This document shows positions 1-64,000 of a DNA stretch of 64,000 nt, piece by piece (the stretch's first letter is position 1; every line of letters starts with the position of its first letter). The stretch is from contig NZ_CP019431.1 of NCBI RefSeq assembly GCF_009866765.1, positions 4,030,001 through 4,094,000 on the forward strand. The letters run 5' to 3'. Below the pieces are notes generated by a model. The model was not told the DNA's origin, did no database searches, and saw only the letters and a program-made list of their open reading frames with translations. A program made the translations under genes and the position numbers. The DNA is from Pseudomonas sp. S35 (GTDB taxonomy: Bacteria; Pseudomonadota; Gammaproteobacteria; Pseudomonadales; Pseudomonadaceae).

Positions 1-1
1 G

Positions 2-751
2 GTGATATTGCTGATTTCAGATTTGCATCTGATCGATACGCGCCCGGACATTACCCGGGCGTTTCTGGATCTGCTCCACGGCCGCGCCCGTGGCGCCCAG
101 GCGTTGTACATTCTGGGGGACTTCTTTGAAGCCTGGATTGGCGACGACGGCATGACCCCCTTCCAACGCTCCATTTGCGAGGCTCTGCGTGAGCTGAGCG
201 ACAGCGGCACCCCGATTTTCATCATGCACGGCAACCGCGACTTCCTGATCGGCAAGGCATTCTGCAAAGCAGCAGGCGCCACCTTGCTCAAGGACCCGAG
301 TGTCGTGCAGTTGTATGGCGAACCTGTGCTGCTGATGCACGGCGACAGCCTCTGCACCCGCGACCTTGGCTATATGAAGCTGCGGCGCATCCTGCGTAAC
401 CCGATTGTGCTGTTTATCCTGCGCCACCTGCCCTTGCGTACCCGCCACAAGCTGGCGCGCAAGCTGCGCAGTGAAAGCCGTGCGCAAACACGCATGAAAG
501 CCAACGACATCGTCGATGTGACGCCCGAGGAAGTCCCACGGGTGATGCAGCGCTTTGGCGTGCGCACCCTGGTCCACGGCCACACCCATCGCCCCGCCAT
601 TCATAAGTTGCAGATTGGCGAGCAGTCGGCCAAGCGCATTGTGCTGGGGGATTGGGACAAGCAAGGCTGGGCGTTGCAGGTGGATGAGCAAGGGTTTGCG
701 TTGGCGGCGTTTGATTTTGTGAACCCGCAGTTGGCGCTGCCTGGCGCCTGA
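2..751 (+). CDS. lpxH: UDP-2,3-diacylglucosamine diphosphatase LpxH
   Basis: LpxH hydrolyses UDP-2,3-diacylglucosamine to lipid X and UMP, a step of lipid A synthesis at the inner face of the cytoplasmic membrane. The calcineurin-type metal motifs are all visible in the 249-residue protein: SDLH (D7, H9), GDFFE (D40), HGNRD (N78), MHGD (H113) and HGHTH (H192-H196). Length matches the family (about 240). A GTG start at base 2 gives the usual N-terminus [10 protein letters not shown], so the gene is probably complete, but its ribosome binding site lies outside the window. Confidence 0.95.
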
Positions 752-771
752 TCCAATGTGAACAGAGAGCA

Positions 772-805
772 AAATGTGGGAGGGGGCTTGCCCACTCCCA
801 CATTT
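772..805. repeat. REP-type inverted repeat between convergent genes
   Basis: AAATGTGGGAG and CTCCCACATTT form a perfect inverted repeat around GGGCTTGCCCA. It is the common Pseudomonas extragenic palindrome and lies between the ends of lpxH and the facing MFS gene. It could form a hairpin for transcripts from both sides; that role is inferred. Confidence 0.8.
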
Positions 806-828
806 GATTGCATTCCAGCCCTTGCCGA

Positions 829-2358
829 TCAGTGCCCCGAAGCAGCCGGCCCCGCTTTTGCGGTAAACGGCGGCTTCGCCAGCCACACCAGCAACATCAA
901 CGCCATGAACATCCACCCCAGCAACGTGAAGTAATCCACGGTGGACATCATGTACGCCTGGCTGGTGAGGATCTGGTCCAGTTGCGCATAGGCCTTGTGC
1001 CCTGCCCCGCCGAGCGCCTGCAAGGCATCACGGGTGGCCGAGTCGTAGGTAGTCATGTTCTCGCTCATGTACGCATGGTGCTGGTCGGCCCGGCGAATCC
1101 AGATCCAGGTGGTCAGCGACGCCGCGAAGCTGCCGCCCAACGTGCGCAGGAAAGTCGCCAGGCCCGCGCCGTCGGCAATCTGGTGCGGGGGCAGGTCGGA
1201 CATCAGGATGCTCAGGGTCGGCATAAAGAACAGCGCCACGCCAATGCCCATGAACAACTGCACCAGGGCGATGTGGGTGAAGTCCACTTCATTGGTGAAG
1301 CCGGCGCGCATAAAGCAGCTCAGGCCAATCGCCAGGAACGCCAGCCCCGCCAGCAGGCGCAGGTCGAATTTGTGCGCGTACTTGCCCACGAACGGTGACA
1401 TCAGCACCGGCAGGATCCCGATCGGCGCCACCGCCAGGCCAGCCCAGGTGGCGGTGTAGCCCATCTGGGTTTGCAGCCATTGCGGCAGGATCAGGTTGAT
1501 GCCGAAGAAGCCCGCGTAGCCCAGGATCAACACGATGGTGCCGATGCGAAAGTTACGGTGGGCAAACAGGCGCAGGTTGACCACCGGATGCTTGTCGGTC
1601 ATTTCCCAGATGATGAACACCGCCAGGGCAATCACCGAAATCGCCGCGCCGACGATGATGAAGTTGGATTCGAACCAATCCAGGTCGTTGCCCTTGTCGA
1701 GGATGATCTGCAAGGCGCCGACCCCCACGATCAAGCTCAACAACCCGACGTAATCCATCGGCTGGTAACTGGTGACCACCGGGCGCTTCTTCAGTTGCGA
1801 ACGCACCACCATCACCGCAAAGATGCCGATGGGTACATTGATAAAGAAGATCCAAGGCCAGCTGTAGCTGTCGGTGATCCAGCCACCGAGGATGGGCCCC
1901 GCAATCGGCGCGACCACCGTGACCATCGCCAACAACGCCAGGGCCATGCCGCGCCTCGCCGGTGGGTAGACCGCGATCAACAGGGTCTGCGTCATCGGGT
2001 ACAACGGCCCGGCGACCAGGCCTTGCAGCACCCGGAAGCCGATCAACTCAGGCATGGACGTGGAAATCCCGCACAGGAACGAGGCCAGTACAAACAGGAT
2101 CGTGGCCCACAGAAACAGCTTCACTTCGCCAAACCGGCGGCTCAACCAACCGGTGAGCGGCAAGGCGATGGCATTGCTCACCGCAAACGAGGTGATCACC
2201 CAGGTGCCCTGCTCCGAACTCACGCCCAAGTTGCCGGAAATGGTCGGCAACGCCACGTTGGCGATGGTGGTGTCGAGCACCTGCATAAAGGTCGCCAGCG
2301 ACAGGCCAATGGTGGCCATCAACAGGCTGGGTGGCGTGAAGGAGGCGTTATTGCTCAT
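829..2358 (-). CDS. DHA2-family MFS efflux pump (EmrB-type)
   Basis: Inner-membrane drug:proton antiporter of the DHA2 (14-helix) family, 509 residues, the usual length. The N-terminus has the family motif LDTTIANVALPTI followed by GWLSRRFGEVKLF (MFS loop 2-3 signature). Long hydrophobic segments continue to the C-terminus. The ATG shares one base with the TGA of the upstream adaptor gene, so the two are translationally coupled. With the adaptor and the NodT lipoprotein it should form a tripartite EmrAB-TolC-like pump. The substrate cannot be read from sequence. Confidence 0.93.
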   Translation of the reverse strand: MSNNASFTPPSLLMATIGLSLATFMQVLDTTIANVALPTISGNLGVSSEQGTWVITSFAVSNAIALPLTGWLSRRFGEVKLFLWATILFVLASFLCGISTSMPELIGFRVLQGLVAGPLYPMTQTLLIAVYPPARRGMALALLAMVTVVAPIAGPILGGWITDSYSWPWIFFINVPIGIFAVMVVRSQLKKRPVVTSYQPMDYVGLLSLIVGVGALQIILDKGNDLDWFESNFIIVGAAISVIALAVFIIWEMTDKHPVVNLRLFAHRNFRIGTIVLILGYAGFFGINLILPQWLQTQMGYTATWAGLAVAPIGILPVLMSPFVGKYAHKFDLRLLAGLAFLAIGLSCFMRAGFTNEVDFTHIALVQLFMGIGVALFFMPTLSILMSDLPPHQIADGAGLATFLRTLGGSFAASLTTWIWIRRADQHHAYMSENMTTYDSATRDALQALGGAGHKAYAQLDQILTSQAYMMSTVDYFTLLGWMFMALMLLVWLAKPPFTAKAGPAASGH

Positions 2359-3554
2359 CAGCGCTGCACAGCCTTGGGAGCGGTGACGCTATTGTCATGG
2401 ATCAACTGGGTGATCATGGCATCGGCTTCAGCCAGTTGGCGGTCATACACGTTGGTGGTGAACGAGGCTTTTTGTGGCGCTTGTTGCGCCAGCACCGGGC
2501 CGCTCTGGTCGTGCAGGTCTACGCTCACCACAGTGCTCAAGCCCACGCGCAGTGGGTGCTTGGCCAGCTCTTCGGCATTGATATGGATACGCACCGGCAC
2601 CCGTTGCACGATCTTGATCCAGTTACCCGTGGCGTTCTGTGCCGGCAACAGGGCAAACGCGCTGCCGGTGCCGGCGCCAAGGCTGTCGACGGTGCCGCTG
2701 AACTTGACGTCGCTGCCATAGATATCCGACTCGATGTCCACCGGCTGTCCGATGCGCATGTCGCGCAGTTGGGTTTCCTTGAAGTTGGCGTCGATCCACA
2801 GCTGGTTCAGCGGGATCACCGCCATCAACGCAGTGCCCGGCTGCACACGCTGGCCCAGTTGCACGGTGCGCTTGGCCACGTAACCGGTGACCGGAGCGAT
2901 CAGCGTGCTGCGCGCATTGGTCAGGTAGGCCTGGCGCAATTGCGCGGCGCCAGCTTGCACGTCCGGGTGGGACGAGATCACCGTGTCGTCCACCAACGCG
3001 TTGCTGGTCTTGAGTTGCTGCTCAAGGTTGGTCAGGGCGTTCTTCGCGGCGGTCAGGCTGTCACGGGCGTGGGACAGTTCTTCCTGGGAAATCGCTCCAC
3101 CCTGGGCCAGGGTTTTACGCCGATTGAAGTTGTCCTGGGCGGTCTGCACGTCGGCCTTCTGCGCGTTGACCTGGGCCTTCATGCCGTCGACGTTGCTGTA
3201 CAAACCGCGTACTTGGCGCACAGTGCGCGCCAGATTGGCCTGGGCACTTTGCAGGCCGACCGCGGCATCATTCGGGTCAAAGTTGATCAGCACCTGGCCT
3301 TCGTGGACCAAGTCGCCATCGTCGGCGCCGATACTGACCACCGTGCCGGTGACCAGCGGGGTGATTTCCACCACGTTGCCGTTCACGTAGGCGTCGTCGG
3401 TGCTCTCGTTGAAGCGCCCGTAGAACTCGTGCCAGGCCCATACGCCAACAACGCTGAGGATGACGATCAGCGCAAGGCCAACCAACATGACTTTGCGTTT
3501 GCGCGGGTTGCTGTCGTTTGTGTCTGTTGCGGTGTTGCTGTCGGCAGTGGCCAT
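2358..3554 (-). CDS. HlyD/EmrA-family periplasmic adaptor
   Basis: Membrane-fusion protein that links the MFS pump to the outer-membrane channel. One membrane anchor (about residues 21-43) is followed by a first lipoyl half (VVEITPLVTGTVVSIGADDGDLVHEGQ), an alpha-helical hairpin with many Gln/Ala residues (about 95-200), and the second lipoyl half and beta barrel (APVTGYVAKRTVQLGQRV). At 398 residues it is typical for EmrA. It sits 15 bp downstream of the NodT gene and overlaps the pump gene by one base. Confidence 0.92.
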   Translation of the reverse strand: MATADSNTATDTNDSNPRKRKVMLVGLALIVILSVVGVWAWHEFYGRFNESTDDAYVNGNVVEITPLVTGTVVSIGADDGDLVHEGQVLINFDPNDAAVGLQSAQANLARTVRQVRGLYSNVDGMKAQVNAQKADVQTAQDNFNRRKTLAQGGAISQEELSHARDSLTAAKNALTNLEQQLKTSNALVDDTVISSHPDVQAGAAQLRQAYLTNARSTLIAPVTGYVAKRTVQLGQRVQPGTALMAVIPLNQLWIDANFKETQLRDMRIGQPVDIESDIYGSDVKFSGTVDSLGAGTGSAFALLPAQNATGNWIKIVQRVPVRIHINAEELAKHPLRVGLSTVVSVDLHDQSGPVLAQQAPQKASFTTNVYDRQLAEADAMITQLIHDNSVTAPKAVQR

Positions 3555-3569
3555 GACAAATACCTCAAA

Positions 3570-5021
3570 TTATTCCGTGCGAGTGGCTGGGGTGGTCGAC
3601 GCCACGTTGTCGGCGCTGTAGCCGCCGCCCAGGGCCTGCATCAATTGAATCGACAAAGCGATTTGCCCGGCATTCAAGGTCGCCAACTGACGCTGGGCCT
3701 GGAGCAATTGCTGCTCGATGCTGAGCACGTCCAGGTAGTTACCGATCCCCGAGCCGTAACGCTGAACCACGGTGTCATAGGACTGCTGGGCAATGTCCGT
3801 GGCATGTTGCTGGGCCAGGATCTGCCGGCCGGTTTCGCGCAGTTGCGACAGGGTGTTGCCGATATCACCCAAGGCTTGCACCAGGGTTTTGTTGTACTGC
3901 GCCACGGCCAAGTCGTAGTCGGCATCGCGGGCATCAAGGTCGGCGCGCAGGCGGCCGCCATCGAAGATCGGCAGGGAGATCGTGGGAGCGATATTGAAGA
4001 AGCGGCTCGGCGAGCCGAACATCGCGTCCCCCAGCAACGACTCAGCCCCGGCGCTCGCGCTCAGGTTGAGGTTGGGGTAGAAGCGCGTCTTGCTCGCCGC
4101 AATGTCCTTGCTAGCGGCCTCGACTCGCCAGCGCGCAGCGATCAGGTCCGGGCGCCGGCCCAGCAGTTCGGCAGGCAGCACCGACGGTACGGCGACGGCA
4201 GCCGGTGTCAGCACGCTGGGGCGCGCCAGTTCATTACCACGATCCGGGCCTTTGCCAAGCAACACGGCGAGGGCGATCTTGGCGCTCTGCAGTTGTTTTT
4301 GCGCATCGATCAACTGCGACTGGGAGCTGGCTTCCAGGCTTTCGGTCTGCTGGTACTGATACTGGCTGTCGATACCCGCGCTCAGGCGGCGTTTGCTCAA
4401 GTCAAGCATCTGCCGGGTGCGCTTGAGGTCGTCGGTGGCCAGGTCACGCACGATATGGGCCTGGCCCAGGTCGCTGTAGGCCTTGGCCACATCGGCGGCC
4501 AAGGTCAGGCGTGCGGCCTGCTGGTCGACTTGCGCGGCGCGTGCTTGGCCCAGCGCGGCTTCCCAGGCGGCGCGCTGGCCACCCCAGAGGTCAAAGGTGT
4601 AATTGAAGCTGGCGCCGATTTTTCGCACGGTGGAGTAGGCATCGCCCTGCCCCAGAGGGTCCTGGTCCTTGGCCAGCCGCGAGCGTGTCACACCGGCGCT
4701 GGCATCCAGGGTCGGCATGCGCGACGCATCGGCGGCGTAAGCGGCCGCTTCGGCCTGGTGGGCACGGGCGCTGGCCACTTGCATGTCGGGGCTGTTTTGC
4801 AGGGCTTCATGGATCAGGCCATCAAGCTGTGGGTCACCGAGGCTTTTCCACCAATCGGCGCTGGGCCAGGCCGCGTTCGACAGGGTCACGCCGCTCAGGG
4901 ACTGAGCGGTTTGCAAGGTGTTGGCATCGAGACGCCGGCCTTGGGTGTCGAGGCCACTGAAGTTGGCGCAACCGGCCATGCTCATGGCCACGAGCACCAG
5001 GCATAAGGCACGTGTATTCAT
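3570..5021 (-). CDS. NodT-family outer-membrane efflux lipoprotein
   Basis: OprM/NodT-type outer-membrane channel, 483 residues. It has a lipoprotein signal with lipobox MAGC (Cys18), then two outer-membrane-efflux repeats; the segment around LLGRRPDLIAARWRVEAA is the family signature. Its ATG overlaps the stop of the upstream MarR gene by 4 bp (ATGA), so the regulator and the pump form one transcript. It completes the tripartite pump encoded downstream. Confidence 0.93.
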   Translation of the reverse strand: MNTRALCLVLVAMSMAGCANFSGLDTQGRRLDANTLQTAQSLSGVTLSNAAWPSADWWKSLGDPQLDGLIHEALQNSPDMQVASARAHQAEAAAYAADASRMPTLDASAGVTRSRLAKDQDPLGQGDAYSTVRKIGASFNYTFDLWGGQRAAWEAALGQARAAQVDQQAARLTLAADVAKAYSDLGQAHIVRDLATDDLKRTRQMLDLSKRRLSAGIDSQYQYQQTESLEASSQSQLIDAQKQLQSAKIALAVLLGKGPDRGNELARPSVLTPAAVAVPSVLPAELLGRRPDLIAARWRVEAASKDIAASKTRFYPNLNLSASAGAESLLGDAMFGSPSRFFNIAPTISLPIFDGGRLRADLDARDADYDLAVAQYNKTLVQALGDIGNTLSQLRETGRQILAQQHATDIAQQSYDTVVQRYGSGIGNYLDVLSIEQQLLQAQRQLATLNAGQIALSIQLMQALGGGYSADNVASTTPATRTE

Positions 5022-5491
5022 TTCTTACCTACCCGCAGGATAGTGATGGGATCACCCGCCGCTATCAGAATTTTCTTGAGGATCTTTTCCAGGGTTTCCA
5101 ACTCGCCAGGCTCCAGTGCGCCCGCCAGTTGGTTCAGCGCCTGGGCGCCGATGTGCGGCAGCATGTCCGCCAGGCGCTGGCCGTCCTGCGTGAGCACCAA
5201 CTGCACTTGGCGGCGGTCCAGCTCGGAGCGCTGGCGACTGAGCAAGTTCTTTTGCTCCAGCCGGTCGAGCATGCGGGTCATCGAACCGCTGTCCAGGGAC
5301 AGGTGGCGGCACAGCTCCGCCGGGGTGTCGACGCCGAACTGGGCCATGATGATCAACACCTTGAACTGCGCGGCAGTGATGCCGTGAGGTTCCATGTGGG
5401 TGTCGATGATGCGGTCCTTGAGAATCGCTGCGCGGCCCAGCAACAGGCCGAGATGGCAGTTGTGGAAGTTTTCAGGGGTGAAGTGGGGCAT
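5018..5491 (-). CDS. MarR-family transcriptional regulator of the efflux operon
   Basis: Winged-helix regulator of 157 residues. The MarR core is visible: helix-turn-helix around TPAELCRHLSLDSGSMTRMLDRLEQKNLL and the wing SELDRRQVQLVLTQDG. It is the first gene of a four-gene efflux operon with a 4-bp overlap to the next gene. Two palindromes lie immediately upstream, so autorepression with ligand-induced release is the likely mode. The ligand is unknown. Confidence 0.92.
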   Translation of the reverse strand: MPHFTPENFHNCHLGLLLGRAAILKDRIIDTHMEPHGITAAQFKVLIIMAQFGVDTPAELCRHLSLDSGSMTRMLDRLEQKNLLSRQRSELDRRQVQLVLTQDGQRLADMLPHIGAQALNQLAGALEPGELETLEKILKKILIAAGDPITILRVGKK

Positions 5492-5507
5492 CGAAAGTCA
5501 CCTTATT

Positions 5508-5553
5508 ACTGCCTAGGCAGTTAATGTATGACGAGATGTTACTGCTTAGGCAG
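5508..5553. promoter_or_regulatory. Two palindromic MarR-type operators
   Basis: ACTGCCTAGGCAGT (5508-5521) is a perfect 14-bp palindrome. A near copy, TACTGCTTAGGCAG, lies at 5540-5553, about three helical turns away. Both are directly upstream of the MarR start codon at 5491, a typical place for repressor sites covering the promoter. Assignment to this MarR is inferred from position. Confidence 0.7.
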
Positions 5554-5606
5554 CGAATGTCAAATGGAATAATTAGCTTGCTTGGTAATTCGCGGATGAG
5601 GAGTGG

Positions 5607-5625
5607 TTTCTAAGGATTGCCTGAT
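5607..5625 (+). promoter_or_regulatory. Shared 19-bp motif, copy 1 (adhesin gene)
   Basis: TTTCTAAGGATTGCCTGAT ends 62 bp before the ATG of the adhesin gene. Near-identical copies precede the first hybrid kinase (6649) and the pilin gene (14573). A weak -10-like TAATGT follows 22 bp downstream at 5648. It is probably the binding site of the locus response regulator; this is inferred. Confidence 0.65.
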
Positions 5626-5687
5626 GGGTATCGGCGGGCTGCGTGGCTAATGTGGTGTGCTCTTTGGCCCACACACAAAACTCCCTT

Positions 5688-6647
5688 ATGAAGCGCTTGA
5701 AACAACCATTGATTTTCGCTGCAGTGATGTCGCTGGCTTACTCGTCAGCCGCCGTGGCGGCAACGGACTGCACGTTCAACGGCTCCAACAGCATAAACGT
5801 TAATTTCGGAGCAAGCCTGGCGAACGGCAGCCTGACGATCGCGCGAGACACGCCCAACGGAACGGTGGTCTACGAGGAGTCCCAGTCGATGATCGCTACC
5901 GGTTGGAGCTGTAACGAGACTGCGCCCTACGGGGTACTCATGAATCCTTCGCTTGGGTCTGTTTCCGCCAAAGTCTCGACTTTTCCGTTGGGTAACACAG
6001 GGCTCTCGTTTCGCATTTGGATAGACGCTTTGAGCCGCTACGAATCCTCCGTGCGCCCAATGGAGCCAGGCAACTATGGCATCCCCGCTGGCAGTTACCG
6101 ACTCGAAATCGTCAAATCAGGCGAATTGGCCTCGCAGGTCAAAATCGAAGCCGGCAGCCTTGCGACCCTGATACACAATAACCTGACCCTGAAAGCCTTC
6201 CTCCTGAGCAACCCGCTGATCTTGAACGCGTCCTCCTGCCAGACGCCTTCCGTCCAGGTCGCCATGGGCGACGACTATCAACTGCATGAATTTGGCGACG
6301 CTGGCGCAACCCCGCGCACGGTCCGCTTCGACATCGGCCTGAACCAATGCCAGGCCGGCATCAAGAAAGTGACCTATGCGCTCAAGCCCACCACCCCCGT
6401 CATCGACGCGGCCAAAGGCATCGTCGCCCTGAACGGCAGCTCCACCGCCACCGGCATCGGCCTGCAAGTGATGGATGAGGCCGGTCAACCCATCGTGTTC
6501 GGCGCGCCCTACACCTTTGGCGGTTTCACCACCACCGGGACGAATTTCAAGATTCCCTTGTCGGCAGCCTACTATCGCCTGCCCACCGGCGAGCTCAAGG
6601 CCGGCAGCGCCAACACCGAAGTCACCTTCATCATGAACTACCTTTAA
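5688..6647 (+). CDS. Two-domain fimbrial adhesin (tip protein) of the Roc-linked pilus
   Basis: Secreted fimbrial protein of 319 residues. The ATG at 5688 was chosen because it starts a clean signal peptide (MKRLKQPLIFAAVMSLAYSS, ending AVAA); an upstream GTG at 5643 would add residues that do not fit a signal. An N-terminal receptor-type domain with a Cys pair is followed from about residue 175 by a fimbrial pilin-like domain with a second Cys pair, ending in NTEVTFIMNYL, the donor-strand beta pattern. This two-domain layout is that of tip adhesins. The gene stands alone, about 9 kb from the pilin-chaperone-usher genes, across the signalling genes. Confidence 0.75.
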   Translation: MKRLKQPLIFAAVMSLAYSSAAVAATDCTFNGSNSINVNFGASLANGSLTIARDTPNGTVVYEESQSMIATGWSCNETAPYGVLMNPSLGSVSAKVSTFPLGNTGLSFRIWIDALSRYESSVRPMEPGNYGIPAGSYRLEIVKSGELASQVKIEAGSLATLIHNNLTLKAFLLSNPLILNASSCQTPSVQVAMGDDYQLHEFGDAGATPRTVRFDIGLNQCQAGIKKVTYALKPTTPVIDAAKGIVALNGSSTATGIGLQVMDEAGQPIVFGAPYTFGGFTTTGTNFKIPLSAAYYRLPTGELKAGSANTEVTFIMNYL

Positions 6648-6648
6648 C

Positions 6649-6667
6649 AATCTAAGGATCGTCTGAT
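6649..6667 (+). promoter_or_regulatory. Shared 19-bp motif, copy 2 (first hybrid kinase)
   Basis: AATCTAAGGATCGTCTGAT lies in the 54-bp gap between the adhesin stop and the first kinase ATG, ending 34 bp before the ATG. It matches copy 3 at 16 of 19 positions. TAGAGT at 6690 is a weak -10 candidate with the same 22-bp spacing as at copy 1. Confidence 0.65.
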
Positions 6668-6701
6668 TTTTCCTACACCCGGCCACCCCTAGAGTGCCGG
6701 C

Positions 6702-9494
6702 ATGCGATTAAAAAACTACCTCCACCAGATCAGCCCGGTACTCTCCACGCCGCACACCGCACGGCGCCTGTTGCGCATTTTTGCGCTGGTGCTGCTGGTG
6801 GGCATCGTGGGCGGGGTGTACAGCTTTCTGCTGTTTACCTTCAACAATGAAGTCTCCCAACGTCGCAGCTATATGAGCAGTGCCATTGCCGAGGCACATA
6901 CGTTTTTCACCACCCGTGAAGCGTTGCTCGAAAGCCTGAGCCTGTCCGCCACGCGTAAAACCGAATTAAGCGAGCCGCTGTCCGATGAAGAAATCCGCCT
7001 GTTGCTGGGGCAAACGCCCGGAAAGCAATGGAGCATCTGGCTGACCCAGCGCATGCGCGACTACCTCAAGGCCAAGCAGCTCAACCTGTTGTATGTGGGC
7101 ACCGAAGGCGGCGTGTTGCGGCTGTACAACGCCACAGCAGCGACCACGCTGTTTCCCCAGGCGATGCTCGATCAACTGGAAGCGCTCAAGCTCACAAAAA
7201 CGCTGCAGGAACTCTGGTTGACCCACGCCCTGGACGGGCACTCACAGCTGTATATCTTCATCCGCCTGGACGAGCGTGACGTGAACTCCGGCTGGCTCGG
7301 CCTGGAAATGGACGACCGTGAAGTCTCCAGCGCCTTGAGCGACCACAGTGCCGGTGAATTCACCATGTTCAACGCCCAGGGTGTGGCGCTGTTCAGCAAT
7401 AGCCGCAAGCCGCCGCCGGGGCAGCACCTGCCGTTGTTGCGGCAACAGGACTTCTTCGGTTTTGTCGGTGCCGGCTGGTTGCCCGAGCAATTGGTGTTGC
7501 GCAAGCAGCTCAAGTCCTCGGATTGGCAGCTCACCTACTCCATCGACTTGCGCGCGGTCCTCTGGGCGCTGTGGCCACAAATGTTCGGCGCGCTGGTGTT
7601 CTGCCTGTTGAGCATCAGCCTGGTGTGCCTGCTGACCCGCCGCCTGGAACAACGCTTCATCACCCCGGCGATCCACCGTATCCAGGCACTGGTGGAAAGC
7701 GAGTTGTTCAGCCGCGATGTGATCCAGACTGCCCCGGTGGCGCTGTGTGTACTGCGGCGCACGGACGGCCAGGTGGTGCTGGAAAACACCCTCGCCCGCC
7801 AATGGCTGGGCCACTGCGGCGAACAATTGGGCGCCGGTTGGATTCGCGATGCCTTCGACGCCAGCCCACCGCGCTTCACCGATTACTTCCAGACCGCCGA
7901 CGGCCGCCACCTGTACCTCAGTTGCGCCCCAACCCGCTACAAAGGTGAAGACGTGTTGCTGTGTGCATTCAGCGACATCAGTGCGCGCACGCAAATCGAA
8001 GCCGCATTGGAGCAGGCACGCCAATCGGCCGACGCGGCCAACGAAGCCAAGACGTTGTTCCTCGCCACCATGAGCCACGAAATCCGCACCCCACTGTACG
8101 GCGTATTGGGCACCTTGGAGTTACTCGCCCGCACGCGCCTGGATACCCAGCAGAAGAGTTACCTGCGCGCCATCGAAGGCTCATCCGCCACCTTGCTGCA
8201 ATTGATTTGCGATGTGCTGGATGTGTCAAAAATCGAAGCCGGCCAGTTGGCCCTGGAGCTGAGCGAATTTTCCGTGCCGGGCCTGGTGCAGGAGGTGGTG
8301 CAGGGTTACGCGGCGGCGGCGCAGAGCAAAGGGTTGCAGCTGTATGCCTGCCTTGATCCGCAATTGCCAGAGCGCTTGAAAGGCGATGTCAGCCGCGTGC
8401 GGCAGATCCTCAATAACTTGCTGAGCAACGCGGTCAAATTCACCGATTCCGGGCGTGTGGTGCTGCGGGTCAAGCTGCTGGGGCGTGAAGGCGAACGAGT
8501 GTGCCTGCAATGGCAAGTCTCGGACACCGGCAAAGGCATTGCCCACGACGACCAGGCCCTGATCTTCGACCCCTTCTACCAGACCGAAGGCAACACACAT
8601 GTGGTGGCTGGCACCGGCCTGGGCCTGCCGATTTGCCTGCGCCTGACCCATTTGATGAACGGCACCCTGCGCCTGGTCAGCGAGCCGGGTCTGGGCAGCA
8701 GCTTTTCCCTGAGCGTGCCGTTGGAACAGCCGTGTGGCAACGCGTCGTCAGACGGCCCGCCGACCTTGGCGGCAGACACCGTGTATGTGGTCTCACCCAT
8801 CCACGAGCTGGCGCACAGCCTCAGTGGCTGGCTGCACCGCTGGGGCGCCCGCCCGCAGATCGGTGCGCCGGCTGGACGGGAGCCGGGCGTGTTACTCGAA
8901 CTGCATCAGGGCGGCGTCGAACCCCGGTCGACCGCGCCGTGGCACGGGCCACGGGTACTCGCCAGCGGCGATGGCCCACACGAACCGCAACTCACCGAGC
9001 ACGGCTGGAAGGTCAACCTCAATGACCTGCGGGCCATCCAACAGGCGGTTCGCCAAGCCCAGGGCGGCCAACCGGCCGAGCCCCAGACACCCGCTGAGCA
9101 CCGCGATCTACGCCCCTTGCACCTGCATATCCTGGTGGCCGAAGACAACGTGATCAACCAACTGATTCTGCGTGACCAGCTCGAAGAGCTGGGCTGCACG
9201 GTAACGCTGGCCAGCGACGGTGAAGACGCCTTGGCGCAGTGGCACGACGGCACATTCGATGTTGTCCTGACCGACGTCAACATGCCAACGCTCAATGGCT
9301 ACGAACTGGCCGAAGCACTGCGTCGCCTGGGCTGCACCACCCCCATCATCGGTGCCACCGCCAATGCCCTGCGCGGTGAAGACGCCCTGTGCCTCGCCGC
9401 TGGCATGAATCACTGCCTGGTCAAACCTTTTACGCTGCGAGCCTTGTTCACTGCCCTGGCTCCCTACCAAAGAGTCATCCATGAAGCGCTGTAG
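6702..9494 (+). CDS. Hybrid sensor histidine kinase 1 (RocS/BvgS-like), no Hpt domain
   Basis: Membrane sensor kinase of 930 residues. TM1 is at about 25-45, a periplasmic loop runs to about 283, and TM2 is at about 285-310. A PAS-like segment precedes HisKA (SHEIRTPLYGVLG, phospho-His H459), HATPase_c (N-box LNNLLSNAVKF; DTGKGIA; GTGLGL) and a degraded middle receiver-like region (about 690-790). A C-terminal receiver follows (EDNVIN; phospho-Asp D858 in LTDVNMP). The protein ends soon after the receiver, with no Hpt domain. Its last 14 bp overlap the next gene. It resembles the Roc/Sad kinases that control cup fimbriae in P. aeruginosa and is paralogous to the kinase at 10752. The stimulus is unknown. 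Confidence 0.88.
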   Translation: MRLKNYLHQISPVLSTPHTARRLLRIFALVLLVGIVGGVYSFLLFTFNNEVSQRRSYMSSAIAEAHTFFTTREALLESLSLSATRKTELSEPLSDEEIRLLLGQTPGKQWSIWLTQRMRDYLKAKQLNLLYVGTEGGVLRLYNATAATTLFPQAMLDQLEALKLTKTLQELWLTHALDGHSQLYIFIRLDERDVNSGWLGLEMDDREVSSALSDHSAGEFTMFNAQGVALFSNSRKPPPGQHLPLLRQQDFFGFVGAGWLPEQLVLRKQLKSSDWQLTYSIDLRAVLWALWPQMFGALVFCLLSISLVCLLTRRLEQRFITPAIHRIQALVESELFSRDVIQTAPVALCVLRRTDGQVVLENTLARQWLGHCGEQLGAGWIRDAFDASPPRFTDYFQTADGRHLYLSCAPTRYKGEDVLLCAFSDISARTQIEAALEQARQSADAANEAKTLFLATMSHEIRTPLYGVLGTLELLARTRLDTQQKSYLRAIEGSSATLLQLICDVLDVSKIEAGQLALELSEFSVPGLVQEVVQGYAAAAQSKGLQLYACLDPQLPERLKGDVSRVRQILNNLLSNAVKFTDSGRVVLRVKLLGREGERVCLQWQVSDTGKGIAHDDQALIFDPFYQTEGNTHVVAGTGLGLPICLRLTHLMNGTLRLVSEPGLGSSFSLSVPLEQPCGNASSDGPPTLAADTVYVVSPIHELAHSLSGWLHRWGARPQIGAPAGREPGVLLELHQGGVEPRSTAPWHGPRVLASGDGPHEPQLTEHGWKVNLNDLRAIQQAVRQAQGGQPAEPQTPAEHRDLRPLHLHILVAEDNVINQLILRDQLEELGCTVTLASDGEDALAQWHDGTFDVVLTDVNMPTLNGYELAEALRRLGCTTPIIGATANALRGEDALCLAAGMNHCLVKPFTLRALFTALAPYQRVIHEAL

Positions 9495-10668
9495 TATTTT
9501 GATTGTCGAAGACCACCCCTTCCAGCACCTGTACTTGCAGAACCTGTTCAATGCATTGGGCGACTTCGACCTGGAGTACGCCAGGGACGGCGAAACCGCA
9601 TTGGCCTGCCTGAAACGGCGCAACTTCGACCTAGTGCTCACCGACCTGCTGATGCCCGGCATGGACGGCGTGCAATTTATCCAGAGCCTCGCTGCACAAC
9701 CCTCACGCCCCGCGCTGGCGATCATGAGCGCGGCGTCACGGCGCATGTTGATGGGCGCCAGCCTGGTGGCGAGCAACCTGCAAGTGACGGTGATCGGGCT
9801 GATTTCCAAGCCAGTGAACGCCGCCGCCCTGCGCTGCCTGATCGATCAGTTGCACGCCCTGCGCCAGACCGAACCGCCGCCAACCCAGCCGGGCATCAAC
9901 CGCGACAGCCTGTTGCATGCCCTCGACAACGGCCAACTGCATGCCTGGTTTCAGCCCAAGAAAGCCTTGGAGAATGGTCGCATCGTCGCCGCCGAAGCCT
10001 TGGTGCGCTGGATTCATCCCGAGCACGGCACGCTGTTGCCCGGCGTATTCCTGCCGGCACTGATCGCCTACGACCTCGAAGAATGCCTGCTGTGGCGCAT
10101 GCTGCAACAATCAATCCTAGCCCAAGCTGCCTGGCGTCAACGGGGGTATGACATCCCGGTGTCGATCAACCTGCCCACTCATCTGCTCAACAGCCACGAC
10201 CTGCCCGACCGTATCCTCGACTTCGTGCTGGCGCATCAAGGTTTGCCTGCGCGGATCTGCTTTGAGTTGATGGAGTGCTCGGTGCCCGATGACATCAGCA
10301 ATTTCTACGCCGGCGCCTGCCGACTGCGGATCAAGGGGTTTAGTCTGTCCCAGGATGATTTTGGCAAGGGCTACAGCTCGTACATGAACCTGGTGTCGGC
10401 GCCCTTCACCGAAGTGAAGATCGACCGCGCGCTGGTGCAAGGCTGCAACGCCAGCGAAGAGTTGGCCCAGGCGCTGGCCAGCATTGTCAGCCTGGGCCGC
10501 CAGCTGGGCTTGGTGGTGGTGGCCGAAGGCGTGGAAACCGCGCAAGAACTTGCGCTGTTGCGTAAGATCGACTGCACTCAGGTCCAGGGTTTCCTGATCT
10601 CCCACGCTGTGTCTTCGGATCAGTTCCAGCAATTGCTGTCCCATGACGGGCCGGCGAACGTCTATTGA
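9481..10668 (+). CDS. Receiver-EAL response regulator (RocR/SadR-like c-di-GMP phosphodiesterase)
   Basis: Cytoplasmic protein of 395 residues with a receiver domain at about 4-125 (ED10-11; phospho-acceptor D55 in LTDLLMPG) and an EAL domain at about 145-390. EAL catalytic residues look intact: E172 in EALVRW, the Asn in SINLP, the Glu in CFELME, D292-D293 in DDFGKGYSS, Lys in EVKID, E349 in AEGVE and Gln in VQGF. Hydrolysis of c-di-GMP is therefore predicted, tuned by phosphorylation. The ATG lies inside the end of the upstream kinase gene (14-bp overlap). In P. aeruginosa, RocR antagonises RocA1-driven fimbriae; a similar role is inferred here. Confidence 0.88.
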   Translation: MKRCSILIVEDHPFQHLYLQNLFNALGDFDLEYARDGETALACLKRRNFDLVLTDLLMPGMDGVQFIQSLAAQPSRPALAIMSAASRRMLMGASLVASNLQVTVIGLISKPVNAAALRCLIDQLHALRQTEPPPTQPGINRDSLLHALDNGQLHAWFQPKKALENGRIVAAEALVRWIHPEHGTLLPGVFLPALIAYDLEECLLWRMLQQSILAQAAWRQRGYDIPVSINLPTHLLNSHDLPDRILDFVLAHQGLPARICFELMECSVPDDISNFYAGACRLRIKGFSLSQDDFGKGYSSYMNLVSAPFTEVKIDRALVQGCNASEELAQALASIVSLGRQLGLVVVAEGVETAQELALLRKIDCTQVQGFLISHAVSSDQFQQLLSHDGPANVY

Positions 10669-10751
10669 CCCGCAGCAGGGTGTGGCCGAACGTCATTCGC
10701 TCCAGAGGTCAATGTGTCCAAAGGCTGCTCCATCATCGTCCAGGCACTGTA

Positions 10752-13700
10752 ATGCAACATCCCAACGCCTTCCTGGAGAAACTGGCCAGCAGCTCACTGC
10801 GCCTGAACAAAGGCTTGCTGGTACTTGGCGCCCTGGCGCTGTTGCTGCTGGGCGTCAGCTACTGGGGCGTACAGCGCATGCTCGACGAGCAGCGCGACAC
10901 CCTGCAGTTTCACTTCGCCCGACTGATGGAGAATATCCACGAGCAGGAGGTGTTCTTGCGTGACATCTCGCGTGAAAGCCTCAAGGACACGCTCGACCCT
11001 GCGACCCTGTTACCACCGGTGGTGCAAAAAGCGCTGCCTGAAGAAGGCCCGAATATCTATGAGGGCCGTGGCCTGCCGTTTTCCCTGCCGTACAGCGTGA
11101 GGATCAACCCGCACAAGATCGCCGCCCCCCAACACCCCAAAGTCTTTGCGCTGGGTACCTACCTCGCCGCCTACTACAGCGCCTTCTGGGCGGCGTCGCA
11201 CTATCAGTCGCCCCAAGTGATCCTGCTCAATGGCCCGGACACTTTCGACGTGACCGTGCCCGCCACCGGGCGTTTGCGCGGTGCGGGGCAAATACCGGTG
11301 GGGGCATTTGTCGAAGTGATGACGCAGGTGGACGAGCACCTGCGCATGCAGAACACCTCGCAACCGAACCATCAGGTGCATTGGGCGCCGTATCAGGCGG
11401 ATCAGGCCGCCCCTACCTTGCTGGCCTACATCGATATCAACCTGACCGGGACAGCACTGAGTATCGAGGGCGCGAACACCTGGGTGGTGGTGGGCTCGCT
11501 GCTGAACCTGTCCCAGGTCAATAACATCGAGCGGCTGATGCAGTGGTCGATCTACGACGACTTCACCTTGGTAACGCCCGCCGGCGCGGTATTGACCGGT
11601 GCCCTGAAGCCCGGTGAGGTGTTGGATGAGGGGGTGAATTTCACCCGCGACGGCCTGGTGTTCAAACTGACCAGCCCCGGTGAAGAGCGCTGGACGGCGA
11701 TCTACGTCATCAGTCTGCGCAGCTTTTTGAACTACGCACTGTGGCCCTTGCTGTGCCTGATCACCCTAGTGCTGGCGCTGCTGGGGTGCAGTCGTGCGCT
11801 CAATCGCTGGTACGCCGCACGGGTCATCCTGCCCGCCCAACGGGCCCACGCCGGCATTGCCGAAAGCGAAGCATTCGGCCGCGCAGTGATTGATACGGCG
11901 CCGACCGGCCTGTGCGTGATTCGCCGCAGCGACCACCACGTGCTCCTGCAAAACCAACGTGCTCAGGCCTGGCACGACACGCGCCAATTGAAGGACCTGC
12001 TCAAGGCCCATGCCGAAGCAGGGCACGCCGACCTCGAACTCGACGGGCGCCACCTGCACGTCGCCTTCGTGCCCACCCGCTACCAGGGCCAGGATGCCTG
12101 GCTCTGCGCGCTGCATGACGTGACCCGGCACATCGAAGACGCCGCCGCCCTGGACGACGCGCGCCGGGCCGCCGACTCGGCGAACCAGGCCAAGAGCCGT
12201 TTCCTCGCCACCATGAGCCATGAAATCCGCACACCGCTGTATGGGGTGCTAGGCACCTTGGAACTGCTCGGCCTGACCGCCCTCGCCCCGCGCCAGCAGG
12301 ATTACCTGCACACCATCCAACGTTCCTCCGCCACTCTGTTCCAATTGATCAGCGATGTGCTGGACGTGTCGAAAATCGAGGCGGGCCAAATGACCCTCGA
12401 GCCGCAAGCGTTTTGCCCGCTGGAACTGACCGAAGACTGCGTGCGCACCTACAGCGCCTTTGCACGCGCCAAGGGTTTGCAACTGTATGCCTGCATCGAG
12501 GCCTCGCTACCCGACCGGGTACGCGGCGATCCGCTGCGCATCCGCCAGGTTCTCAACAACCTGCTGAGCAACGCGATCAAGTTCACCGACAATGGCCGCG
12601 TGGTAGTGCGGGTGCGCGTGCTGGAAGACGCACGCGTGCAGTGGCAAGTCAGCGACTCGGGCGTGGGCATTTCCCAGGCCCAGCAACAGCAGTTGTTCGA
12701 CCCGTTCTACCAGGCCAACGATGCGACCAGCCAAGGCGGTGCGGGCCTGGGCCTGGCGATCTGCAAATGGCTGTGCGAATTGATGCACGGCCAACTCAAG
12801 GTGGTCAGCGAGCCTGGGCTGGGCAGCAGTTTCACCCTGGAGCTGCCCCTGGAATCGATGCCCGGCAGCTTGGCCAACTGCCCTTCATTTGCACCCCAGG
12901 CGCCAGCCGTCTACGTCCGCGCGCCAGTCGCCGAGCAAGCGCAGCACCTGATCGATTGGCTCAACCGGCTGGGCCTCGACGGCCGCCCGTTCACGGCCGA
13001 GACGCCCGCGCAGGCGTTGCGGGTGGATTTATGCTGGCGGACCACTGACGCACATCAATCCGTGCCCCGCGTCGTCGCCACACCGGGCGGGCCCAACCCG
13101 CCGTTGTGGGACGGTGCCAACTGGGCCGTCGACGCCGATGACGTGCGCGCCATCGCCTGGGCGGTTTACCTGGCGCACCACGGCGAGCACGCCGGCCATC
13201 GTCCTTCAGTCGGCGAAAAAAACCGCGACCTGAACCTGAAGGTGCTGGTGGCAGAAGACAACGTGATCAACGCCGCGATCATCAAGGAGCAACTGGAAGC
13301 CCTGGGCTGTTCAGTCATCACCGCCGCCAACGGCGAACAGGCGTTGATGCAGTGGGCACTGGGGCGCTTTGACCTGGTGCTGACCGACGTGAACATGCCG
13401 ATCATGAACGGCTACCAGTTGGCCGAGGCTCTGCGCCGGCAGGATACAACCTTGCCGATCATTGGCGTCACCGCCAACGCACTGCGCGAAGAAGGCGAAC
13501 GCTGCGCTGCTGTCGGCATGAATGCGTGGCTGGTCAAGCCGCTGAGCCTGGCCACATTGCGTGCCCAGCTTGAGCAGCATTGCGAGATCGCGCTGCCCCC
13601 CGCAGTCGCCGCCCCACTGCAACTGTCGCCCAAAATGCGCAAGCTGTTTGTCACGACCCTGCGCCAGGATGTGATTGCCACCCTGGCGGCATTGGAGTGC

Positions 13701-13895
13701 GCCGATGCCAATCGGGTGGCGCAACACTTACACAGCATGGCCGGTGCCTTAGGCGCAGTGCAGGCCGGCGAGATGGCGACGGCCTTTGTCGAGCTGGAAT
13801 GTCGCTTGACCGGCATGGCCGTCACGCCGGCATTGGCGGCTGACGTGCAGCAGCACCTGGAGCGGTTGAATGCCTTACTCAATGCCCTTGAATAA
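10752..13895 (+). CDS. Hybrid sensor histidine kinase 2 (RocS/BvgS-like) with C-terminal Hpt
   Basis: Sensor kinase of 1047 residues from the ATG at 10752, chosen because the first transmembrane helix (about 20-40) follows it directly; an upstream TTG at 10665 would overlap the EAL gene. A periplasmic loop runs to about 325, followed by TM2, a PAS-like linker, HisKA (H490), HATPase_c (LNNLLSNAIKF; DSGVGIS; GAGLGL), receiver (D879 in LTDVNMP) and an Hpt domain with H994 in LHSMAG. It therefore has a complete His-Asp-His relay, unlike kinase 1. The kinase cores of the two are strongly alike while the periplasmic parts differ, suggesting duplication and divergence of input. Confidence 0.88.
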   Translation: MQHPNAFLEKLASSSLRLNKGLLVLGALALLLLGVSYWGVQRMLDEQRDTLQFHFARLMENIHEQEVFLRDISRESLKDTLDPATLLPPVVQKALPEEGPNIYEGRGLPFSLPYSVRINPHKIAAPQHPKVFALGTYLAAYYSAFWAASHYQSPQVILLNGPDTFDVTVPATGRLRGAGQIPVGAFVEVMTQVDEHLRMQNTSQPNHQVHWAPYQADQAAPTLLAYIDINLTGTALSIEGANTWVVVGSLLNLSQVNNIERLMQWSIYDDFTLVTPAGAVLTGALKPGEVLDEGVNFTRDGLVFKLTSPGEERWTAIYVISLRSFLNYALWPLLCLITLVLALLGCSRALNRWYAARVILPAQRAHAGIAESEAFGRAVIDTAPTGLCVIRRSDHHVLLQNQRAQAWHDTRQLKDLLKAHAEAGHADLELDGRHLHVAFVPTRYQGQDAWLCALHDVTRHIEDAAALDDARRAADSANQAKSRFLATMSHEIRTPLYGVLGTLELLGLTALAPRQQDYLHTIQRSSATLFQLISDVLDVSKIEAGQMTLEPQAFCPLELTEDCVRTYSAFARAKGLQLYACIEASLPDRVRGDPLRIRQVLNNLLSNAIKFTDNGRVVVRVRVLEDARVQWQVSDSGVGISQAQQQQLFDPFYQANDATSQGGAGLGLAICKWLCELMHGQLKVVSEPGLGSSFTLELPLESMPGSLANCPSFAPQAPAVYVRAPVAEQAQHLIDWLNRLGLDGRPFTAETPAQALRVDLCWRTTDAHQSVPRVVATPGGPNPPLWDGANWAVDADDVRAIAWAVYLAHHGEHAGHRPSVGEKNRDLNLKVLVAEDNVINAAIIKEQLEALGCSVITAANGEQALMQWALGRFDLVLTDVNMPIMNGYQLAEALRRQDTTLPIIGVTANALREEGERCAAVGMNAWLVKPLSLATLRAQLEQHCEIALPPAVAAPLQLSPKMRKLFVTTLRQDVIATLAALECADANRVAQHLHSMAGALGAVQAGEMATAFVELECRLTGMAVTPALAADVQQHLERLNALLNALE

Positions 13896-13918
13896 TTTCA
13901 GACTGGAAAATCACACTC

Positions 13919-14566
13919 ATGGAAACCCTCAACGTTGTCATTGCCGATGATCACCCCATCGTACTGGTGGGGGTGCGAGAGCTGATTGAGCGGGACGCAC
14001 GCTTTCGCGTGGTCGGCGAGGCCGTGTCCCCCAGCGAACTGGTCAGCCTGCTGGAGTCCCGGCCCGTGGACCTGGTGATCACTGACTTCAATATGCCCGG
14101 CGACTCCCCCTACGGTGACGGCCTCAAGCTGGTGGAATACCTGACACGGCACTTCCCCAGCGTGCGTGTGCTGGTGCTCACCATGATCTCCAACCCCTTG
14201 ATCCTTACGCGCCTGCAGGAGCTGGGTGTGCTGGCAGTCATTCAGAAGAACCAGTTGCATGCCGAGATCCAGGCCGCACTCAAGGCCATCGCCCGTGGCA
14301 ACCCGATTCGCAACAGCGCCCCGGTGCCGGCATCGGTGAGGGAGTCCGGCATGGACCTGGATGAACGGTTTACGCGGCTATCGCCCAAAGAACATGAAAT
14401 CTTGCGTTTGTTTGTCTCGGGGCAAGGTGTCAACGAAATTGCGCGCGGGTTAAATAGAAGTGCCAAGACCATCAGTACGCAGAAAGTAGCAGCCATGCGC
14501 AAACTAGAGGTGAGTAGCGACCAGGATTTATTGGCTTATTGCATCGAACGCAACTTGTTCAACTAA
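13919..14566 (+). CDS. BvgA/RocA-like response regulator (receiver + LuxR HTH)
   Basis: DNA-binding response regulator of 215 residues. The receiver has acidic DD10-11 and phospho-acceptor D56 (TDFNMPG), the characteristic switch region, then a LuxR-type HTH (LSPKEHEILRLFVSGQGVNEIARGLNRSAKTISTQK, about 150-185). It follows kinase 2 by 23 bp and is probably the output of the relay. In BvgA/RocA1 systems this regulator activates fimbrial genes. The pilin gene starts 85 bp after its stop, with the shared motif in between. Confidence 0.9.
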   Translation: METLNVVIADDHPIVLVGVRELIERDARFRVVGEAVSPSELVSLLESRPVDLVITDFNMPGDSPYGDGLKLVEYLTRHFPSVRVLVLTMISNPLILTRLQELGVLAVIQKNQLHAEIQAALKAIARGNPIRNSAPVPASVRESGMDLDERFTRLSPKEHEILRLFVSGQGVNEIARGLNRSAKTISTQKVAAMRKLEVSSDQDLLAYCIERNLFN

Positions 14567-14572
14567 CCGTAG

Positions 14573-14591
14573 TTTCTAGGGATCGTCTGAT
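14573..14591 (+). promoter_or_regulatory. Shared 19-bp motif, copy 3 (pilin operon)
   Basis: TTTCTAGGGATCGTCTGAT begins 7 bp after the regulator stop and ends 60 bp before the pilin ATG, almost the same distance as at copy 1 (62 bp). TATATC at 14612, 20 bp downstream, is a plausible -10. It is probably the activator site of the pilin-chaperone-usher operon. Confidence 0.68.
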
Positions 14592-14651
14592 TTATCACTC
14601 AGGTACCCCGCTATATCGTGTTGATTCACAACCAACAACGGTATTACTCAC

Positions 14652-15233
14652 ATGAAAACCTTTTCTCGGGCACTGCTCGCCTTGTCTATTGTTGTCGCTG
14701 CCGGTCATGCCGTGGCCGCGCCTACCCTGGCGGGCGGCGGTACCCTCAACTTCACCGGCACCATCAACGTCGATGCCTGCTCCGCCAGCGCAGGCGGGGT
14801 TAATAAAAACATCTCCGTGGACATGGGCAACGTATCGGTCAAGGACATGGGCACCGTGGCCGCGCCTAAAAGCAACGGCACCCTGAGTGCACAGAACTTC
14901 GACATGAAGATCAACTGCAACACCGGCGCCAAAGTGTCGATGACCTTTGAGCCGACCAAAGGCGCAGGTTCGGGCATCGCTACTGGCGGCAAGGTCCTCA
15001 AGCTCGTCGAAGGCATGGGCGCGGCCAAAAACGTCGGCATTGCGTTGCTCGACGGGAATGGCGCGCTGATCGACCTGAGTTCACCGACCACGGCAATCAT
15101 CGAAAGCCCGCTGCAAGGCGGCAACACCTCGCTGAAATTCTCGGCGGTGTATGTCACCACCGCCACCGACGTCTCCACGGTGGTTGCCGGGCGCGGTGAC
15201 GCCACACTGCCGTTCGTCCTGCAATACGAATAA
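14652..15233 (+). CDS. Major fimbrial subunit (CupB1/CupC1-like pilin)
   Basis: Exported pilin of 193 residues. It has a signal peptide ending AVAA, then a fimbrial fold with a Cys pair (one in VDACSAS, one in INCNTG) and a C-terminal beta motif ending LPFVLQYE, the strand recognised by the chaperone. It is the first gene of a pilin-chaperone-usher operon with the shared motif upstream. Confidence 0.9.
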   Translation: MKTFSRALLALSIVVAAGHAVAAPTLAGGGTLNFTGTINVDACSASAGGVNKNISVDMGNVSVKDMGTVAAPKSNGTLSAQNFDMKINCNTGAKVSMTFEPTKGAGSGIATGGKVLKLVEGMGAAKNVGIALLDGNGALIDLSSPTTAIIESPLQGGNTSLKFSAVYVTTATDVSTVVAGRGDATLPFVLQYE

Positions 15234-15305
15234 GCCGAGCCCACACTCAGGCGCTGTGCGGAGCCAACCGGCCCCGCACTCCCATTCATTTGCGCGGTAA
15301 CCCTC

Positions 15306-16055
15306 ATGTTTTATCGTCACGCTTTGTCCGTTTGCGCAGGCCTGCTGGAACTGTTGCTGATCAACCCGGCGACGGCCGGCATTTCACTGAGCGGCACGCG
15401 CCTGGTCTTCGACGGCGCGCACAAGGAAGCCGGAATCACCGTGCGTAATAGCGGTAACGACGTGCTGATCCAGTCCTGGATCGACACCAATGCCGACGAC
15501 GCCACTTCTGTGCCCTTTGCCGTCACCCCACCACTGGTGCGGGTCAATGGCAACGAACAGCAACTGTTGCGGGTGATCTACGAAGGCACGGGCATGCCAA
15601 CCGATCGCGAGTCGGTGGTGTGGCTCAATGTGCAGGAAATTCCCCAGGCATCGAAAACCCCGAATACCTTGCAGCTGGCCGTACGCCAGCGCATCAAGGT
15701 GCTCTTTCGCCCTGCGGGCATGAAAGACAACGCCTATCTGGCCCCCGCCGAGTTGTCGTGGCGGCTGGTCGAGCGCGGCGCAAGGAACGTGTTAGTGGTG
15801 AATAACCCCAGCCTGTACCACGTGTCGATTGCCGAAATCACGTTGCAATCCGGCGAACTCAGTGAACATCCGTTTGACTCCACCATGATCGCGCCCGGCG
15901 AACAAAAAGAGTTCACGCTGAAAAAACTGACGCAGAGCCCTGCGCCGCGTTTGTTATTCAGCAGTATTAATGACTATGGCGCACGCGATCGTTATACCGC
16001 GCAACTTTCCAACTCAGCCAACATTCAGGCGAGTTTGGTCAAAGAGTCCCCTTAG
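15306..16055 (+). CDS. Periplasmic pilus chaperone (PapD family)
   Basis: PapD-like chaperone of 249 residues. After a signal peptide (ending ATAG), the mature protein shows SLSGTRLVFDG with the conserved Arg, and RQRIKVLFRPAG with the conserved Lys that anchors the subunit C-terminus. The second immunoglobulin-like domain follows LVVNNPSLYHVS. It caps pilin subunits in the periplasm and delivers them to the usher encoded next. Confidence 0.93.
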   Translation: MFYRHALSVCAGLLELLLINPATAGISLSGTRLVFDGAHKEAGITVRNSGNDVLIQSWIDTNADDATSVPFAVTPPLVRVNGNEQQLLRVIYEGTGMPTDRESVVWLNVQEIPQASKTPNTLQLAVRQRIKVLFRPAGMKDNAYLAPAELSWRLVERGARNVLVVNNPSLYHVSIAEITLQSGELSEHPFDSTMIAPGEQKEFTLKKLTQSPAPRLLFSSINDYGARDRYTAQLSNSANIQASLVKESP

Positions 16056-16142
16056 TTGGCAAGCTGTTCTTCAGCGGCCACACTTTTACTGTATTTATCT
16101 TCGCTCCGTTAGTTCGTACCGGAGGTGATATAGGGTTCCTGC

Positions 16143-18611
16143 ATGTTTTTATTCAAGCGCAACGGATGGGCGCCAGTATCGGTTGCCCTGGTCTTCAGCT
16201 CGGCGTGCTTGGCCGAAGGTGATGAGCAATTCAATACCTCGTTTCTAAAAAGCGCCCCCTCGTCCATTGACCTGCAATCACTGCTTGCCGCCAACAGCGT
16301 GCTGCCTGGCAGCTACCGTGTTGACCTCTACGGCAACGACACCCTGGTGGGGCGCCGGGATATCGACTTTCGCCGTCACCCCGACACCGGCAAGGTCGAG
16401 GCCTGCCTGACCCGGGAAACCGTCGAGCAACTAGGCGTCGACGTCGCCAAATTACCGCTCGACGCCGCCGCCCCGAATGCCTGTATCGACCTGCCCGCGC
16501 TGATCGACCATGCCAGCGTGCGCTACGACGTGCCTCGCCTGCGCCTGTTGGTCAGCGTGCCGCAAAGTGCCATGGAACGGGGTCGACGGGGGTATGTCGA
16601 CCCCGCCTTGTGGGACGAAGGTGTACCCGCGGCGTTCATCAACTACCAGTTGAGCAGCAGCCGAAACAGCAGCCAAGGTGAGAACACCCTGTCCAACAAC
16701 CTCGGCCTGCGCAACGGCATCAACCTCGGCGCCTGGCGGCTGCGCAACGAGTCGAACTTCAACAGCAGCACCGGGCTCCCCAGTACCTTCAAGAGCAACC
16801 GCAGCTACTTGCAACATGACGTGACCGCGTGGAAGGGCCAGTTCAGTGCCGGGGATATTTTCTCGGACGCCGACCTGTTCGACAGCGTGCGTTATCGCGG
16901 CCTCAAACTGGCCTCGGACGACGGCATGCGCGCTGACAGTGAGCGTGGTTATGCGCCAATCATCCGCGGGATCGCACAGTCCAGCGCCACGGTGGAAATC
17001 CGCCAGAACGACTACATCCTCTACACCGCCAACGTGCCGCCAGGCCCGTTCGAGATCAGCGACATTTACCCCAGCGGCTCCAACGGTGACCTTGAAGTGA
17101 CAATCATCGAAGCCGACGGCCGACGGCGGGTCACGGTGCAGGCGTTTTCCAGCCTGCCGATCATGGTGCGCCAAGGCCAATTGAAGTACAGCGTCTCGGC
17201 TGGCCAGTACAACAGCAACAGCAATGGCCAACAGTCTCCGCAGTTTGTCAGCAGCACATTGGCCTATGGGGTCAGCAGCAACCTGTCCGGGATCGTTGGC
17301 GTGCAGGCCACGGACAACTTCCAGGCGCTGTCCGTGGGCGCAGGGCGAAACACGCCCATCGGCGCGGTCTCGCTGGACATGACCCATTCGTCCAGCCGTA
17401 CCTACGGCCAGGCAGTAAAGGGCACCAGTGTGCGTGCGCTGTATGCCAAGACGTTTACCGGCACCGACACCAACTTCACCCTGGCGGCCTACCGCTATTC
17501 GACCGAGGGCTATCGCACCCTCAGCGAGCACGTCGAGGAATCGAGCAACCAGGGCCAGAAGCGCGTGGGCAGCTCTAAAACCCGCACAGACCTGACCGTC
17601 AACCAGAGCATCGGCCGCAACCAGCAATATGGCAGCCTCTATATGAACGCCAGCGACCAGCGCTACTGGCGGCGTGGCGGTTCGCAAAGCCTGTCGGCGG
17701 GCTACAGCAACTATTGGGGTGAGGTGAGTTACAACCTTGGGGCCACCTACTCCAAGGATGTCGGCAACTACGGACCAGCCAACAACGACACGCTGGTCAA
17801 CTTGTCACTGTCCTTCCCGCTGGGCGCAAAACCGCGTGCACCGAGAGCCTTTGTCTCCGCCAGCACGCAAAAGGCCAGCGACACGGCTCAAGTCGGCATC
17901 AACGGCTACGTGACGGAAAACAGCGACACCTATTATTCGGTGCAAACCGGTAACAGCAGCATCGGCGGCAGTACGGGATCGGCCAACCTCAGCACCCGCA
18001 CTTCGCAGCTCGATATCAGTGCTGGCTACAGTCAGGGGCGCGGGTACAACTCACAGAACCTCAACCTGGCAGGGTCAGTGGTGGGCCATGCCGGCGGGAT
18101 AAACCTGGGGCAAACCGTCGGTGAGACGTTTGCTCTGGCACAGGTCGAGGGCGCGAGCGGGGTGAAAATCGGTAGTTTTTCCGGCGCAAAAACCGGCCGC
18201 AATGGTTTTGCCGTGGTGCCCAACGCACAACCCTATCGCATCAACTGGATCAGCCTGGACACCCGTGACCTGGGCGGCGAAATCGAGATCGATAACGCGA
18301 CCCAGCAGGTGGTGCCACGGCGCGGTGCGGTAGTGCTGGCGCGCTATGCCAGCAAGCGTGGGCGACGGGTGCAGTTCGCGTTGTTTGACGCGCACCATAA
18401 ACCCATCCCGTTTGGCGCAGCACTCGAAGACGGTGCCGGCCAGCAGATCGCAATTGCCGACCCCAGCGGCAAGGCACTGGCGTTGGTCGAAGCCGACACC
18501 GGCACCTTGATCATCACCTGGCAAGACCAGCACTGCGAAGCGCCTTACGCATTGCCGGAACGCAATAAGGCGCTGAACTATGAGCGGGTGTCGCTGGTGT
18601 GCCGCACTTAG
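16143..18611 (+). CDS. Outer-membrane fimbrial usher (FimD/PapC family)
   Basis: Usher of 822 residues, the normal length. It has a signal peptide, an N-terminal chaperone-binding domain (about 30-150), a long beta-barrel with a plug, and C-terminal domains ending CEAPYALPERNKALNYERVSLVC with the paired Cys typical of ushers. The motif RGYAPIIRGIAQSSATVEIRQN is the classic usher signature. Its stop codon overlaps by two bases the stop of the facing tamB gene, leaving no room for a terminator between them. Confidence 0.95.
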   Translation: MFLFKRNGWAPVSVALVFSSACLAEGDEQFNTSFLKSAPSSIDLQSLLAANSVLPGSYRVDLYGNDTLVGRRDIDFRRHPDTGKVEACLTRETVEQLGVDVAKLPLDAAAPNACIDLPALIDHASVRYDVPRLRLLVSVPQSAMERGRRGYVDPALWDEGVPAAFINYQLSSSRNSSQGENTLSNNLGLRNGINLGAWRLRNESNFNSSTGLPSTFKSNRSYLQHDVTAWKGQFSAGDIFSDADLFDSVRYRGLKLASDDGMRADSERGYAPIIRGIAQSSATVEIRQNDYILYTANVPPGPFEISDIYPSGSNGDLEVTIIEADGRRRVTVQAFSSLPIMVRQGQLKYSVSAGQYNSNSNGQQSPQFVSSTLAYGVSSNLSGIVGVQATDNFQALSVGAGRNTPIGAVSLDMTHSSSRTYGQAVKGTSVRALYAKTFTGTDTNFTLAAYRYSTEGYRTLSEHVEESSNQGQKRVGSSKTRTDLTVNQSIGRNQQYGSLYMNASDQRYWRRGGSQSLSAGYSNYWGEVSYNLGATYSKDVGNYGPANNDTLVNLSLSFPLGAKPRAPRAFVSASTQKASDTAQVGINGYVTENSDTYYSVQTGNSSIGGSTGSANLSTRTSQLDISAGYSQGRGYNSQNLNLAGSVVGHAGGINLGQTVGETFALAQVEGASGVKIGSFSGAKTGRNGFAVVPNAQPYRINWISLDTRDLGGEIEIDNATQQVVPRRGAVVLARYASKRGRRVQFALFDAHHKPIPFGAALEDGAGQQIAIADPSGKALALVEADTGTLIITWQDQHCEAPYALPERNKALNYERVSLVCRT

Positions 18612-21600
18612 AAGTCGCGCTTGTAGAAAATATCCAACGAGCTGGCCACACCACTGGCCACCTCCAGGTAGACCTTCTTGCTCAACAGGTAGCGCAAGGC
18701 AATGGTGCTGGCGGGTTCGAACACCCCTACGCCGTAGCGCAGGCTGAGTTTCTCGGTGATCTTGCCGCTGGCCACCACGGCGGTATTGTTGCCGCTGCCC
18801 TGGGTGTCGAGGTCGAAGTCCTGGATGCCGAGCTTGGTGGCAATGTCCGACGTCACCCCGGCGCTGCCCATCAAGCCCAGGCCCAACGCCGCCTGGGCCA
18901 GCATGTTGTTGTCTTCGCCGGTGGTGCTCAGCGGGCGCCCCAACACCAAGTAGGACAGCGCCTGTTCCTGGCTCATGGCCGGTTCCGAGAAGATCTGCGT
19001 GGTGGGTTGCTCGGCGCTGCCGCTCAGACGGATACCAGCCACCACATCGTCGGTCTTGCGGATCGCTTCGATATCCAGGTACGGCTGGTCTAGCGGCCCG
19101 GCGAACAGCAACCGCGCCCGGCGTACATCGAGCCTCTGGCCGTAGGCGCGGTAGCGGCCATCGTTGAGCCAAAGCTCGCCACGGGTGTCCAGGTTGTCGC
19201 CGATATGCACATGGCCCTGCACCTTGGCGGTGAGGCCGAAGCCCGAGAAGTTGAGCTGGTCTTCGCCCACCGCCACGTCGATATCCATCGCCATGGCCAT
19301 CGCCGGCTTACCCTCCTCGGTCTGGCTGCCGATGATGATGGTGTCGTCCGAGACCTTGACGGTCGACGGCGGCAGTTCGCGCACGGTGATGTCGCCACGC
19401 GGGATCTGCACGTTGCCGGCGATGGCGAGCTTGTCATTCTTCAGGGTGATCCTCAGGTCCGGTGCCACTTCTAGTGTGGCGTAGGGCTCCACCGTCACCG
19501 GCAATTGCGAGCCTTGCAGGCTGAGGTCCACGGTCATGGCCTGCCCCCAGTCGATCTGGCCCTTGAGGCTGCCCTGCCCGGCCTTGCCGCTGCGCCAACC
19601 ACCGTTGAGCTGCACGCTCTCACCGGCAATCAGCGCCTGCACATTCAGGCCTTCGAGACTGACGGGCAACTCCGGACCGGAGACTTCGCCGCCGATCAGG
19701 TTCACATTGCCGTTGATCTGCGGCGCCAGCAGGCCGCCGGAAATCCGGCCGTTGCCGTTAAGCTTGCCATTGAGGGTTTCCACCATCGGCACAAACGGCC
19801 GCGCCACCGCGACGTCCAGCCCGGTGAGGCTGAAATTACCGGTAATCGGTTTGTTTTTCGGCAGCGGGTTGATCTGCGCCTGCAACAGCAATTCACCGAG
19901 CTTGCCGCCCCGGAAGTTCAACTGCGTGTCGATACGCTTGGGGTTGAGGGTGGTTTCCAGCTTGAGGGTGTCGTAGGGGAAATCCAGCCACTGGTCTTTA
20001 TCCTTGACCCGCAGGGTGCCGCCGCTGGCATCCACCGACACCACGCCTTTGGGGCCGCTGTCGGGCAGGTCGAGCTGTACGTCGGCATTGAGCTTGCCCT
20101 GCCAAGCGAAATCCTTGGGCAAAAAGGCCGCAAGGCTGTCGAGGGGGAATTGCTTGAGGTGGTAACGCAGCTTGGGTTCGGGCATCAGCCGCTGGTCTTC
20201 ACCGCACAGGCTGGCGGCGCCGGAGACCCAACAATGCGCAGCGAAGGTCAGCTTGCCGTCGGCCAGGTAGTCGATCTTCGCCGGGGCTTGCAGTTTCCAG
20301 TCCTGGCCACCGGCCTGGACGTCACCGCTGGCCAGGCGTGCGCGCCAGTTGCCGTTGTCCAGGTTGCCGTCCAGCGCCAGGGCCAGCTTGAGCAGCGGGC
20401 CGGCCAGGTCCAGCTGGACTTTCTGGTTCTTGATATCGCCCTGGGCGCTGGCCGTCAGGGTGCCGACCTGGGTGTCGCCGCTTTGAATGCCGCTGCCCTT
20501 GAGGTCGATCTTGGCGCGCTGGGCGCTGTCGAGGGTGGCGTCGAGGCTGAGGCGTTGCAGGCGGTTGTCGGCAAACGCCAGTTGCTGGCCGTTGAGATCA
20601 AGTTTGCCTTGGGGCGCGTGCAAGCTGCCGGCCACCTCGAGACGGCCATTGACCTGCCCGCGCAACTGCGGCCAGAGCTGGGCCAGGCGCGCCAGCTTGA
20701 TGTCGATCTGCCCGGCCAGGCGTTGTTGCAGGCTGCCGCTGCCGTTGATGCGGTTGTCACCGAGGCGGATATCCAGGTTGGCCAGGGTCCATTGTTCGCC
20801 CACGCCTTCGGCCTTGGCCGCCAGCACGGCGGTTTGGCCGCGCAGGCGGCCCTTGAGGTCGAGGTCGGCATTGAGCTTGAGTTGCGCGTTCTTGAACTCG
20901 CCCTTGCTGCGCAGCGGGCCGGCCAGCGTGCCCGGCAGCTCAGCGACCCAGTACGCGGGGTTCAACGCCGACAGGTCCAGCGCGGTATCCCAGGCGATGC
21001 CATCGGCAAACTGCAGGTTCAGGTGGCCTTCGGCCTTGCCTTGGCCGGCGGTCAATTTCAGCTCAGGCAGGAAGACTTGCTTGAGGTCGCCACTGAACGG
21101 CGTGACCACATTGAACTTGCCCGCCGGGCCATCGAGGTCGGCCTTGAGGTTGCCCAGGTAGTTGCCGTCTTTGTATGAAATCTCGCCGTTGAAGGTACGT
21201 ACCGTTACCTGGGGCTCGTCGATCACCGGATAGAGGCGATGCCAGGGAAAGTCGAGCCAGTCGATCTTGGCATCGGCGCTGAAGCCTTGTTGCCAGTCCA
21301 GGTTGGCGCTGAGCTTGAGGCTTTGTTGGTCACCGGCATTCAGGTCCAGGCCTGCGATCTGCGCGCCCTTGGCGTCGACCTTGCCTTGCAGCAGCAGGCC
21401 CACCGGGCCTTTTTCCGCCGGCAGCACCGCCTTGCCCAGCAGTTGATAGCCGTTGTTCAAGTCACCTTTGGCGGTGAGGTCCAGTTGATTGAGTTGCAAT
21501 GTGTCCGGCAAATCGGCACTGGGCTTGAAGCCGTCAGCGCTGATCTGCAACTGCGCCGGGAGGTTGTCGGCCAGGGGCTGCAACTCGCCCTTGAGCTTGG

Positions 21601-22282
21601 CCGTCAGGTAGCCGCTGCTGTCGGCGTCGAGCTTGAGGGTCTTGAGCAGGTCGCCTTCGACCTTGAGGGCAACCTTCCACGCGGCGCTACCGGGCGCGTA
21701 AGGCAGGCTCAGGTTACCGCTGGCAGTCAGCGGCCAATTGCCAATGGGTTGCAACAGGCCAGCGAGGTCCAGCACCAGGTCGTCGCGTTGCAGGTGCACC
21801 GAATCGATCTGCATGCCGGCAGCGGTCCAATGCGCCGCCAGTTGCAGGCCTTTCAGCTCTTCACTGCCGTTGAACAGCAGACTGCCGACGCGAACGTCGC
21901 CTAACTGGAGGGCAACCGGCAATTTCAGATCAGGCAGTGCAATAGGGCTGCTGCTTTCTTCGGTACTGGGAGGAAATTGCAGGCTGACCTGCTCAACATC
22001 CAACTGGTCAATGCACAACGTCATGCGCAACAGGCAGGCTGGTGACCAATCGAATTTCGGCGCCTTGAGTTCCACGCGGCTGCTGTCTTGCTGCCACAGC
22101 AGATGATCGGCGCTCCACTGGCCGCCCAAACGACCCTGGAAATGCTCCACGCTCAGCCCCGGCACCTGGCCAAGGGCCCAGCGACTGCCCGCCTGGGTGC
22201 CGAGTACCGCCCACAGCGCCAACAACAGCCCTGCAAGGACCGCCACCACGGCCAGCCCCGCTATTTTCAAACCACGTATCAC
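18608..22282 (-). CDS. tamB: Translocation and assembly module protein TamB
   Basis: Inner-membrane-anchored TamB of 1224 residues (E. coli 1259). It has an N-terminal signal-anchor (about 8-28) and then long repetitive beta-helical sequence predicted to span the periplasm. The conserved C-terminal DUF490 domain is recognisable by GDITVRELPPSTVKVSDD and the terminal segment with DFDLDTQGSGNN and VYLEVASGVASSLDIFYKRDF. It works with TamA in inserting outer-membrane proteins and in lipid transport. The start overlaps the tamA stop by 4 bp. Confidence 0.94.
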   Translation of the reverse strand: MIRGLKIAGLAVVAVLAGLLLALWAVLGTQAGSRWALGQVPGLSVEHFQGRLGGQWSADHLLWQQDSSRVELKAPKFDWSPACLLRMTLCIDQLDVEQVSLQFPPSTEESSSPIALPDLKLPVALQLGDVRVGSLLFNGSEELKGLQLAAHWTAAGMQIDSVHLQRDDLVLDLAGLLQPIGNWPLTASGNLSLPYAPGSAAWKVALKVEGDLLKTLKLDADSSGYLTAKLKGELQPLADNLPAQLQISADGFKPSADLPDTLQLNQLDLTAKGDLNNGYQLLGKAVLPAEKGPVGLLLQGKVDAKGAQIAGLDLNAGDQQSLKLSANLDWQQGFSADAKIDWLDFPWHRLYPVIDEPQVTVRTFNGEISYKDGNYLGNLKADLDGPAGKFNVVTPFSGDLKQVFLPELKLTAGQGKAEGHLNLQFADGIAWDTALDLSALNPAYWVAELPGTLAGPLRSKGEFKNAQLKLNADLDLKGRLRGQTAVLAAKAEGVGEQWTLANLDIRLGDNRINGSGSLQQRLAGQIDIKLARLAQLWPQLRGQVNGRLEVAGSLHAPQGKLDLNGQQLAFADNRLQRLSLDATLDSAQRAKIDLKGSGIQSGDTQVGTLTASAQGDIKNQKVQLDLAGPLLKLALALDGNLDNGNWRARLASGDVQAGGQDWKLQAPAKIDYLADGKLTFAAHCWVSGAASLCGEDQRLMPEPKLRYHLKQFPLDSLAAFLPKDFAWQGKLNADVQLDLPDSGPKGVVSVDASGGTLRVKDKDQWLDFPYDTLKLETTLNPKRIDTQLNFRGGKLGELLLQAQINPLPKNKPITGNFSLTGLDVAVARPFVPMVETLNGKLNGNGRISGGLLAPQINGNVNLIGGEVSGPELPVSLEGLNVQALIAGESVQLNGGWRSGKAGQGSLKGQIDWGQAMTVDLSLQGSQLPVTVEPYATLEVAPDLRITLKNDKLAIAGNVQIPRGDITVRELPPSTVKVSDDTIIIGSQTEEGKPAMAMAMDIDVAVGEDQLNFSGFGLTAKVQGHVHIGDNLDTRGELWLNDGRYRAYGQRLDVRRARLLFAGPLDQPYLDIEAIRKTDDVVAGIRLSGSAEQPTTQIFSEPAMSQEQALSYLVLGRPLSTTGEDNNMLAQAALGLGLMGSAGVTSDIATKLGIQDFDLDTQGSGNNTAVVASGKITEKLSLRYGVGVFEPASTIALRYLLSKKVYLEVASGVASSLDIFYKRDF

Positions 22283-24006
22283 AGCTCAGGCCCCATGGAA
22301 AAGTGCAAACGAACGCCGCCCGGGTCTTCCAGGGCATGGGCCAGGTCGAGACGGATCGGACCGACTGGCGACACCCAGCGGATACCGACGCCCACGCCGG
22401 TTTTGAGGCTGGGCAATTCCAGGGTGTTGAACGAGTTGCCCTGGTCGATGAAAGTCGCGATCCGCCATTTCTCGGCAATGGAATATTGATACTCGGCGCT
22501 CAAGGCCACCATGTAGCGGCCACCGATACGATCACCACGGTCATTCTCCGGCGACAGGGTCTGGTACTCATAGCCGCGCACGCTCTGGTCGCCACCGGCA
22601 AAGAAGCGCAGCGATGGCGGCACTGACTTATAGCCATTGGTGGCACTGCCGCCGAACTGCGCCCGCGCCAGGAAGCGGTGGTTGTCCCACAGGGTAGTCA
22701 GGCCTTTGACCATGGCCGTGCCGTACAACAAGTTGGTGTCCGAGCCCAAGCCTTCTTTGGCCATCTTGGTATCGAATTGCAGGCGGTAGCCGTGGTGAGG
22801 GTCGATGCGGTTATCGCTGCGCAGGTAGGAATAACTGATGCCGGGCATGACCAGGTTGCTGAGGCCCGAGTCATTGCCCAGGCGGTATTCTTCACGCTGG
22901 TATTTGAGGGAAACCACCCGCGTCCAACCGCTGGGCAATTTGCTGTGCCATTCGGGGCCCAGGGTCAGCAATTTACTCAGGGTGTCGGTGTTGGCCAGTT
23001 CTTCATTCTGGTAACCACCGGCAAAACGCAGTTTGTCGGTGAGCGGCGGGTCCAGTGGGATGTCGTACCACAGGCCGACGTTCTGGCGCGGTGCCGACAG
23101 TTCGGCCTCCCAGCCGTAACTGTGGCCTTGCGGGTTGACCCAGTGGCGCGTCCAGTTGGCTTTGCCCCGTGGCCCGACGTCAGTCGAGTAGCCAAGGCCC
23201 AGGCCCATGGTGCGTGGCTTGCGGGTTTCCAGATTGACGGCCACCGGGATCACATCATTGGTCGAGGCAGCTGGCGCGGCGTCCACGCGCACGCCTTCGA
23301 AAAAGCCGCTGGCTTGCAGGTTCTGATTGAGCTCCGCGATCAACTCGGAATCGTAAGGGTCACCGGCCTTGAAGGGCACCATACGTTGCAGCAGTTCGTC
23401 GTCAAACGGCGTGTCGCCGGCGAAATGGACCTTGCCCAAGGTGTAGCGCGGGCCGCTGTCATAGATGAGTTCGATATCGGCAACGCCGGCTTGCGGGTCA
23501 ACCGCGAGTTTCTGGCGGGTAAAACGCCCGCTGAAAAAGCCATAGCGCGAGGCCTGGTTCTGGATCAGACGCTTGGCGTCTTCGTAGTGGCCGTGGTTGA
23601 GCACCGCGCCGGATTTAAGGTCGTCGCTGGCAGGCACGCGAAAGGACTTGAGGTTCGCAGCCTCGCCGTCGACCCGAAGGGTCACGTTGCGCAAATGCAC
23701 CGGTTCGCCGGGGTCGATGCTGAGGATCAGGCGCGGGTTCTTGCCACCCTTCACCTCACTGTCGATCTGGGGCTGATAAAAACCCAGGGCCTGGGCGGCT
23801 TTACGCGCCTGCTCCTCAGCGCCACGGCTGAACCGCAGCAAGGCTTCTTCATCACGATCGCCAACCCCGCCGATGTAGCCTTCGATGTTGGCTTTCAACG
23901 CGTCGTTTGAGGGTTTGACCCGCACGTCCAACTCGCTTTGCGCCAAAGCGCCGCAGCTTGTGAACAGCAGGATCAAGCCGCTGGTAAATCTTCCTGGAAA
24001 CTTCAT
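22279..24006 (-). CDS. tamA: Translocation and assembly module outer-membrane protein TamA
   Basis: Omp85/BamA-family protein of 575 residues. The ATG at 24006 was chosen because a signal peptide follows (ending ALAQ); a start at 24087 would run into the acetyltransferase gene. Three POTRA-like domains span about 25-260, followed by a 16-strand barrel with the Omp85 signature FFAGGDQSVRGYEYQTLSP and C-terminal HFSMGPEL. It forms an operon with tamB through a 4-bp overlap. Confidence 0.93.
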   Translation of the reverse strand: MKFPGRFTSGLILLFTSCGALAQSELDVRVKPSNDALKANIEGYIGGVGDRDEEALLRFSRGAEEQARKAAQALGFYQPQIDSEVKGGKNPRLILSIDPGEPVHLRNVTLRVDGEAANLKSFRVPASDDLKSGAVLNHGHYEDAKRLIQNQASRYGFFSGRFTRQKLAVDPQAGVADIELIYDSGPRYTLGKVHFAGDTPFDDELLQRMVPFKAGDPYDSELIAELNQNLQASGFFEGVRVDAAPAASTNDVIPVAVNLETRKPRTMGLGLGYSTDVGPRGKANWTRHWVNPQGHSYGWEAELSAPRQNVGLWYDIPLDPPLTDKLRFAGGYQNEELANTDTLSKLLTLGPEWHSKLPSGWTRVVSLKYQREEYRLGNDSGLSNLVMPGISYSYLRSDNRIDPHHGYRLQFDTKMAKEGLGSDTNLLYGTAMVKGLTTLWDNHRFLARAQFGGSATNGYKSVPPSLRFFAGGDQSVRGYEYQTLSPENDRGDRIGGRYMVALSAEYQYSIAEKWRIATFIDQGNSFNTLELPSLKTGVGVGIRWVSPVGPIRLDLAHALEDPGGVRLHFSMGPEL

Positions 24007-24070
24007 AGGCGCGGATGCTACACGAGCTGGGGAGCATCTTAGAACCCGGATGAATCTGAAAAATTCTGCC

Positions 24071-24715
24071 CTAAGCCGTTGCAGCATGTAACGCCTGGGG
24101 ATTGGGGTGGAAAAACACGTGTTCCAGGACCGGTCCTACAGCGACTTCGCCGATTTCCTCATAACCCTGGCGTTTATAGAAATCCAGGTAGCGCGAGTTG
24201 CCCGTATCCAGCACCACGCCGGTCGAGTGCGGGTCGTCGGCGCACCAGTTGTGCACCGCTTCCAATAACTGCTCACCGTAGTGTTTGCCCTGGAATTGCG
24301 GGTGAATACCCAACAGCGGCAACACATGCACCGACTCGCTGGGCAAGCACGCCAGCACCGCGTGATGGTAATCAAGGTAACGCCGCGTACCGCGCACACC
24401 GGTGCTCAGCCACATGCGCAGTTGCCAGGCCCAACTCTCGGTAATCCCCAGGCGCCGTTGCGGTGGCGCAATCAGGGCAATGCCGATAAGACGATCGTTC
24501 ACGAACAGACCAATGGCCGGCAGTTTCTGGAAGAAATGCTGCTTGACCAACTCACGCACGGTGGCGCGTACCCGCTGCTCATAGCCTGGGCGTTCGGCTT
24601 CGAAGATGTAGGCAAAGGTCGGCTCATGCCGATAGGCCTGGTAAAGCAGGGAGCGGGCTTCGCGCGAATAGCCGCTGTTGAGCAGGCGAACTTCGCCAAT
24701 GGCAGTGTCAGTCAT
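24071..24715 (-). CDS. GNAT-family N-acetyltransferase
   Basis: Predicted acyl-CoA-dependent transferase of 214 residues from the ATG at 24715. The GNAT core is seen at VHVLPLLGIHPQFQGKHYGEQLLEAV (motif A, about residues 126-151) and LDTGNSRYLDFYKRQGYEEIGEV (motif B). It lies upstream of tamA on the same strand, 64 bp apart, so co-transcription is possible. The substrate is unknown. Confidence 0.85.
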   Translation of the reverse strand: MTDTAIGEVRLLNSGYSREARSLLYQAYRHEPTFAYIFEAERPGYEQRVRATVRELVKQHFFQKLPAIGLFVNDRLIGIALIAPPQRRLGITESWAWQLRMWLSTGVRGTRRYLDYHHAVLACLPSESVHVLPLLGIHPQFQGKHYGEQLLEAVHNWCADDPHSTGVVLDTGNSRYLDFYKRQGYEEIGEVAVGPVLEHVFFHPNPQALHAATA

Positions 24716-24884
24716 ACAGTCAATCTCCCTGGGCGCCACTCAATAGATGGCGTTCTTATGGGTACGAACCTACGCAGCACCAGTCGTTCCCAGACATTAG
24801 CAGCGCATCTGCCCTACCGCCACGCTGGCCCCCGTCCGACTTGTCGGCTAGCATCGCCCTTTTGCCAAGACTGGACTGCCGACC

Positions 24885-25697
24885 ATGAAAATCGTCTCCT
24901 TCAATATCAACGGGCTGCGCGCCCGCCCCCATCAGCTGGCGGCGCTGATTGAAAAGCACCAACCCGACGTGATCGGCCTGCAGGAAACCAAGGTCCACGA
25001 CGACCAGTTCCCCCTGGCCGACGTGCAGGCTCTTGGCTACCACGTTTACTACCACGGCCAGAAAGGTCACTACGGCGTGGCACTGCTCTCACGTCAGCCG
25101 GCATTGAGCCTTCACAAAGGTTTTGCCAGTGACGAAGAAGACGCCCAGCGCCGTTTCATCTGGGGCACCTTCGCCGATGAAAACGGCAACCCAGTGACCA
25201 TCATGAATGGCTATTTCCCCCAGGGCGAAAGCCGCGACCACCCGACCAAATTCCCCGCCAAGCAGCGCTTCTACGAAGACCTGCAACAGCTGCTGGAAAG
25301 CGAGTTCAGCAATGACCAGGCACTGGTAGTGATGGGCGATGTGAATATTTCCCCGGAAGACTGCGACATCGGCATCGGTGCCGACAACGCCAAGCGCTGG
25401 CTGAAAACCGGCAAGTGCAGCTTCCTGCCCGAAGAGCGCGAGTGGATGGCCCGCCTGAAAAACTGGGGCCTGGTAGACAGCTTCCGCCACCTCAACCCGG
25501 ACGTAGCCGACCGTTTCAGCTGGTTCGACTACCGCAGCCGTGGCTTTGAAGACGAGCCCAAGCGTGGCCTGCGCATTGACGTGATCATGGCCTCCAAGGG
25601 CTTGCTGCCACGGGTCAAGGATGCGGGCGTGGATTACGACTTGCGTGGCTTGGAAAAACCGTCGGACCATGCGCCGATCTGGCTGGAACTGAGCTGA
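24885..25697 (+). CDS. xthA: Exodeoxyribonuclease III
   Basis: AP endonuclease/3'-5' exonuclease of base-excision repair, 270 residues (E. coli 268). Signature residues are visible: [15 protein letters not shown] (metal-binding Glu), [13 protein letters not shown] (catalytic Asp/Asn), RGLRIDVI and the terminal [10 protein letters not shown] with catalytic Asp-His. It is transcribed alone, divergent from the acetyltransferase-tamAB group. Confidence 0.95.
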
Positions 25698-25698
25698 T

Positions 25699-25716
25699 CC
25701 CCCTCCCACACTTTTG
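25699..25716. repeat. Degenerate half-REP sequence
   Basis: CCCCCTCCCACACTTTTG just after the xthA stop matches one arm of the extragenic palindromes found elsewhere in this window. The other arm is missing. Confidence 0.45.
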
Positions 25717-25797
25717 ATCATTTGAGTGTCATTCACATTATTGAAATCCAACTGACTTAATGTCCCGGCACTCCCTTTGGCTTGAGAAGGTGCCGGC

Positions 25798-27132
25798 ATG
25801 ACGCTGCGCGTTCTGTTCCTGTTGTGTTGCGTGTTTTCCCTTCCCGCCGTGGCAACTCCCCTGCCCGTTCCCGACCAAGGGCCTGCGTTGCGCATCCAGG
25901 GTTCCAACACCATTGGTGCAGCACTGGCCCCGGCATTGGCCAAAGGCTTGATGGAACATCAAGGGTTGCAGGGCGTGCACAGCGAACCCGCCGAGGGCGC
26001 CAATGAACAACGTGTGATCGGCAAGACGCGCCAGGGTAAAACCGTGACGATCGACGTCGCAGCCCACGGTTCCAGCACCGGCTTTGCCGCCCTGAAAAAA
26101 ACCAGCGCCGACCTCGCCGCCTCGTCCCGTCCGATCAAGGACAGCGAACTGGTCGACCTTGAACCCCTGGGCGACCTGAAAAGCCCCGGCGCCGAGCAGG
26201 TGGTCGCCATCGACGGCCTGGCCATCATCCTCAACCCGCAAAACCCGCTGAATACGTTGAACACCGAGCAACTGGCGCAGATTTTCAACGGCGAGATCAG
26301 CACATGGGAGGCATTGGGCGGCATCGGCGGGACGATTCATCTCTACGCCCGCGATGACCAATCCGGCACCTACGACACCTTCAAGGAGTTGGTCCTACGC
26401 CTGCGCGGCAAGCCCCTCGTTGCATCGGCCAAGCGTTTCGAGTCCAGCGAGCAGTTGTCCGATGCGGTCAGCCAGGATCCCCAAGGCATCGGCTTTATCG
26501 GCCTGCCCTATGTGCGCCAGGCCAAGGCAGTGGCGATTGTGGACGGTGACTCACAACCGATGTTGCCACTCAACAGCCTGATCGCCACGGAGGATTACCC
26601 GTTGTCGCGCCGCTTGTTCTTTTACCTGCCGCCCTCGGGTCATAACCCCTGGGCCAAGGCTCTGGTGGACTTTGCGCAGAGCAGCAAAGGCCAGGCCATT
26701 GTGGCGCACAGCGGGTTTATCGCGCAGCAGGTGCAGGCCATAGCCGTGGAACCGCGCCCGACGATGCCTGAGGATTATCAAGCCATCGCCCACGACGCCC
26801 AGCGCTTGACGGTGAATTTTCGTTTTGAAGAGGGCAGCGCCAGCCTGGATAACAAGGCGCGCCAGGATGTGCAGCGGGTAGTGGCGTATCTCAAGGACCA
26901 CGACAAGCTCGACAAACAGGTGACGCTGGTGGGGTTTGGCGACGCCAAGAACGACCCGCAGCGGGCGGCGTTGTTGTCCAAGCTCCGGGCGATGGCGGTG
27001 CGGCGGGAGTTGGTCAAGAACGGCGTGGTGCTGCGCGATATTCGCGGGTTTGGCGCGCAGATGCCGGTGGCGGCGAACACGGCGGATGAGGGGCGGATCA
27101 AGAATCGGCGGGTGGAGGTTTGGGTGTACTGA
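25798..27132 (+). CDS. PstS-like substrate-binding domain fused to OmpA-like domain
   Basis: Exported protein of 444 residues. It has a signal peptide (about 1-20), then a PBP-like phosphate-binding fold (about 25-320) with IQGSNTIGAALAPAL, HGSSTGFAAL, ARDDQSGTYDTFKELVL and QGIGFIGLPYV. A C-terminal OmpA-like peptidoglycan-binding domain follows (about 335-444: LTVNFRFEEGSASLD, GFGDAKND, NRRVEVWVY). It is not next to pst transporter genes and has no partner permease here. It may bind phosphate or a related anion while fixed to the cell wall; the exact role is unknown. Confidence 0.85.
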   Translation: MTLRVLFLLCCVFSLPAVATPLPVPDQGPALRIQGSNTIGAALAPALAKGLMEHQGLQGVHSEPAEGANEQRVIGKTRQGKTVTIDVAAHGSSTGFAALKKTSADLAASSRPIKDSELVDLEPLGDLKSPGAEQVVAIDGLAIILNPQNPLNTLNTEQLAQIFNGEISTWEALGGIGGTIHLYARDDQSGTYDTFKELVLRLRGKPLVASAKRFESSEQLSDAVSQDPQGIGFIGLPYVRQAKAVAIVDGDSQPMLPLNSLIATEDYPLSRRLFFYLPPSGHNPWAKALVDFAQSSKGQAIVAHSGFIAQQVQAIAVEPRPTMPEDYQAIAHDAQRLTVNFRFEEGSASLDNKARQDVQRVVAYLKDHDKLDKQVTLVGFGDAKNDPQRAALLSKLRAMAVRRELVKNGVVLRDIRGFGAQMPVAANTADEGRIKNRRVEVWVY

Positions 27133-27164
27133 GGGCTGCTGGATCGTCAGTGCCTGATCCGGCC

Positions 27165-27234
27165 TCATCGGGGGCAAGCCCCCTCCCACATTTGGAACCC
27201 ATTTCTATGTGGGAGGGGGTTTGCCCCCCGATTG
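27165..27234. repeat. Pair of inverted REP elements between convergent genes
   Basis: ATCGGGGGCAAGCCCCCTCC followed about 20 bp later by its inverse (GTGGGAGGGGGTTTGCCCCC) gives two hairpins facing each other. They lie between the ends of the OmpA-fusion gene and the opposing acyl-CoA dehydrogenase. They probably stabilise or terminate both transcripts. Confidence 0.85.
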
Positions 27235-27248
27235 CAGGCGACGCAGTA

Positions 27249-28478
27249 TTACTGCCCGCTACGCATCATTTCGCGAGGCACGTACTTGCCGATTTCAAAC
27301 TTGCCGATCGCCGCACGGTGCACTTCGTCCGGGCCATCGGCCAGGCGCAGGGTGCGTTGCATGGCGTACATGTAGGCCAGCGGGAAGTCATTGGACACCC
27401 CAGCGCCGCCGTGAATCTGGATCGCACGGTCGATCACCTTCAGGGCCACGTTCGGCGCCACCACCTTGATCTGGGCGATTTCGCTTTTCGCCACTTTGTT
27501 ACCCACGGTGTCCATCATGTACGCCGCCTTCAAGGTCAGCAGGCGCGCCATGTCGATTTCCATGCGGGAGTCGGCGATCTTGTCGATATTGCCGCCCAAG
27601 CGGGCCAACGGTTTGCCGAACGCGGTGCGGCTGACGGCGCGTTTGCACATCAGTTCCAGCGCGCGCTCGGCCATGCCAATGGAGCGCATGCAGTGGTGGA
27701 TTCGGCCTGGGCCAAGGCGGCCCTGGGCAATTTCAAAGCCGCGGCCTTCACCGAGTAGCACGTTTTCATAGGGCACACGCACGTTGTCAAATAGCACTTC
27801 GGCATGGCCGTGGGGTGCGTCGTCGTAGCCGAATACCGGCAGCGGGCGCAGGATTTTCACGCCGGGCGTGTCCACCGGTACGAGGATCATCGAGTGCTGC
27901 TGGTGGCGCGGCGCGTCGGGGTTGCTCAGGCCCATGAAGATCAGGATCTTGCAGCGCGGGTCGCAGGCGCCGGAGGTCCACCACTTTTTGCCATTGATCA
28001 CCCACTCGTCGCCCTGGCGCTCGGCGCGGGCGGCCATGTTGGTGGCGTCCGAGGAGGCGACGTCCGGTTCGGTCATGGCGAAGGCCGAGCGGATCTCGCC
28101 GCGCAACAGCGGCTCAAGCCAGCGTTGTTTCTGCTCTTCATTGGCGTAGCGCACCAGCACTTCCATGTTGCCGGTGTCCGGCGCCGAGCAGTTGAACGGC
28201 TCCGGGCCCAGCAGCGAGCGGCCCATGATTTCGGCCAACGGCGCATATTCGAGGTTGGTCAGGCCGGCGCCCAGTTCGGATTCGGGCAGGAACAGGTTCC
28301 ACAGGCCCTCGGCTTTAGCCTTGGCTTTCAACCCTTCCATGATGGCGGTGGGCTGCCAGCGGTCACCTTCGCTGACTTGGCGTTCGAACACCGGCTCGGC
28401 CGGGTAAACGTAAGCATCCATAAACGCGGTGACGCGTTCACGCAGTTCCTGAACCTTGGGCGAATAGGCGAAATCCAT
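27249..28478 (-). CDS. Acyl-CoA dehydrogenase (ACAD10/11-like)
   Basis: FAD-dependent acyl-CoA dehydrogenase of 409 residues. N-terminal helical domain (about 1-130), middle beta domain with [16 protein letters not shown] and [13 protein letters not shown], and C-terminal helical domain with [14 protein letters not shown] and [16 protein letters not shown]. The sequence pattern is closer to ACAD11-type enzymes than to the isovaleryl-CoA enzyme at 32524. It is divergent from a LysR regulator that probably controls it. The acyl substrate is not determined. Confidence 0.9.
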
Positions 28479-28574
28479 GAGCAGCTCCCTTCTTTGAGAG
28501 GTTGTTTAGGTCATGCAATCGATGCTAGAACAGCGTTGATAATTTACCTAGCCTATTCTCGGCGTGTATTAACA

Positions 28575-28604
28575 TTCATCACCGATATATGATCGGCGTA
28601 TGAA
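28575..28604. promoter_or_regulatory. Candidate LysR operator (nested dyad)
   Basis: An outer TTCAT/ATGAA pair and an inner CCGAT-N5-ATCGG pair are almost concentric. The site lies 26 bp upstream of the LysR gene and about 100 bp upstream of the divergent dehydrogenase. Its size and place fit a LysR-type autoregulatory site; binding by this protein is inferred. Confidence 0.45.
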
Positions 28605-28629
28605 CACCTAACAATAAGAGCGCAACGAA

Positions 28630-29565
28630 ATGAATCTGAGCAAGGTCGACCTCAACCTCTTTATCGTCTTCGACGCGATCTACACCGAAGCCAACCTGAC
28701 CCGCGCCGGGCAGATTGTCGGCATCACCCAGCCGGCGGTATCCAACGCCCTGGCACGCCTGCGCGAGACCTTCAACGACCCGCTGTTCGTACGCACCGCC
28801 CAAGGCATGGTGCCCACGCCGATGGCGCAGAACATCATCGGCCCGGTGCGCAACGCGTTGTCGTTGCTGCGGGTGTCAGTGCAGGAAAGCCGGATTTTCA
28901 ACCCGCAGCAGGCGGCCAAGACCTACCGCATCAGCATGACCGACCTCACCGAGGCGGTGATTCTGCCGCTGTTGTTCCAGCGCCTGCGCCGCCTGGCGCC
29001 GACGGTGGTCATCGAGAGTTTCCTGTCCAAACGCCGCGAAACCACCAAGGAACTGGCCGCCGGCCGCCTGGATTTTGCCGTGGACGCACCGCTCAACACC
29101 GACCCGCAAGTGCGCCATGTCAAGCTGATGGAAGACCGCTACGTGTGCGCCATGCGCAAGGGCCACCCGCTGGCGGGCAAAGACAAGCTGACCCTGGATG
29201 ATTACCTGGGGTTGACCCATGTGCATATTTCCAGTCGTCGCAATGGCTTGGGCCATGTCGACCTGGCCTTGGGCAAGATGGGCCTGCAACGCAAGATCGC
29301 CCTGCGGTCCCAGCATTACCTGATGGCCTCGCAAGTGCTGCAACAGACTGACATGGTGATGACCGTGCCCGAGCGCTTCGCACGGCGCCATGAACTGCAT
29401 TGGATCAACCTGCCGGTCAACGATGTGCCACCGGTGGAAACCCACCTGTACTGGCACGAAAGCACCGACCAGGACCCGGCCAACCGCTGGATGCGTGAGC
29501 AGATGATCGAGTTGTGCCAGCAAGTGACGGCCCATGAGAAGAAGCTGGATGGCAAACAAGCCTGA
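28630..29565 (+). CDS. LysR-family transcriptional regulator
   Basis: LTTR of 311 residues with N-terminal winged HTH (about 5-65: DLNLFIVFDAIYTEANLTRAG, ITQPAVSNALARLRETF) and a periplasmic-binding-like effector domain (about 95-300). The HTH has the LNLF form seen in the NahR/NodD branch. Divergent from the acyl-CoA dehydrogenase, 151 bp apart, with a dyad in between, so it is probably its regulator. The inducer is unknown. Confidence 0.9.
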   Translation: MNLSKVDLNLFIVFDAIYTEANLTRAGQIVGITQPAVSNALARLRETFNDPLFVRTAQGMVPTPMAQNIIGPVRNALSLLRVSVQESRIFNPQQAAKTYRISMTDLTEAVILPLLFQRLRRLAPTVVIESFLSKRRETTKELAAGRLDFAVDAPLNTDPQVRHVKLMEDRYVCAMRKGHPLAGKDKLTLDDYLGLTHVHISSRRNGLGHVDLALGKMGLQRKIALRSQHYLMASQVLQQTDMVMTVPERFARRHELHWINLPVNDVPPVETHLYWHESTDQDPANRWMREQMIELCQQVTAHEKKLDGKQA

Positions 29566-29571
29566 GGGTTG

Positions 29572-29599
29572 GTGGCGAGGGAGCAAGCGCCCTCGCCAC
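29572..29599. repeat. Inverted repeat after the LysR gene
   Basis: GTGGCGAGGG and CCCTCGCCAC flank AGCAAGCG, a second family of Pseudomonas extragenic palindrome. It lies between the LysR stop and the liuR promoter and may act as a transcription barrier. Confidence 0.7.
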
Positions 29600-29609
29600 A
29601 GTGATTTGC

Positions 29610-29625
29610 TTGACGTATACGTCAA
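29610..29625. promoter_or_regulatory. LiuR-type operator upstream of liuR
   Basis: TTGACGTATACGTCAA is a perfect 16-bp palindrome 41 bp upstream of the liuR ATG. Close variants occur upstream of ivd. Such palindromes are typical of MerR-family LiuR sites, so autoregulation together with mvaB is likely. Confidence 0.75.
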
Positions 29626-29666
29626 CCTGCCAGTAGCTTAGCGCCAAGACTTTATTGAGCGCCGCC

Positions 29667-30059
29667 ATGAGCACCACCTACAGCATCTCCGACCTCGCCC
29701 GCGAGCTCGACATCACCACCCGCGCTATTCGTTTCTATGAAGAACAAGGCCTGCTGGCCCCGGAACGCCGGGGCCAGGAACGCATCTACTCGGCGCGCGA
29801 CAAAGTCAGCCTCAAGCTGATTCTGCGCGGCAAACGCATCGGCTTTTCCCTGGCCGAATGCCGCGAGTTGATCGAACTCTACGACCCCACCAGCGGCAAC
29901 CATATCCAGCTCAACAGCATGCTGGCGAAAATCGCCGAGCGCCGTGAGCAGCTCGAGCAACAGTTGCTGGATATCGAACAGATGAAACTGGAACTGGACA
30001 CCGCCGAAGAGCGCTGCACCCAGGCCCTTGCGCACACCATGAGCCAGGCCGGCCATTGA
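29667..30059 (+). CDS. liuR: MerR-family regulator of leucine/isovalerate catabolism LiuR
   Basis: MerR-type regulator of 130 residues. The ATG at 29667 gives the normal start MSTTYSISDLARELDITTRAI; a start at 29655 would add four residues. The MerR HTH (YSISDLARELDITTRAIRFYEEQGLL) is followed by YSARDKVSLKLILRGKRIGFSL and a coiled-coil C-terminal helix rich in Glu/Gln. There are no metal-binding Cys, as expected for the organic-inducer LiuR branch. It is followed 16 bp downstream by mvaB, with matching palindromes before both liu transcription units. Confidence 0.9.
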   Translation: MSTTYSISDLARELDITTRAIRFYEEQGLLAPERRGQERIYSARDKVSLKLILRGKRIGFSLAECRELIELYDPTSGNHIQLNSMLAKIAERREQLEQQLLDIEQMKLELDTAEERCTQALAHTMSQAGH

Positions 30060-30075
30060 TCAGAAGGTGACTGCC

Positions 30076-30975
30076 ATGCCCCTCCCCTCACACGTGCGCC
30101 TGGTGGAAGTCGGCCCGCGCGACGGTTTGCAGAACGAAGCCCAGCCCATCAGCGTGGCCGACAAGGTGCAACTGGTGGATGCCCTCAGCGCTGCCGGCTT
30201 GAGCTACATCGAAGTCGGCAGCTTTGTTTCGCCCAAGTGGGTGCCGCAGATGGCCGGTTCTGCCGAGGTGTTTGCGCAAATCCAGCGCAAGCCCGGCGTG
30301 ACCTATGGCGCGCTGGCGCCGAACCTGCGCGGCTTTGAGGATGCGCTGGCGGCGGGGGTGAAGGAAGTCGCGGTGTTTGCGGCGGCGTCCGAGGCGTTTT
30401 CCCAGCGCAATATCAACTGTTCGATCAGCGACAGCCTGGCGCGGTTTGCACCGATCATGACGGCGGCCAAGCAGCATGGGGTGAGTGTGCGTGGCTATGT
30501 GTCCTGCGTGCTGGGCTGCCCGTATGAAGGCTCGGTTGCCCCGGAACAGGTGGCCGCAGTGGCGCAAGAGTTGTACGCCATGGGCTGCTATGAGGTGTCC
30601 TTGGGCGACACCATCGGCACCGGCACGGCGGGTGCCACGCGGCGGTTGTTCGAGGTGGTCGGCGCCCAGGTGCCTCGGGACAAGTTGGCGGGCCACTTCC
30701 ACGACACCTACGGCCAGGCACTCGCGAATATCTACGCCAGCCTGCTGGAGGGGATCAACGTGTTCGACAGCTCTATCGCGGGCCTCGGTGGGTGCCCCTA
30801 CGCCAAGGGCGCCAGCGGTAACGTCGCCACCGAGGATGTGGTGTACCTGCTCGACGGATTGGGGATCGACACCGGGATCGATCTGGAGGCCTTGATTCGC
30901 GCAGGGCTGCAAATCAGCCATGTGGTGGGTCGCCCCACCGGTTCACGCGTGGCCAAGGCGCGGACAGCCGGTTGA
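30076..30975 (+). CDS. mvaB: Hydroxymethylglutaryl-CoA lyase
   Basis: Cleaves HMG-CoA to acetoacetate and acetyl-CoA, the last step of leucine degradation. 299 residues from the ATG at 30076, preceded by AGAAGG with good spacing. Visible signatures: VEVGPRDGLQNE (catalytic Arg/Asp), SCVLGCPYEG, DTIGTG, GHFHDTYGQA and GLGGCPYAKGASGNVATED containing the catalytic Cys. Also called liuE. Co-transcribed with liuR. Confidence 0.95.
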   Translation: MPLPSHVRLVEVGPRDGLQNEAQPISVADKVQLVDALSAAGLSYIEVGSFVSPKWVPQMAGSAEVFAQIQRKPGVTYGALAPNLRGFEDALAAGVKEVAVFAAASEAFSQRNINCSISDSLARFAPIMTAAKQHGVSVRGYVSCVLGCPYEGSVAPEQVAAVAQELYAMGCYEVSLGDTIGTGTAGATRRLFEVVGAQVPRDKLAGHFHDTYGQALANIYASLLEGINVFDSSIAGLGGCPYAKGASGNVATEDVVYLLDGLGIDTGIDLEALIRAGLQISHVVGRPTGSRVAKARTAG

Positions 30976-30995
30976 GTAGCGTAGCCGTGACAATG

Positions 30996-31025
30996 TGTTA
31001 CCGCACACCTACAGATCGAGTAACA
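30996..31025 (+). promoter_or_regulatory. Candidate CbrB upstream activating site
   Basis: TGTTAC (30996-31001) and GTAACA (31020-31025) form an inverted pair separated by 18 bp, about 110 bp upstream of the -12 element of the sigma-54 promoter. Such TGTTAC/GTAACA pairs are the known type of CbrB site at crcZ and crcY promoters. CbrAB itself is not in this window. Confidence 0.65.
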
Positions 31026-31072
31026 CGGGAACATATTTTGTCGCATTTGCTGCCCGACATTTCCCACATAAA

Positions 31073-31085
31073 AATCAACTCATTG
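31073..31085 (+). promoter_or_regulatory. IHF-binding site consensus
   Basis: AATCAACTCATTG matches the IHF consensus WATCAANNNNTTR at every defined position. It sits between the upstream activator pair and the sigma-54 promoter, where IHF bending normally brings an enhancer-bound activator to the polymerase. Confidence 0.6.
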
Positions 31086-31106
31086 ATTTTAAAGGACTTT
31101 CAAAAG

Positions 31107-31123
31107 TTGGCACGGCTTCTGCT
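31107..31123 (+). promoter_or_regulatory. Sigma-54 promoter of the CrcY-like RNA
   Basis: TTGGCACGGCTTCTGCT holds the invariant GG (31109-31110) and GC (31121-31122) separated by exactly 10 bp, with the -24 element TGGCACG matching consensus. A start about 12 bp after the GC gives an RNA starting near 31133. Confidence 0.85.
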
Positions 31124-31132
31124 ATCTCTATG

Positions 31133-31506
31133 GCATAACAAGAATAAAAAGCGCCAAACCTAATAAAAATAAGACGAAACGACTCTGACATAACAAAAAC
31201 AACACGGCAGAGACGCAGCTAACAGATTTTTTTGGAGAAGATGTGCTTCGCAGGGTACGGCGTGCCGAAACCCGCAACCGGATAGAGAAAAATAAAACTA
31301 CCTCAGGTAGCTACCCACTGGTTGGATCGCGTGCGAAGAAGCAGATCAGCGCTCAAAAAAATACGTTTGCTCTTGACCTCGGATGGGGGTCGCCAAAAAC
31401 AGCGGTAAAGGGTAACGGTTGCCAAAAACAACAATAGACCGCCCCTCAATAATAAAAAAAGAGCACGCAACGACAAATTAAAGGGAACCTTCGGGTTCCC
31501 TTTGTG
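31133..31506 (+). ncRNA. crcY: CrcY/CrcX-type catabolite-control RNA
   Basis: A region of about 374 nt with no credible protein gene. It has a sigma-54 promoter at its start and an intrinsic terminator at its end. It carries at least eight A-rich CA motifs, e.g. 31137-31150, 31162-31173, 31192-31204, 31288-31298, 31354-31365, 31393-31403, 31422-31437 and 31447-31463. CrcZ/Y/X RNAs titrate Hfq-Crc through such motifs and so relieve catabolite repression. Length and position next to mvaB match what is known for CrcY of P. putida. The choice between the names crcY and crcX is tentative. Confidence 0.85.
31480..31503 (+). terminator. Intrinsic terminator of the CrcY-like RNA
   Basis: AAAGGGAACC, loop TTCG, GGTTCCCTTT: a 10-bp perfect stem with a stable UUCG tetraloop, ending in T residues. 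It ends the small RNA before the facing pseudogene. Confidence 0.92.
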
Positions 31507-31566
31507 CTTTCCGGGATTCACTGATCTGTGGAGTGCCAGTCAACTCACTCGGCAACTGATCCACCG

Positions 31567-31594
31567 CTATCGGGGGCAAGCCCCCTTCCACAAG
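31567..31594. repeat. REP-type element
   Basis: CTATCGGGGGCAAGCCCCCTTCCACA resembles the extragenic palindromes at 27165 and 52828. It lies just downstream of the acyl-CoA synthetase pseudogene. Confidence 0.7.
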
Positions 31595-31604
31595 TCATGT
31601 GACG

Positions 31605-32372
31605 TTACTTGGACGGCGTTCCCAGCTCTTGGATGGAGATCTCCCGCATGCGCAATTTCTGGATCTTGCCCGTCACCGTCATCGCAAACGCCTCCACGAA
31701 TTTTAAATACCTGGGCGTCTTGAAATGCGCGATGCGGCCCTTGCACCCGGTTTGCAGTTCCAGCGCGTTGGCCACATGGCCGGGATGGAACTTGACCCAG
31801 GCGACGATCTCCTCGCCGTAGCGCTCATCCGCAATACCAATGATCTGCACGTCAGCCACCGCCGGGTGAGTGAAGAAAAACTCCTCCAACTCGCGGGGGT
31901 AAACGTTCTCGCCGCCCCGAATGATCATGTCCTTGTTGCGCCCGGCAATGCACACGTATCCGTGTTCATCCATGCTGGCCAGATCGCCGGTGTGCGGCCG
32001 ACGGTGGTCACGCGGCGCGCACCAGCCACTGGCAGCCGGATTGCTTGAGCACATATTCCTGCTCGCTGCTGCGATACGCCGGGTTGATATTGACCAGGAT
32101 CACCCCGAGCTTGGCGCTGGCGATCTGGCTGATGCACCACTCGGCACAATTGGGCGCCCAGATACCCAGGCGGTCGCCGGCCTGCATGCCCAAGGCCAGG
32201 AATGCACGGGTGTGCAACTCAACCGTCTCGGCCAGTTGCCGCCAGGTGTAGCGGCGTTGCTGATGGCACACCACCAGGGCTTCACCCTCGGATCGAAGGC
32301 CTGGCCAATGGTCATGGCCAGTAAGGGCTTATCCTGCGAGCCACGGCTGTAGCTCGGGTGTGGTTGATCCAT
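31605..32372 (-). pseudogene. Acyl-CoA synthetase (AMP-binding) pseudogene of the liu locus
   Basis: Remnant of an AMP-dependent synthetase that is normally about 560 residues long. Three pieces lie in order. An N-terminus starts at 32372 (MDQPHPSYSRGSQDKPLLAM). After a frameshift near 32295-32305 a second frame encodes EGEALVVCHQQRRYTW up to GCQWLVRA, stopping at 32008. Then the C-terminal domain (HTGDLASMDEHGYVCIAGRN, KDMIIRGGENVYPRELEE, KTPRYLKFVEAF, VTGKIQKLRMRE) runs to the stop at 31605. About 300 residues, including the ATP-binding P-loop, are deleted near 32010. The protein cannot be functional. No insertion-sequence remnant is visible. Confidence 0.88.
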
Positions 32373-32400
32373 AACGACCCCCTGTTGTCTTTTTTGTAGG

Positions 32401-32416
32401 TTGACGTATACGTAAA
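32401..32416. promoter_or_regulatory. LiuR-type operator, imperfect copy
   Basis: TTGACGTATACGTAAA matches the perfect palindrome at 29610 at 15 of 16 positions. It lies 29 bp before the start of the pseudogene on the other strand and 108 bp before the ivd start. Confidence 0.65.
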
Positions 32417-32444
32417 CTACGATTGACAGCGCCTTAACGCAAGC

Positions 32445-32458
32445 TTACGTTAACGTAA
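32445..32458. promoter_or_regulatory. LiuR-type operator upstream of ivd
   Basis: TTACGTTAACGTAA is a perfect 14-bp palindrome with the same ACGT-ACGT core as the site at 29610. It lies 66 bp upstream of the ivd start, in the place expected for control of the ivd-liuBCD operon. Confidence 0.7.
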
Positions 32459-32492
32459 AGGTGAGCGCCCTCCTCTGGCGCGCCATCCACAC

Positions 32493-32500
32493 AACAACAA
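32493..32500 (+). promoter_or_regulatory. Crc/Hfq CA motif in the ivd leader
   Basis: AACAACAA fits the AANAANAA motif bound by Hfq-Crc and lies 24 bp upstream of the ivd ATG, in the probable mRNA leader. It suggests catabolite repression of the operon at translation. Confidence 0.5.
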
Positions 32501-32523
32501 CGCTGACATTAAGGTGCCTGTCC

Positions 32524-33687
32524 ATGAGTTACCCGTCCCTGAACTTCGCCCTCGGTGAAACCATCGACATGCTGCGCGACCAGGTGCAGTCCTTCGTGGC
32601 CAAGGAGGTCGCGCCCCGCGCGGCCCAGATCGACAGTGACAACCTGTTCCCCGCCGACCTGTGGCGCAAGTTCGGTGACATGGGCCTGCTGGGCATCACC
32701 GTCGCCGAAGAATACGGCGGCGCGGGCCTGGGCTACCTGGCCCACGTGGTGACCATGGAAGAGATCAGCCGGGGGTCGGCCTCGGTGGCACTGTCCTATG
32801 GCGCCCATTCCAACTTGTGCGTGAACCAGATCAACCGCAACGGCAACCACGAACAGAAACTCAAGTACCTGCCCCAACTGATCAGCGGTGAACACGTCGG
32901 CGCGCTCGCCATGAGCGAGCCCAACGCCGGCTCCGATGTGGTCTCGATGAAACTGCGCGCCGACAAACGCGGCGACCACTATGTGCTCAACGGCAGCAAG
33001 ACCTGGATCACCAACGGCCCCGACGCCAACACCTACGTGATCTACGCCAAGACCGACCTGGAAAAAGGCCCTCACGGCATCACTGCGTTCATCGTCGAGC
33101 GCGACTGGAAAGGCTTCAGCCGCAGCAGCAAGTTCGACAAGCTGGGCATGCGCGGCTCCAACACCTGCGAGTTGTTTTTCGATGACGTTGAAGTGCCTGA
33201 AGAAAACATCCTCGGCGCGCTCAACGGTGGCGTGAAAGTGCTGATGAGCGGCCTCGACTACGAGCGCGTGGTGCTGTCCGGCGGCCCCACCGGGATCATG
33301 CAGGCCTGCATGGACCTGATCGTGCCGTATATCCACGACCGCAAGCAGTTCGGCCAGAGCATCGGCGAATTCCAGCTGATCCAGGGCAAGGTCGCCGACA
33401 TGTACACCCAACTCAACGCCAGCCGCGCCTACCTCTACGCAGTGGCCCAGGCCTGCGAACGCGGCGAGACCACCCGCAAGGACGCCGCCGGGGTGATCCT
33501 CTACAGCGCCGAGCGCGCCACGCAGATGGCCCTGGATGCGATCCAGATCCTGGGCGGCAACGGCTACATCAATGAATTCCCCGCCGGGCGCCTGCTGCGC
33601 GACGCCAAGCTGTACGAAATTGGCGCCGGCACCAGTGAGATTCGCCGGATGCTGATCGGTCGCGAACTCTTCAACGAAACCCGCTGA
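32524..33687 (+). CDS. ivd: Isovaleryl-CoA dehydrogenase
   Basis: Oxidises isovaleryl-CoA to 3-methylcrotonyl-CoA with FAD; also called liuA. 387 residues from the ATG at 32524 (normal start [15 protein letters not shown]). Acyl-CoA dehydrogenase signatures: [28 protein letters not shown] and [22 protein letters not shown]. The catalytic Glu position of IVD is kept ([18 protein letters not shown]). First gene of ivd-liuB-liuC-liuD, with LiuR sites upstream. Confidence 0.96.
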
Positions 33688-33698
33688 AGGAGCACGTC

Positions 33699-35306
33699 AT
33701 GGCCACCTTGCACACCCAACTCAACCCACGTTCGGCGCAGTTTTGCGCCAATAGCGCAGCGATGCGCCAACAGGTCGACGCCCTGCACACCCTGCTCGCC
33801 CACGTGCAGCAAGGCGGTGGCGCCAAGGCGCAGGAGCGGCATACCTCGCGGGGTAAACTGCTGCCACGCGAGCGCATCAATCGCCTGCTCGACCCGGGCT
33901 CGCCGTTCCTTGAACTCAGCCAACTGGCCGCCTACCAGGTGTATGGCGAGGACGTGCCCGCCGCCGGCGTGATTGCCGGAATTGGCAGGGTGGAAGGCAT
34001 CGAGTGCATGATCGTCGCCAACGACGCCACGGTGAAAGGCGGTTCCTATTACCCACTGACCGTCAAAAAGCACCTGCGCGCCCAGACCATCGCCGAGCAG
34101 AACCGCCTGCCCTGCATCTACCTGGTGGACTCCGGCGGCGCCAACCTGCCGCGCCAGGACGAAGTGTTTCCCGACCGCGAGCACTTCGGGCGGATCTTCT
34201 TCAACCAGGCCAACATGAGCGCCCAGGGCATCCCGCAGATCGCCGTGGTGATGGGCTCGTGCACCGCCGGCGGCGCCTATGTGCCGGCCATGGCCGACGA
34301 GGCGATCATGGTGCGCCAGCAGGCCACCATCTTCCTCGCTGGCCCGCCGCTGGTGAAGGCGGCCACCGGTGAAGTGGTCAGCGCCGAAGACCTGGGCGGT
34401 GCCGATGTGCACTGCAAGATCTCCGGGGTGGCCGACCATTATGCCGACAGCGACGAACACGCCTTGGCCCTGGCCCGGCGCAGCGTGGCCAACCTCAATT
34501 GGCGCAAGCAGGGCCAGTTGGTGCAACGCGCAGCGGTGGCGCCGTTGTATGCGGCTGAGGAGCTGTACGGCGTGATCTCGGCCGACGCCAAGCAGCCGTT
34601 CGATGTACGTGAAGTGATTGCGCGGCTGGTGGACGGTTCGGTGTTCGATGAGTTCAAGGCGCTTTTCGGCACCACGCTGGTGTGCGGCTTCGCGCATTTG
34701 CACGGCTACCCGATTGCGATCCTGGGCAACAACGGGATTCTGTTCGCCGAAGCGGCGCAGAAAGGCGCGCACTTTATCGAACTGGCCTGCCAGCGCGGGA
34801 TTCCACTGCTGTTTTTACAGAACATCACCGGCTTTATGGTCGGGCAAAAGTACGAAGCAGGCGGCATCGCCAAGCACGGCGCCAAGCTGGTCACGGCCGT
34901 GGCCTGCGCCAAGGTGCCCAAATTCACGGTGATCATCGGCGGCAGTTTCGGTGCGGGTAACTACGGTATGTGTGGCCGTGCTTACGACCCACGCTTTTTA
35001 TGGATGTGGCCGAACGCACGCATTGGTGTAATGGGCGCTGAACAAGCAGCGGGCGTACTGGTGCAGGTCAAGCGCGAGCAGGCCGAACGGGCCGGCAACG
35101 TGTTCAGTGCCGATGAAGAGGCCGCGATCAAGCAACCGATCCTCGACCAGTATGAAACCCAGGGCCATCCCTACTATTCCAGCGCCCGCCTGTGGGATGA
35201 CGGTGTCATCGACCCGCAGCAGACCCGCGAGGTGCTGGCCCTGGCGCTGTCCGCCTCCTTGAACGCCCCCATCGAGCCGAGCCGCTTCGGTGTGTTCCGC
35301 ATGTAA
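33699..35306 (+). CDS. liuB: 3-methylcrotonyl-CoA carboxylase beta subunit
   Basis: Carboxyltransferase subunit (mccB) of 535 residues that moves the carboxyl group from biotin to 3-methylcrotonyl-CoA. It has the N-terminal signature [22 protein letters not shown], the CoA-binding [20 protein letters not shown] and the second half-domain with [19 protein letters not shown] and [20 protein letters not shown]. Starts 11 bp after ivd, with AAGGAG as a good ribosome binding site. Confidence 0.95.
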
Positions 35307-35321
35307 TTGGAGCTGTCCCCC

Positions 35322-36128
35322 ATGAGCGATTTCAACACCCTCGAACTGATCACCGACAGCCGTGGCTTTGCCACCCTGTGGCTCAGTCGCGAAGCCAAGA
35401 ACAACGCGTTCAATGCCCAAATGATCCGCGAACTGATCATTGCCCTGGATCACGTACAAGGCGACCCATCCCTGCGTTTTCTGGTGCTGCGCGGGCGCGG
35501 CAAGCATTTCAGCGCCGGTGCCGACCTGGCCTGGATGCAGCAGTCGGCAGAGCTGGATTACCACACCAACCTGGATGACGCTCGCGAACTGGCAGAGCTG
35601 ATGTACAACCTGGCCAAACTCAAAATCCCGACCCTGGCAGTGGTCCAAGGTGCGGCCTACGGCGGCGCGCTGGGCTTGATCAGTTGCTGCGACATGGCGA
35701 TAGGCGCCGATGATGCGCAGTTCTGCCTGTCGGAAGTGCGCATTGGCCTGGCACCGGCAGTGATCAGCCCCTTCGTGGTGCAGGCCATCGGCGAACGCGC
35801 GGCGCGGCGCTACGCCCTCACCGCCGAACGCTTTGGCGGCCAACGTGCGCGGGACATCGGCCTGCTGGCGGAAAGCTACCCGGCGGTCGAACTGGATACG
35901 CAAGTGGAACGCTGGAGCGCCAACCTATTGCAAAACAGCCCGGCAGCGATGCGCGCCAGTAAAGACCTGCTGCGCGAAGTGGGCAACGGCGCGCTCACGC
36001 CTGCCCTGCGTCGCTATTGCGAAAACGCCATCGCACGGATTCGCGTCAGCGCCGAGGGCCAGGAAGGGTTAAGAGCCTTCCTGCAAAAACGCGCACCCAG
36101 TTGGCAGCCACAGGAGCCACGTTCATGA
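35322..36128 (+). CDS. liuC: Methylglutaconyl-CoA hydratase (crotonase family)
   Basis: Hydrates 3-methylglutaconyl-CoA to HMG-CoA, the step between the carboxylase and mvaB. 268 residues. The crotonase oxyanion segments are seen at GRGKHFSAGADLAWM and VQGAAYGGALGLISCCDMAIGA, with the second acidic region in CLSEVRIGLAPAVISPF. The ATG at 35322 was preferred to a TTG at 35307. The stop overlaps the next start (ATGA). Confidence 0.92.
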   Translation: MSDFNTLELITDSRGFATLWLSREAKNNAFNAQMIRELIIALDHVQGDPSLRFLVLRGRGKHFSAGADLAWMQQSAELDYHTNLDDARELAELMYNLAKLKIPTLAVVQGAAYGGALGLISCCDMAIGADDAQFCLSEVRIGLAPAVISPFVVQAIGERAARRYALTAERFGGQRARDIGLLAESYPAVELDTQVERWSANLLQNSPAAMRASKDLLREVGNGALTPALRRYCENAIARIRVSAEGQEGLRAFLQKRAPSWQPQEPRS

Positions 36129-38050
36129 GCACACTGACCACTGTGTTGGTGGCCAATCGCGGTGAGATTGCCTGCCGGGTGATGCGCACCGCCAAGGCCC
36201 TGGGTTTGACTACGGTCGCCGTGCACAGCGCCATCGACCGCGATGCGCGGCACAGTCGCGAGGCGGATATCTGTGTCGACCTGGGCGGCAGCAAAGCCAC
36301 GGAAAGCTATCTGCAGATCGACAAAATCATTGCTGCTGCCCTGGCCAGTGGCGCCCAAGCCATTCATCCGGGCTACGGCTTCCTGTCGGAAAACGCCGGC
36401 TTTGCCCGGGCGATTGAAGCCGCGGGCCTGATCTTCCTCGGCCCACCCGCCTCGGCCATCGACGCCATGGGCAGTAAATCGGCGGCCAAGGCACTGATGG
36501 AAACCGCCGGTGTGCCACTGGTGCCGGGTTATCACGGCGACGCACAAGACTTGGATACGTTCCGGGCGGCCTGTGAGCGCATCGGCTACCCGGTGCTGCT
36601 CAAGGCTACGGCCGGGGGCGGCGGCAAGGGCATGAAGGTGGTCGAGCATGTTGACCAACTCGCCGAAGCGCTGGCGTCGGCCCAGCGTGAGGCGCTGTCG
36701 TCCTTTGGCAATGGGCAGATGCTGGTGGAGAAATACCTGCTCAAGCCACGCCACGTAGAGATTCAGGTATTTGCCGATCAGCATGGGCATTGCCTGTACC
36801 TCAACGAACGCGATTGCTCGATTCAACGTCGCCACCAAAAGGTCGTTGAGGAAGCGCCGGCACCCGGGTTCAGTGGTGAGCAGCGCAAGGCCATGGGCGA
36901 AGCCGCTGTACGTGCAGCCCAGGCCATTGGCTACGTGGGCGCAGGCACGGTGGAGTTTCTGTTGGACGCCCGTGGCGAGTTTTTCTTTATGGAGATGAAC
37001 ACGCGCCTGCAAGTGGAACACCCCGTGACCGAAGCCATTACCGGCCTGGACCTGGTGGCTTGGCAAATCCGGGTCGCCCAGGGCGAGGCACTGCCGATGA
37101 CCCAAGAGCAGGTGCCACTAATCGGCCATGCAATCGAAGTGCGCTTGTATGCCGAAGACCCGGTCAACGATTTCCTACCTGTCACCGGCCACCTGACGCT
37201 GTACCGCGAATCCGCTGCTGGCCCGGGACGTCGGGTGGACAGCGGCATCGAGCAAGGGGACAGCGTCTCGCCCTTCTATGATCCAATGCTCGGCAAGCTG
37301 ATTGCCTGGGGCGAGGACCGTGAACAGGCGCGGTTGCGACTGCTGAGCATGCTCGATGAATTTGCCATTGGTGGTTTGAAGACCAACCTGGGTTTCCTGC
37401 GGCACATCATCGGGCACCCTTCGTTTGCGGCGGCACAACTGGATACCGGATTTATTGCGCGTTACCAGGATGAACTGCTGCCCACGCCCGGTGAGTTGAG
37501 CGATGAGTTCTGGCAAGCGGCGGGGTCGGCCTTCGTACAGAGTTTGCCGCTGGGTGAAGGGCCGTGGGCGAGCACAGGTGGGTTTCGCGCAGGCTTGCCC
37601 ACTGAGGTCTCGCTGCATCTGAGCTGCAATGGCCAGGATCGACTGGTGAGACTGGCTGGCGACACCGCGCAGTTGCACGGCGAACAGTTGCTGATCGACC
37701 GCCAGGGTGTGCGTCGTTCACATCTGGCGGTACGTCGTGAAGGGTCAGTGTTCTTGCGCTGGGACGGTGAGATGCATGGCGTGAGCCTATTTGACCCGAT
37801 CGCAGCGGTGGAGGCCAACCAGTCTCACCAGGGCGGCCTCACGGCGCCGATGAACGGCAGCATCGTGCGGGTGCTGGTGGATGTGGGCCAGGCCGTGGAA
37901 GCTGGCACACAACTGGTGGTTTTGGAGGCAATGAAGATGGAGCACAGCATCCGCGCGCCCCAGGCCGGAGTGGTCAAGGCGCTGTTCTGCCAGGAAGGGG
38001 AAATGGTTGCCGAAGGTTGCGCGCTGGTGGAGCTTGAAACGGCGGACTAG
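36125..38050 (+). CDS. liuD: 3-methylcrotonyl-CoA carboxylase alpha subunit (biotin carboxylase + BCCP)
   Basis: ATP-dependent biotin-carboxylase subunit (mccA) of 641 residues. It begins VLVANRGEIACRVMRTAK, the standard biotin carboxylase start, with the ATP-grasp loop KATAGGGGKGMK, EMNTRLQVEHPVTE and the C-terminal biotinyl domain with EAMKMEH (biotin Lys604). The ATG at 36125 overlaps the liuC stop by 4 bp. Last gene of the operon; the S24-type regulator downstream is on the opposite strand, with stop codons overlapping by 4 bp. Confidence 0.95.
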   Translation: MSTLTTVLVANRGEIACRVMRTAKALGLTTVAVHSAIDRDARHSREADICVDLGGSKATESYLQIDKIIAAALASGAQAIHPGYGFLSENAGFARAIEAAGLIFLGPPASAIDAMGSKSAAKALMETAGVPLVPGYHGDAQDLDTFRAACERIGYPVLLKATAGGGGKGMKVVEHVDQLAEALASAQREALSSFGNGQMLVEKYLLKPRHVEIQVFADQHGHCLYLNERDCSIQRRHQKVVEEAPAPGFSGEQRKAMGEAAVRAAQAIGYVGAGTVEFLLDARGEFFFMEMNTRLQVEHPVTEAITGLDLVAWQIRVAQGEALPMTQEQVPLIGHAIEVRLYAEDPVNDFLPVTGHLTLYRESAAGPGRRVDSGIEQGDSVSPFYDPMLGKLIAWGEDREQARLRLLSMLDEFAIGGLKTNLGFLRHIIGHPSFAAAQLDTGFIARYQDELLPTPGELSDEFWQAAGSAFVQSLPLGEGPWASTGGFRAGLPTEVSLHLSCNGQDRLVRLAGDTAQLHGEQLLIDRQGVRRSHLAVRREGSVFLRWDGEMHGVSLFDPIAAVEANQSHQGGLTAPMNGSIVRVLVDVGQAVEAGTQLVVLEAMKMEHSIRAPQAGVVKALFCQEGEMVAEGCALVELETAD

Positions 38051-38682
38051 AACTTCACCGTGGCCTGCACGACCACACCGAGGATGCGGCAATCGACACT
38101 GAACAACTGCTTCGGATAGGTGGGGTTGAGCGGCACCAGGTAACGCTGGCCGCTCTCTTCCAGTAGTTGGCGGAAAGTCGCGTGGGGCCGGTCAGCCCAT
38201 TGAGCGACCACCAGCCTGCCGGGCTCGGCAGCGATGGCCGGGTCGACCAGAATCATCATGCCCGCCGCGATGCTCAGCCCACTGGGCGCGGTCATGGCGT
38301 CACCGGTCACCGGTAGCCAGAAGGCGTCGCCCCGCGCATGGTAATCCGTCAGTTCATAACGCAGCGCACCGTAGGCGGGGCGCTCTTCGCGGGTTTCACA
38401 CAGGCTTTGCCAATCGATTATCGGGTAGCGGAAATACGGGTTGTATTGGGTCGCCAGGGTCGGTGCTTCGTCGGTCTTCTCGCGCACCTGCTGGACCACT
38501 TCCAGGTAGCCCAACCCCAGCGCCACCAGCACCCGGTTCATGTCCGCCTGGCTCGGCAGGCGGCGCTTGTTGAGCCAATGGCCGACGCCGCCCTGGGACA
38601 TGCCCAAGCGTTCGGCCAACTCACCTTGTGTGACCTTACGGTCTTTCATGTTGGCTTTGACCAACGCGATCCAGTTATCCAT
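38047..38682 (-). CDS. PrtR-like XRE/S24 transcriptional regulator, catalytic residues absent
   Basis: Repressor of 211 residues with an N-terminal HTH (about 1-60: VTQGELAERLGMSQGGVGHWLNKRRLPS) and a C-terminal S24/LexA-like domain (about 90-211). The catalytic-serine motif GDSM reads GDAM, and the region of the catalytic Lys reads QWADRPHATFRQL. Self-cleavage by the LexA mechanism is therefore doubtful. The family resembles PrtR of pyocin control, but no phage or tailocin genes lie nearby. The ATG at 38682 gives the normal start MDNWIALVKANMKDRK. Confidence 0.85.
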   Translation of the reverse strand: MDNWIALVKANMKDRKVTQGELAERLGMSQGGVGHWLNKRRLPSQADMNRVLVALGLGYLEVVQQVREKTDEAPTLATQYNPYFRYPIIDWQSLCETREERPAYGALRYELTDYHARGDAFWLPVTGDAMTAPSGLSIAAGMMILVDPAIAAEPGRLVVAQWADRPHATFRQLLEESGQRYLVPLNPTYPKQLFSVDCRILGVVVQATVKF

Positions 38683-38813
38683 GGTGCAGGACAATACGTC
38701 AGGTATTTTTCCAGGCAATAAACACTTTGTAGTAATCCATAAAACGACACAAATACACGGCGTACTATCATCAGGCATAAGGTTTTCGACACCCAATCAG
38801 AGTACCGCCCCTT

Positions 38814-39164
38814 ATGACTACGAGCCCGCATCACCTGCCTGAAACACCTGAAAACGATGAGTTGCACGGCCGGCCCAACCGCTGCGCAGCACGACGTGCG
38901 TGGGACCTGCACTTGAAAGAGGATATGTCGGCGCGCACGCCCGACGAAACGTTCTTCGCCATTAAACCTGGCATCAGCCAGGAGGAAGCGCTGGTGCACG
39001 CCTCAGACCTGTTGCGCAGCGCAGCGGCCACGGCCTATGAATCGGCGAATAGCCAACAAGGCAATCAGCGGGACCTGGCGTTTTCTGTGGTGTTCTTGAT
39101 TGATATGGCGAAGGCGATGGTCGAGCGTTCGTTACACACGGCGGGGGCTCAGGCGAGCACCTGA
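38814..39164 (+). CDS. Small DUF3077/DUF6124-type protein
   Basis: Hypothetical protein of 116 residues, divergent from the S24 regulator. The second half (FFAIKPGISQEEALVHASDLLRSA, DLAFSVVFLIDMAKAMVE) fits a small helical family common and multi-copy in Pseudomonas. There is no signal peptide or membrane segment. The function is unknown. Confidence 0.75.
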   Translation: MTTSPHHLPETPENDELHGRPNRCAARRAWDLHLKEDMSARTPDETFFAIKPGISQEEALVHASDLLRSAAATAYESANSQQGNQRDLAFSVVFLIDMAKAMVERSLHTAGAQAST

Positions 39165-39207
39165 GGGGCGCGAAAGAAAAATATTTCTATCCAACGGATA
39201 AAAACAT

Positions 39208-39236
39208 TTGACTTGCAAATGATAATGATTATTATT
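39208..39236 (+). promoter_or_regulatory. prrF promoter with Fur box
   Basis: TTGACT (39208-39213) and TATTAT (39230-39235), 16 bp apart, form a sigma-70 promoter. AATGATAATGATTATTATT at 39218-39236 is a strong Fur box covering spacer and -10, so the RNA should be made only under iron limitation. Confidence 0.88.
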
Positions 39237-39241
39237 GGACC

Positions 39242-39357
39242 CAGCTGATCGCGAGATCAGTCGATAGGCCAAGAGACCTTAGGTCGGACTCTTGGAATAT
39301 CTCCTCATCAGGCTAATCACGGTTTTTGACCCGGCTCTTTGGCCGGGTCTTTTTTTT
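39242..39357 (+). ncRNA. prrF: PrrF iron-responsive small RNA
   Basis: About 116 nt starting 6-7 bp after the -10. It contains the conserved PrrF core CTCATCAGGCTAATCACGG (39304-39322), which pairs with mRNAs of iron-using proteins such as sodB and TCA-cycle genes, and ends in an intrinsic terminator. Only one copy is present here, whereas P. aeruginosa has two in tandem. Which paralogue (prrF1 or prrF2) cannot be settled from this window. Confidence 0.92.
39328..39357 (+). terminator. Intrinsic terminator of prrF
   Basis: GACCCGGC, loop TCTTTG, GCCGGGTC, then a run of T residues. Confidence 0.92.
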
Positions 39358-39360
39358 GCC

Positions 39361-39629
39361 AGTTTTCCTGGCATGGCTTCAGGCTAATGAAGACTGTGTG
39401 TTGCTTGATGGCGCGCATGGTAGCAAAAGACCATCGTCAAAAGAAAGCCGGTCGAACGCTCTAGCGCCGATCTCTGCGAAATAGCGCTTGAGAATCAATC
39501 TCATAGATTCTAAGCTGCCGCGGCGTCATGGACGACGCCCCCTCCTCCCCGCAACAATTTTGCATCCAGTCTTTACCAGACTCCTGTGTAATATAACCGC
39601 CACAACACTCATATTCAGGCAACCAGACT
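39361..39629. other. Intergenic stretch with no assigned feature
   Basis: Between prrF and the carboxypeptidase I see no gene of convincing codon pattern, no clear palindrome and no strong promoter. It presumably contains the carboxypeptidase promoter. Confidence 0.5.
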
Positions 39630-40781
39630 ATGACCGTGGCCTTGACCTCCATCAAGATCAGCACCGACTTCGACAGCGGCAATATCCAGGTGCTCGACGC
39701 CAGCGATGCCTATCAGTTATTGCTGGCAATCAAACCCGACACCCGCAGCCACCATTTCCAATGGTTCCATTTCAAGGCCGAAGGCATGCATGTGGGTCAT
39801 ACCCACAGCTTTCGCTTGAGCAACGCTGGAGGCTCTTCGTACAAGCATGCCTGGAGCGGCTACAACGCCGTGGCGTCTTATGACCACGTCAACTGGTTCA
39901 GAGTACCCACGCGGTTCGACGGTGAAATCCTGCACATCAGCCTCGAAACCCGCGAAAAACATGCCTGGTTTGCCTACTTCGAACCCTACCCCCGCGAACG
40001 TCATGACTGGTTGATTGACCAGGCACAGCGGTACGCCGCCACAAAGCTGCTGGCTACCGGTAAAAGTGTCGAAGGTCGCGACATCCAGTTGCTGCGCCGT
40101 GGCAAAGGCGCAGAAGGTCGACGCAATGTGTGGATCATCGCCCAACAGCACCCCGGCGAGCACATGGCCGAGTGGTTTATGGAAGGCATCATCGAGCGCC
40201 TGCAAAAGGACGGCGATGCCGAAATGAGAAGTCTCCTGGCTGTTGCCGACCTGTACCTGGTGCCGAACATGAACCCCGACGGCGCCTTCCACGGTCATCT
40301 GCGTACCAACGCCATGGGCCAGGACCTCAATCGCGCCTGGCAGAGCGCCAGCCAGGAGTTCAGCCCGGAAGTGTTGTTCGTACAGCAGCAGATGGAACAG
40401 TACGGTGTCGACCTGTTCCTCGACATCCACGGCGACGAAGAAATCCCCTACGTATTTACCGCCGCGTGCGAAGGCAACCCCGGCTATACGCCGCGCATTG
40501 AGGCGCTGGAAAATCACTTCCGCCGACATTTGAGCGCATTGACCCGAGACTTCCAGACCGCCCATGGCTACACCCGCGACCTGCCGGGTGAAGCCAATAT
40601 GACCCTGGCCTGCAATGCCGTCGGCGAGAAGTACGACTGCTTGTCCCTGACCCTGGAAATGCCATTCAAGGACAACGACGACGCGCCCAACCCGAGAACC
40701 GGCTGGTCGGGTGAACGCTCCAAGCAACTGGGCAAGGACGTATTGAGCACCGTGGCCGATATCGTCAGCGTCCTGCGCTGA
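39630..40781 (+). CDS. M14-family zinc carboxypeptidase (cytosolic carboxypeptidase-like)
   Basis: Metallocarboxypeptidase of 383 residues without a signal peptide. An N-terminal beta-sandwich (about 1-130) precedes the M14 domain. Zinc ligands are H174 and E177 in QQHPGEHMAEW and the His in LDIHGDEEIPYVF; the general-base Glu is in LTLEMPFKD. The N-domain plus M14 architecture is that of CCP/Nna1-like enzymes. The substrate in bacteria is unknown. It stands alone, after prrF. Confidence 0.88.
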   Translation: MTVALTSIKISTDFDSGNIQVLDASDAYQLLLAIKPDTRSHHFQWFHFKAEGMHVGHTHSFRLSNAGGSSYKHAWSGYNAVASYDHVNWFRVPTRFDGEILHISLETREKHAWFAYFEPYPRERHDWLIDQAQRYAATKLLATGKSVEGRDIQLLRRGKGAEGRRNVWIIAQQHPGEHMAEWFMEGIIERLQKDGDAEMRSLLAVADLYLVPNMNPDGAFHGHLRTNAMGQDLNRAWQSASQEFSPEVLFVQQQMEQYGVDLFLDIHGDEEIPYVFTAACEGNPGYTPRIEALENHFRRHLSALTRDFQTAHGYTRDLPGEANMTLACNAVGEKYDCLSLTLEMPFKDNDDAPNPRTGWSGERSKQLGKDVLSTVADIVSVLR

Positions 40782-40860
40782 CTGCCGGTTGAGGCAGATC
40801 GATACAGTGTGGTGAGCGAGCTTGCAGGCCACAACAAGCGCGCTCTTCACAAAAGCTCGA

Positions 40861-41400
40861 TCAGTGCTTGGTGCCGGTCATGCTTTGCAACACACCATCG
40901 CGGCGAACCCACCCATGGAACAACGCCGCCGCCAGGTGCAACAGCACCGTCAAGAACAGCAGGTACGCCAAATACCCGTGGGCCTTGCGTAACAGCGCAA
41001 ACAACGGCGCATTCGCCCCGACCAACGCCGGCAACTGCACCGAACTGCTGAGCATCACCGGATCGCCCGCCGCCGAAATCATCGCCCAGCCCAACAGTGG
41101 CAACACCAGCATCAAGGCGTACAGCAACACGTGGGATGCCTTGGCCGCCAGCACTTGCCACTGCGGCAAGTCAGCTGGCAACGGCGGTTGCCGCGTGGAG
41201 AACCGTACCGCCAAGCGCACGATCACCAGCGCCAGGATGGCGATCCCCAACGGCTTGTGCAGGTGGATCAACCACTCATGCCGCTCTGACACCGACGCCG
41301 CCAGCCCCGCACCGATAAACAGCATGGCGATGATCATCAGCGCCATCAGCCAATGCAGGAGGCGCGCAAACGGCGCGAAAAACCGAGGTTGGACGTTCAT
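40861..41400 (-). CDS. Cytochrome b561 (di-haem membrane protein)
   Basis: Four-helix cytochrome b561 of 179 residues with haem-ligand His at LLHWLMALM, HLHKPLGIA and KASHVLLYAL, and in the last helix (TVLLHLAAALFHG). It follows the catalase gene with a 4-bp overlap, so it probably supplies electrons from the quinone pool to that periplasmic enzyme. This partnership is inferred from gene order. Confidence 0.9.
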   Translation of the reverse strand: MNVQPRFFAPFARLLHWLMALMIIAMLFIGAGLAASVSERHEWLIHLHKPLGIAILALVIVRLAVRFSTRQPPLPADLPQWQVLAAKASHVLLYALMLVLPLLGWAMISAAGDPVMLSSSVQLPALVGANAPLFALLRKAHGYLAYLLFLTVLLHLAAALFHGWVRRDGVLQSMTGTKH

Positions 41401-42479
41401 GGCTTCAACTCCTGAGGGGCACTGTGCAGCGGGCTGACTTCACCGGCGCGACGCAAGTAAGAGCTGGCATACGCCGCCGAACGTGCGGCCAGCAACGGGT
41501 CATTGGAAGCTTCGATGCCGCTGGGCAGAATCAGCGGATCGAAGTTGATATCGCGGCAATCTCCGTCGGCCTGGGGCTGGCTGCTTTGCAGCACCAAGGT
41601 GCCGGCGTTCAACACCTTGTGTTCGCCGGTCCAGGTCTTGCTGGCGTCGTCGAGCGGGTCACCGGGGTTGGCCAGGGTCATGTTCAACTGCCAACGCAAG
41701 GGTCCTGCTGCCAGGCGCTGCACCAGGTCTTTCTCCAGAAAATCCGCCCCAGGCGCTGCGGCATCGCCCGCCGCGTCCTGGCTCTGCGGCACCACGCCCC
41801 AGCGCACCGCCTGGCGCTTGCCATCGGCGCTCACCAGGTAAAACGCGTTGATGCCGTTATAGGTTTCGGTGGCATAGCTGGCCGATGGCTTGGCGGTCTT
41901 GACCCACGCCAGAAACGGCGCTGTCTCGGGATGGGCGGCAAAAAAAGCTGGCATATTCGCCGGGTTCGGCTTGCCGGTGGCCGGGTCGGGCGCACCGGCC
42001 TTGAGCATCTGGTAGAACGCCTCGGGCGTGCCCACTGGGAACACCGGCATGCTGTTCATGCCCGTGCGCCATTGCTGGCCGTTGGCCTGGTTGAACTGCA
42101 CGGCAAAACTGCGGATCGGCACACTGCTGTCCGGCGCATAGGGGTTGCCGCTGGGCAAGGCAAGTCGACCCATCACTGGGGTCTTGGCCTCGCTGAACAC
42201 CTGGGCGCTGGAATAGGCACGGGCGTCTGGGCTGCTCTCGAAATACCCGGCCACGCACACGCCCTTGGCATGGTTGCGCCGAAAGCCGGGATGCACGCCG
42301 TTGTTGGTTTCCAGGGCATTGACCAGGGTTTTCGGGCGCAGACGTTGTGGGTCGAGAGTGCCATTGACGTAGGCAAACGCCCCCGCAACAACCGCAACCA
42401 CGGCCCCAATACCGGCAAGACGCGCGATCAGGCTCGCAGTGCTCAATGGGGGACGTGGCGGTGATGAGTGATCTACCAT
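41397..42479 (-). CDS. Catalase-family peroxidase (SrpA-like), membrane-anchored or exported
   Basis: Haem peroxidase of the small-catalase family, 360 residues. The ATG at 42479 is preceded by AGGAG. A signal-anchor (about 15-35) exports it. The distal His lies in FRRNHAKGVCVAGYF, and RSFAVQFNQANGQQWRTGMNSMPVF matches SrpA-type proteins. It probably uses peroxide in the periplasm with cytochrome b561. An ECF-type promoter identical in layout to that of the sigma gene lies upstream. Confidence 0.88.
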   Translation of the reverse strand: MVDHSSPPRPPLSTASLIARLAGIGAVVAVVAGAFAYVNGTLDPQRLRPKTLVNALETNNGVHPGFRRNHAKGVCVAGYFESSPDARAYSSAQVFSEAKTPVMGRLALPSGNPYAPDSSVPIRSFAVQFNQANGQQWRTGMNSMPVFPVGTPEAFYQMLKAGAPDPATGKPNPANMPAFFAAHPETAPFLAWVKTAKPSASYATETYNGINAFYLVSADGKRQAVRWGVVPQSQDAAGDAAAPGADFLEKDLVQRLAAGPLRWQLNMTLANPGDPLDDASKTWTGEHKVLNAGTLVLQSSQPQADGDCRDINFDPLILPSGIEASNDPLLAARSAAYASSYLRRAGEVSPLHSAPQELKP

Positions 42480-42532
42480 GAACAAACTCCTGGGCCAAAG
42501 GCCTTAGGGGGTAAACATAAGGTCGGAGCATT

Positions 42533-42559
42533 GAGACGAATGCCGACCCAGCCTATTCC
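42533..42559 (-). promoter_or_regulatory. ECF-type promoter of the catalase-b561 operon
   Basis: On the minus strand GGAATA (42559-42554) and CGTCTC (42538-42533) are 15 bp apart, ending 54 bp before the catalase ATG. The divergent sigma gene has the same two elements with the same spacing. Confidence 0.75.
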
Positions 42560-42587
42560 CTGGCCGCGGATTTATTTTTCGCGGCTT

Positions 42588-42614
42588 GGAATAACCGCCA
42601 ACGTCGGGCGTCTC
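42588..42614 (+). promoter_or_regulatory. ECF-type promoter of the sigma/anti-sigma operon
   Basis: GGAATA (42588-42593), 15 bp, CGTCTC (42609-42614): the usual GGAAT...GTC form of an ECF-sigma autoregulated promoter, 33 bp before the sigma ATG. Confidence 0.75.
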
Positions 42615-42647
42615 TCTAGTCCCAGCGTAGTGACCAGCCAGATACCC

Positions 42648-43154
42648 ATGCATGAACTCGACGAACCGTTACGTGAACTCATCCCCAGGTTGCGGCGTTT
42701 TGCCGTGTCCCTGACCCGTAACGCCAGCAGCGCTGACGATCTGGTACAGGCGACCCTGGAACGGGCGATCTCCCGCTGGGCCGACAAACGTGTCGAGGGC
42801 GATCTGCGTGCGTGGCTGTTCTCGATCCTCTACCGCCAGTTCCTCGACGCCCACCGCCGCACCCGGCGCTATGCACGCATGCTGGAGTTTTTTACCGGCC
42901 GCGATGACGCGCAGCCGTCGGTGGAGCGCACGGTGATCGCCCAATCGACCCTGCAAGCCTTCGATCAACTCAACACCGAGCAGCGTGCGTTGCTGTTATG
43001 GGTGTCGGTCGAGGGCCTGAGCTACAAGGAGGTCGCAGAAATACTCGATGTGCCGCTAGGCACCGTGATGTCACGCTTGTCCCGGGCGCGCCAAGCCTTG
43101 CGCCAACTGAGCGATGGCGAAATAACCAGCCCTTCCCTGCGGATACTCAAATGA
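42648..43154 (+). CDS. ECF RNA polymerase sigma factor
   Basis: Sigma-70 family extracytoplasmic-function factor of 168 residues from the ATG at 42648. Region 2 is visible (LIPRLRRFAVSLTRNASSADDLVQATLERAI, AWLFSILYRQFLD), then region 4 (LNTEQRALLLWVSVEGLSYKEVAEILDVPLGTVMSRLSRARQAL). It overlaps the anti-sigma gene by 4 bp (ATGA). It probably drives its own operon and the divergent catalase operon from matching promoters. Confidence 0.93.
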   Translation: MHELDEPLRELIPRLRRFAVSLTRNASSADDLVQATLERAISRWADKRVEGDLRAWLFSILYRQFLDAHRRTRRYARMLEFFTGRDDAQPSVERTVIAQSTLQAFDQLNTEQRALLLWVSVEGLSYKEVAEILDVPLGTVMSRLSRARQALRQLSDGEITSPSLRILK

Positions 43155-43888
43155 TCAGCCTGCCCCCCAGCGAACGCGACCTGCATGCCTACGTCGATCA
43201 CCAACTCCTGGAGAATGATCGCCGTGTCCTCGACACGTGGCTCGCCGCCCACCCCGACGTCGCGGCCCAGGTGCAGGCCTGGCAACAAGACGCTCAGTTA
43301 CTGCGTGCGTCATTGAGCGGCGCCCTGCAACAGCCGGCCAACCCAGCCCTGGACCCAGCGCTGATACGCCAGCGCATCAAGCACCAATCACGCCGCCACC
43401 TCGCCACGGCCGCGGTGCTACTGATCGCCGTGAGCCTTGGAGGGCTCGGCGGCTGGCATGCCCGTGAAGCCACCCAGGCCCCCATGCTGCCGATGGCCGA
43501 CGCGATGCAAGCGTTCCGCCTGTTTGCCCAGGAGGGCATCATGCCCGCCGACTACAGCGCCCAGGACCGCGGCACGATGCAGGCGTGGCTCGACCGCTAC
43601 TTCAACCAGGCCCACCGCCTGCCGGACTTGAGCCCATCGGGCTTCAAACCGGTGAGCGGGCGCCTGCTCACCACCGAGCAAGGCGCCGCCGCGATGGTGC
43701 TGTATGAAGACCCGCAAGGTCGGCGCATCAGCTTCTACATCCGCCCACCCGGCCCGGACAATGGCTTCCTGCCCCGAGGCAACCGCACGGCGGATGGGCT
43801 GCAGGCGCAATACTGGTCCGGCGATGGCTACAACTATGCGGTGGTCAGCCCGACGGATCAGGCGCCCCCGCCGCTGCTGAGTTTCTAG
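43151..43888 (+). CDS. Transmembrane anti-sigma factor
   Basis: Protein of 245 residues with an N-terminal sigma-binding domain (about 1-80: SERDLHAYVDHQLLENDRRVLDTWL, typical of zinc-less anti-sigma domains), one membrane helix (about 83-101) and a periplasmic domain rich in conserved Tyr/Phe. Translationally coupled to the sigma gene. The periplasmic part presumably senses oxidative or redox stress, given the catalase opposite. Its stop faces the stop of the pilus tip gene with a 4-bp overlap. Confidence 0.9.
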   Translation: MISLPPSERDLHAYVDHQLLENDRRVLDTWLAAHPDVAAQVQAWQQDAQLLRASLSGALQQPANPALDPALIRQRIKHQSRRHLATAAVLLIAVSLGGLGGWHAREATQAPMLPMADAMQAFRLFAQEGIMPADYSAQDRGTMQAWLDRYFNQAHRLPDLSPSGFKPVSGRLLTTEQGAAAMVLYEDPQGRRISFYIRPPGPDNGFLPRGNRTADGLQAQYWSGDGYNYAVVSPTDQAPPPLLSF

Positions 43889-44862
43889 AAACCGACATCC
43901 AGTACCACGTTGTCCAGATAGGTGCCCGCTGGTGGCGTGGTCTGGTCGGTGTAGATCTTTGCGTTGTAGTTGAACACTTGACTGCCGATGCCCAGGCCAT
44001 TGCCGGGGTTGACCTCGGCCGTGGAACTGGCGCGCCGTGCTGCACCGACACTGCCCCAGCGCGTGGTACCGGCGCTTTTGAAAATGTCGTAGGCCAGGTA
44101 ATTGCCACCCGAGAGCATGCGCCGCCGCCCGCCCACACCCACCGGATTCTGGCCATCGCTCAGGCCCACGGTGTAGGCACTGCCCTTGGTGCAGGCAATG
44201 TTGATGGTTTGCCCGGTCACGGCGGCAAACCCGCTGATCACCGGGGCACTGCCAAAGCTGATGTTGGGCGCAGTGATCTGGCAGTCGTTGGTGACGGTCA
44301 TGCTGACCGTCAAGGTCGCGACAGCATTGCCGACGTCACGCCCCAGGCAGATGCCGCCAATGCCGATCCCCGAGCAATAGTTCCAGTTCCAGGCGATGTT
44401 CAACGTCTCGGTATACAGGCCTGCGGCCACATTGCTGCCGGTGATACTGCTCAGGTACAGCGGCACGGTTTTCGAGCCTGGCCCCCCGATCAGTCCTATC
44501 GCCTGGGCGATGCCACCGGCCCCACCAAAATCGAATTGCGTGCCTCGGGTAATCGGGAAACTGCTGCTGTTGTTGCCATAGATCGTATAACCGATGACAT
44601 CACCGGTTGGCCCGACCATACCGCTCTGGGCCGAGGTGATCGTGGCGTAGAAGTGATCAGAAGACACCAGCAGTGAAATCAGCGCCGACGTGCAGCTCAA
44701 CCCGGCGTTGGCGGTGGAGCTGGTCTGCGCGGCGGTACGCACCGTCATCGAACTGATCGAGCCGAAGCTGGCCGGAGCGGTCGTGACCACCGAACACGCC
44801 GCCATAGCCTGCCCCGAAAACAGCAGCGCCAACAACAGCCATCCCCGGCGCGTCATTGGCAC
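43885..44862 (-). CDS. Csu/CupE-type pilus tip protein (two SCPU domains)
   Basis: Exported spore-coat-U-domain protein of 325 residues with a signal peptide (ending AMAA). The N-terminal domain (about 20-175) is the likely receptor domain. The C-terminal SCPU pilin domain (about 185-325) shows QITAPNISFGSAPVI and ends LDNVVLDVGF. It corresponds to CsuE/CupE6, the adhesin, last gene of archaic pilus operons. It overlaps the usher gene by 10 bp. Confidence 0.88.
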   Translation of the reverse strand: MPMTRRGWLLLALLFSGQAMAACSVVTTAPASFGSISSMTVRTAAQTSSTANAGLSCTSALISLLVSSDHFYATITSAQSGMVGPTGDVIGYTIYGNNSSSFPITRGTQFDFGGAGGIAQAIGLIGGPGSKTVPLYLSSITGSNVAAGLYTETLNIAWNWNYCSGIGIGGICLGRDVGNAVATLTVSMTVTNDCQITAPNISFGSAPVISGFAAVTGQTINIACTKGSAYTVGLSDGQNPVGVGGRRRMLSGGNYLAYDIFKSAGTTRWGSVGAARRASSTAEVNPGNGLGIGSQVFNYNAKIYTDQTTPPAGTYLDNVVLDVGF

Positions 44863-47198
44863 ACCAACGGCCCGATCAGCGGCACGCCTTGTTGTTGCTC
44901 ATCGATATCGAATGTCGCCTGGCAGGTACGCCCTTCTCCTACCGTCACCTGCAAGGTGTTATGGGCCGAGAGGTTCTCCAGGTACACCAAACCATCCCAC
45001 CCCACGACGGCCTGCTGGCCGCTTTGCTCATGCACCACCAGGCTGCCCAGGGGCAGTTCCTGATGCCCGTTGTCCACCAAGGTGACGCTGGCCGCGAGCA
45101 CCCGGCGCAGCGGGAACTCCAGCAAATAACCCGCACCCCGGCGTACCGAGACCCGTTGTTCCACGTTGGGGCTCTGCACATTGAGCGGTAGGTTCAGTGG
45201 GTCGATTTCATACTTGCCCCGGTAGTACGCGCTGCTCCACGGCACCAGCAAATGCCCGTTGCGGTCGGTCTCACCCACCAGTTGGTTCTCGTAACGCACC
45301 GGGATCCCGGCAAAGCCCTGGGTGCTGACCACCACAAACGCATCATTGATGCGGTTGGCGGCAAAGGTGTCGCCGCCCATCCACACCAGAGAGCCGCTGG
45401 CATCCGCCCAGCGTGTCTCGGCATCGCTGCTGCCGTACACGCCGGCCTGCAGTTGCACCGACTGCAGACGCCAAGTCAGGTCAGCCTGCCGATAGCTGGG
45501 GGCATCGCCCTGGGCATACCCCAGGTTGTAGCCGAACCCACCTTGGCTGGGCACCGCGCTGCTGTAATTGACCCGTTGACGCGAAGTGCCGTCCTTGCCG
45601 CGCTCGGTGCTCAGCGCGAGGCTGCCGTTGAGGTCGAAGGGGATCACCAGTTGCGCCTGCATGGCCCAGTTGCTATCGCCGATCTCGCGGTTGGCCGACA
45701 GGTAGAAACTGGTGTTGCGCCACAGCGGCTTGCTCCAGCTCAAGTTGAGCAGACGCGTGCGCGAGTCGTCCGCCGCCTGCACGTCGAAATAGCCCAGGCC
45801 CACACTGCCGAAGCGCTCCAGGTTAAGGCTCAGGGTCACTTGCTCACTGCGCTTGCTGAGGCTGGCGTAAGGCGTGTCGACCAACGTCAGGTCAGCGTAG
45901 TCGTCACGCCGCTCGACCCGTTGGTAGGACAGGCTGTAATGCGTGCTGTTGTACTGATAACCCAGGCTCAGTTGCTGGCCGTTGCGGCCTTCGAACTGGC
46001 TCTGGCTGAGTGCGGTGTTGAGCACACCAAAATTGCCCAGTCGCAGGTTGCCGCCCAGGCCGCCGAGGGTCAGGTCACTGGACGCTTCGGCGTGGCTCTC
46101 TAAGGTGAGGTTGTCGGAATAACCGTAACGCAACGTCGCGCTGGTCACCCCTGGACCGTAGGAAAAATCGCGCACGGTGTAGTCGCGGCGCAACGTCCCG
46201 ACCGCCACCGAAAAATCCGTCAGGCCTTGTTGCAGCAACGTGCTGGTGACGTAGAACGGCACCGTGGTGGACACCTGGCGGCCAAGGGCATCGGTGGTCA
46301 CCACCACGGCTTCACCCGCACCATTGATAAACGGGATATTGGTCAGGGTATAGGGGCCCGGCTGCAGCAACGCGCTTTCGGATTTGTAGCCGTTGATGAA
46401 CAAATCCACCGATGACGGCACCGCCGCCTCGCCGGCAAATTGCGGCAAGGGGTAAGTGACCAGGTCGGGGCGCACCGCAAAGTCGCGTGAGAACTGCACC
46501 CCGCCCAAGCGCACCGAACTGCTCCAGGGCAGCGAACCGCTGATCACGTCACCTGCTTCGTAGGTGAGCATCCGTTCATCATCAGAGAAGCGCCAAGTGG
46601 TGTCGTAGCGACGGTAACCATTGTTGAGGGTACTGTCGTTGATACCGCCTGCCAGGGTCTGGCGGACCTGCCCGGTGTTGGACAAGGTGCCCCAGTTGTC
46701 GAACAGCCGCACTTCGTTCCAGGCCGCGAGGTAGCTGCCGCCCTCGTCGGTGTCGTTGAAATACAGGTCGTAGTTGAGCAAGGCGCCAAAGCTGCTCATG
46801 GCCTGGGTGCGCGGATAGGTGTTGCGGTTGCCGATGAACTGTTCCTGCAACCACGCCGGCGGCACGTCGATCAGCAGGCGCTGGCCGCTGCTGTCGTAAT
46901 CGCTGTGCAGGCCGGGGATTCTGTCCAGCGCAACGCTGCCGCTGAGTTCGCCGGGCAGCTTCATGCCCACGTCCTGCAGCGCGCCAACCGGCACATACAA
47001 TTGCCCGGCACGCTGATCGACCGCGATGACGCGGCCGGTGCCCATCTGGTTGACCACCAGCTCCAGAAACAGCTGTGCATCGGCGACAGCCTCCATACTG
47101 CTCGGCGGCGGTGGCAGGTCACCGGCCAACGCCGCACCCCACAAACCGCTTACCGCCACCGACAGCCATAGATGACGAGCCCAACCACGACTCACCAT
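44853..47198 (-). CDS. Archaic (Csu/CupE-type) outer-membrane usher
   Basis: Usher of 781 residues from the ATG at 47198, which has GAAGGA at good distance; an upstream start at 47228 is less likely. Signal peptide (ending ALAG), N-domain, then barrel with usher-like GAGEAVVVTTDALGRQVSTTVPFYV. C-terminal domains end with ACQATFDIDEQQQG-like Cys-pair sequence and PLVCQ. It corresponds to CsuD/CupE5. Confidence 0.92.
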   Translation of the reverse strand: MVSRGWARHLWLSVAVSGLWGAALAGDLPPPPSSMEAVADAQLFLELVVNQMGTGRVIAVDQRAGQLYVPVGALQDVGMKLPGELSGSVALDRIPGLHSDYDSSGQRLLIDVPPAWLQEQFIGNRNTYPRTQAMSSFGALLNYDLYFNDTDEGGSYLAAWNEVRLFDNWGTLSNTGQVRQTLAGGINDSTLNNGYRRYDTTWRFSDDERMLTYEAGDVISGSLPWSSSVRLGGVQFSRDFAVRPDLVTYPLPQFAGEAAVPSSVDLFINGYKSESALLQPGPYTLTNIPFINGAGEAVVVTTDALGRQVSTTVPFYVTSTLLQQGLTDFSVAVGTLRRDYTVRDFSYGPGVTSATLRYGYSDNLTLESHAEASSDLTLGGLGGNLRLGNFGVLNTALSQSQFEGRNGQQLSLGYQYNSTHYSLSYQRVERRDDYADLTLVDTPYASLSKRSEQVTLSLNLERFGSVGLGYFDVQAADDSRTRLLNLSWSKPLWRNTSFYLSANREIGDSNWAMQAQLVIPFDLNGSLALSTERGKDGTSRQRVNYSSAVPSQGGFGYNLGYAQGDAPSYRQADLTWRLQSVQLQAGVYGSSDAETRWADASGSLVWMGGDTFAANRINDAFVVVSTQGFAGIPVRYENQLVGETDRNGHLLVPWSSAYYRGKYEIDPLNLPLNVQSPNVEQRVSVRRGAGYLLEFPLRRVLAASVTLVDNGHQELPLGSLVVHEQSGQQAVVGWDGLVYLENLSAHNTLQVTVGEGRTCQATFDIDEQQQGVPLIGPLVCQ

Positions 47199-47269
47199 GG
47201 CGTTGTGTCCTTCAATGGACATCTCCATCCGCTTAAAACCCGGAGCTTCCCCGCCCCGCTACACTACCT

Positions 47270-48058
47270 TCAACGCTTCGGCGCCAGGCTCTCCACCTGC
47301 GCAGCGCCGTTGACGCGCACCTGCAACGGCTGATCGGCCGACACAGCATCCGGCACCGGCCAACGCATGGTCGCACCGGGCAGCACGTAACCCAGCAAAC
47401 CCTCCACCAGCGGCCGGGTCTGCCCGCCCTGCTTGAACGAGGCGTCGGTCAGCCGCGCATGCACCGCGCCTTGGTTGCGCACCTCGATGTAGTTGCGCCC
47501 GGCCACCGTGACCTTGTGCCAACTCAGGTCCGGCTTGCCCGCGCCTTGCGGGTCACGCTGACGCGTCGCGTCCTCCTTGCTCCACAGCCCGGCGCCGTAG
47601 GCAAACAGCGGCACCGAGTAGCGCATCTGGAAGCGAATGGCCGCTGCGGTGTTCTTGCCTTCCGGCGGCGTGGGCACCTGCAACGGCGAGGGGATTTCAT
47701 CAATGATGATGCGATACGCCAACTCCTGGCCCGGCGGCACTTCACGGGTACGGGTCAGGCGCACCAGTTGCTTTTGCCCCGGCTCGATCCTGGCCACCGG
47801 TGGGCTGCCGATCACATCGCGCTGGTTCTGGTACTGCTCGTCGAAGCCACCCTGGCTCCAGGCAAATACGCGAATCTGCAGGCTCGCGGTTTCCGTCCCG
47901 CGGTTTTCCAGCCACAGGGCGCTGGCCTGTTGATCCGCCTCCAGCACCGGGTCGATCGGCCAGATCAGCACCGAACTGGCGGCGTGCACCCACCCCGCCG
48001 TGCACAACGCCCCCAAGGCAATACCCGCGGCCCACAGCCGCTGGGATGGTGAACGCAT
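47270..48058 (-). CDS. Archaic pilus chaperone (CsuC/CupE4-like)
   Basis: Periplasmic chaperone of 262 residues with AGGAG 7 bp before the ATG at 48058. Signal peptide ends VHAA, followed by a PapD-like fold (VLIWPIDPVLEADQQASALWLENRG; RIEPGQKQLVRLTR; AYRIIIDEIPSP). The usual chaperone Arg/Lys motif is weaker than in the chaperone at 15306, as in archaic systems. It delivers SCPU subunits to the usher encoded next. Confidence 0.9.
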   Translation of the reverse strand: MRSPSQRLWAAGIALGALCTAGWVHAASSVLIWPIDPVLEADQQASALWLENRGTETASLQIRVFAWSQGGFDEQYQNQRDVIGSPPVARIEPGQKQLVRLTRTREVPPGQELAYRIIIDEIPSPLQVPTPPEGKNTAAAIRFQMRYSVPLFAYGAGLWSKEDATRQRDPQGAGKPDLSWHKVTVAGRNYIEVRNQGAVHARLTDASFKQGGQTRPLVEGLLGYVLPGATMRWPVPDAVSADQPLQVRVNGAAQVESLAPKR

Positions 48059-48084
48059 AAAACCACTCCTTATACCGATAAGCC

Positions 48085-48576
48085 CTACCACGTCAGCTGC
48101 ACCTGCAGCGTGTCGCTGTACGTCCCCCCAGGCTGATTGCCCGGTAATACCACCCGCCCATAGATCGGCAGGCGGATGTTGTTTGCATCGCTGTACGTCA
48201 CGCTTACGCTCTGGCTGACCCCCAGGCTCTGGCTAAACGCCGCATCGCGAAACAGCTGGTAAGCCACTCGCGCACTGCCGCTGTTGAGCTGCAGATTGCG
48301 CCCGCTGCTGTTATGCAGCCCGCCGTCGACACTCATGCTCAGCGCCACCCCCGGCGTGCATTGCAGGGTCACACCGCCGGTCAATGCCGCCGTCACCGTG
48401 CTGGTGGCCAGCGCCGAATAACTGCCGTAGTTCAGTGCACCGTAGTTGGCACTGCCACCAACGATCAGGCAGCCCGGCGTAATCGTCGCGCTTACCTGGA
48501 AGCTCTGGCTGGTCACTGCCGCCAACGGCAGCGGCACCGCCAGCCCACAGGCCAGCAACGCGCGGAGCCAGTTCAT
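48085..48576 (-). CDS. SCPU-domain pilus subunit 4
   Basis: Spore-coat-U-domain pilin of 163 residues. Signal peptide, TPGCLIVGGSANYGALNYGSYSA, QCTPGVALSMSVDGG and a C-terminal beta strand GGTYSDTLQVQLTW typical of Csu subunits. Overlaps subunit 3 by one base. Probably a minor or adaptor subunit (CsuB-like by position). Confidence 0.88.
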   Translation of the reverse strand: MNWLRALLACGLAVPLPLAAVTSQSFQVSATITPGCLIVGGSANYGALNYGSYSALATSTVTAALTGGVTLQCTPGVALSMSVDGGLHNSSGRNLQLNSGSARVAYQLFRDAAFSQSLGVSQSVSVTYSDANNIRLPIYGRVVLPGNQPGGTYSDTLQVQLTW

Positions 48577-49127
48577 TAGAACGTCAGTTCAACCGCCACC
48601 GTGTCGGAGTACGTGCCCGCCGGCAGCCCGGCCTTGCCCACCGCCCGACCATAGAGGTTCACGGTTTGCGCCACGCCGGTGCTGGTGGCGAGGGTGATCA
48701 CCCCGTCAATCGCCAGCAGCGCCGAGTGGCCGCTGTCGGTGTAGAAATCGTACGGCACGAAGTTACCCGCACCGTCGGCCAGCGCCCGGGTGCCACCGGG
48801 AGACGCACCGTCATGTGCCCCGGCACGCACCTTCACCGCTGGCGTGGTGCCGCTGGAACATAGGATCGACAGCGCGCCGCCGGTGCCGGTGCCGGCCTGC
48901 AATTGGGCGTCGGCATTGGTAAACAGGCTGTTGGTGGTGCCGAAGTTCAGGCTACCGAAGTTCAGGCCGGTGGCCGCTCCAGAGCCGTTGACCTGGCAAC
49001 TGGCAATCAGTGTCAGGCTGGAGGTGATCTGGCCGGTCACCGTGGTGGCCGCGTTCAGGCTGGAGGCCATCGCCAGGCCCAGTGCACAAACGCCGAGTCG
49101 AGATACAAGTGCATGCATGATCGTCAT
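48576..49127 (-). CDS. SCPU-domain pilus subunit 3
   Basis: Pilin of 183 residues with a signal peptide, ASCQVNGSGAATGLNFGSLNFG and a C-terminus AGTYSDTVAVELTF. The fold and conserved Cys match spore-coat-U subunits of Csu-type pili. Separated by 9 bp from subunit 2. Confidence 0.88.
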   Translation of the reverse strand: MTIMHALVSRLGVCALGLAMASSLNAATTVTGQITSSLTLIASCQVNGSGAATGLNFGSLNFGTTNSLFTNADAQLQAGTGTGGALSILCSSGTTPAVKVRAGAHDGASPGGTRALADGAGNFVPYDFYTDSGHSALLAIDGVITLATSTGVAQTVNLYGRAVGKAGLPAGTYSDTVAVELTF

Positions 49128-49136
49128 CCTTTTGAT

Positions 49137-49679
49137 TTACCAATCCAGTGTCACCGTCAATGTATCGGTGTAGGTACCTGCCGGGAGGGCTGTGGTATTG
49201 GCCACCACGGCGCCCCACACCGGGATGGTCATTTGCGTGCCATTAGTGGCTACAAAACTGCGTTGCTGGCCGATGGTGTAGGGGACGCGCCCCAACGGGT
49301 CGGCCATCAATTGATAAGGGATCGTCTGGCGGCCATTGCTCAGGCGCCGGGTGGTGCCGACGGCGTTGGTGCCGCCGTCGATGGTCACCGTGAAACTGGC
49401 GACCGTCGGGTTGCATGACACCGTGAGCGGTGCGTTATCGCCGCTCGAAATGCCTGCGCCCAAAGGATTGCTCCACGTAGGCCCCTGGCTGCCAAAGTCC
49501 AGCATGGCTGTGCCGCCCGTCGGACTGACCGGTGCGGTGTCGTTGCCCTTGCTCACTTCGCAACTGGCAGTGATCACCATGCGGGCCTGGATGAACCCGC
49601 TGGCCACCGCGGCACGGGCGTCTTCGGCCAATAGCAACAGGCCACCCATAGCCACCAGGGTCCAGCCACGGCTCACCAT
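49137..49679 (-). CDS. SCPU-domain pilus subunit 2
   Basis: Pilin of 180 residues. The ATG at 49679 was chosen because it starts a signal peptide (MVSRGWTLVAMGGLLLLAED) and overlaps the stop of subunit 1 by 7 bp; the reading frame stays open upstream without signal. It contains ITASCEVSKGNDTAPVSP, SCNPTVASFTVTIDGG and ends AGTYTDTLTVTLDW. Confidence 0.85.
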   Translation of the reverse strand: MVSRGWTLVAMGGLLLLAEDARAAVASGFIQARMVITASCEVSKGNDTAPVSPTGGTAMLDFGSQGPTWSNPLGAGISSGDNAPLTVSCNPTVASFTVTIDGGTNAVGTTRRLSNGRQTIPYQLMADPLGRVPYTIGQQRSFVATNGTQMTIPVWGAVVANTTALPAGTYTDTLTVTLDW

Positions 49680-50200
49680 GTGACCGTGACCTTGAGCAAG
49701 TCGGTGTAACGGCCGACGGCGGGGATGTCCTTGAGCGGTTCGATACGACCATACAGCGGCAGGTCGACGGAGCCTGAGTCGGGCACCCGGCCACTGAGCG
49801 GCACATTCACCGGCAACGGAATGCGCCGCGCAGCATCGGCATAAATACGGTAAGGAATGGGTTTGTTGGAGGGCGTACCAGTGCTGAGGTAACGCACCTC
49901 GCCAGTACCGCCGTTCAGCCCGCCATCGACGCGCATCTGGTACGGGGTATCGGGGTTGCATTCCAGGCGCGGCTGGCGCTGGCTGATCAAGGCCGCACTC
50001 AAGGGCCCGGCCGGGTCATCCAGACGCGGGCCGCTGCCAAAATCCAAGACGCCAAGTTGTTCGATGCCAGCGCTGCGGGTGGTGCCCACCAACTGGCAGC
50101 CCCGCTGCACATCGATACATACCACAACTTGCAGTTGCGCCGCGTAAACCGTGCTGCAGAGCATCGCGCCCATGACTGTCAATACTGCTCGTCCCTTCAC
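49673..50200 (-). CDS. SCPU-domain pilus subunit 1 (first gene of the operon)
   Basis: Pilin of 175 residues with a signal peptide (ending VYAA), a Cys pair (VVCIDVQRGC; LECNPD) and C-terminal VGRYTDLLKVTVTW. First of seven genes: four subunits, chaperone, usher, tip. Csu of Acinetobacter and CupE of P. aeruginosa have three subunits before the chaperone, so there is one extra here. A promoter must lie in 50201-50387, but I could not identify one with confidence. Confidence 0.88.
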   Translation of the reverse strand: MKGRAVLTVMGAMLCSTVYAAQLQVVVCIDVQRGCQLVGTTRSAGIEQLGVLDFGSGPRLDDPAGPLSAALISQRQPRLECNPDTPYQMRVDGGLNGGTGEVRYLSTGTPSNKPIPYRIYADAARRIPLPVNVPLSGRVPDSGSVDLPLYGRIEPLKDIPAVGRYTDLLKVTVTW

Positions 50201-50387
50201 TGCCCCAAATCCTTGTACAGGAGTGAATGCTGTGTAGAAGGTTAGTCACTGAGGGAGAATCTGCCAGTCTGGACAGGATTACCTGTGCTCAATGCCTTTT
50301 CGAGATCGCTGGCCGCGCCCTTCTGTATTGGTCAAATTGCGGCGAGCGCCCTACAGTAAGCGACCTCGACAGACAGAGTGACTCCCA

Positions 50388-51482
50388 TTGGCCGTGCTTC
50401 CTTTGATCCGTCGCTTGCTCGGTAAACACACCGACGGCCACGACGACTCGCCCATCCTGACGTTCTTTGAGCACAAGGCCCGCCAACAGGGCTACACCCT
50501 CAGCCCCGGTCAGACCCAGGCAATCGCCGCCTTGGCGCGCGCGACCCAGCACCTGCTTGCCGGCCAGCCCACCCGCAGCCTGTACCTGCATGGTCCAGTG
50601 GGTCGCGGCAAAAGCTGGCTGCTGGACGGTTTTTTCCAGGCGCTGCCCATTGCCGCGAAGCAGCGCGTGCACTTCCATGAATTTTTCGCCCGGTTGCACC
50701 GAGGCATGTTCACGCACCAGGCGGCAGACGATGCCTTGGCCGTGACCCTGGATGAGCTGCTCGCCGGCTGCCGCGTGCTGTGTTTCGACGAGTTCCATGT
50801 GCACGATATCGGCGATGCCATGCTGATTACCCGGTTGTTCAAGGCCTTGTTCCAGCGCGGCGTACTGGTACTGGTCACGTCCAATTATGCGCCCGAAGGG
50901 CTGCTGCCCAACCCGCTGTACCACGAGCGGTTCAAACCGGTGATCGACTTGATCGCCACGCGCATGCAGGTGCTGGAAGTCAGCTCGCCCGAGGATTTTC
51001 GCCGCCTGCCCCAGGCCCATGCCGCGCAGCGCTTTACCTCCGGGCAGTACGTGTGGCCGGGCACACCGGCCCAGCGGGCAGCGCTCGGCCTGCCGGTCAC
51101 CGATAGCCCGGCGCAGCACCTGAAGGTGGGCAACCGGCAATTGATCTGCCGCCAGCACCACGCTCGCAGCATCGCGTTCGCCTTCAGCGACCTCTGCGAA
51201 CAGCTGACAGCCGTGATGGACTACCTGCTGCTGTGCGAGGATTTCGACCACTGGATCATCGACGGCCTGCCCCACCTGGCGGAGTGCCCGATCGCTGTGC
51301 AGCAGCGCTTTATCAACCTGGTGGACGTGCTTTATGACAAGGACAAGCACCTGATCCTGATCGGTGACCAACCGCTGGCGCAGGCCATGAGCGGCCAGGC
51401 CATCGACCTGGCGCGCACCGCCAGCCGCCTGAACCAATTGCAACAGGCCAGCCCGCAACCCGTGCCCGACCCGGTATCATGA
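50388..51482 (+). CDS. AFG1/ZapE-family ATPase
   Basis: P-loop ATPase of 364 residues. Walker A GPVGRGKS (about 68-75), Walker B VLCFDEFHV (about 129-137), then LVTSNYAPEGLLPN and a conserved Arg-rich part typical of AFG1/ZapE. E. coli ZapE associates with FtsZ at the division site; this may be a second family member. The start is TTG at 50388, with a GTG at 50394 also possible. Followed 26-41 bp later by the LRR kinase gene. Confidence 0.88.
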   Translation: MAVLPLIRRLLGKHTDGHDDSPILTFFEHKARQQGYTLSPGQTQAIAALARATQHLLAGQPTRSLYLHGPVGRGKSWLLDGFFQALPIAAKQRVHFHEFFARLHRGMFTHQAADDALAVTLDELLAGCRVLCFDEFHVHDIGDAMLITRLFKALFQRGVLVLVTSNYAPEGLLPNPLYHERFKPVIDLIATRMQVLEVSSPEDFRRLPQAHAAQRFTSGQYVWPGTPAQRAALGLPVTDSPAQHLKVGNRQLICRQHHARSIAFAFSDLCEQLTAVMDYLLLCEDFDHWIIDGLPHLAECPIAVQQRFINLVDVLYDKDKHLILIGDQPLAQAMSGQAIDLARTASRLNQLQQASPQPVPDPVS

Positions 51483-51522
51483 GCCCCCTTTACGCCGCCT
51501 TTGCCGAGTGACCGCGCCGTTC

Positions 51523-52824
51523 ATGAATACCCTCGCCCAACTCAAGGCCGGCCAATTGGCCGGTACCACACGCCTGGACCTGTCCTGCGGGCTTACCGAG
51601 TTTCCCCGGGAAATCTTCGAACTGGCCGACTCGCTGGAAATCCTCAACCTCAGCACTAACGCACTGAGCCAATTGCCCGAGGACCTGCACCGCCTGGTGC
51701 ACCTGCGCGTGCTGTTCTGCTCGGACAACGCCTTTACCGAACTGCCGGCTTGCGTGGGCCAGTGCGCACAGTTGAGCATGATCGGCTTCAAGGCCAACCA
51801 GATCAGCCACGTCCCCGCCGCCGCCCTGCCGCCACTGTTGCGCTGGCTGATCCTCACCGACAACCGTATCAGCCAGTTGCCGGATGCGTTGGGCGAGCGC
51901 CCGTTGTTGCAAAAGCTGATGCTGGCCGGGAACCAACTGGCGGCCCTGCCGGAAAGCCTGGCCAACTGTCATAACCTCGAATTGCTTCGCATCGCGTCCA
52001 ACCGTTTCACGCACCTGCCACAATGGCTGCTGGCCCTGCCGAGCCTCACCTGGCTGGCCTATGCCGGCAACCCGGTGGAAATGGCCGTGGACGTGGCGGC
52101 AGACGACGCAACGCCGGATATCCCGTGGGCGGAACTGGACGTGGCCCAAGTGCTGGGCGAAGGCGCCTCGGGGGTGATCCGCAAAGCCCTGTGGAAACCG
52201 CAGGCCAAGCCCGTTGCGGTCAAACTCTATAAAGGCACCATCACCAGCGACGGCTCACCGCTGCACGAAATGCAGGCCTGCATCGCCGCCGGCCTGCACC
52301 CCAACCTGATCAAGGTTGAGGGCCGCGTGGTCGGCCACCCCAATGACCAGGCCGCACTGGTGATGGACCTGATCGACCCCAGCTACCGCAACCTCGCCGC
52401 CCTGCCGAGCCTGGCCTCGTGCACCCGCGACGTCTACGCGCCCACTGTCCGCTTCAGCCCCGATGTGGCCTTGCGCATGGCCCGGAGCATCGCCTCGGTG
52501 GCCGCGCATTTACACCGGCATGGCATCACCCACGGCGACCTGTACGGCCACAATATCCTGTGCAATGAAGCCGGGGATTGCCTGCTCGGGGATTTTGGCG
52601 CGGCGTCGTTCCATGCCAAGGCCGATACCTTGGAGACACGGGCGCTACAGCGTATTGAAGTGCGGGCGTTCGGGGTGTTGCTAGGGGAGTTGTTGGCGCG
52701 GGTTGAGGGTGAGGTACGCGATGAACTGCTAGAACTGCAGAAAACGTGTTGCCAACCGGATGTAATGGCGCGACCGAGCTTCGAAGAAATCGAAGCGTTG
52801 CTGACATCCAACCAGCACCACTAA
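51523..52824 (+). CDS. Leucine-rich-repeat protein with Ser/Thr-kinase-like domain
   Basis: Protein of 433 residues from the ATG at 51523 (a GTG at 51508 is the alternative). Residues about 15-190 hold seven or so leucine-rich repeats (e.g. LEILNLSTNALSQLPEDLHR). Then comes a kinase domain: glycine-rich VLGEGASGVIRK, VAVK (Lys234), the catalytic loop HGDLYGHNIL (Asp339) and DFG (Asp357). The HRD Arg is replaced by Gly. The kinase core is short and has a compact C-lobe. No signal or membrane helix is seen, so it is probably cytosolic. The substrate is unknown. Confidence 0.85.
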   Translation: MNTLAQLKAGQLAGTTRLDLSCGLTEFPREIFELADSLEILNLSTNALSQLPEDLHRLVHLRVLFCSDNAFTELPACVGQCAQLSMIGFKANQISHVPAAALPPLLRWLILTDNRISQLPDALGERPLLQKLMLAGNQLAALPESLANCHNLELLRIASNRFTHLPQWLLALPSLTWLAYAGNPVEMAVDVAADDATPDIPWAELDVAQVLGEGASGVIRKALWKPQAKPVAVKLYKGTITSDGSPLHEMQACIAAGLHPNLIKVEGRVVGHPNDQAALVMDLIDPSYRNLAALPSLASCTRDVYAPTVRFSPDVALRMARSIASVAAHLHRHGITHGDLYGHNILCNEAGDCLLGDFGAASFHAKADTLETRALQRIEVRAFGVLLGELLARVEGEVRDELLELQKTCCQPDVMARPSFEEIEALLTSNQHH

Positions 52825-52827
52825 ACA

Positions 52828-52881
52828 TTGTGGGAGGGGGCTTGCTCCCGATGGCTATCGAGAGCAAGCCCCCTCCTACAA
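52828..52881. repeat. Pair of REP arms between convergent genes
   Basis: TTGTGGGAGGGGGCTTGCTC and its inverse GAGCAAGCCCCCTCCTACAA flank a short spacer, forming a long hairpin. It lies between the ends of the LRR kinase and the facing yebC-like gene. Confidence 0.85.
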
Positions 52882-52901
52882 TGGTCCAGCGATAAATCCA
52901 A

Positions 52902-53609
52902 TCAGCCCGCCAGGCCCACGAACATATCCTGCACGTCATCATGGTTGTCCAGGCCTTCCAGGAACGCCTCGACTTCAGCCATCTGCTCATCGGTCAAACC
53001 GCTGACCGGGTTTTTCGAGATATAGCCCAGCTTGGCCGACAGCACCGTGAAACCCTGCTCCGGCAACGCTTTCTGTACCGCGTCCAGGTCGGTGGTTTCG
53101 GTGATGAACAGGGTGGCGCCCTCTTCTTCGCCATCTTCAAAGTCCTGCGCACCGGCTTCAATCGCGGCCATTTCCGGATCGGCGTCCGGGGTATCCGGCG
53201 ACGCCTCGATCAGGCCGACATGGTTAAAGTCCCAAGCGACCGAACCCGAAGCGCCCAGTTGGCCCTTGCGGAACGCCACGCGGATTTCCGCCACGGTGCG
53301 GTTGATGTTGTCGGTCACGCACTCGACGATCAGCGGCACTTGGTGCGGGGCAAAGCCTTCGTAGGTCACGCGGTGGTATTGCACGGTTTCACCGAGCAGA
53401 CCGGCGCCCTTCTTGATCGCGCGCTCCAGGGTTTCCTTGGGCATCGAGGCTTTTTTGGCCTGTTCCACCACCAGGCGCAGGTGCGCGTTAGTCGCGGTGT
53501 CGGCGCCGTTGCGGGCGGCGATGGTGATTTCTTTCACCAGCTTGCCGAAGATCTTGCCCTTGGCATTGGATGCCGCTTCTTTATGTTTGACTTTCCACTG
53601 TGCGCCCAT
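52902..53609 (-). CDS. YebC/PmpR-family transcriptional regulator
   Basis: YebC-family protein of 235 residues. N-terminal part [32 protein letters not shown], then [28 protein letters not shown], then [28 protein letters not shown], all strongly conserved in the family. YebC proteins act as transcription regulators and, as shown for some, as ribosome factors. Since ruvABC is not adjacent, this is probably the second YebC paralogue. Confidence 0.92.
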
Positions 53610-53718
53610 GACTCACTCTCTGATATCCATAGCGCCGAGACGTCTACTGGCCGGCGCTTTGGGGGCAGAGTTTATAGCGCGAGAACGCATCGTTCCACCA
53701 AAAAACCGGCCATGCCCT

Positions 53719-55044
53719 TCATGTTCGCAAGGGTTTGATCGCCACGTTGCGGTCCGGTACAAAATCCCCGACCTGGGCCAGCACCGCAGGCCTGGCGTTC
53801 CAGTAGGGCATCAGTACCAGTGCGGAAAACAGTGCGGCGCCGGCAAATACGATAAACACCGTCACGGTATCGAAGTAGCCCGGCAGCAATCCGCCGAGGA
53901 TCGCGCCCACCGAACCGCAGCCGTTGACGAAGCCTGCTGCAGTGGCGCCAGCCTTGGCAGTGCCGAAGTCGATGGCCGCCGTGCTGCTGATCATCGAGTC
54001 CGGCCCGTACAACGTCAGGCCCATGACAAACAGCAGCGCCATCACCAACGCCACACTGCCGGTGTGCAGCGCCCCCATGAACAACGCCAGGGCCACGGTC
54101 AGCGCCAGCAGGCTGAGCACGCAAGCCGGCATGCGTCGGGCGCCGAACAGTTTGTCGGACGCCAGGCCGATCAGCACCGGCCCCAGCAAACCGGCCAACT
54201 CGAACGCGGTGGGAACGATGGCCGCCCCCACTTTGCCCACCGACGGCATCTGCTCATACACGATCACCGGGCCCCACAGCAGGATTGCGTAGCGCGCCGG
54301 TTTCAGCAGGAAGTACGCCAGCCCCAGGGTCAGCACCGTGCGATTACGCAAAATCGCCCGCAGTGGCTCCAGCACACTGATGCGCTTTTCGGCGGCGGCC
54401 TCTTCGGCGCTCAGTACCGGCTCGGGTTCAACCGGCGGCAAGCCCACATCCTGCGGCGTGTTGCGCTGGAATAGAAAGAACAGCACCGCGACCACCGCGA
54501 CCACCGCCGCGCTGGAAATAAACGCCGCATGCCAACTGCCGATCAGGGTGTAGGCCCACCATCCGGCAAAGGGCGACGCCACCAAACCACCGAACGCGTA
54601 ACACGAACTCCACAACCCCAGCACCCGTCCGCGCTGCTGCGCCGCAAAGAAACTGCCCAGGTTCTTGCACAGCCCCGACCAACCGGTGGACTGCGCCAGC
54701 CCCTGGATCAACATGCAGGTCACAAAAATCGGCAACGTGGCGAAAGAGCCCATCACCAGCGCCGCTGCGGCGGAAATCAGCAAGCCGCCCAGCACCACCA
54801 CCCGTGGCCCGAAGCGGTCAGCCAGCATGCCCCAGGTGAACTGCCCGACGGCATAGGCCGCCAGGTAAATGCCATCCAGGTTGGCCATCATCATTTTGTC
54901 GAGAGGGAAACTCGGGTCGTCGACGATCCCCAGCTTTGCCACGGAAAACGCTTTGCGAGTGAAATAGAACGCGGCGTACGCCAGCCAGGTGATGGCGAAA
55001 ATCTGCACGCGCCAACGCTTGATGCTACCCATAGGGATATTCAT
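53719..55044 (-). CDS. MFS transporter of the organophosphate:phosphate antiporter family
   Basis: Twelve-helix transporter of 441 residues (ATG at 55044) resembling GlpT/UhpT: FAITWLAYAAFYFTRKAFSVAK, NLDGIYLAAYAVGQFTWGMLADRFGPR and GPDSMISSTAAIDFG are typical. Near the phosphonate genes phnWX and divergent from a LysR regulator, it may take up 2-aminoethylphosphonate or another phosphorus compound; this is inferred from context. Confidence 0.85.
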   Translation of the reverse strand: MNIPMGSIKRWRVQIFAITWLAYAAFYFTRKAFSVAKLGIVDDPSFPLDKMMMANLDGIYLAAYAVGQFTWGMLADRFGPRVVVLGGLLISAAAALVMGSFATLPIFVTCMLIQGLAQSTGWSGLCKNLGSFFAAQQRGRVLGLWSSCYAFGGLVASPFAGWWAYTLIGSWHAAFISSAAVVAVVAVLFFLFQRNTPQDVGLPPVEPEPVLSAEEAAAEKRISVLEPLRAILRNRTVLTLGLAYFLLKPARYAILLWGPVIVYEQMPSVGKVGAAIVPTAFELAGLLGPVLIGLASDKLFGARRMPACVLSLLALTVALALFMGALHTGSVALVMALLFVMGLTLYGPDSMISSTAAIDFGTAKAGATAAGFVNGCGSVGAILGGLLPGYFDTVTVFIVFAGAALFSALVLMPYWNARPAVLAQVGDFVPDRNVAIKPLRT

Positions 55045-55300
55045 GGTGGTTCTGACCTCAGGGGTGAGTGTGCTGGCAGAATCGAAGGAAAACGCCTGTT
55101 TTTTTATTGTTGAGCACTGCAATAGCGGCCTGAAACGGCGCGGTATTGGTCAGATGGGTGCTGTTGGCCAGCGTCCATGACCGCCGAAGTTGTAGGACTC
55201 AACCTACGGCGGCTGAGGCGTATCAAAGCAATGGCTGACTAATAGGTAAAATCGATTTATCGTATTTCAAATATAAGCTCAGCTTGTAAGAGGACCTGCC

Positions 55301-56197
55301 ATGTCGGTTTCCCATGCCCAGCTCAAAGCCTTCCATGCCGTGGCCGTACACGGCAGCTTTACCCAGGCCGCCGAACGGCTGTTCCTGACGCAGCCGGCCA
55401 TTTCCGACCAAGTGCGCAAGCTCGAAGAACGCTTTGGTGTGCTGTTGTTTCATCGCAACAAACGCTCGGTGCGCCTGACTGACTTGGGCGAGCGCTTGCT
55501 GGGCATCACCCAGCGCCTGTTCGTGATCGAAGCCGAAGCCGAGGAGCTGCTGCAAGACTCACGCGCCTTGCAAACCGGGACCCTTACCCTGGCGGTGGAC
55601 GCCCCCGTGCACCTGCTGCCGCAGATTGCGCGTTTCTGTCAGCTGTACCCCGGCATCACCGTGAAGATCGAGACTGGCAACACCGATGAGTCGCTGCTTC
55701 GCCTGTACAACTACCAGGCCGACCTGGCGCTGCTCGGACGGGATGTCGACGATGAACGGTTGGTGTCGCTACCGCTGCCCGACGGCCAACTACTGGCGTT
55801 TGTGTCGCGCAGCCACCCGTGGGCCGGGCGCGAGTCGATCTGCCTGGCCGATCTGGATGACACGCCGCTGGTATTGCGGGAGATCGGCTCGGTCACCCGT
55901 CAGACCCTTGAACGGGAAATGAGCCAAGCCGGGCTGCGCATTCGCCCGGCGATCCAAGTGGAGGGCCGCGAAGCTGCCCGTGAAGCGGTGGTGGTAGGGA
56001 TTGGCGTAGGCGTGGTCTCGGCGGCGGAATTCGGCGCCGACTCACGGGTGTATGCCATGCCGATCCGGGATTGCACCCAGCGCATGAAGGAAACCCTGGT
56101 GTGCCTGAAGGAACAGAGTTCACGCCGGATCGTCGCGACGTTCCTGGACATTGTGCGCGACAGCCTTCAGCCCGGCGCCAACTCGAAGAACGCCTGA
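55301..56197 (+). CDS. LysR-family regulator 1 (phosphonate locus)
   Basis: LTTR of 298 residues: HTH AQLKAFHAVAVHGSFTQAAE, FLTQPAISDQVRKLEERFG, then an effector-binding domain. It is divergent from the MFS transporter, 256 bp apart, so it is its probable regulator. It is clearly paralogous over its full length to the LysR at 56167, and the two genes end tail to tail with a 31-bp overlap. Confidence 0.9.
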   Translation: MSVSHAQLKAFHAVAVHGSFTQAAERLFLTQPAISDQVRKLEERFGVLLFHRNKRSVRLTDLGERLLGITQRLFVIEAEAEELLQDSRALQTGTLTLAVDAPVHLLPQIARFCQLYPGITVKIETGNTDESLLRLYNYQADLALLGRDVDDERLVSLPLPDGQLLAFVSRSHPWAGRESICLADLDDTPLVLREIGSVTRQTLEREMSQAGLRIRPAIQVEGREAAREAVVVGIGVGVVSAAEFGADSRVYAMPIRDCTQRMKETLVCLKEQSSRRIVATFLDIVRDSLQPGANSKNA

Positions 56198-57027
56198 ATC
56201 AAGCGCAACGATCGACGCCGCTCCATGCAGCCGAGCATGTGCCGGTTCAGCAGCCCTTCGCCCTGGATCGGCACCGCCCGCACCCGTGGGTCCTGGCTGA
56301 CCTCGATCGACGACACCACACCCACGCCCAACTCGGCGGCGACGGCTTCGGTCACCGCTTCACGGCTGTCCAGCTCCAGCAACACCTTAGGCTGCACATC
56401 GGCGCTCAGGCAGGCATCGTCAAAGGTGCGCCGGGTGGTGGAACTGGGCTCGCGCAGCACCATGATCACTTCGTGCAATTGCTTGAGCACAATGCCCTCG
56501 GCCTGCGTCGCCCACGGATGCCCGGCCGGCACCAGCGCGCAGATCCGTGACTCGCTCAACGGTTGCAGGTGCAGGCCATTGCGCGGTTCGACTTCAGTGA
56601 GCACTGCCACATCCGCATGCTCGGACAGCAGCGCCGCCAGGGTTTCCTGGGCATTGCCCAGGCGCAGGTTGACCGTGATGCCGGGGTAGCGCGCGCGCAG
56701 GCTGGCGATCATCGGCATCACCAGGTGCGGGCCGTCCGCCGCTACTTCCAGACGCCCGGTGAGCAATTGGCGATTGGCTTCGAGCAGGGTCTGCGCCTCA
56801 TCCACCAGGCCGAAGATCGCCCGGGTGATGGCGGCCAGGCGCGCCCCTTCTTCGGTCAACTCCACCCGTCGTGCCGTACGGCGCAAGAGGGGAATCTGGT
56901 AGTGCTCCTCCAGGGCCTTGATATGCCCCGTCACCGCCGGCTGGCTGATAAACAACCGCGCCGCTGCCCGGGTAAAACTGCCCTCGCGAGCGACGGCGTC
57001 GAATGCGCGTAATTGAAACAGGTTCAT
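56167..57027 (-). CDS. LysR-family regulator 2 (phosphonate locus)
   Basis: LTTR of 286 residues from the ATG at 57027 (start MNLFQLRAFDAVAREGSFTR). HTH RLFISQPAVTGHIKALEEHY, effector domain with PHLVMPMIASLRARYPGITVNL. Divergent from phnW with a 113-bp gap. GTTATC (57029) and GATAAC (57075) are inverted in that gap and might be its site. It probably activates phnWX in response to aminoethylphosphonate or a product. Confidence 0.9.
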   Translation of the reverse strand: MNLFQLRAFDAVAREGSFTRAAARLFISQPAVTGHIKALEEHYQIPLLRRTARRVELTEEGARLAAITRAIFGLVDEAQTLLEANRQLLTGRLEVAADGPHLVMPMIASLRARYPGITVNLRLGNAQETLAALLSEHADVAVLTEVEPRNGLHLQPLSESRICALVPAGHPWATQAEGIVLKQLHEVIMVLREPSSTTRRTFDDACLSADVQPKVLLELDSREAVTEAVAAELGVGVVSSIEVSQDPRVRAVPIQGEGLLNRHMLGCMERRRSLRLIQAFFELAPG

Positions 57028-57140
57028 AGTTATCGGCCTCACTGATAGCTCGCATAACAACAAACAATTTGATTGATAACAAGCCAAACTGCAATTTAGG
57101 CCCCGTAGCTTCACACCCCGATGCCTTGCGAGGACTTGAG

Positions 57141-58268
57141 ATGACCACTGCCGCGCCGATCCTGCTGACCCCTGGCCCCCTGACCACATCCAGCCGCACC
57201 CGTCAGGCAATGATGGTGGACTGGGGTTCATGGGATGACCGTTTCAACCAACTCACCGCCAGCGCCTGCACCCAGCTGCTGGCGATCCTCAACGGCGCGG
57301 ACAGCCATGCTTGTGTGCCGTTGCAAGGCAGCGGCACCTTTGCCGTCGAAGCGGCCATCGGCACCCTGGTTCCACGCAACGGCAAGGTACTGGTGCTGAT
57401 CAATGGCGCCTACGGCAAGCGCCTGGCGAAGATCTGTGAAGTGCTGGGCCGCGACTTCAGCACCTTTGAAACCGCTGAAGACGAGCCCACGACTGCCGCT
57501 GACGTCGACCGCCTGTTGCGGGCCGACCAACACATCACCCACGTCGCCTTGATCCATTGCGAAACCAGCACCGGGATTCTCAATCCGCTGTCCGAAATCG
57601 CCCAGGTGGTTCAACAGCACGGCAAACGCCTGATCATCGACGCCATGAGCTCCTTCGGCGCATTGCCCATTGATGCTCGCGAGGTGCCGTTCGAAGCCCT
57701 GATCGCCGCCTCGGGCAAATGCCTGGAAGGCGTGCCCGGCATGGGCTTTGTCTTCGCCGAGAAACAGGCGCTGGCCGCCGCACAAGGCAACTGCCATTCC
57801 CTGGCGATGGACCTGTTCGACCAGCACACCTACATGGTCAAGACCGGCCAATGGCGCTTCACCCCACCGACCCACGTGGTCGCCGCACTGCACGAAGCGC
57901 TGCTGCAATACCAGGAAGAAGGCGGGTTGCCGGCACGCTATCAACGCTACGCCAACAACTGCCAGGCGCTGCTGGACGGCATGGCCGAGCTCGGTCTGCG
58001 CAGTTTCCTGCCGGCAGCCATCCAGGCGCCGATCATCGTCACCTTCCACGCCCCGCAAGACCCGCGCTACCAGTTCAAGGACTTCTACGAACGGGTCAAG
58101 GCCAAGGGCTTCATCTTGTACCCCGGCAAATTGACCCAGGTGGAGACCTTCCGCGTCGGCTGCATCGGTCACGTAGACGGCGCCGACATGGGCGCCGCTG
58201 TCAGTGCAATCGCTCAGGCTTTGCAGGCTATGGGCATCACCCTTTCATCCATTGGAGCGCCCGCATGA
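57141..58268 (+). CDS. phnW: 2-aminoethylphosphonate-pyruvate transaminase
   Basis: PLP enzyme of 375 residues that converts 2-aminoethylphosphonate and pyruvate to phosphonoacetaldehyde and alanine. Signatures: [67 protein letters not shown] and the PLP-Lys in [14 protein letters not shown] at 57141 after GAGGACTTGAG. Stop overlaps the phnX start. Confidence 0.96.
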
Positions 58269-59092
58269 ACTATCAAAACCCCAACACCCTCCAGGCCGTG
58301 ATCCTCGATTGGGCCGGCACTGTGGTCGACTTCGGCTCCTTCGCACCGACACAGATTTTTGTCGAGGCCTTTGCCGAGTTCGACGTGCGCGTCTCCATCG
58401 AAGAAGCCCGCGGCCCGATGGGCATGGGCAAGTGGGACCACATCCGCACGCTCTGTAACCAGCCGCAAGTTGCCGAGCGTTACCGCAAGGCGTTCGGCCG
58501 CACGCCCACCGACGACGACGTGACCGCCATCTATGAGCGTTTCATGCCGTTGCAGATCGAAAAAATTGCCGAACACTCGGCGCTGATCCCTGGCGCCCTC
58601 GACACCATTGCGCAACTGCGCAAGCAAGGCATCAAGATCGGCTCCTGCTCCGGCTATCCCAAGCAGGTCATGGACAAGGTCGTCGCCCTGGCTGCCACCA
58701 ACGGCTACGTCGCCGACCATGTCGTCGCCACCGACGAAGTGCCCAATGGCCGCCCATGGCCAGCCCAGGCTTTGGCCAACGTGATTGCACTGGGGATTGA
58801 CGATGTAGCGGCGTGCGTGAAGGTCGACGACACCGTGCCCGGTATCCTTGAAGGGCGTCGCGCCGGCATGTGGACCGTGGCCCTGACCTGCTCCGGCAAC
58901 GCCCTGGGCCTGACCTATGAACAGTTCCAAGCCCTGGATGCCGCTAGCCTGGCCAGCGAACGCACGCGCATCGAAGCGATGTTCGAAGGCTCGCGCCCGC
59001 ATTACCTGATCGACACCATCACCGACCTGCCGGCAGTGATCGCCGATATCAACCAGCGGCTGGCACGCGGTGAAATGCCGCAAACCCACTGA
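58265..59092 (+). CDS. phnX: Phosphonoacetaldehyde hydrolase (phosphonatase)
   Basis: HAD-family enzyme of 275 residues that splits the C-P bond of phosphonoacetaldehyde to acetaldehyde and phosphate. Nucleophile Asp in [24 protein letters not shown] with the Schiff-base Lys, [10 protein letters not shown] and [10 protein letters not shown] as HAD motifs. Translationally coupled to phnW. Together they let the cell use 2-aminoethylphosphonate as a phosphorus, carbon and nitrogen source. Confidence 0.96.
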
Positions 59093-59206
59093 TAGAGGTC
59101 AACACAACGGCATTCGCGCCGGGCAAATCGTTCAAAACAGGCATAGAGTAAAAGGACTCCGTCGCCAAAGAATGGAGGCTTGCCCTGATGAATGAGGAAC
59201 CCAGCG

Positions 59207-59764
59207 ATGCCGTGGAAAAATTCCGATACGCGCTACAGCACCATGTCGATTGCGCTGCACTGGTTGATGGTGGTGTTGCTGGCAGTGGTTTACGCCTGCA
59301 TTGAGTTACGCGGCCAGTTCCCCAAAGGCAGCGGCGCCCGCACGCTGATCGTCGAGATGCACTTTATGTTCGGTCTCACGGTGTTTGTGCTGGTATGGCT
59401 GCGTCTGTTTGCGCGCAGCCTGGGGGTTGCACCCAAGATCGTACCGGCACCGCCGCAGTGGCAAAGCTTGCTTGCCACGCTGATGCACGTTGCGCTGTAC
59501 GCCTTGATGATCGGCATGCCGATTGCCGGCTGGCTGATTGTCAGTGCCGAGGGACACTCTGTGATGTTTTACGGGATCGAGTTGCCGCCGCTGATCGCTG
59601 AAAACAAGGCACTGGCCAAAGAGATTGAAGGCTGGCATGTGTGGTTCGGCAAGGTCGGTTACTGGCTGATCGGGCTGCATGCGTTGGCGGGGATCTTTCA
59701 TCATTATGTGATGCGCGATAACACGGCGCTGCGGATGATGCCGGGTAAGCGCGCTAGGCTGTAA
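59207..59764 (+). CDS. Cytochrome b561 family protein
   Basis: Four-helix di-haem cytochrome of 185 residues from the ATG at 59207 (GAGGA upstream). Haem-ligand His in ALHWLMVVLL, VEMHFMFGLTVF, LMHVALYAL and IGLHALAGIFHHY. Similar to E. coli CybB, a superoxide:quinone oxidoreductase. It is a different family member from the b561 at 40861. Its 3' end overlaps the facing PLP-enzyme gene by 11 bp. Confidence 0.9.
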   Translation: MPWKNSDTRYSTMSIALHWLMVVLLAVVYACIELRGQFPKGSGARTLIVEMHFMFGLTVFVLVWLRLFARSLGVAPKIVPAPPQWQSLLATLMHVALYALMIGMPIAGWLIVSAEGHSVMFYGIELPPLIAENKALAKEIEGWHVWFGKVGYWLIGLHALAGIFHHYVMRDNTALRMMPGKRARL

Positions 59765-60644
59765 ACCCTCGGCGACCTTGCAGGCCGCCGGTGTGCACGA
59801 AGATCAGGCGAGTGCCGGGCGCCAGGTGGCCGGCCTCGATGGAGCCCTTCAACGCCAACAAAGCCTTGCCGGTGTAAAGCGGCTCCAGCGGCACACCGCA
59901 GGCCTGTTGTGTGACCTCGATAAAATCGAGCAACACCGGATCGACCTTGGCGAAACCGCCCCGGCTGGCGTCCAGCAATTCATAACCACCGTCGACCAAG
60001 GCACTCACGTTCTGCGCCACACCGTGATCCTGCGGCACGGCCATTGCGCCGTACACCGGATGGGCGCCCGCCTCGGCCCGCACCAGACCCGCTAGCGTGG
60101 TGCCGGTGCCGGCTGCCAGCCACCACGCATCGTAGTCGGCCCACCCCAGCTTGCTCAGTTGCGCCCGCGCGTGTTCCACCAGCACGCCACACCCGATTGC
60201 GCCGGCCACACCGCCGCCGCCTTCCGGGATGGGGTACAGGTGCGGATAACGCTCGCGCCAAGGCTCCCAAAAACCCGGTTCGTTGCGCGCACGATAACCA
60301 CCGTAACCGAGCCAATGCAGTTGCATGCCGAACGCTTGCAAATCCTGGACGGTAGGCGTGTCTTGCGGATGGCCGCGCAGCAAGCCGACGGTAGCAAAGC
60401 CAAAACGCGTGCCCGCCGCCGCCAGTGCGTGCAGATGGTTGGAGTAGGCACCGCCGAGGCTGATAACGCCGCTGGCACCGACCTGTTGCGCCTGGGCCAG
60501 ATGTTCGGTGAGCTTGAACCACTTGTTGCCGCTGATCAGCGGGTCGATGCGGTCCAGGCGCAGCACCGCCAACTCGACGCCGTTCAGCCAATCCAGCGCC
60601 AACGGTTCAAGGGGTGCATAGGGAAGCCAATCGAAGGGGCCCAT
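59754..60644 (-). CDS. D-cysteine desulfhydrase / ACC-deaminase-family PLP enzyme
   Basis: PLP enzyme of 296 residues with the fold of 1-aminocyclopropane-1-carboxylate deaminase. PLP-Lys in ISGNKWFKL, LGGAYSNHLHALAAAG and phosphate-binding AAGTGTTLAG. Most such proteins in pseudomonads are annotated D-cysteine desulfhydrase. Sequence alone does not tell deaminase from desulfhydrase here. Confidence 0.87.
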   Translation of the reverse strand: MGPFDWLPYAPLEPLALDWLNGVELAVLRLDRIDPLISGNKWFKLTEHLAQAQQVGASGVISLGGAYSNHLHALAAAGTRFGFATVGLLRGHPQDTPTVQDLQAFGMQLHWLGYGGYRARNEPGFWEPWRERYPHLYPIPEGGGGVAGAIGCGVLVEHARAQLSKLGWADYDAWWLAAGTGTTLAGLVRAEAGAHPVYGAMAVPQDHGVAQNVSALVDGGYELLDASRGGFAKVDPVLLDFIEVTQQACGVPLEPLYTGKALLALKGSIEAGHLAPGTRLIFVHTGGLQGRRGFTA

Positions 60645-60663
60645 CGGACGGGAACTGTATGAA

Positions 60664-60692
60664 AAACGGGGCGGTAGTCTAACACCGCCCCG
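60664..60692 (-). terminator. Intrinsic terminator after fadH
   Basis: On the minus strand CGGGGCGG, an 11-nt loop and CCGCCCCG form a stem followed by TTTTT. It lies between the fadH stop and the next gene on the same strand. Confidence 0.85.
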
Positions 60693-60701
60693 CTGGGGGT
60701 T

Positions 60702-62801
<2,100 letters not shown>

Positions 62802-62954
62802 TTATGTCCCACAGACTAAGAGGCGATGGATGAAGGCTCAATGACCGAAACTCACAACTTATTGATCCAAATGTACAGCGCCCCTTGGCAAGTGGCCGCA
62901 TGGGCCCTACCCTAGTCGGCGAACCCTGCACACGGTCTGTTGTCTGTTTCCCCA

Positions 62955-64000
62955 TGCGTAAACTTCTAGCTTTTATCGTTACCCTGGCCCTGGTTGCCGC
63001 CGTCGCCGCGTATCTGGTCTGGACCCAGGAGCGCCCCGTGGCGCATTACCTGTCGGACCTGCGCATCACGCTCGCCGTCAACGAAGGCGAGCCGGCCGAC
63101 CGCGGCAATCTTTTGGGCATCCAGCCGGAGCTGTTCCCCGCCGACTATCAGAGCCTGGAACGCCTGCACCTGAAGCTTGCGGCCTACCTTAAAAACGCAC
63201 GCGACCAAGGCCTGATCAACGACAAGACCATCGTGGTACTGCCGGAACACATCGGCACTTGGCTGATGCTCACGGGCGAGAAAAACGAGGTGTACCAGGC
63301 GTTGCATGTGAAGGATGCGATGCATTGGCTGTCGCTGAGCAACCCATTGCAGTTCGCCCGTGCCTGGATCAGCGCCACCGGCGATGACCGCACCAACGAC
63401 GCCTACCTGCGCATGAAGGCCCCGGCGATGGCGCGTGACTATCAGGTGCTGTTCGGCGGTCTGGCCAAGGAGTTCGGGGTCACGGTGGTGGCCGGCTCCA
63501 TCGCCCTGCCCAACCCGAGTGTGAGCCAGGGGCAAGTCCAGGTCGGCCATGGCGCGCTGTACAACGCCAGCGTGGTGTTTGCGGCAGACGGCTTGCCCGT
63601 CGGCAACCTGCAACGCCAGCTCTACCCGATCTACGACGAGCGCGGTTTTATCGAGCCCGGGGACGAAAATGTCGTCAGCGTGGTCGACACCCCAGCCGGG
63701 CGCTTGGGTGTGCTGGTGGGCAGTGACAGCTGGTACCCGGACAACTACCGCAAGCTCAACGAACAAGGTGCGCAACTGGTCGCAGTGCCGGCCTTTGTAC
63801 TCGGCCGCGACACATGGGAGCGCCCATGGCGCGGCTTCAAAAGTGTCTCCACGCCGCAGGAAATCAGCCTCAAGCCCGAGGAGCTCAGCGAGGGCGAAGC
63901 GTGGCGGCGTCTTACGCTGATCAGCCAACAGCCTGTCAGCCAGGCCAGCGCTGGCATGAGCGTCTTTCTGCGCGGGCAGTTCTGGGATTTGGGCACGGCA
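62955..64000 (+). CDS. Nitrilase-fold (carbon-nitrogen hydrolase) protein, 3' end cut by window
   Basis: Open frame from the ATG at 62955 to the window end (348 codons, no stop). N-terminal membrane anchor or signal (MRKLLAFIVTLALVAAVAAYL), then a nitrilase-like domain: VVLPEHIGTWL has the Glu of the triad. The stretch that should hold the catalytic Cys reads GVLVGSDSWYPDNYRKL, with Gly at that place, and the Lys motif is also weak (NLQRQLYPIYDE). It may be a non-catalytic family member. The function is unknown. Confidence 0.75.

What the first reader, a model, noticed from the sequence alone, without database searches (positions are those of the whole stretch)
5607..14591. One 19-bp motif marks the three transcription-unit starts of the fimbrial signalling locus
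TTTCTAAGGATTGCCTGAT (5607), AATCTAAGGATCGTCTGAT (6649) and TTTCTAGGGATCGTCTGAT (14573) lie upstream of the adhesin, the first hybrid kinase and the pilin, at 62, 34 and 60 bp from the ATG. Weak -10-like hexamers follow 20-22 bp later in each case. I noticed no further copy in the window. BvgA-family regulators bind TTTC-starting heptads near -35; the encoded RocA-like regulator is of that family. The simplest reading is its binding site, which would define a three-unit regulon with autoregulation of the kinase. I know of no published consensus of this form.
Basis: partly seen in the sequence, partly recalled or inferred. Interest (0 to 1): 0.7.

Follow-up and report, generated by a model that had tools for sequence, protein, structure and literature searches.

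The report
RcsB-type switch for Pseudomonas fimbriae
Three copies of one short DNA word mark the on-switches of a surface-fibre locus in a Pseudomonas; they look like landing sites for the regulator the locus itself encodes, and one switch sits so close to its gene that the message probably has no leader.

Summary
In detail: copies at 5607, 6649 and 14573, 62, 34 and 60 bp from the ATGs, no fourth within 3 mismatches. The regulator is RcsB-class and the gene set matches PvrS-PvrR-RcsC-RcsB of Pseudomonas aeruginosa CupD. The motif is an RcsB-type operator (genus form TAAGRATYGTCTKAT; E. coli RcsAB box TAAGAATATTCCTA), not BvgA heptads. Each window copy is followed by exactly 22 bp and a TANNNT -10, as are 80 of 91 promoter-placed copies in the loci compared: class II activator geometry. 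In 199 further Pseudomonas genomes the composite box, -10 and ATG gave 31 sites, 28 beside an RcsB orthologue, reversed control 0; the other three are also kinase starts, in broken or rearranged loci. At the kinase operon, which includes the regulator gene, the -10 ends 6-7 nt before the ATG in 47 of 51 loci, without Shine-Dalgarno: a predicted leaderless mRNA, for which I found no report. RcsB sites and autoinduction are published for P. aeruginosa; binding here is inferred.

The parts
5607..5625 (+). RcsB-type box upstream of the adhesin; core TAAGGATTGCCTGAT at 5611-5625
5648..5653 (+). predicted -10 TAATGT, 22 bp after the box
   Evidence: sequence; spacing statistics
5688..6647 (+). fimbrial adhesin-like protein (C-terminal Fimbrial domain, residues 190-318 of 319)
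   Evidence: Pfam PF00419 1.9e-14
6649..6667 (+). RcsB-type box upstream of the kinase operon; core TAAGGATCGTCTGAT at 6653-6667
6690..6695 (+). predicted -10 TAGAGT; 6 nt before the ATG, so the predicted +1 is the A of the ATG (6702): leaderless mRNA
6702..9494 (+). hybrid histidine kinase without Hpt match (PvrS-like)
   Evidence: HisKA, HATPase, REC; synteny with PA7
9481..10668 (+). REC-EAL response regulator (PvrR/RocR-like)
   Evidence: Pfam; PDB RocR 3sy8 6.8e-53
10752..13895 (+). unorthodox hybrid kinase with C-terminal Hpt (RcsC-like); the ORF lister starts at an upstream TTG, 10665
   Evidence: Pfam HisKA, HATPase, REC; Hpt 23.1 bits, just under its 24.6 cut-off
13919..14566 (+). RcsB-class response regulator, presumed to bind the boxes
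14573..14591 (+). RcsB-type box upstream of the pilin; core TAGGGATCGTCTGAT at 14577-14591
14614..14619 (+). predicted -10 TATCGT, 22 bp after the box
   Evidence: sequence; spacing statistics
14652..15233 (+). pilin-like fimbrial subunit
   Evidence: Pfam PF00419 1.1e-16
15306..16055 (+). PapD-type periplasmic chaperone
   Evidence: Pfam PF00345, PF02753
16143..18611 (+). outer-membrane usher
   Evidence: PF00577 match at G000 4046704-4048344

Best explanation
The 19-bp motif is the operator of the RcsB-class response regulator encoded at 13919-14566, the last gene of a PvrS-PvrR-RcsC-RcsB-like phosphorelay operon. A dimer binds the 14-bp imperfect inverted repeat TAAGRNNNNTCTKA. The box ends 22 bp before a TANNNT -10 and so covers the -35 position (centre near -42), where the activator would recruit sigma-70 RNA polymerase (class II activation). 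The three boxes drive the adhesin, the phosphorelay operon including the regulator (positive autoregulation) and the pilin-chaperone-usher operon. At the phosphorelay operon the -10 lies 6 nt before the ATG, so transcription should start on or within about 2 nt of the start codon, giving a leaderless mRNA. Shown here: box, spacing, conservation and co-occurrence with the regulator. Inferred: binding, activation, start site, leaderless translation.
For: (1) Specificity in the genome: of 8 usher genes, 3 lie in the two loci that carry an RcsB paralogue and boxes; no box (15-mer, up to 2 mismatches) was found in the stretches fetched around 4 others; the eighth lies in the window, where the nearest relaxed hit is 20 kb away. 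(2) Co-occurrence: WAAGGATYGTCTGAT, written from copies in this genome, occurs in 18 of 52 Pseudomonas genomes with the regulator (at least 50% identity) and 1 of 147 without; 25 of 28 sites lie within 12 kb of the gene; reversed control 1. Genus form TAAGRATCGTCTKAT: 34 of 52 versus 0 of 147; 52 of 57 sites nearby; reversed control 0. (3) Replication: box-N22-TANNNT-N5/6-ATG in 199 other genomes gave 31 sites, in 29 of 55 genomes with the regulator (E up to 1e-60) and 2 of 144 without (p=2e-17), reversed control 0; the 3 sites not near a regulator gene are kinase starts too. (4) Spacing: TANNNT at exactly +22 in 35/41 kinase, 28/32 pilin, 11/11 adhesin, 6/7 chaperone-first and 0/9 unassigned sites. 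(5) Regulator: PDB best hits are E. coli RcsB; recognition helix NRSAKTISTQKVAAM versus NRSIKTISSQKKSAM, keeping base-contacting K180, with S184 replaced by T (contacts from PMC5829831). (6) Box: genus form 11/14 identical to the E. coli RcsAB box. (7) P. aeruginosa PA7 has the same operon behind a box 34 bp before its kinase ATG, and a box before a response-regulator gene at 36183-36776 that I take, by position, for PA0034, a published putative RcsB target (PMC3842833). (8) PMC3842833 reports that RcsB overproduction induces pvrS, pvrR, rcsC and rcsB, and that GAA at -78 to -76 of cupD1 is essential.
Against: No binding or expression data for this organism. The genus form was written after seeing the first set of loci, so that comparison is partly circular; sequences are phylogenetically related, so Fisher p-values overstate independence. 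At up to 3 mismatches 20 of the 58 fetched loci (regulator identity 62% or less) showed no promoter-placed box; of the 12 of these with a kinase-1 gene, 10 have a drifted box (2-4 mismatches to the 15-mer, e.g. TGAGATCCGTCTTAT) at 34-35 bp, L118 only with an alternative start, L116 none. In the whole PA7 genome hits barely exceed the reversed control (12 versus 10). Around RocR-type genes 16 of 20 named loci, PA7 roc1 among them, have no hit at up to 2 mismatches. In the second locus of this genome only 2 of 6 sites (kinase, one adhesin site) have TANNNT at +22; three other promoter-side sites lack it and one is inside a gene. Other RcsB/RocA-type regulators could also bind.
Confidence: 0.9

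Rival explanations
1. The boxes are bound mainly by another NarL/RcsB-type regulator (the paralogue at 4.94 Mb or a RocA-type protein), so the encoded regulator is only one of several inputs.
For: The two loci share nearly the same box; in P. aeruginosa RocA1, RocA2 and RocA3 have highly similar motifs and overlapping in vitro targets (PMC12051241, passages). The genome has 15 matches to this regulator at E up to 0.001, itself included.
Against: Box presence tracks this orthologue across genomes, and the box lies beside it in genomes, such as G016, where only one such gene reached E 1e-40.
Confidence: 0.25
2. BvgA-type heptad site near -35.
For: The regulator has the REC plus LuxR-type HTH make-up shared with BvgA (BvgA recalled), and two of the three copies begin TTTC.
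Against: Of the four positions 5' of the core only one, a T, is well conserved (1.59 bits; the others 0.11-0.66); conservation sits in TAAGRATYGTCTKAT. EvgA is far weaker than RcsB as a PDB match.
Confidence: 0.03
3. The motif is an extended promoter of an alternative sigma factor, not an activator site.
For: Rigid spacing to a second element.
Against: The downstream element is a sigma-70-like TANNNT, the 14-bp core is an imperfect inverted repeat, and the motif tracks a DNA-binding response regulator.
Confidence: 0.04
4. Shared ancestry of duplicated promoter DNA, without regulatory constraint.
For: The two loci in the genome are paralogous.
Against: The 22 bp between box and -10 vary while the box and TANNNT are kept across loci with kinase identity down to about 50%, and adhesin, kinase and pilin promoters share these elements at the same spacing.
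Confidence: 0.02

Closest known systems
PvrSR/RcsCB-CupD of P. aeruginosa PA14 (PMC2696094 passages; PMC3842833 passages, section 9, part 1 of section 13)
   Same: Same four signalling gene types (kinase without Hpt, REC-EAL regulator, kinase with Hpt, RcsB-class regulator) next to a chaperone-usher operon; an RcsB site in the pilin promoter; induction of pvrS, pvrR, rcsC and rcsB by RcsB.
   Different: Signalling and fimbrial genes lie on one strand here (opposite strands in PA14), with a separate adhesin unit; the box at a fixed 34 bp before the kinase and the predicted leaderless start were not found in what I read.
E. coli RcsB and the RcsAB box (TAAGAATATTCCTA; PMC12388358 and PMC5829831, passages)
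   Same: Regulator class, K180-bearing recognition helix, 14-bp inverted-repeat geometry TAAGR-N4-TCnnA.
   Different: Central bases (CG instead of AT), S184 replaced by T; fimbrial rather than capsule/flagellar targets. Whether RcsA or RcsD homologues exist here was not searched.
RocA1/RocA2/RocA3 of the P. aeruginosa Roc system (PMC12051241, passages and abstract)
   Same: Response regulators that activate cup fimbriae, opposed by a REC-EAL partner; published DAP-seq motifs.
   Different: The best PA7 match to the window regulator is 52% identical and lies in the syntenic locus; the others are 36% or less, and the one next to PA7 RocR is 27%. Motif letters were not available to compare.

Membership tests
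RcsB-class response regulator | REC plus LuxR-type HTH with best structural-database match to RcsB | tested here: met
RcsB-class response regulator | DNA-contact residues K180 and S184 of E. coli RcsB | tested here: inconclusive
   K kept; S replaced by T here and by A in many orthologues
RcsB (RcsAB-type) box | 14-bp TAAGAATATTCCTA-like inverted repeat | tested here: met
   genus form 11/14; the window copies 8, 9 and 8 of 14 (pilin copy 10 on the other strand)
RcsB (RcsAB-type) box | bound by the cognate regulator | not testable with these tools
   needs EMSA or footprinting
PvrSR/RcsCB-Cup locus | kinase, REC-EAL, kinase-Hpt and RcsB genes next to a chaperone-usher operon | tested here: met
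   Hpt just below its Pfam cut-off
PvrSR/RcsCB-Cup locus | RcsC acts as phosphorelay/phosphatase and PvrS as kinase | not testable with these tools
   published for PA14 (PMC3842833)
BvgA-type heptad site | conserved TTTC-starting heptads | tested here: not met
Leaderless mRNA | -10 ends 6-7 nt before the start codon, no Shine-Dalgarno | tested here: met
   47/51 kinase genes versus 11/320 other genes of the same loci; Shine-Dalgarno 0/51
Leaderless mRNA | mapped 5' end at the start codon | not tested
   no RNA data; needs 5' RACE or dRNA-seq

The most novel reading that the evidence does not exclude
Across the genus Pseudomonas, the RcsB-type phosphorelay that controls chaperone-usher fimbriae is itself switched on by its own regulator from a promoter whose start site is the start codon of the kinase gene, so the feedback arm is made from a leaderless mRNA while the adhesin and pilin arms of the same regulon have leaders of about 25-65 nt. 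The feedback arm could then be translated differently (for example by 70S monosomes, or under stress that spares leaderless mRNAs) from the structural arms, splitting one regulon at the level of translation.
Probability: 0.6. Interest if true: 0.65.

Novelty: new member of a known kind. Interest (0 to 1): 0.5.

Why it matters
It gives a precise operator rule (box, 22 bp, TANNNT) for predicting RcsB-controlled fimbrial genes in Pseudomonas, including units away from the regulator. It offers a cis-element for the reported RcsB autoinduction in P. aeruginosa. It also predicts a conserved leaderless mRNA in a sensory operon, which a single 5'-end mapping experiment can confirm or kill.

Tried and rejected
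BvgA heptads: rejected on conservation pattern and regulator class. RocA-like label: replaced, because the best PA7 match is the RcsB-like protein in the syntenic locus. Regulon spread over unrelated genes: in this genome the relaxed 15-mer gave 31 hits at up to 2 mismatches against 9 for the reversed pattern; three 1-mismatch hits (128916, 2206046, 2550187) are inside ORFs. Of the 17-mer hits (36 at up to 3 mismatches, reversed control 12), three sit 8.36 kb apart in repeated DNA, and those at 582172 and 4754611 overlap or abut gene starts in unrelated contexts; the rest of both lists outside the two loci was not examined one by one, apart from 1653706. Off-locus sites of the exact patterns in other genomes, 8 in all: L258 before a chaperone-adhesin pair, L255 by near-identical sequence the same, L256 beside a response-regulator gene, L257 364 bp before a fimbrial gene, L259 beside a gene that looks like a pilin but has no Pfam match; L254, L260 and L261 inside ORFs. 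A text search for six forms of the motif returned three papers, none on bacterial regulation by title and abstract. Searches for a leaderless pvrS or kinase report found none (passages of PMC3460626). The published RocA motif could not be compared: the passages name a supplementary figure and no letters.
Full report
What is there. The three 19-mers are exact and placed as reported; the 17-bp core has three matches and no fourth at up to 3 mismatches in the 64-kb window, against 0.29 expected. The window lies at 4030001-4094000 of a 6.61-Mb genome. Named relatives of the regulator among the 120 listed belong to Pseudomonas, for instance P. paralactis, P. gessardii and P. lactis, apart from environmental entries; the species of the window was not determined.

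The genes. Pfam gives a Fimbrial adhesin, a hybrid kinase without Hpt, a REC-EAL regulator, a kinase with a near-threshold Hpt, a REC-LuxR regulator, a pilin and a chaperone; an usher follows. The signalling genes overlap or lie close (9481/9494; 10668/10752; 13895/13919), so the box at 6649 heads an apparent operon that includes the regulator. PDB best hits of the regulator are E. coli RcsB (E 3.8e-44), with EvgA at 2.3e-13. The gene set matches PvrS, PvrR, RcsC and RcsB of P. aeruginosa CupD (PMC2696094, passages; PMC3842833, passages, section 9 and part 1 of section 13). PA7 has these genes in the same order with 47, 54, 44 and 52% identity; the order in PA14 I recall but did not see.

A second locus. 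In the same genome a 57% paralogue of the regulator lies at 4939081-4939713 in another signalling-fimbrial locus. Copies there stand 34 bp before the kinase, 59 before an adhesin and 97 before a pilin, with two further sites in the divergent region. Only two of the six sites there (kinase, one adhesin site) have TANNNT at +22; three promoter-side sites lack it and one is inside a gene. Of 8 usher genes three are in these two loci; four others, fetched with flanks, have no box at up to 2 mismatches; the eighth, at 4075132, lies in the window, which has no further 17-mer copy and one relaxed 2-mismatch hit 20 kb away.

Conservation. Regulator homologues at E up to 1e-40 occur in 75 of 199 Pseudomonas genomes, in 98 listed rows. 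I fetched 58 stretches around the top 64 rows, leaving out this genome's own two and tandem neighbours. In these plus the window and L021/L022, the 17-mer at up to 3 mismatches gave 100 hits against 0 for the reversed pattern; 91 lie upstream of an annotated gene of the locus: kinase 41, pilin 32, adhesin 11, chaperone 7. Twenty of the 58 had no promoter-placed hit; their regulator identity is 62% or less. Of the 12 of these with a kinase-1 gene, 10 have a drifted box, for instance TGAGATCCGTCTTAT, at 34-35 bp; L118 only with an alternative start, L116 none.

Co-occurrence. The pattern written from this genome: 28 sites in 19 of 199 genomes, 25 within 12 kb of a regulator gene; 18 of 52 genomes with the regulator (50% identity or more) against 1 of 147 without; reversed control 1. 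The genus form: 57 sites in 34 genomes, 52 nearby, 34 of 52 against 0 of 147, reversed control 0. The genus form was written after seeing these loci, so I re-tested: the composite box-N22-TANNNT-N5/6-ATG in 398 genomes, of which 199 were new, gave 31 new sites; 29 of 55 new genomes with the regulator (E up to 1e-60) and 2 of 144 without; reversed control 0. In the first 199 it gave 30 sites, all near a regulator gene. The three new sites not near one are also kinase-1 starts: one contig ends inside the second kinase, one locus is internally deleted, one is rearranged. Just under half of regulator-bearing genomes (49 of 107) lack an exact composite match. Genomes are related, so p-values are indicative only.

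Promoter geometry. TANNNT starts exactly 22 bp after the box in 35/41 kinase, 28/32 pilin, 11/11 adhesin and 6/7 chaperone-first sites, and in 0/9 unassigned sites. In the window all three agree. By the usual sigma-70 spacing this centres the box near -42, the class II activator position (inference from established promoter geometry).

Leaderless start. Because the same box-to--10 register holds at pilin and adhesin promoters, where the ATG is 57-98 and 59-80 bp away (apart from one 241-bp pilin assignment), the -10 before the kinase is identified independently of its ATG. It ends 6 or 7 nt before the ATG in 47 of 51 kinase genes, against 11 of 320 other genes of these loci (9 of the 11 are ushers; start codons of these other genes are approximate); a Shine-Dalgarno-like word is present in 0 of 51 kinases. 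A permissive count (xANNNT) gives 41 with 6 and 7 with 7 of 48 loci that have a box-ATG pair, one further locus (L116) having none. At 12 of codons 2-20 one residue is kept in at least 32 of 48 loci, several by different synonymous codons, which supports translation from that ATG. Transcription should therefore start at about the A of the ATG. I found no report of this, in the held library only.

Link to published work. PMC3842833 shows by mutation that GAA at -78 to -76 of cupD1 is needed and likens the site to the E. coli RcsAB box; lists PA0034 as a putative target; and reports that RcsB overproduction raises pvrS, pvrR, rcsC and rcsB. In PA7 the box before the response-regulator gene at 36183-36776, which I take by position for PA0034, reads TCAGAAATGTCTTAT, and the pilin box beside the RcsB orthologue places GAA at -77 to -75 of the second of two ATGs, my own count. 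Yet the 12 hits in the whole PA7 genome barely exceed the 10 of the reversed pattern, and around RocR-type genes 16 of 20 named loci, roc1 of PA7 among them, have none. The autoinduction would be explained by the box before the kinase. RcsB contacts bases with K180 and S184 (PMC5829831, passages); here K is kept and S is T.

Verdict. An RcsB-type operator controlling a Cup-like fimbrial regulon with autoregulation: known in kind, new in extent and in its fixed architecture. The least expected part is the conserved predicted leaderless kinase operon.

Noticed in passing
L021:3726-4136 (-) and L213:1785-2237 (-): A small 135-150 aa protein without Pfam match lies last in the fimbrial gene row of the second locus; a similar-looking ORF in PA7 has a 3-mismatch box and a TTAGAGT upstream. 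It may be the receiver-like orphan type described for PA1468.
   Followed up: partly
L258:4858-6654, L255:4202-5998: A chaperone-adhesin pair away from the signalling locus (Pfam checked in L258 only) carries an exact box 34 bp before a possible start codon, with CAGAAT at +22 (read in L258).
   Followed up: partly
L118, upstream of the kinase: Besides a weaker box, a TTAAGAATATTCTGA word close to the E. coli RcsAB box lies just before the kinase start.
   Followed up: no
G000 3278085, 3286449, 3294813: Three stretches 8.36 kb apart (phage-like by eye) each hold the same 3-mismatch copy of the motif.
   Followed up: no
L099-L104, L107, L108: A deeper clade has a drifted box (such as TGAGATCCGTCTTAT) and mostly RSNKTVSAQK instead of RSAKTISTQK in the recognition helix; possible co-evolution, but L100 has RSIKT with the drifted box.
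   Followed up: partly
L110, L112, L113, L114: Two regulator genes of this family stand in tandem, and no second kinase was seen in the row.
   Followed up: no
window 24486-24500 (-): A 2-mismatch hit of the relaxed 15-mer (GAACGATCGTCTTAT); context not examined.
   Followed up: no
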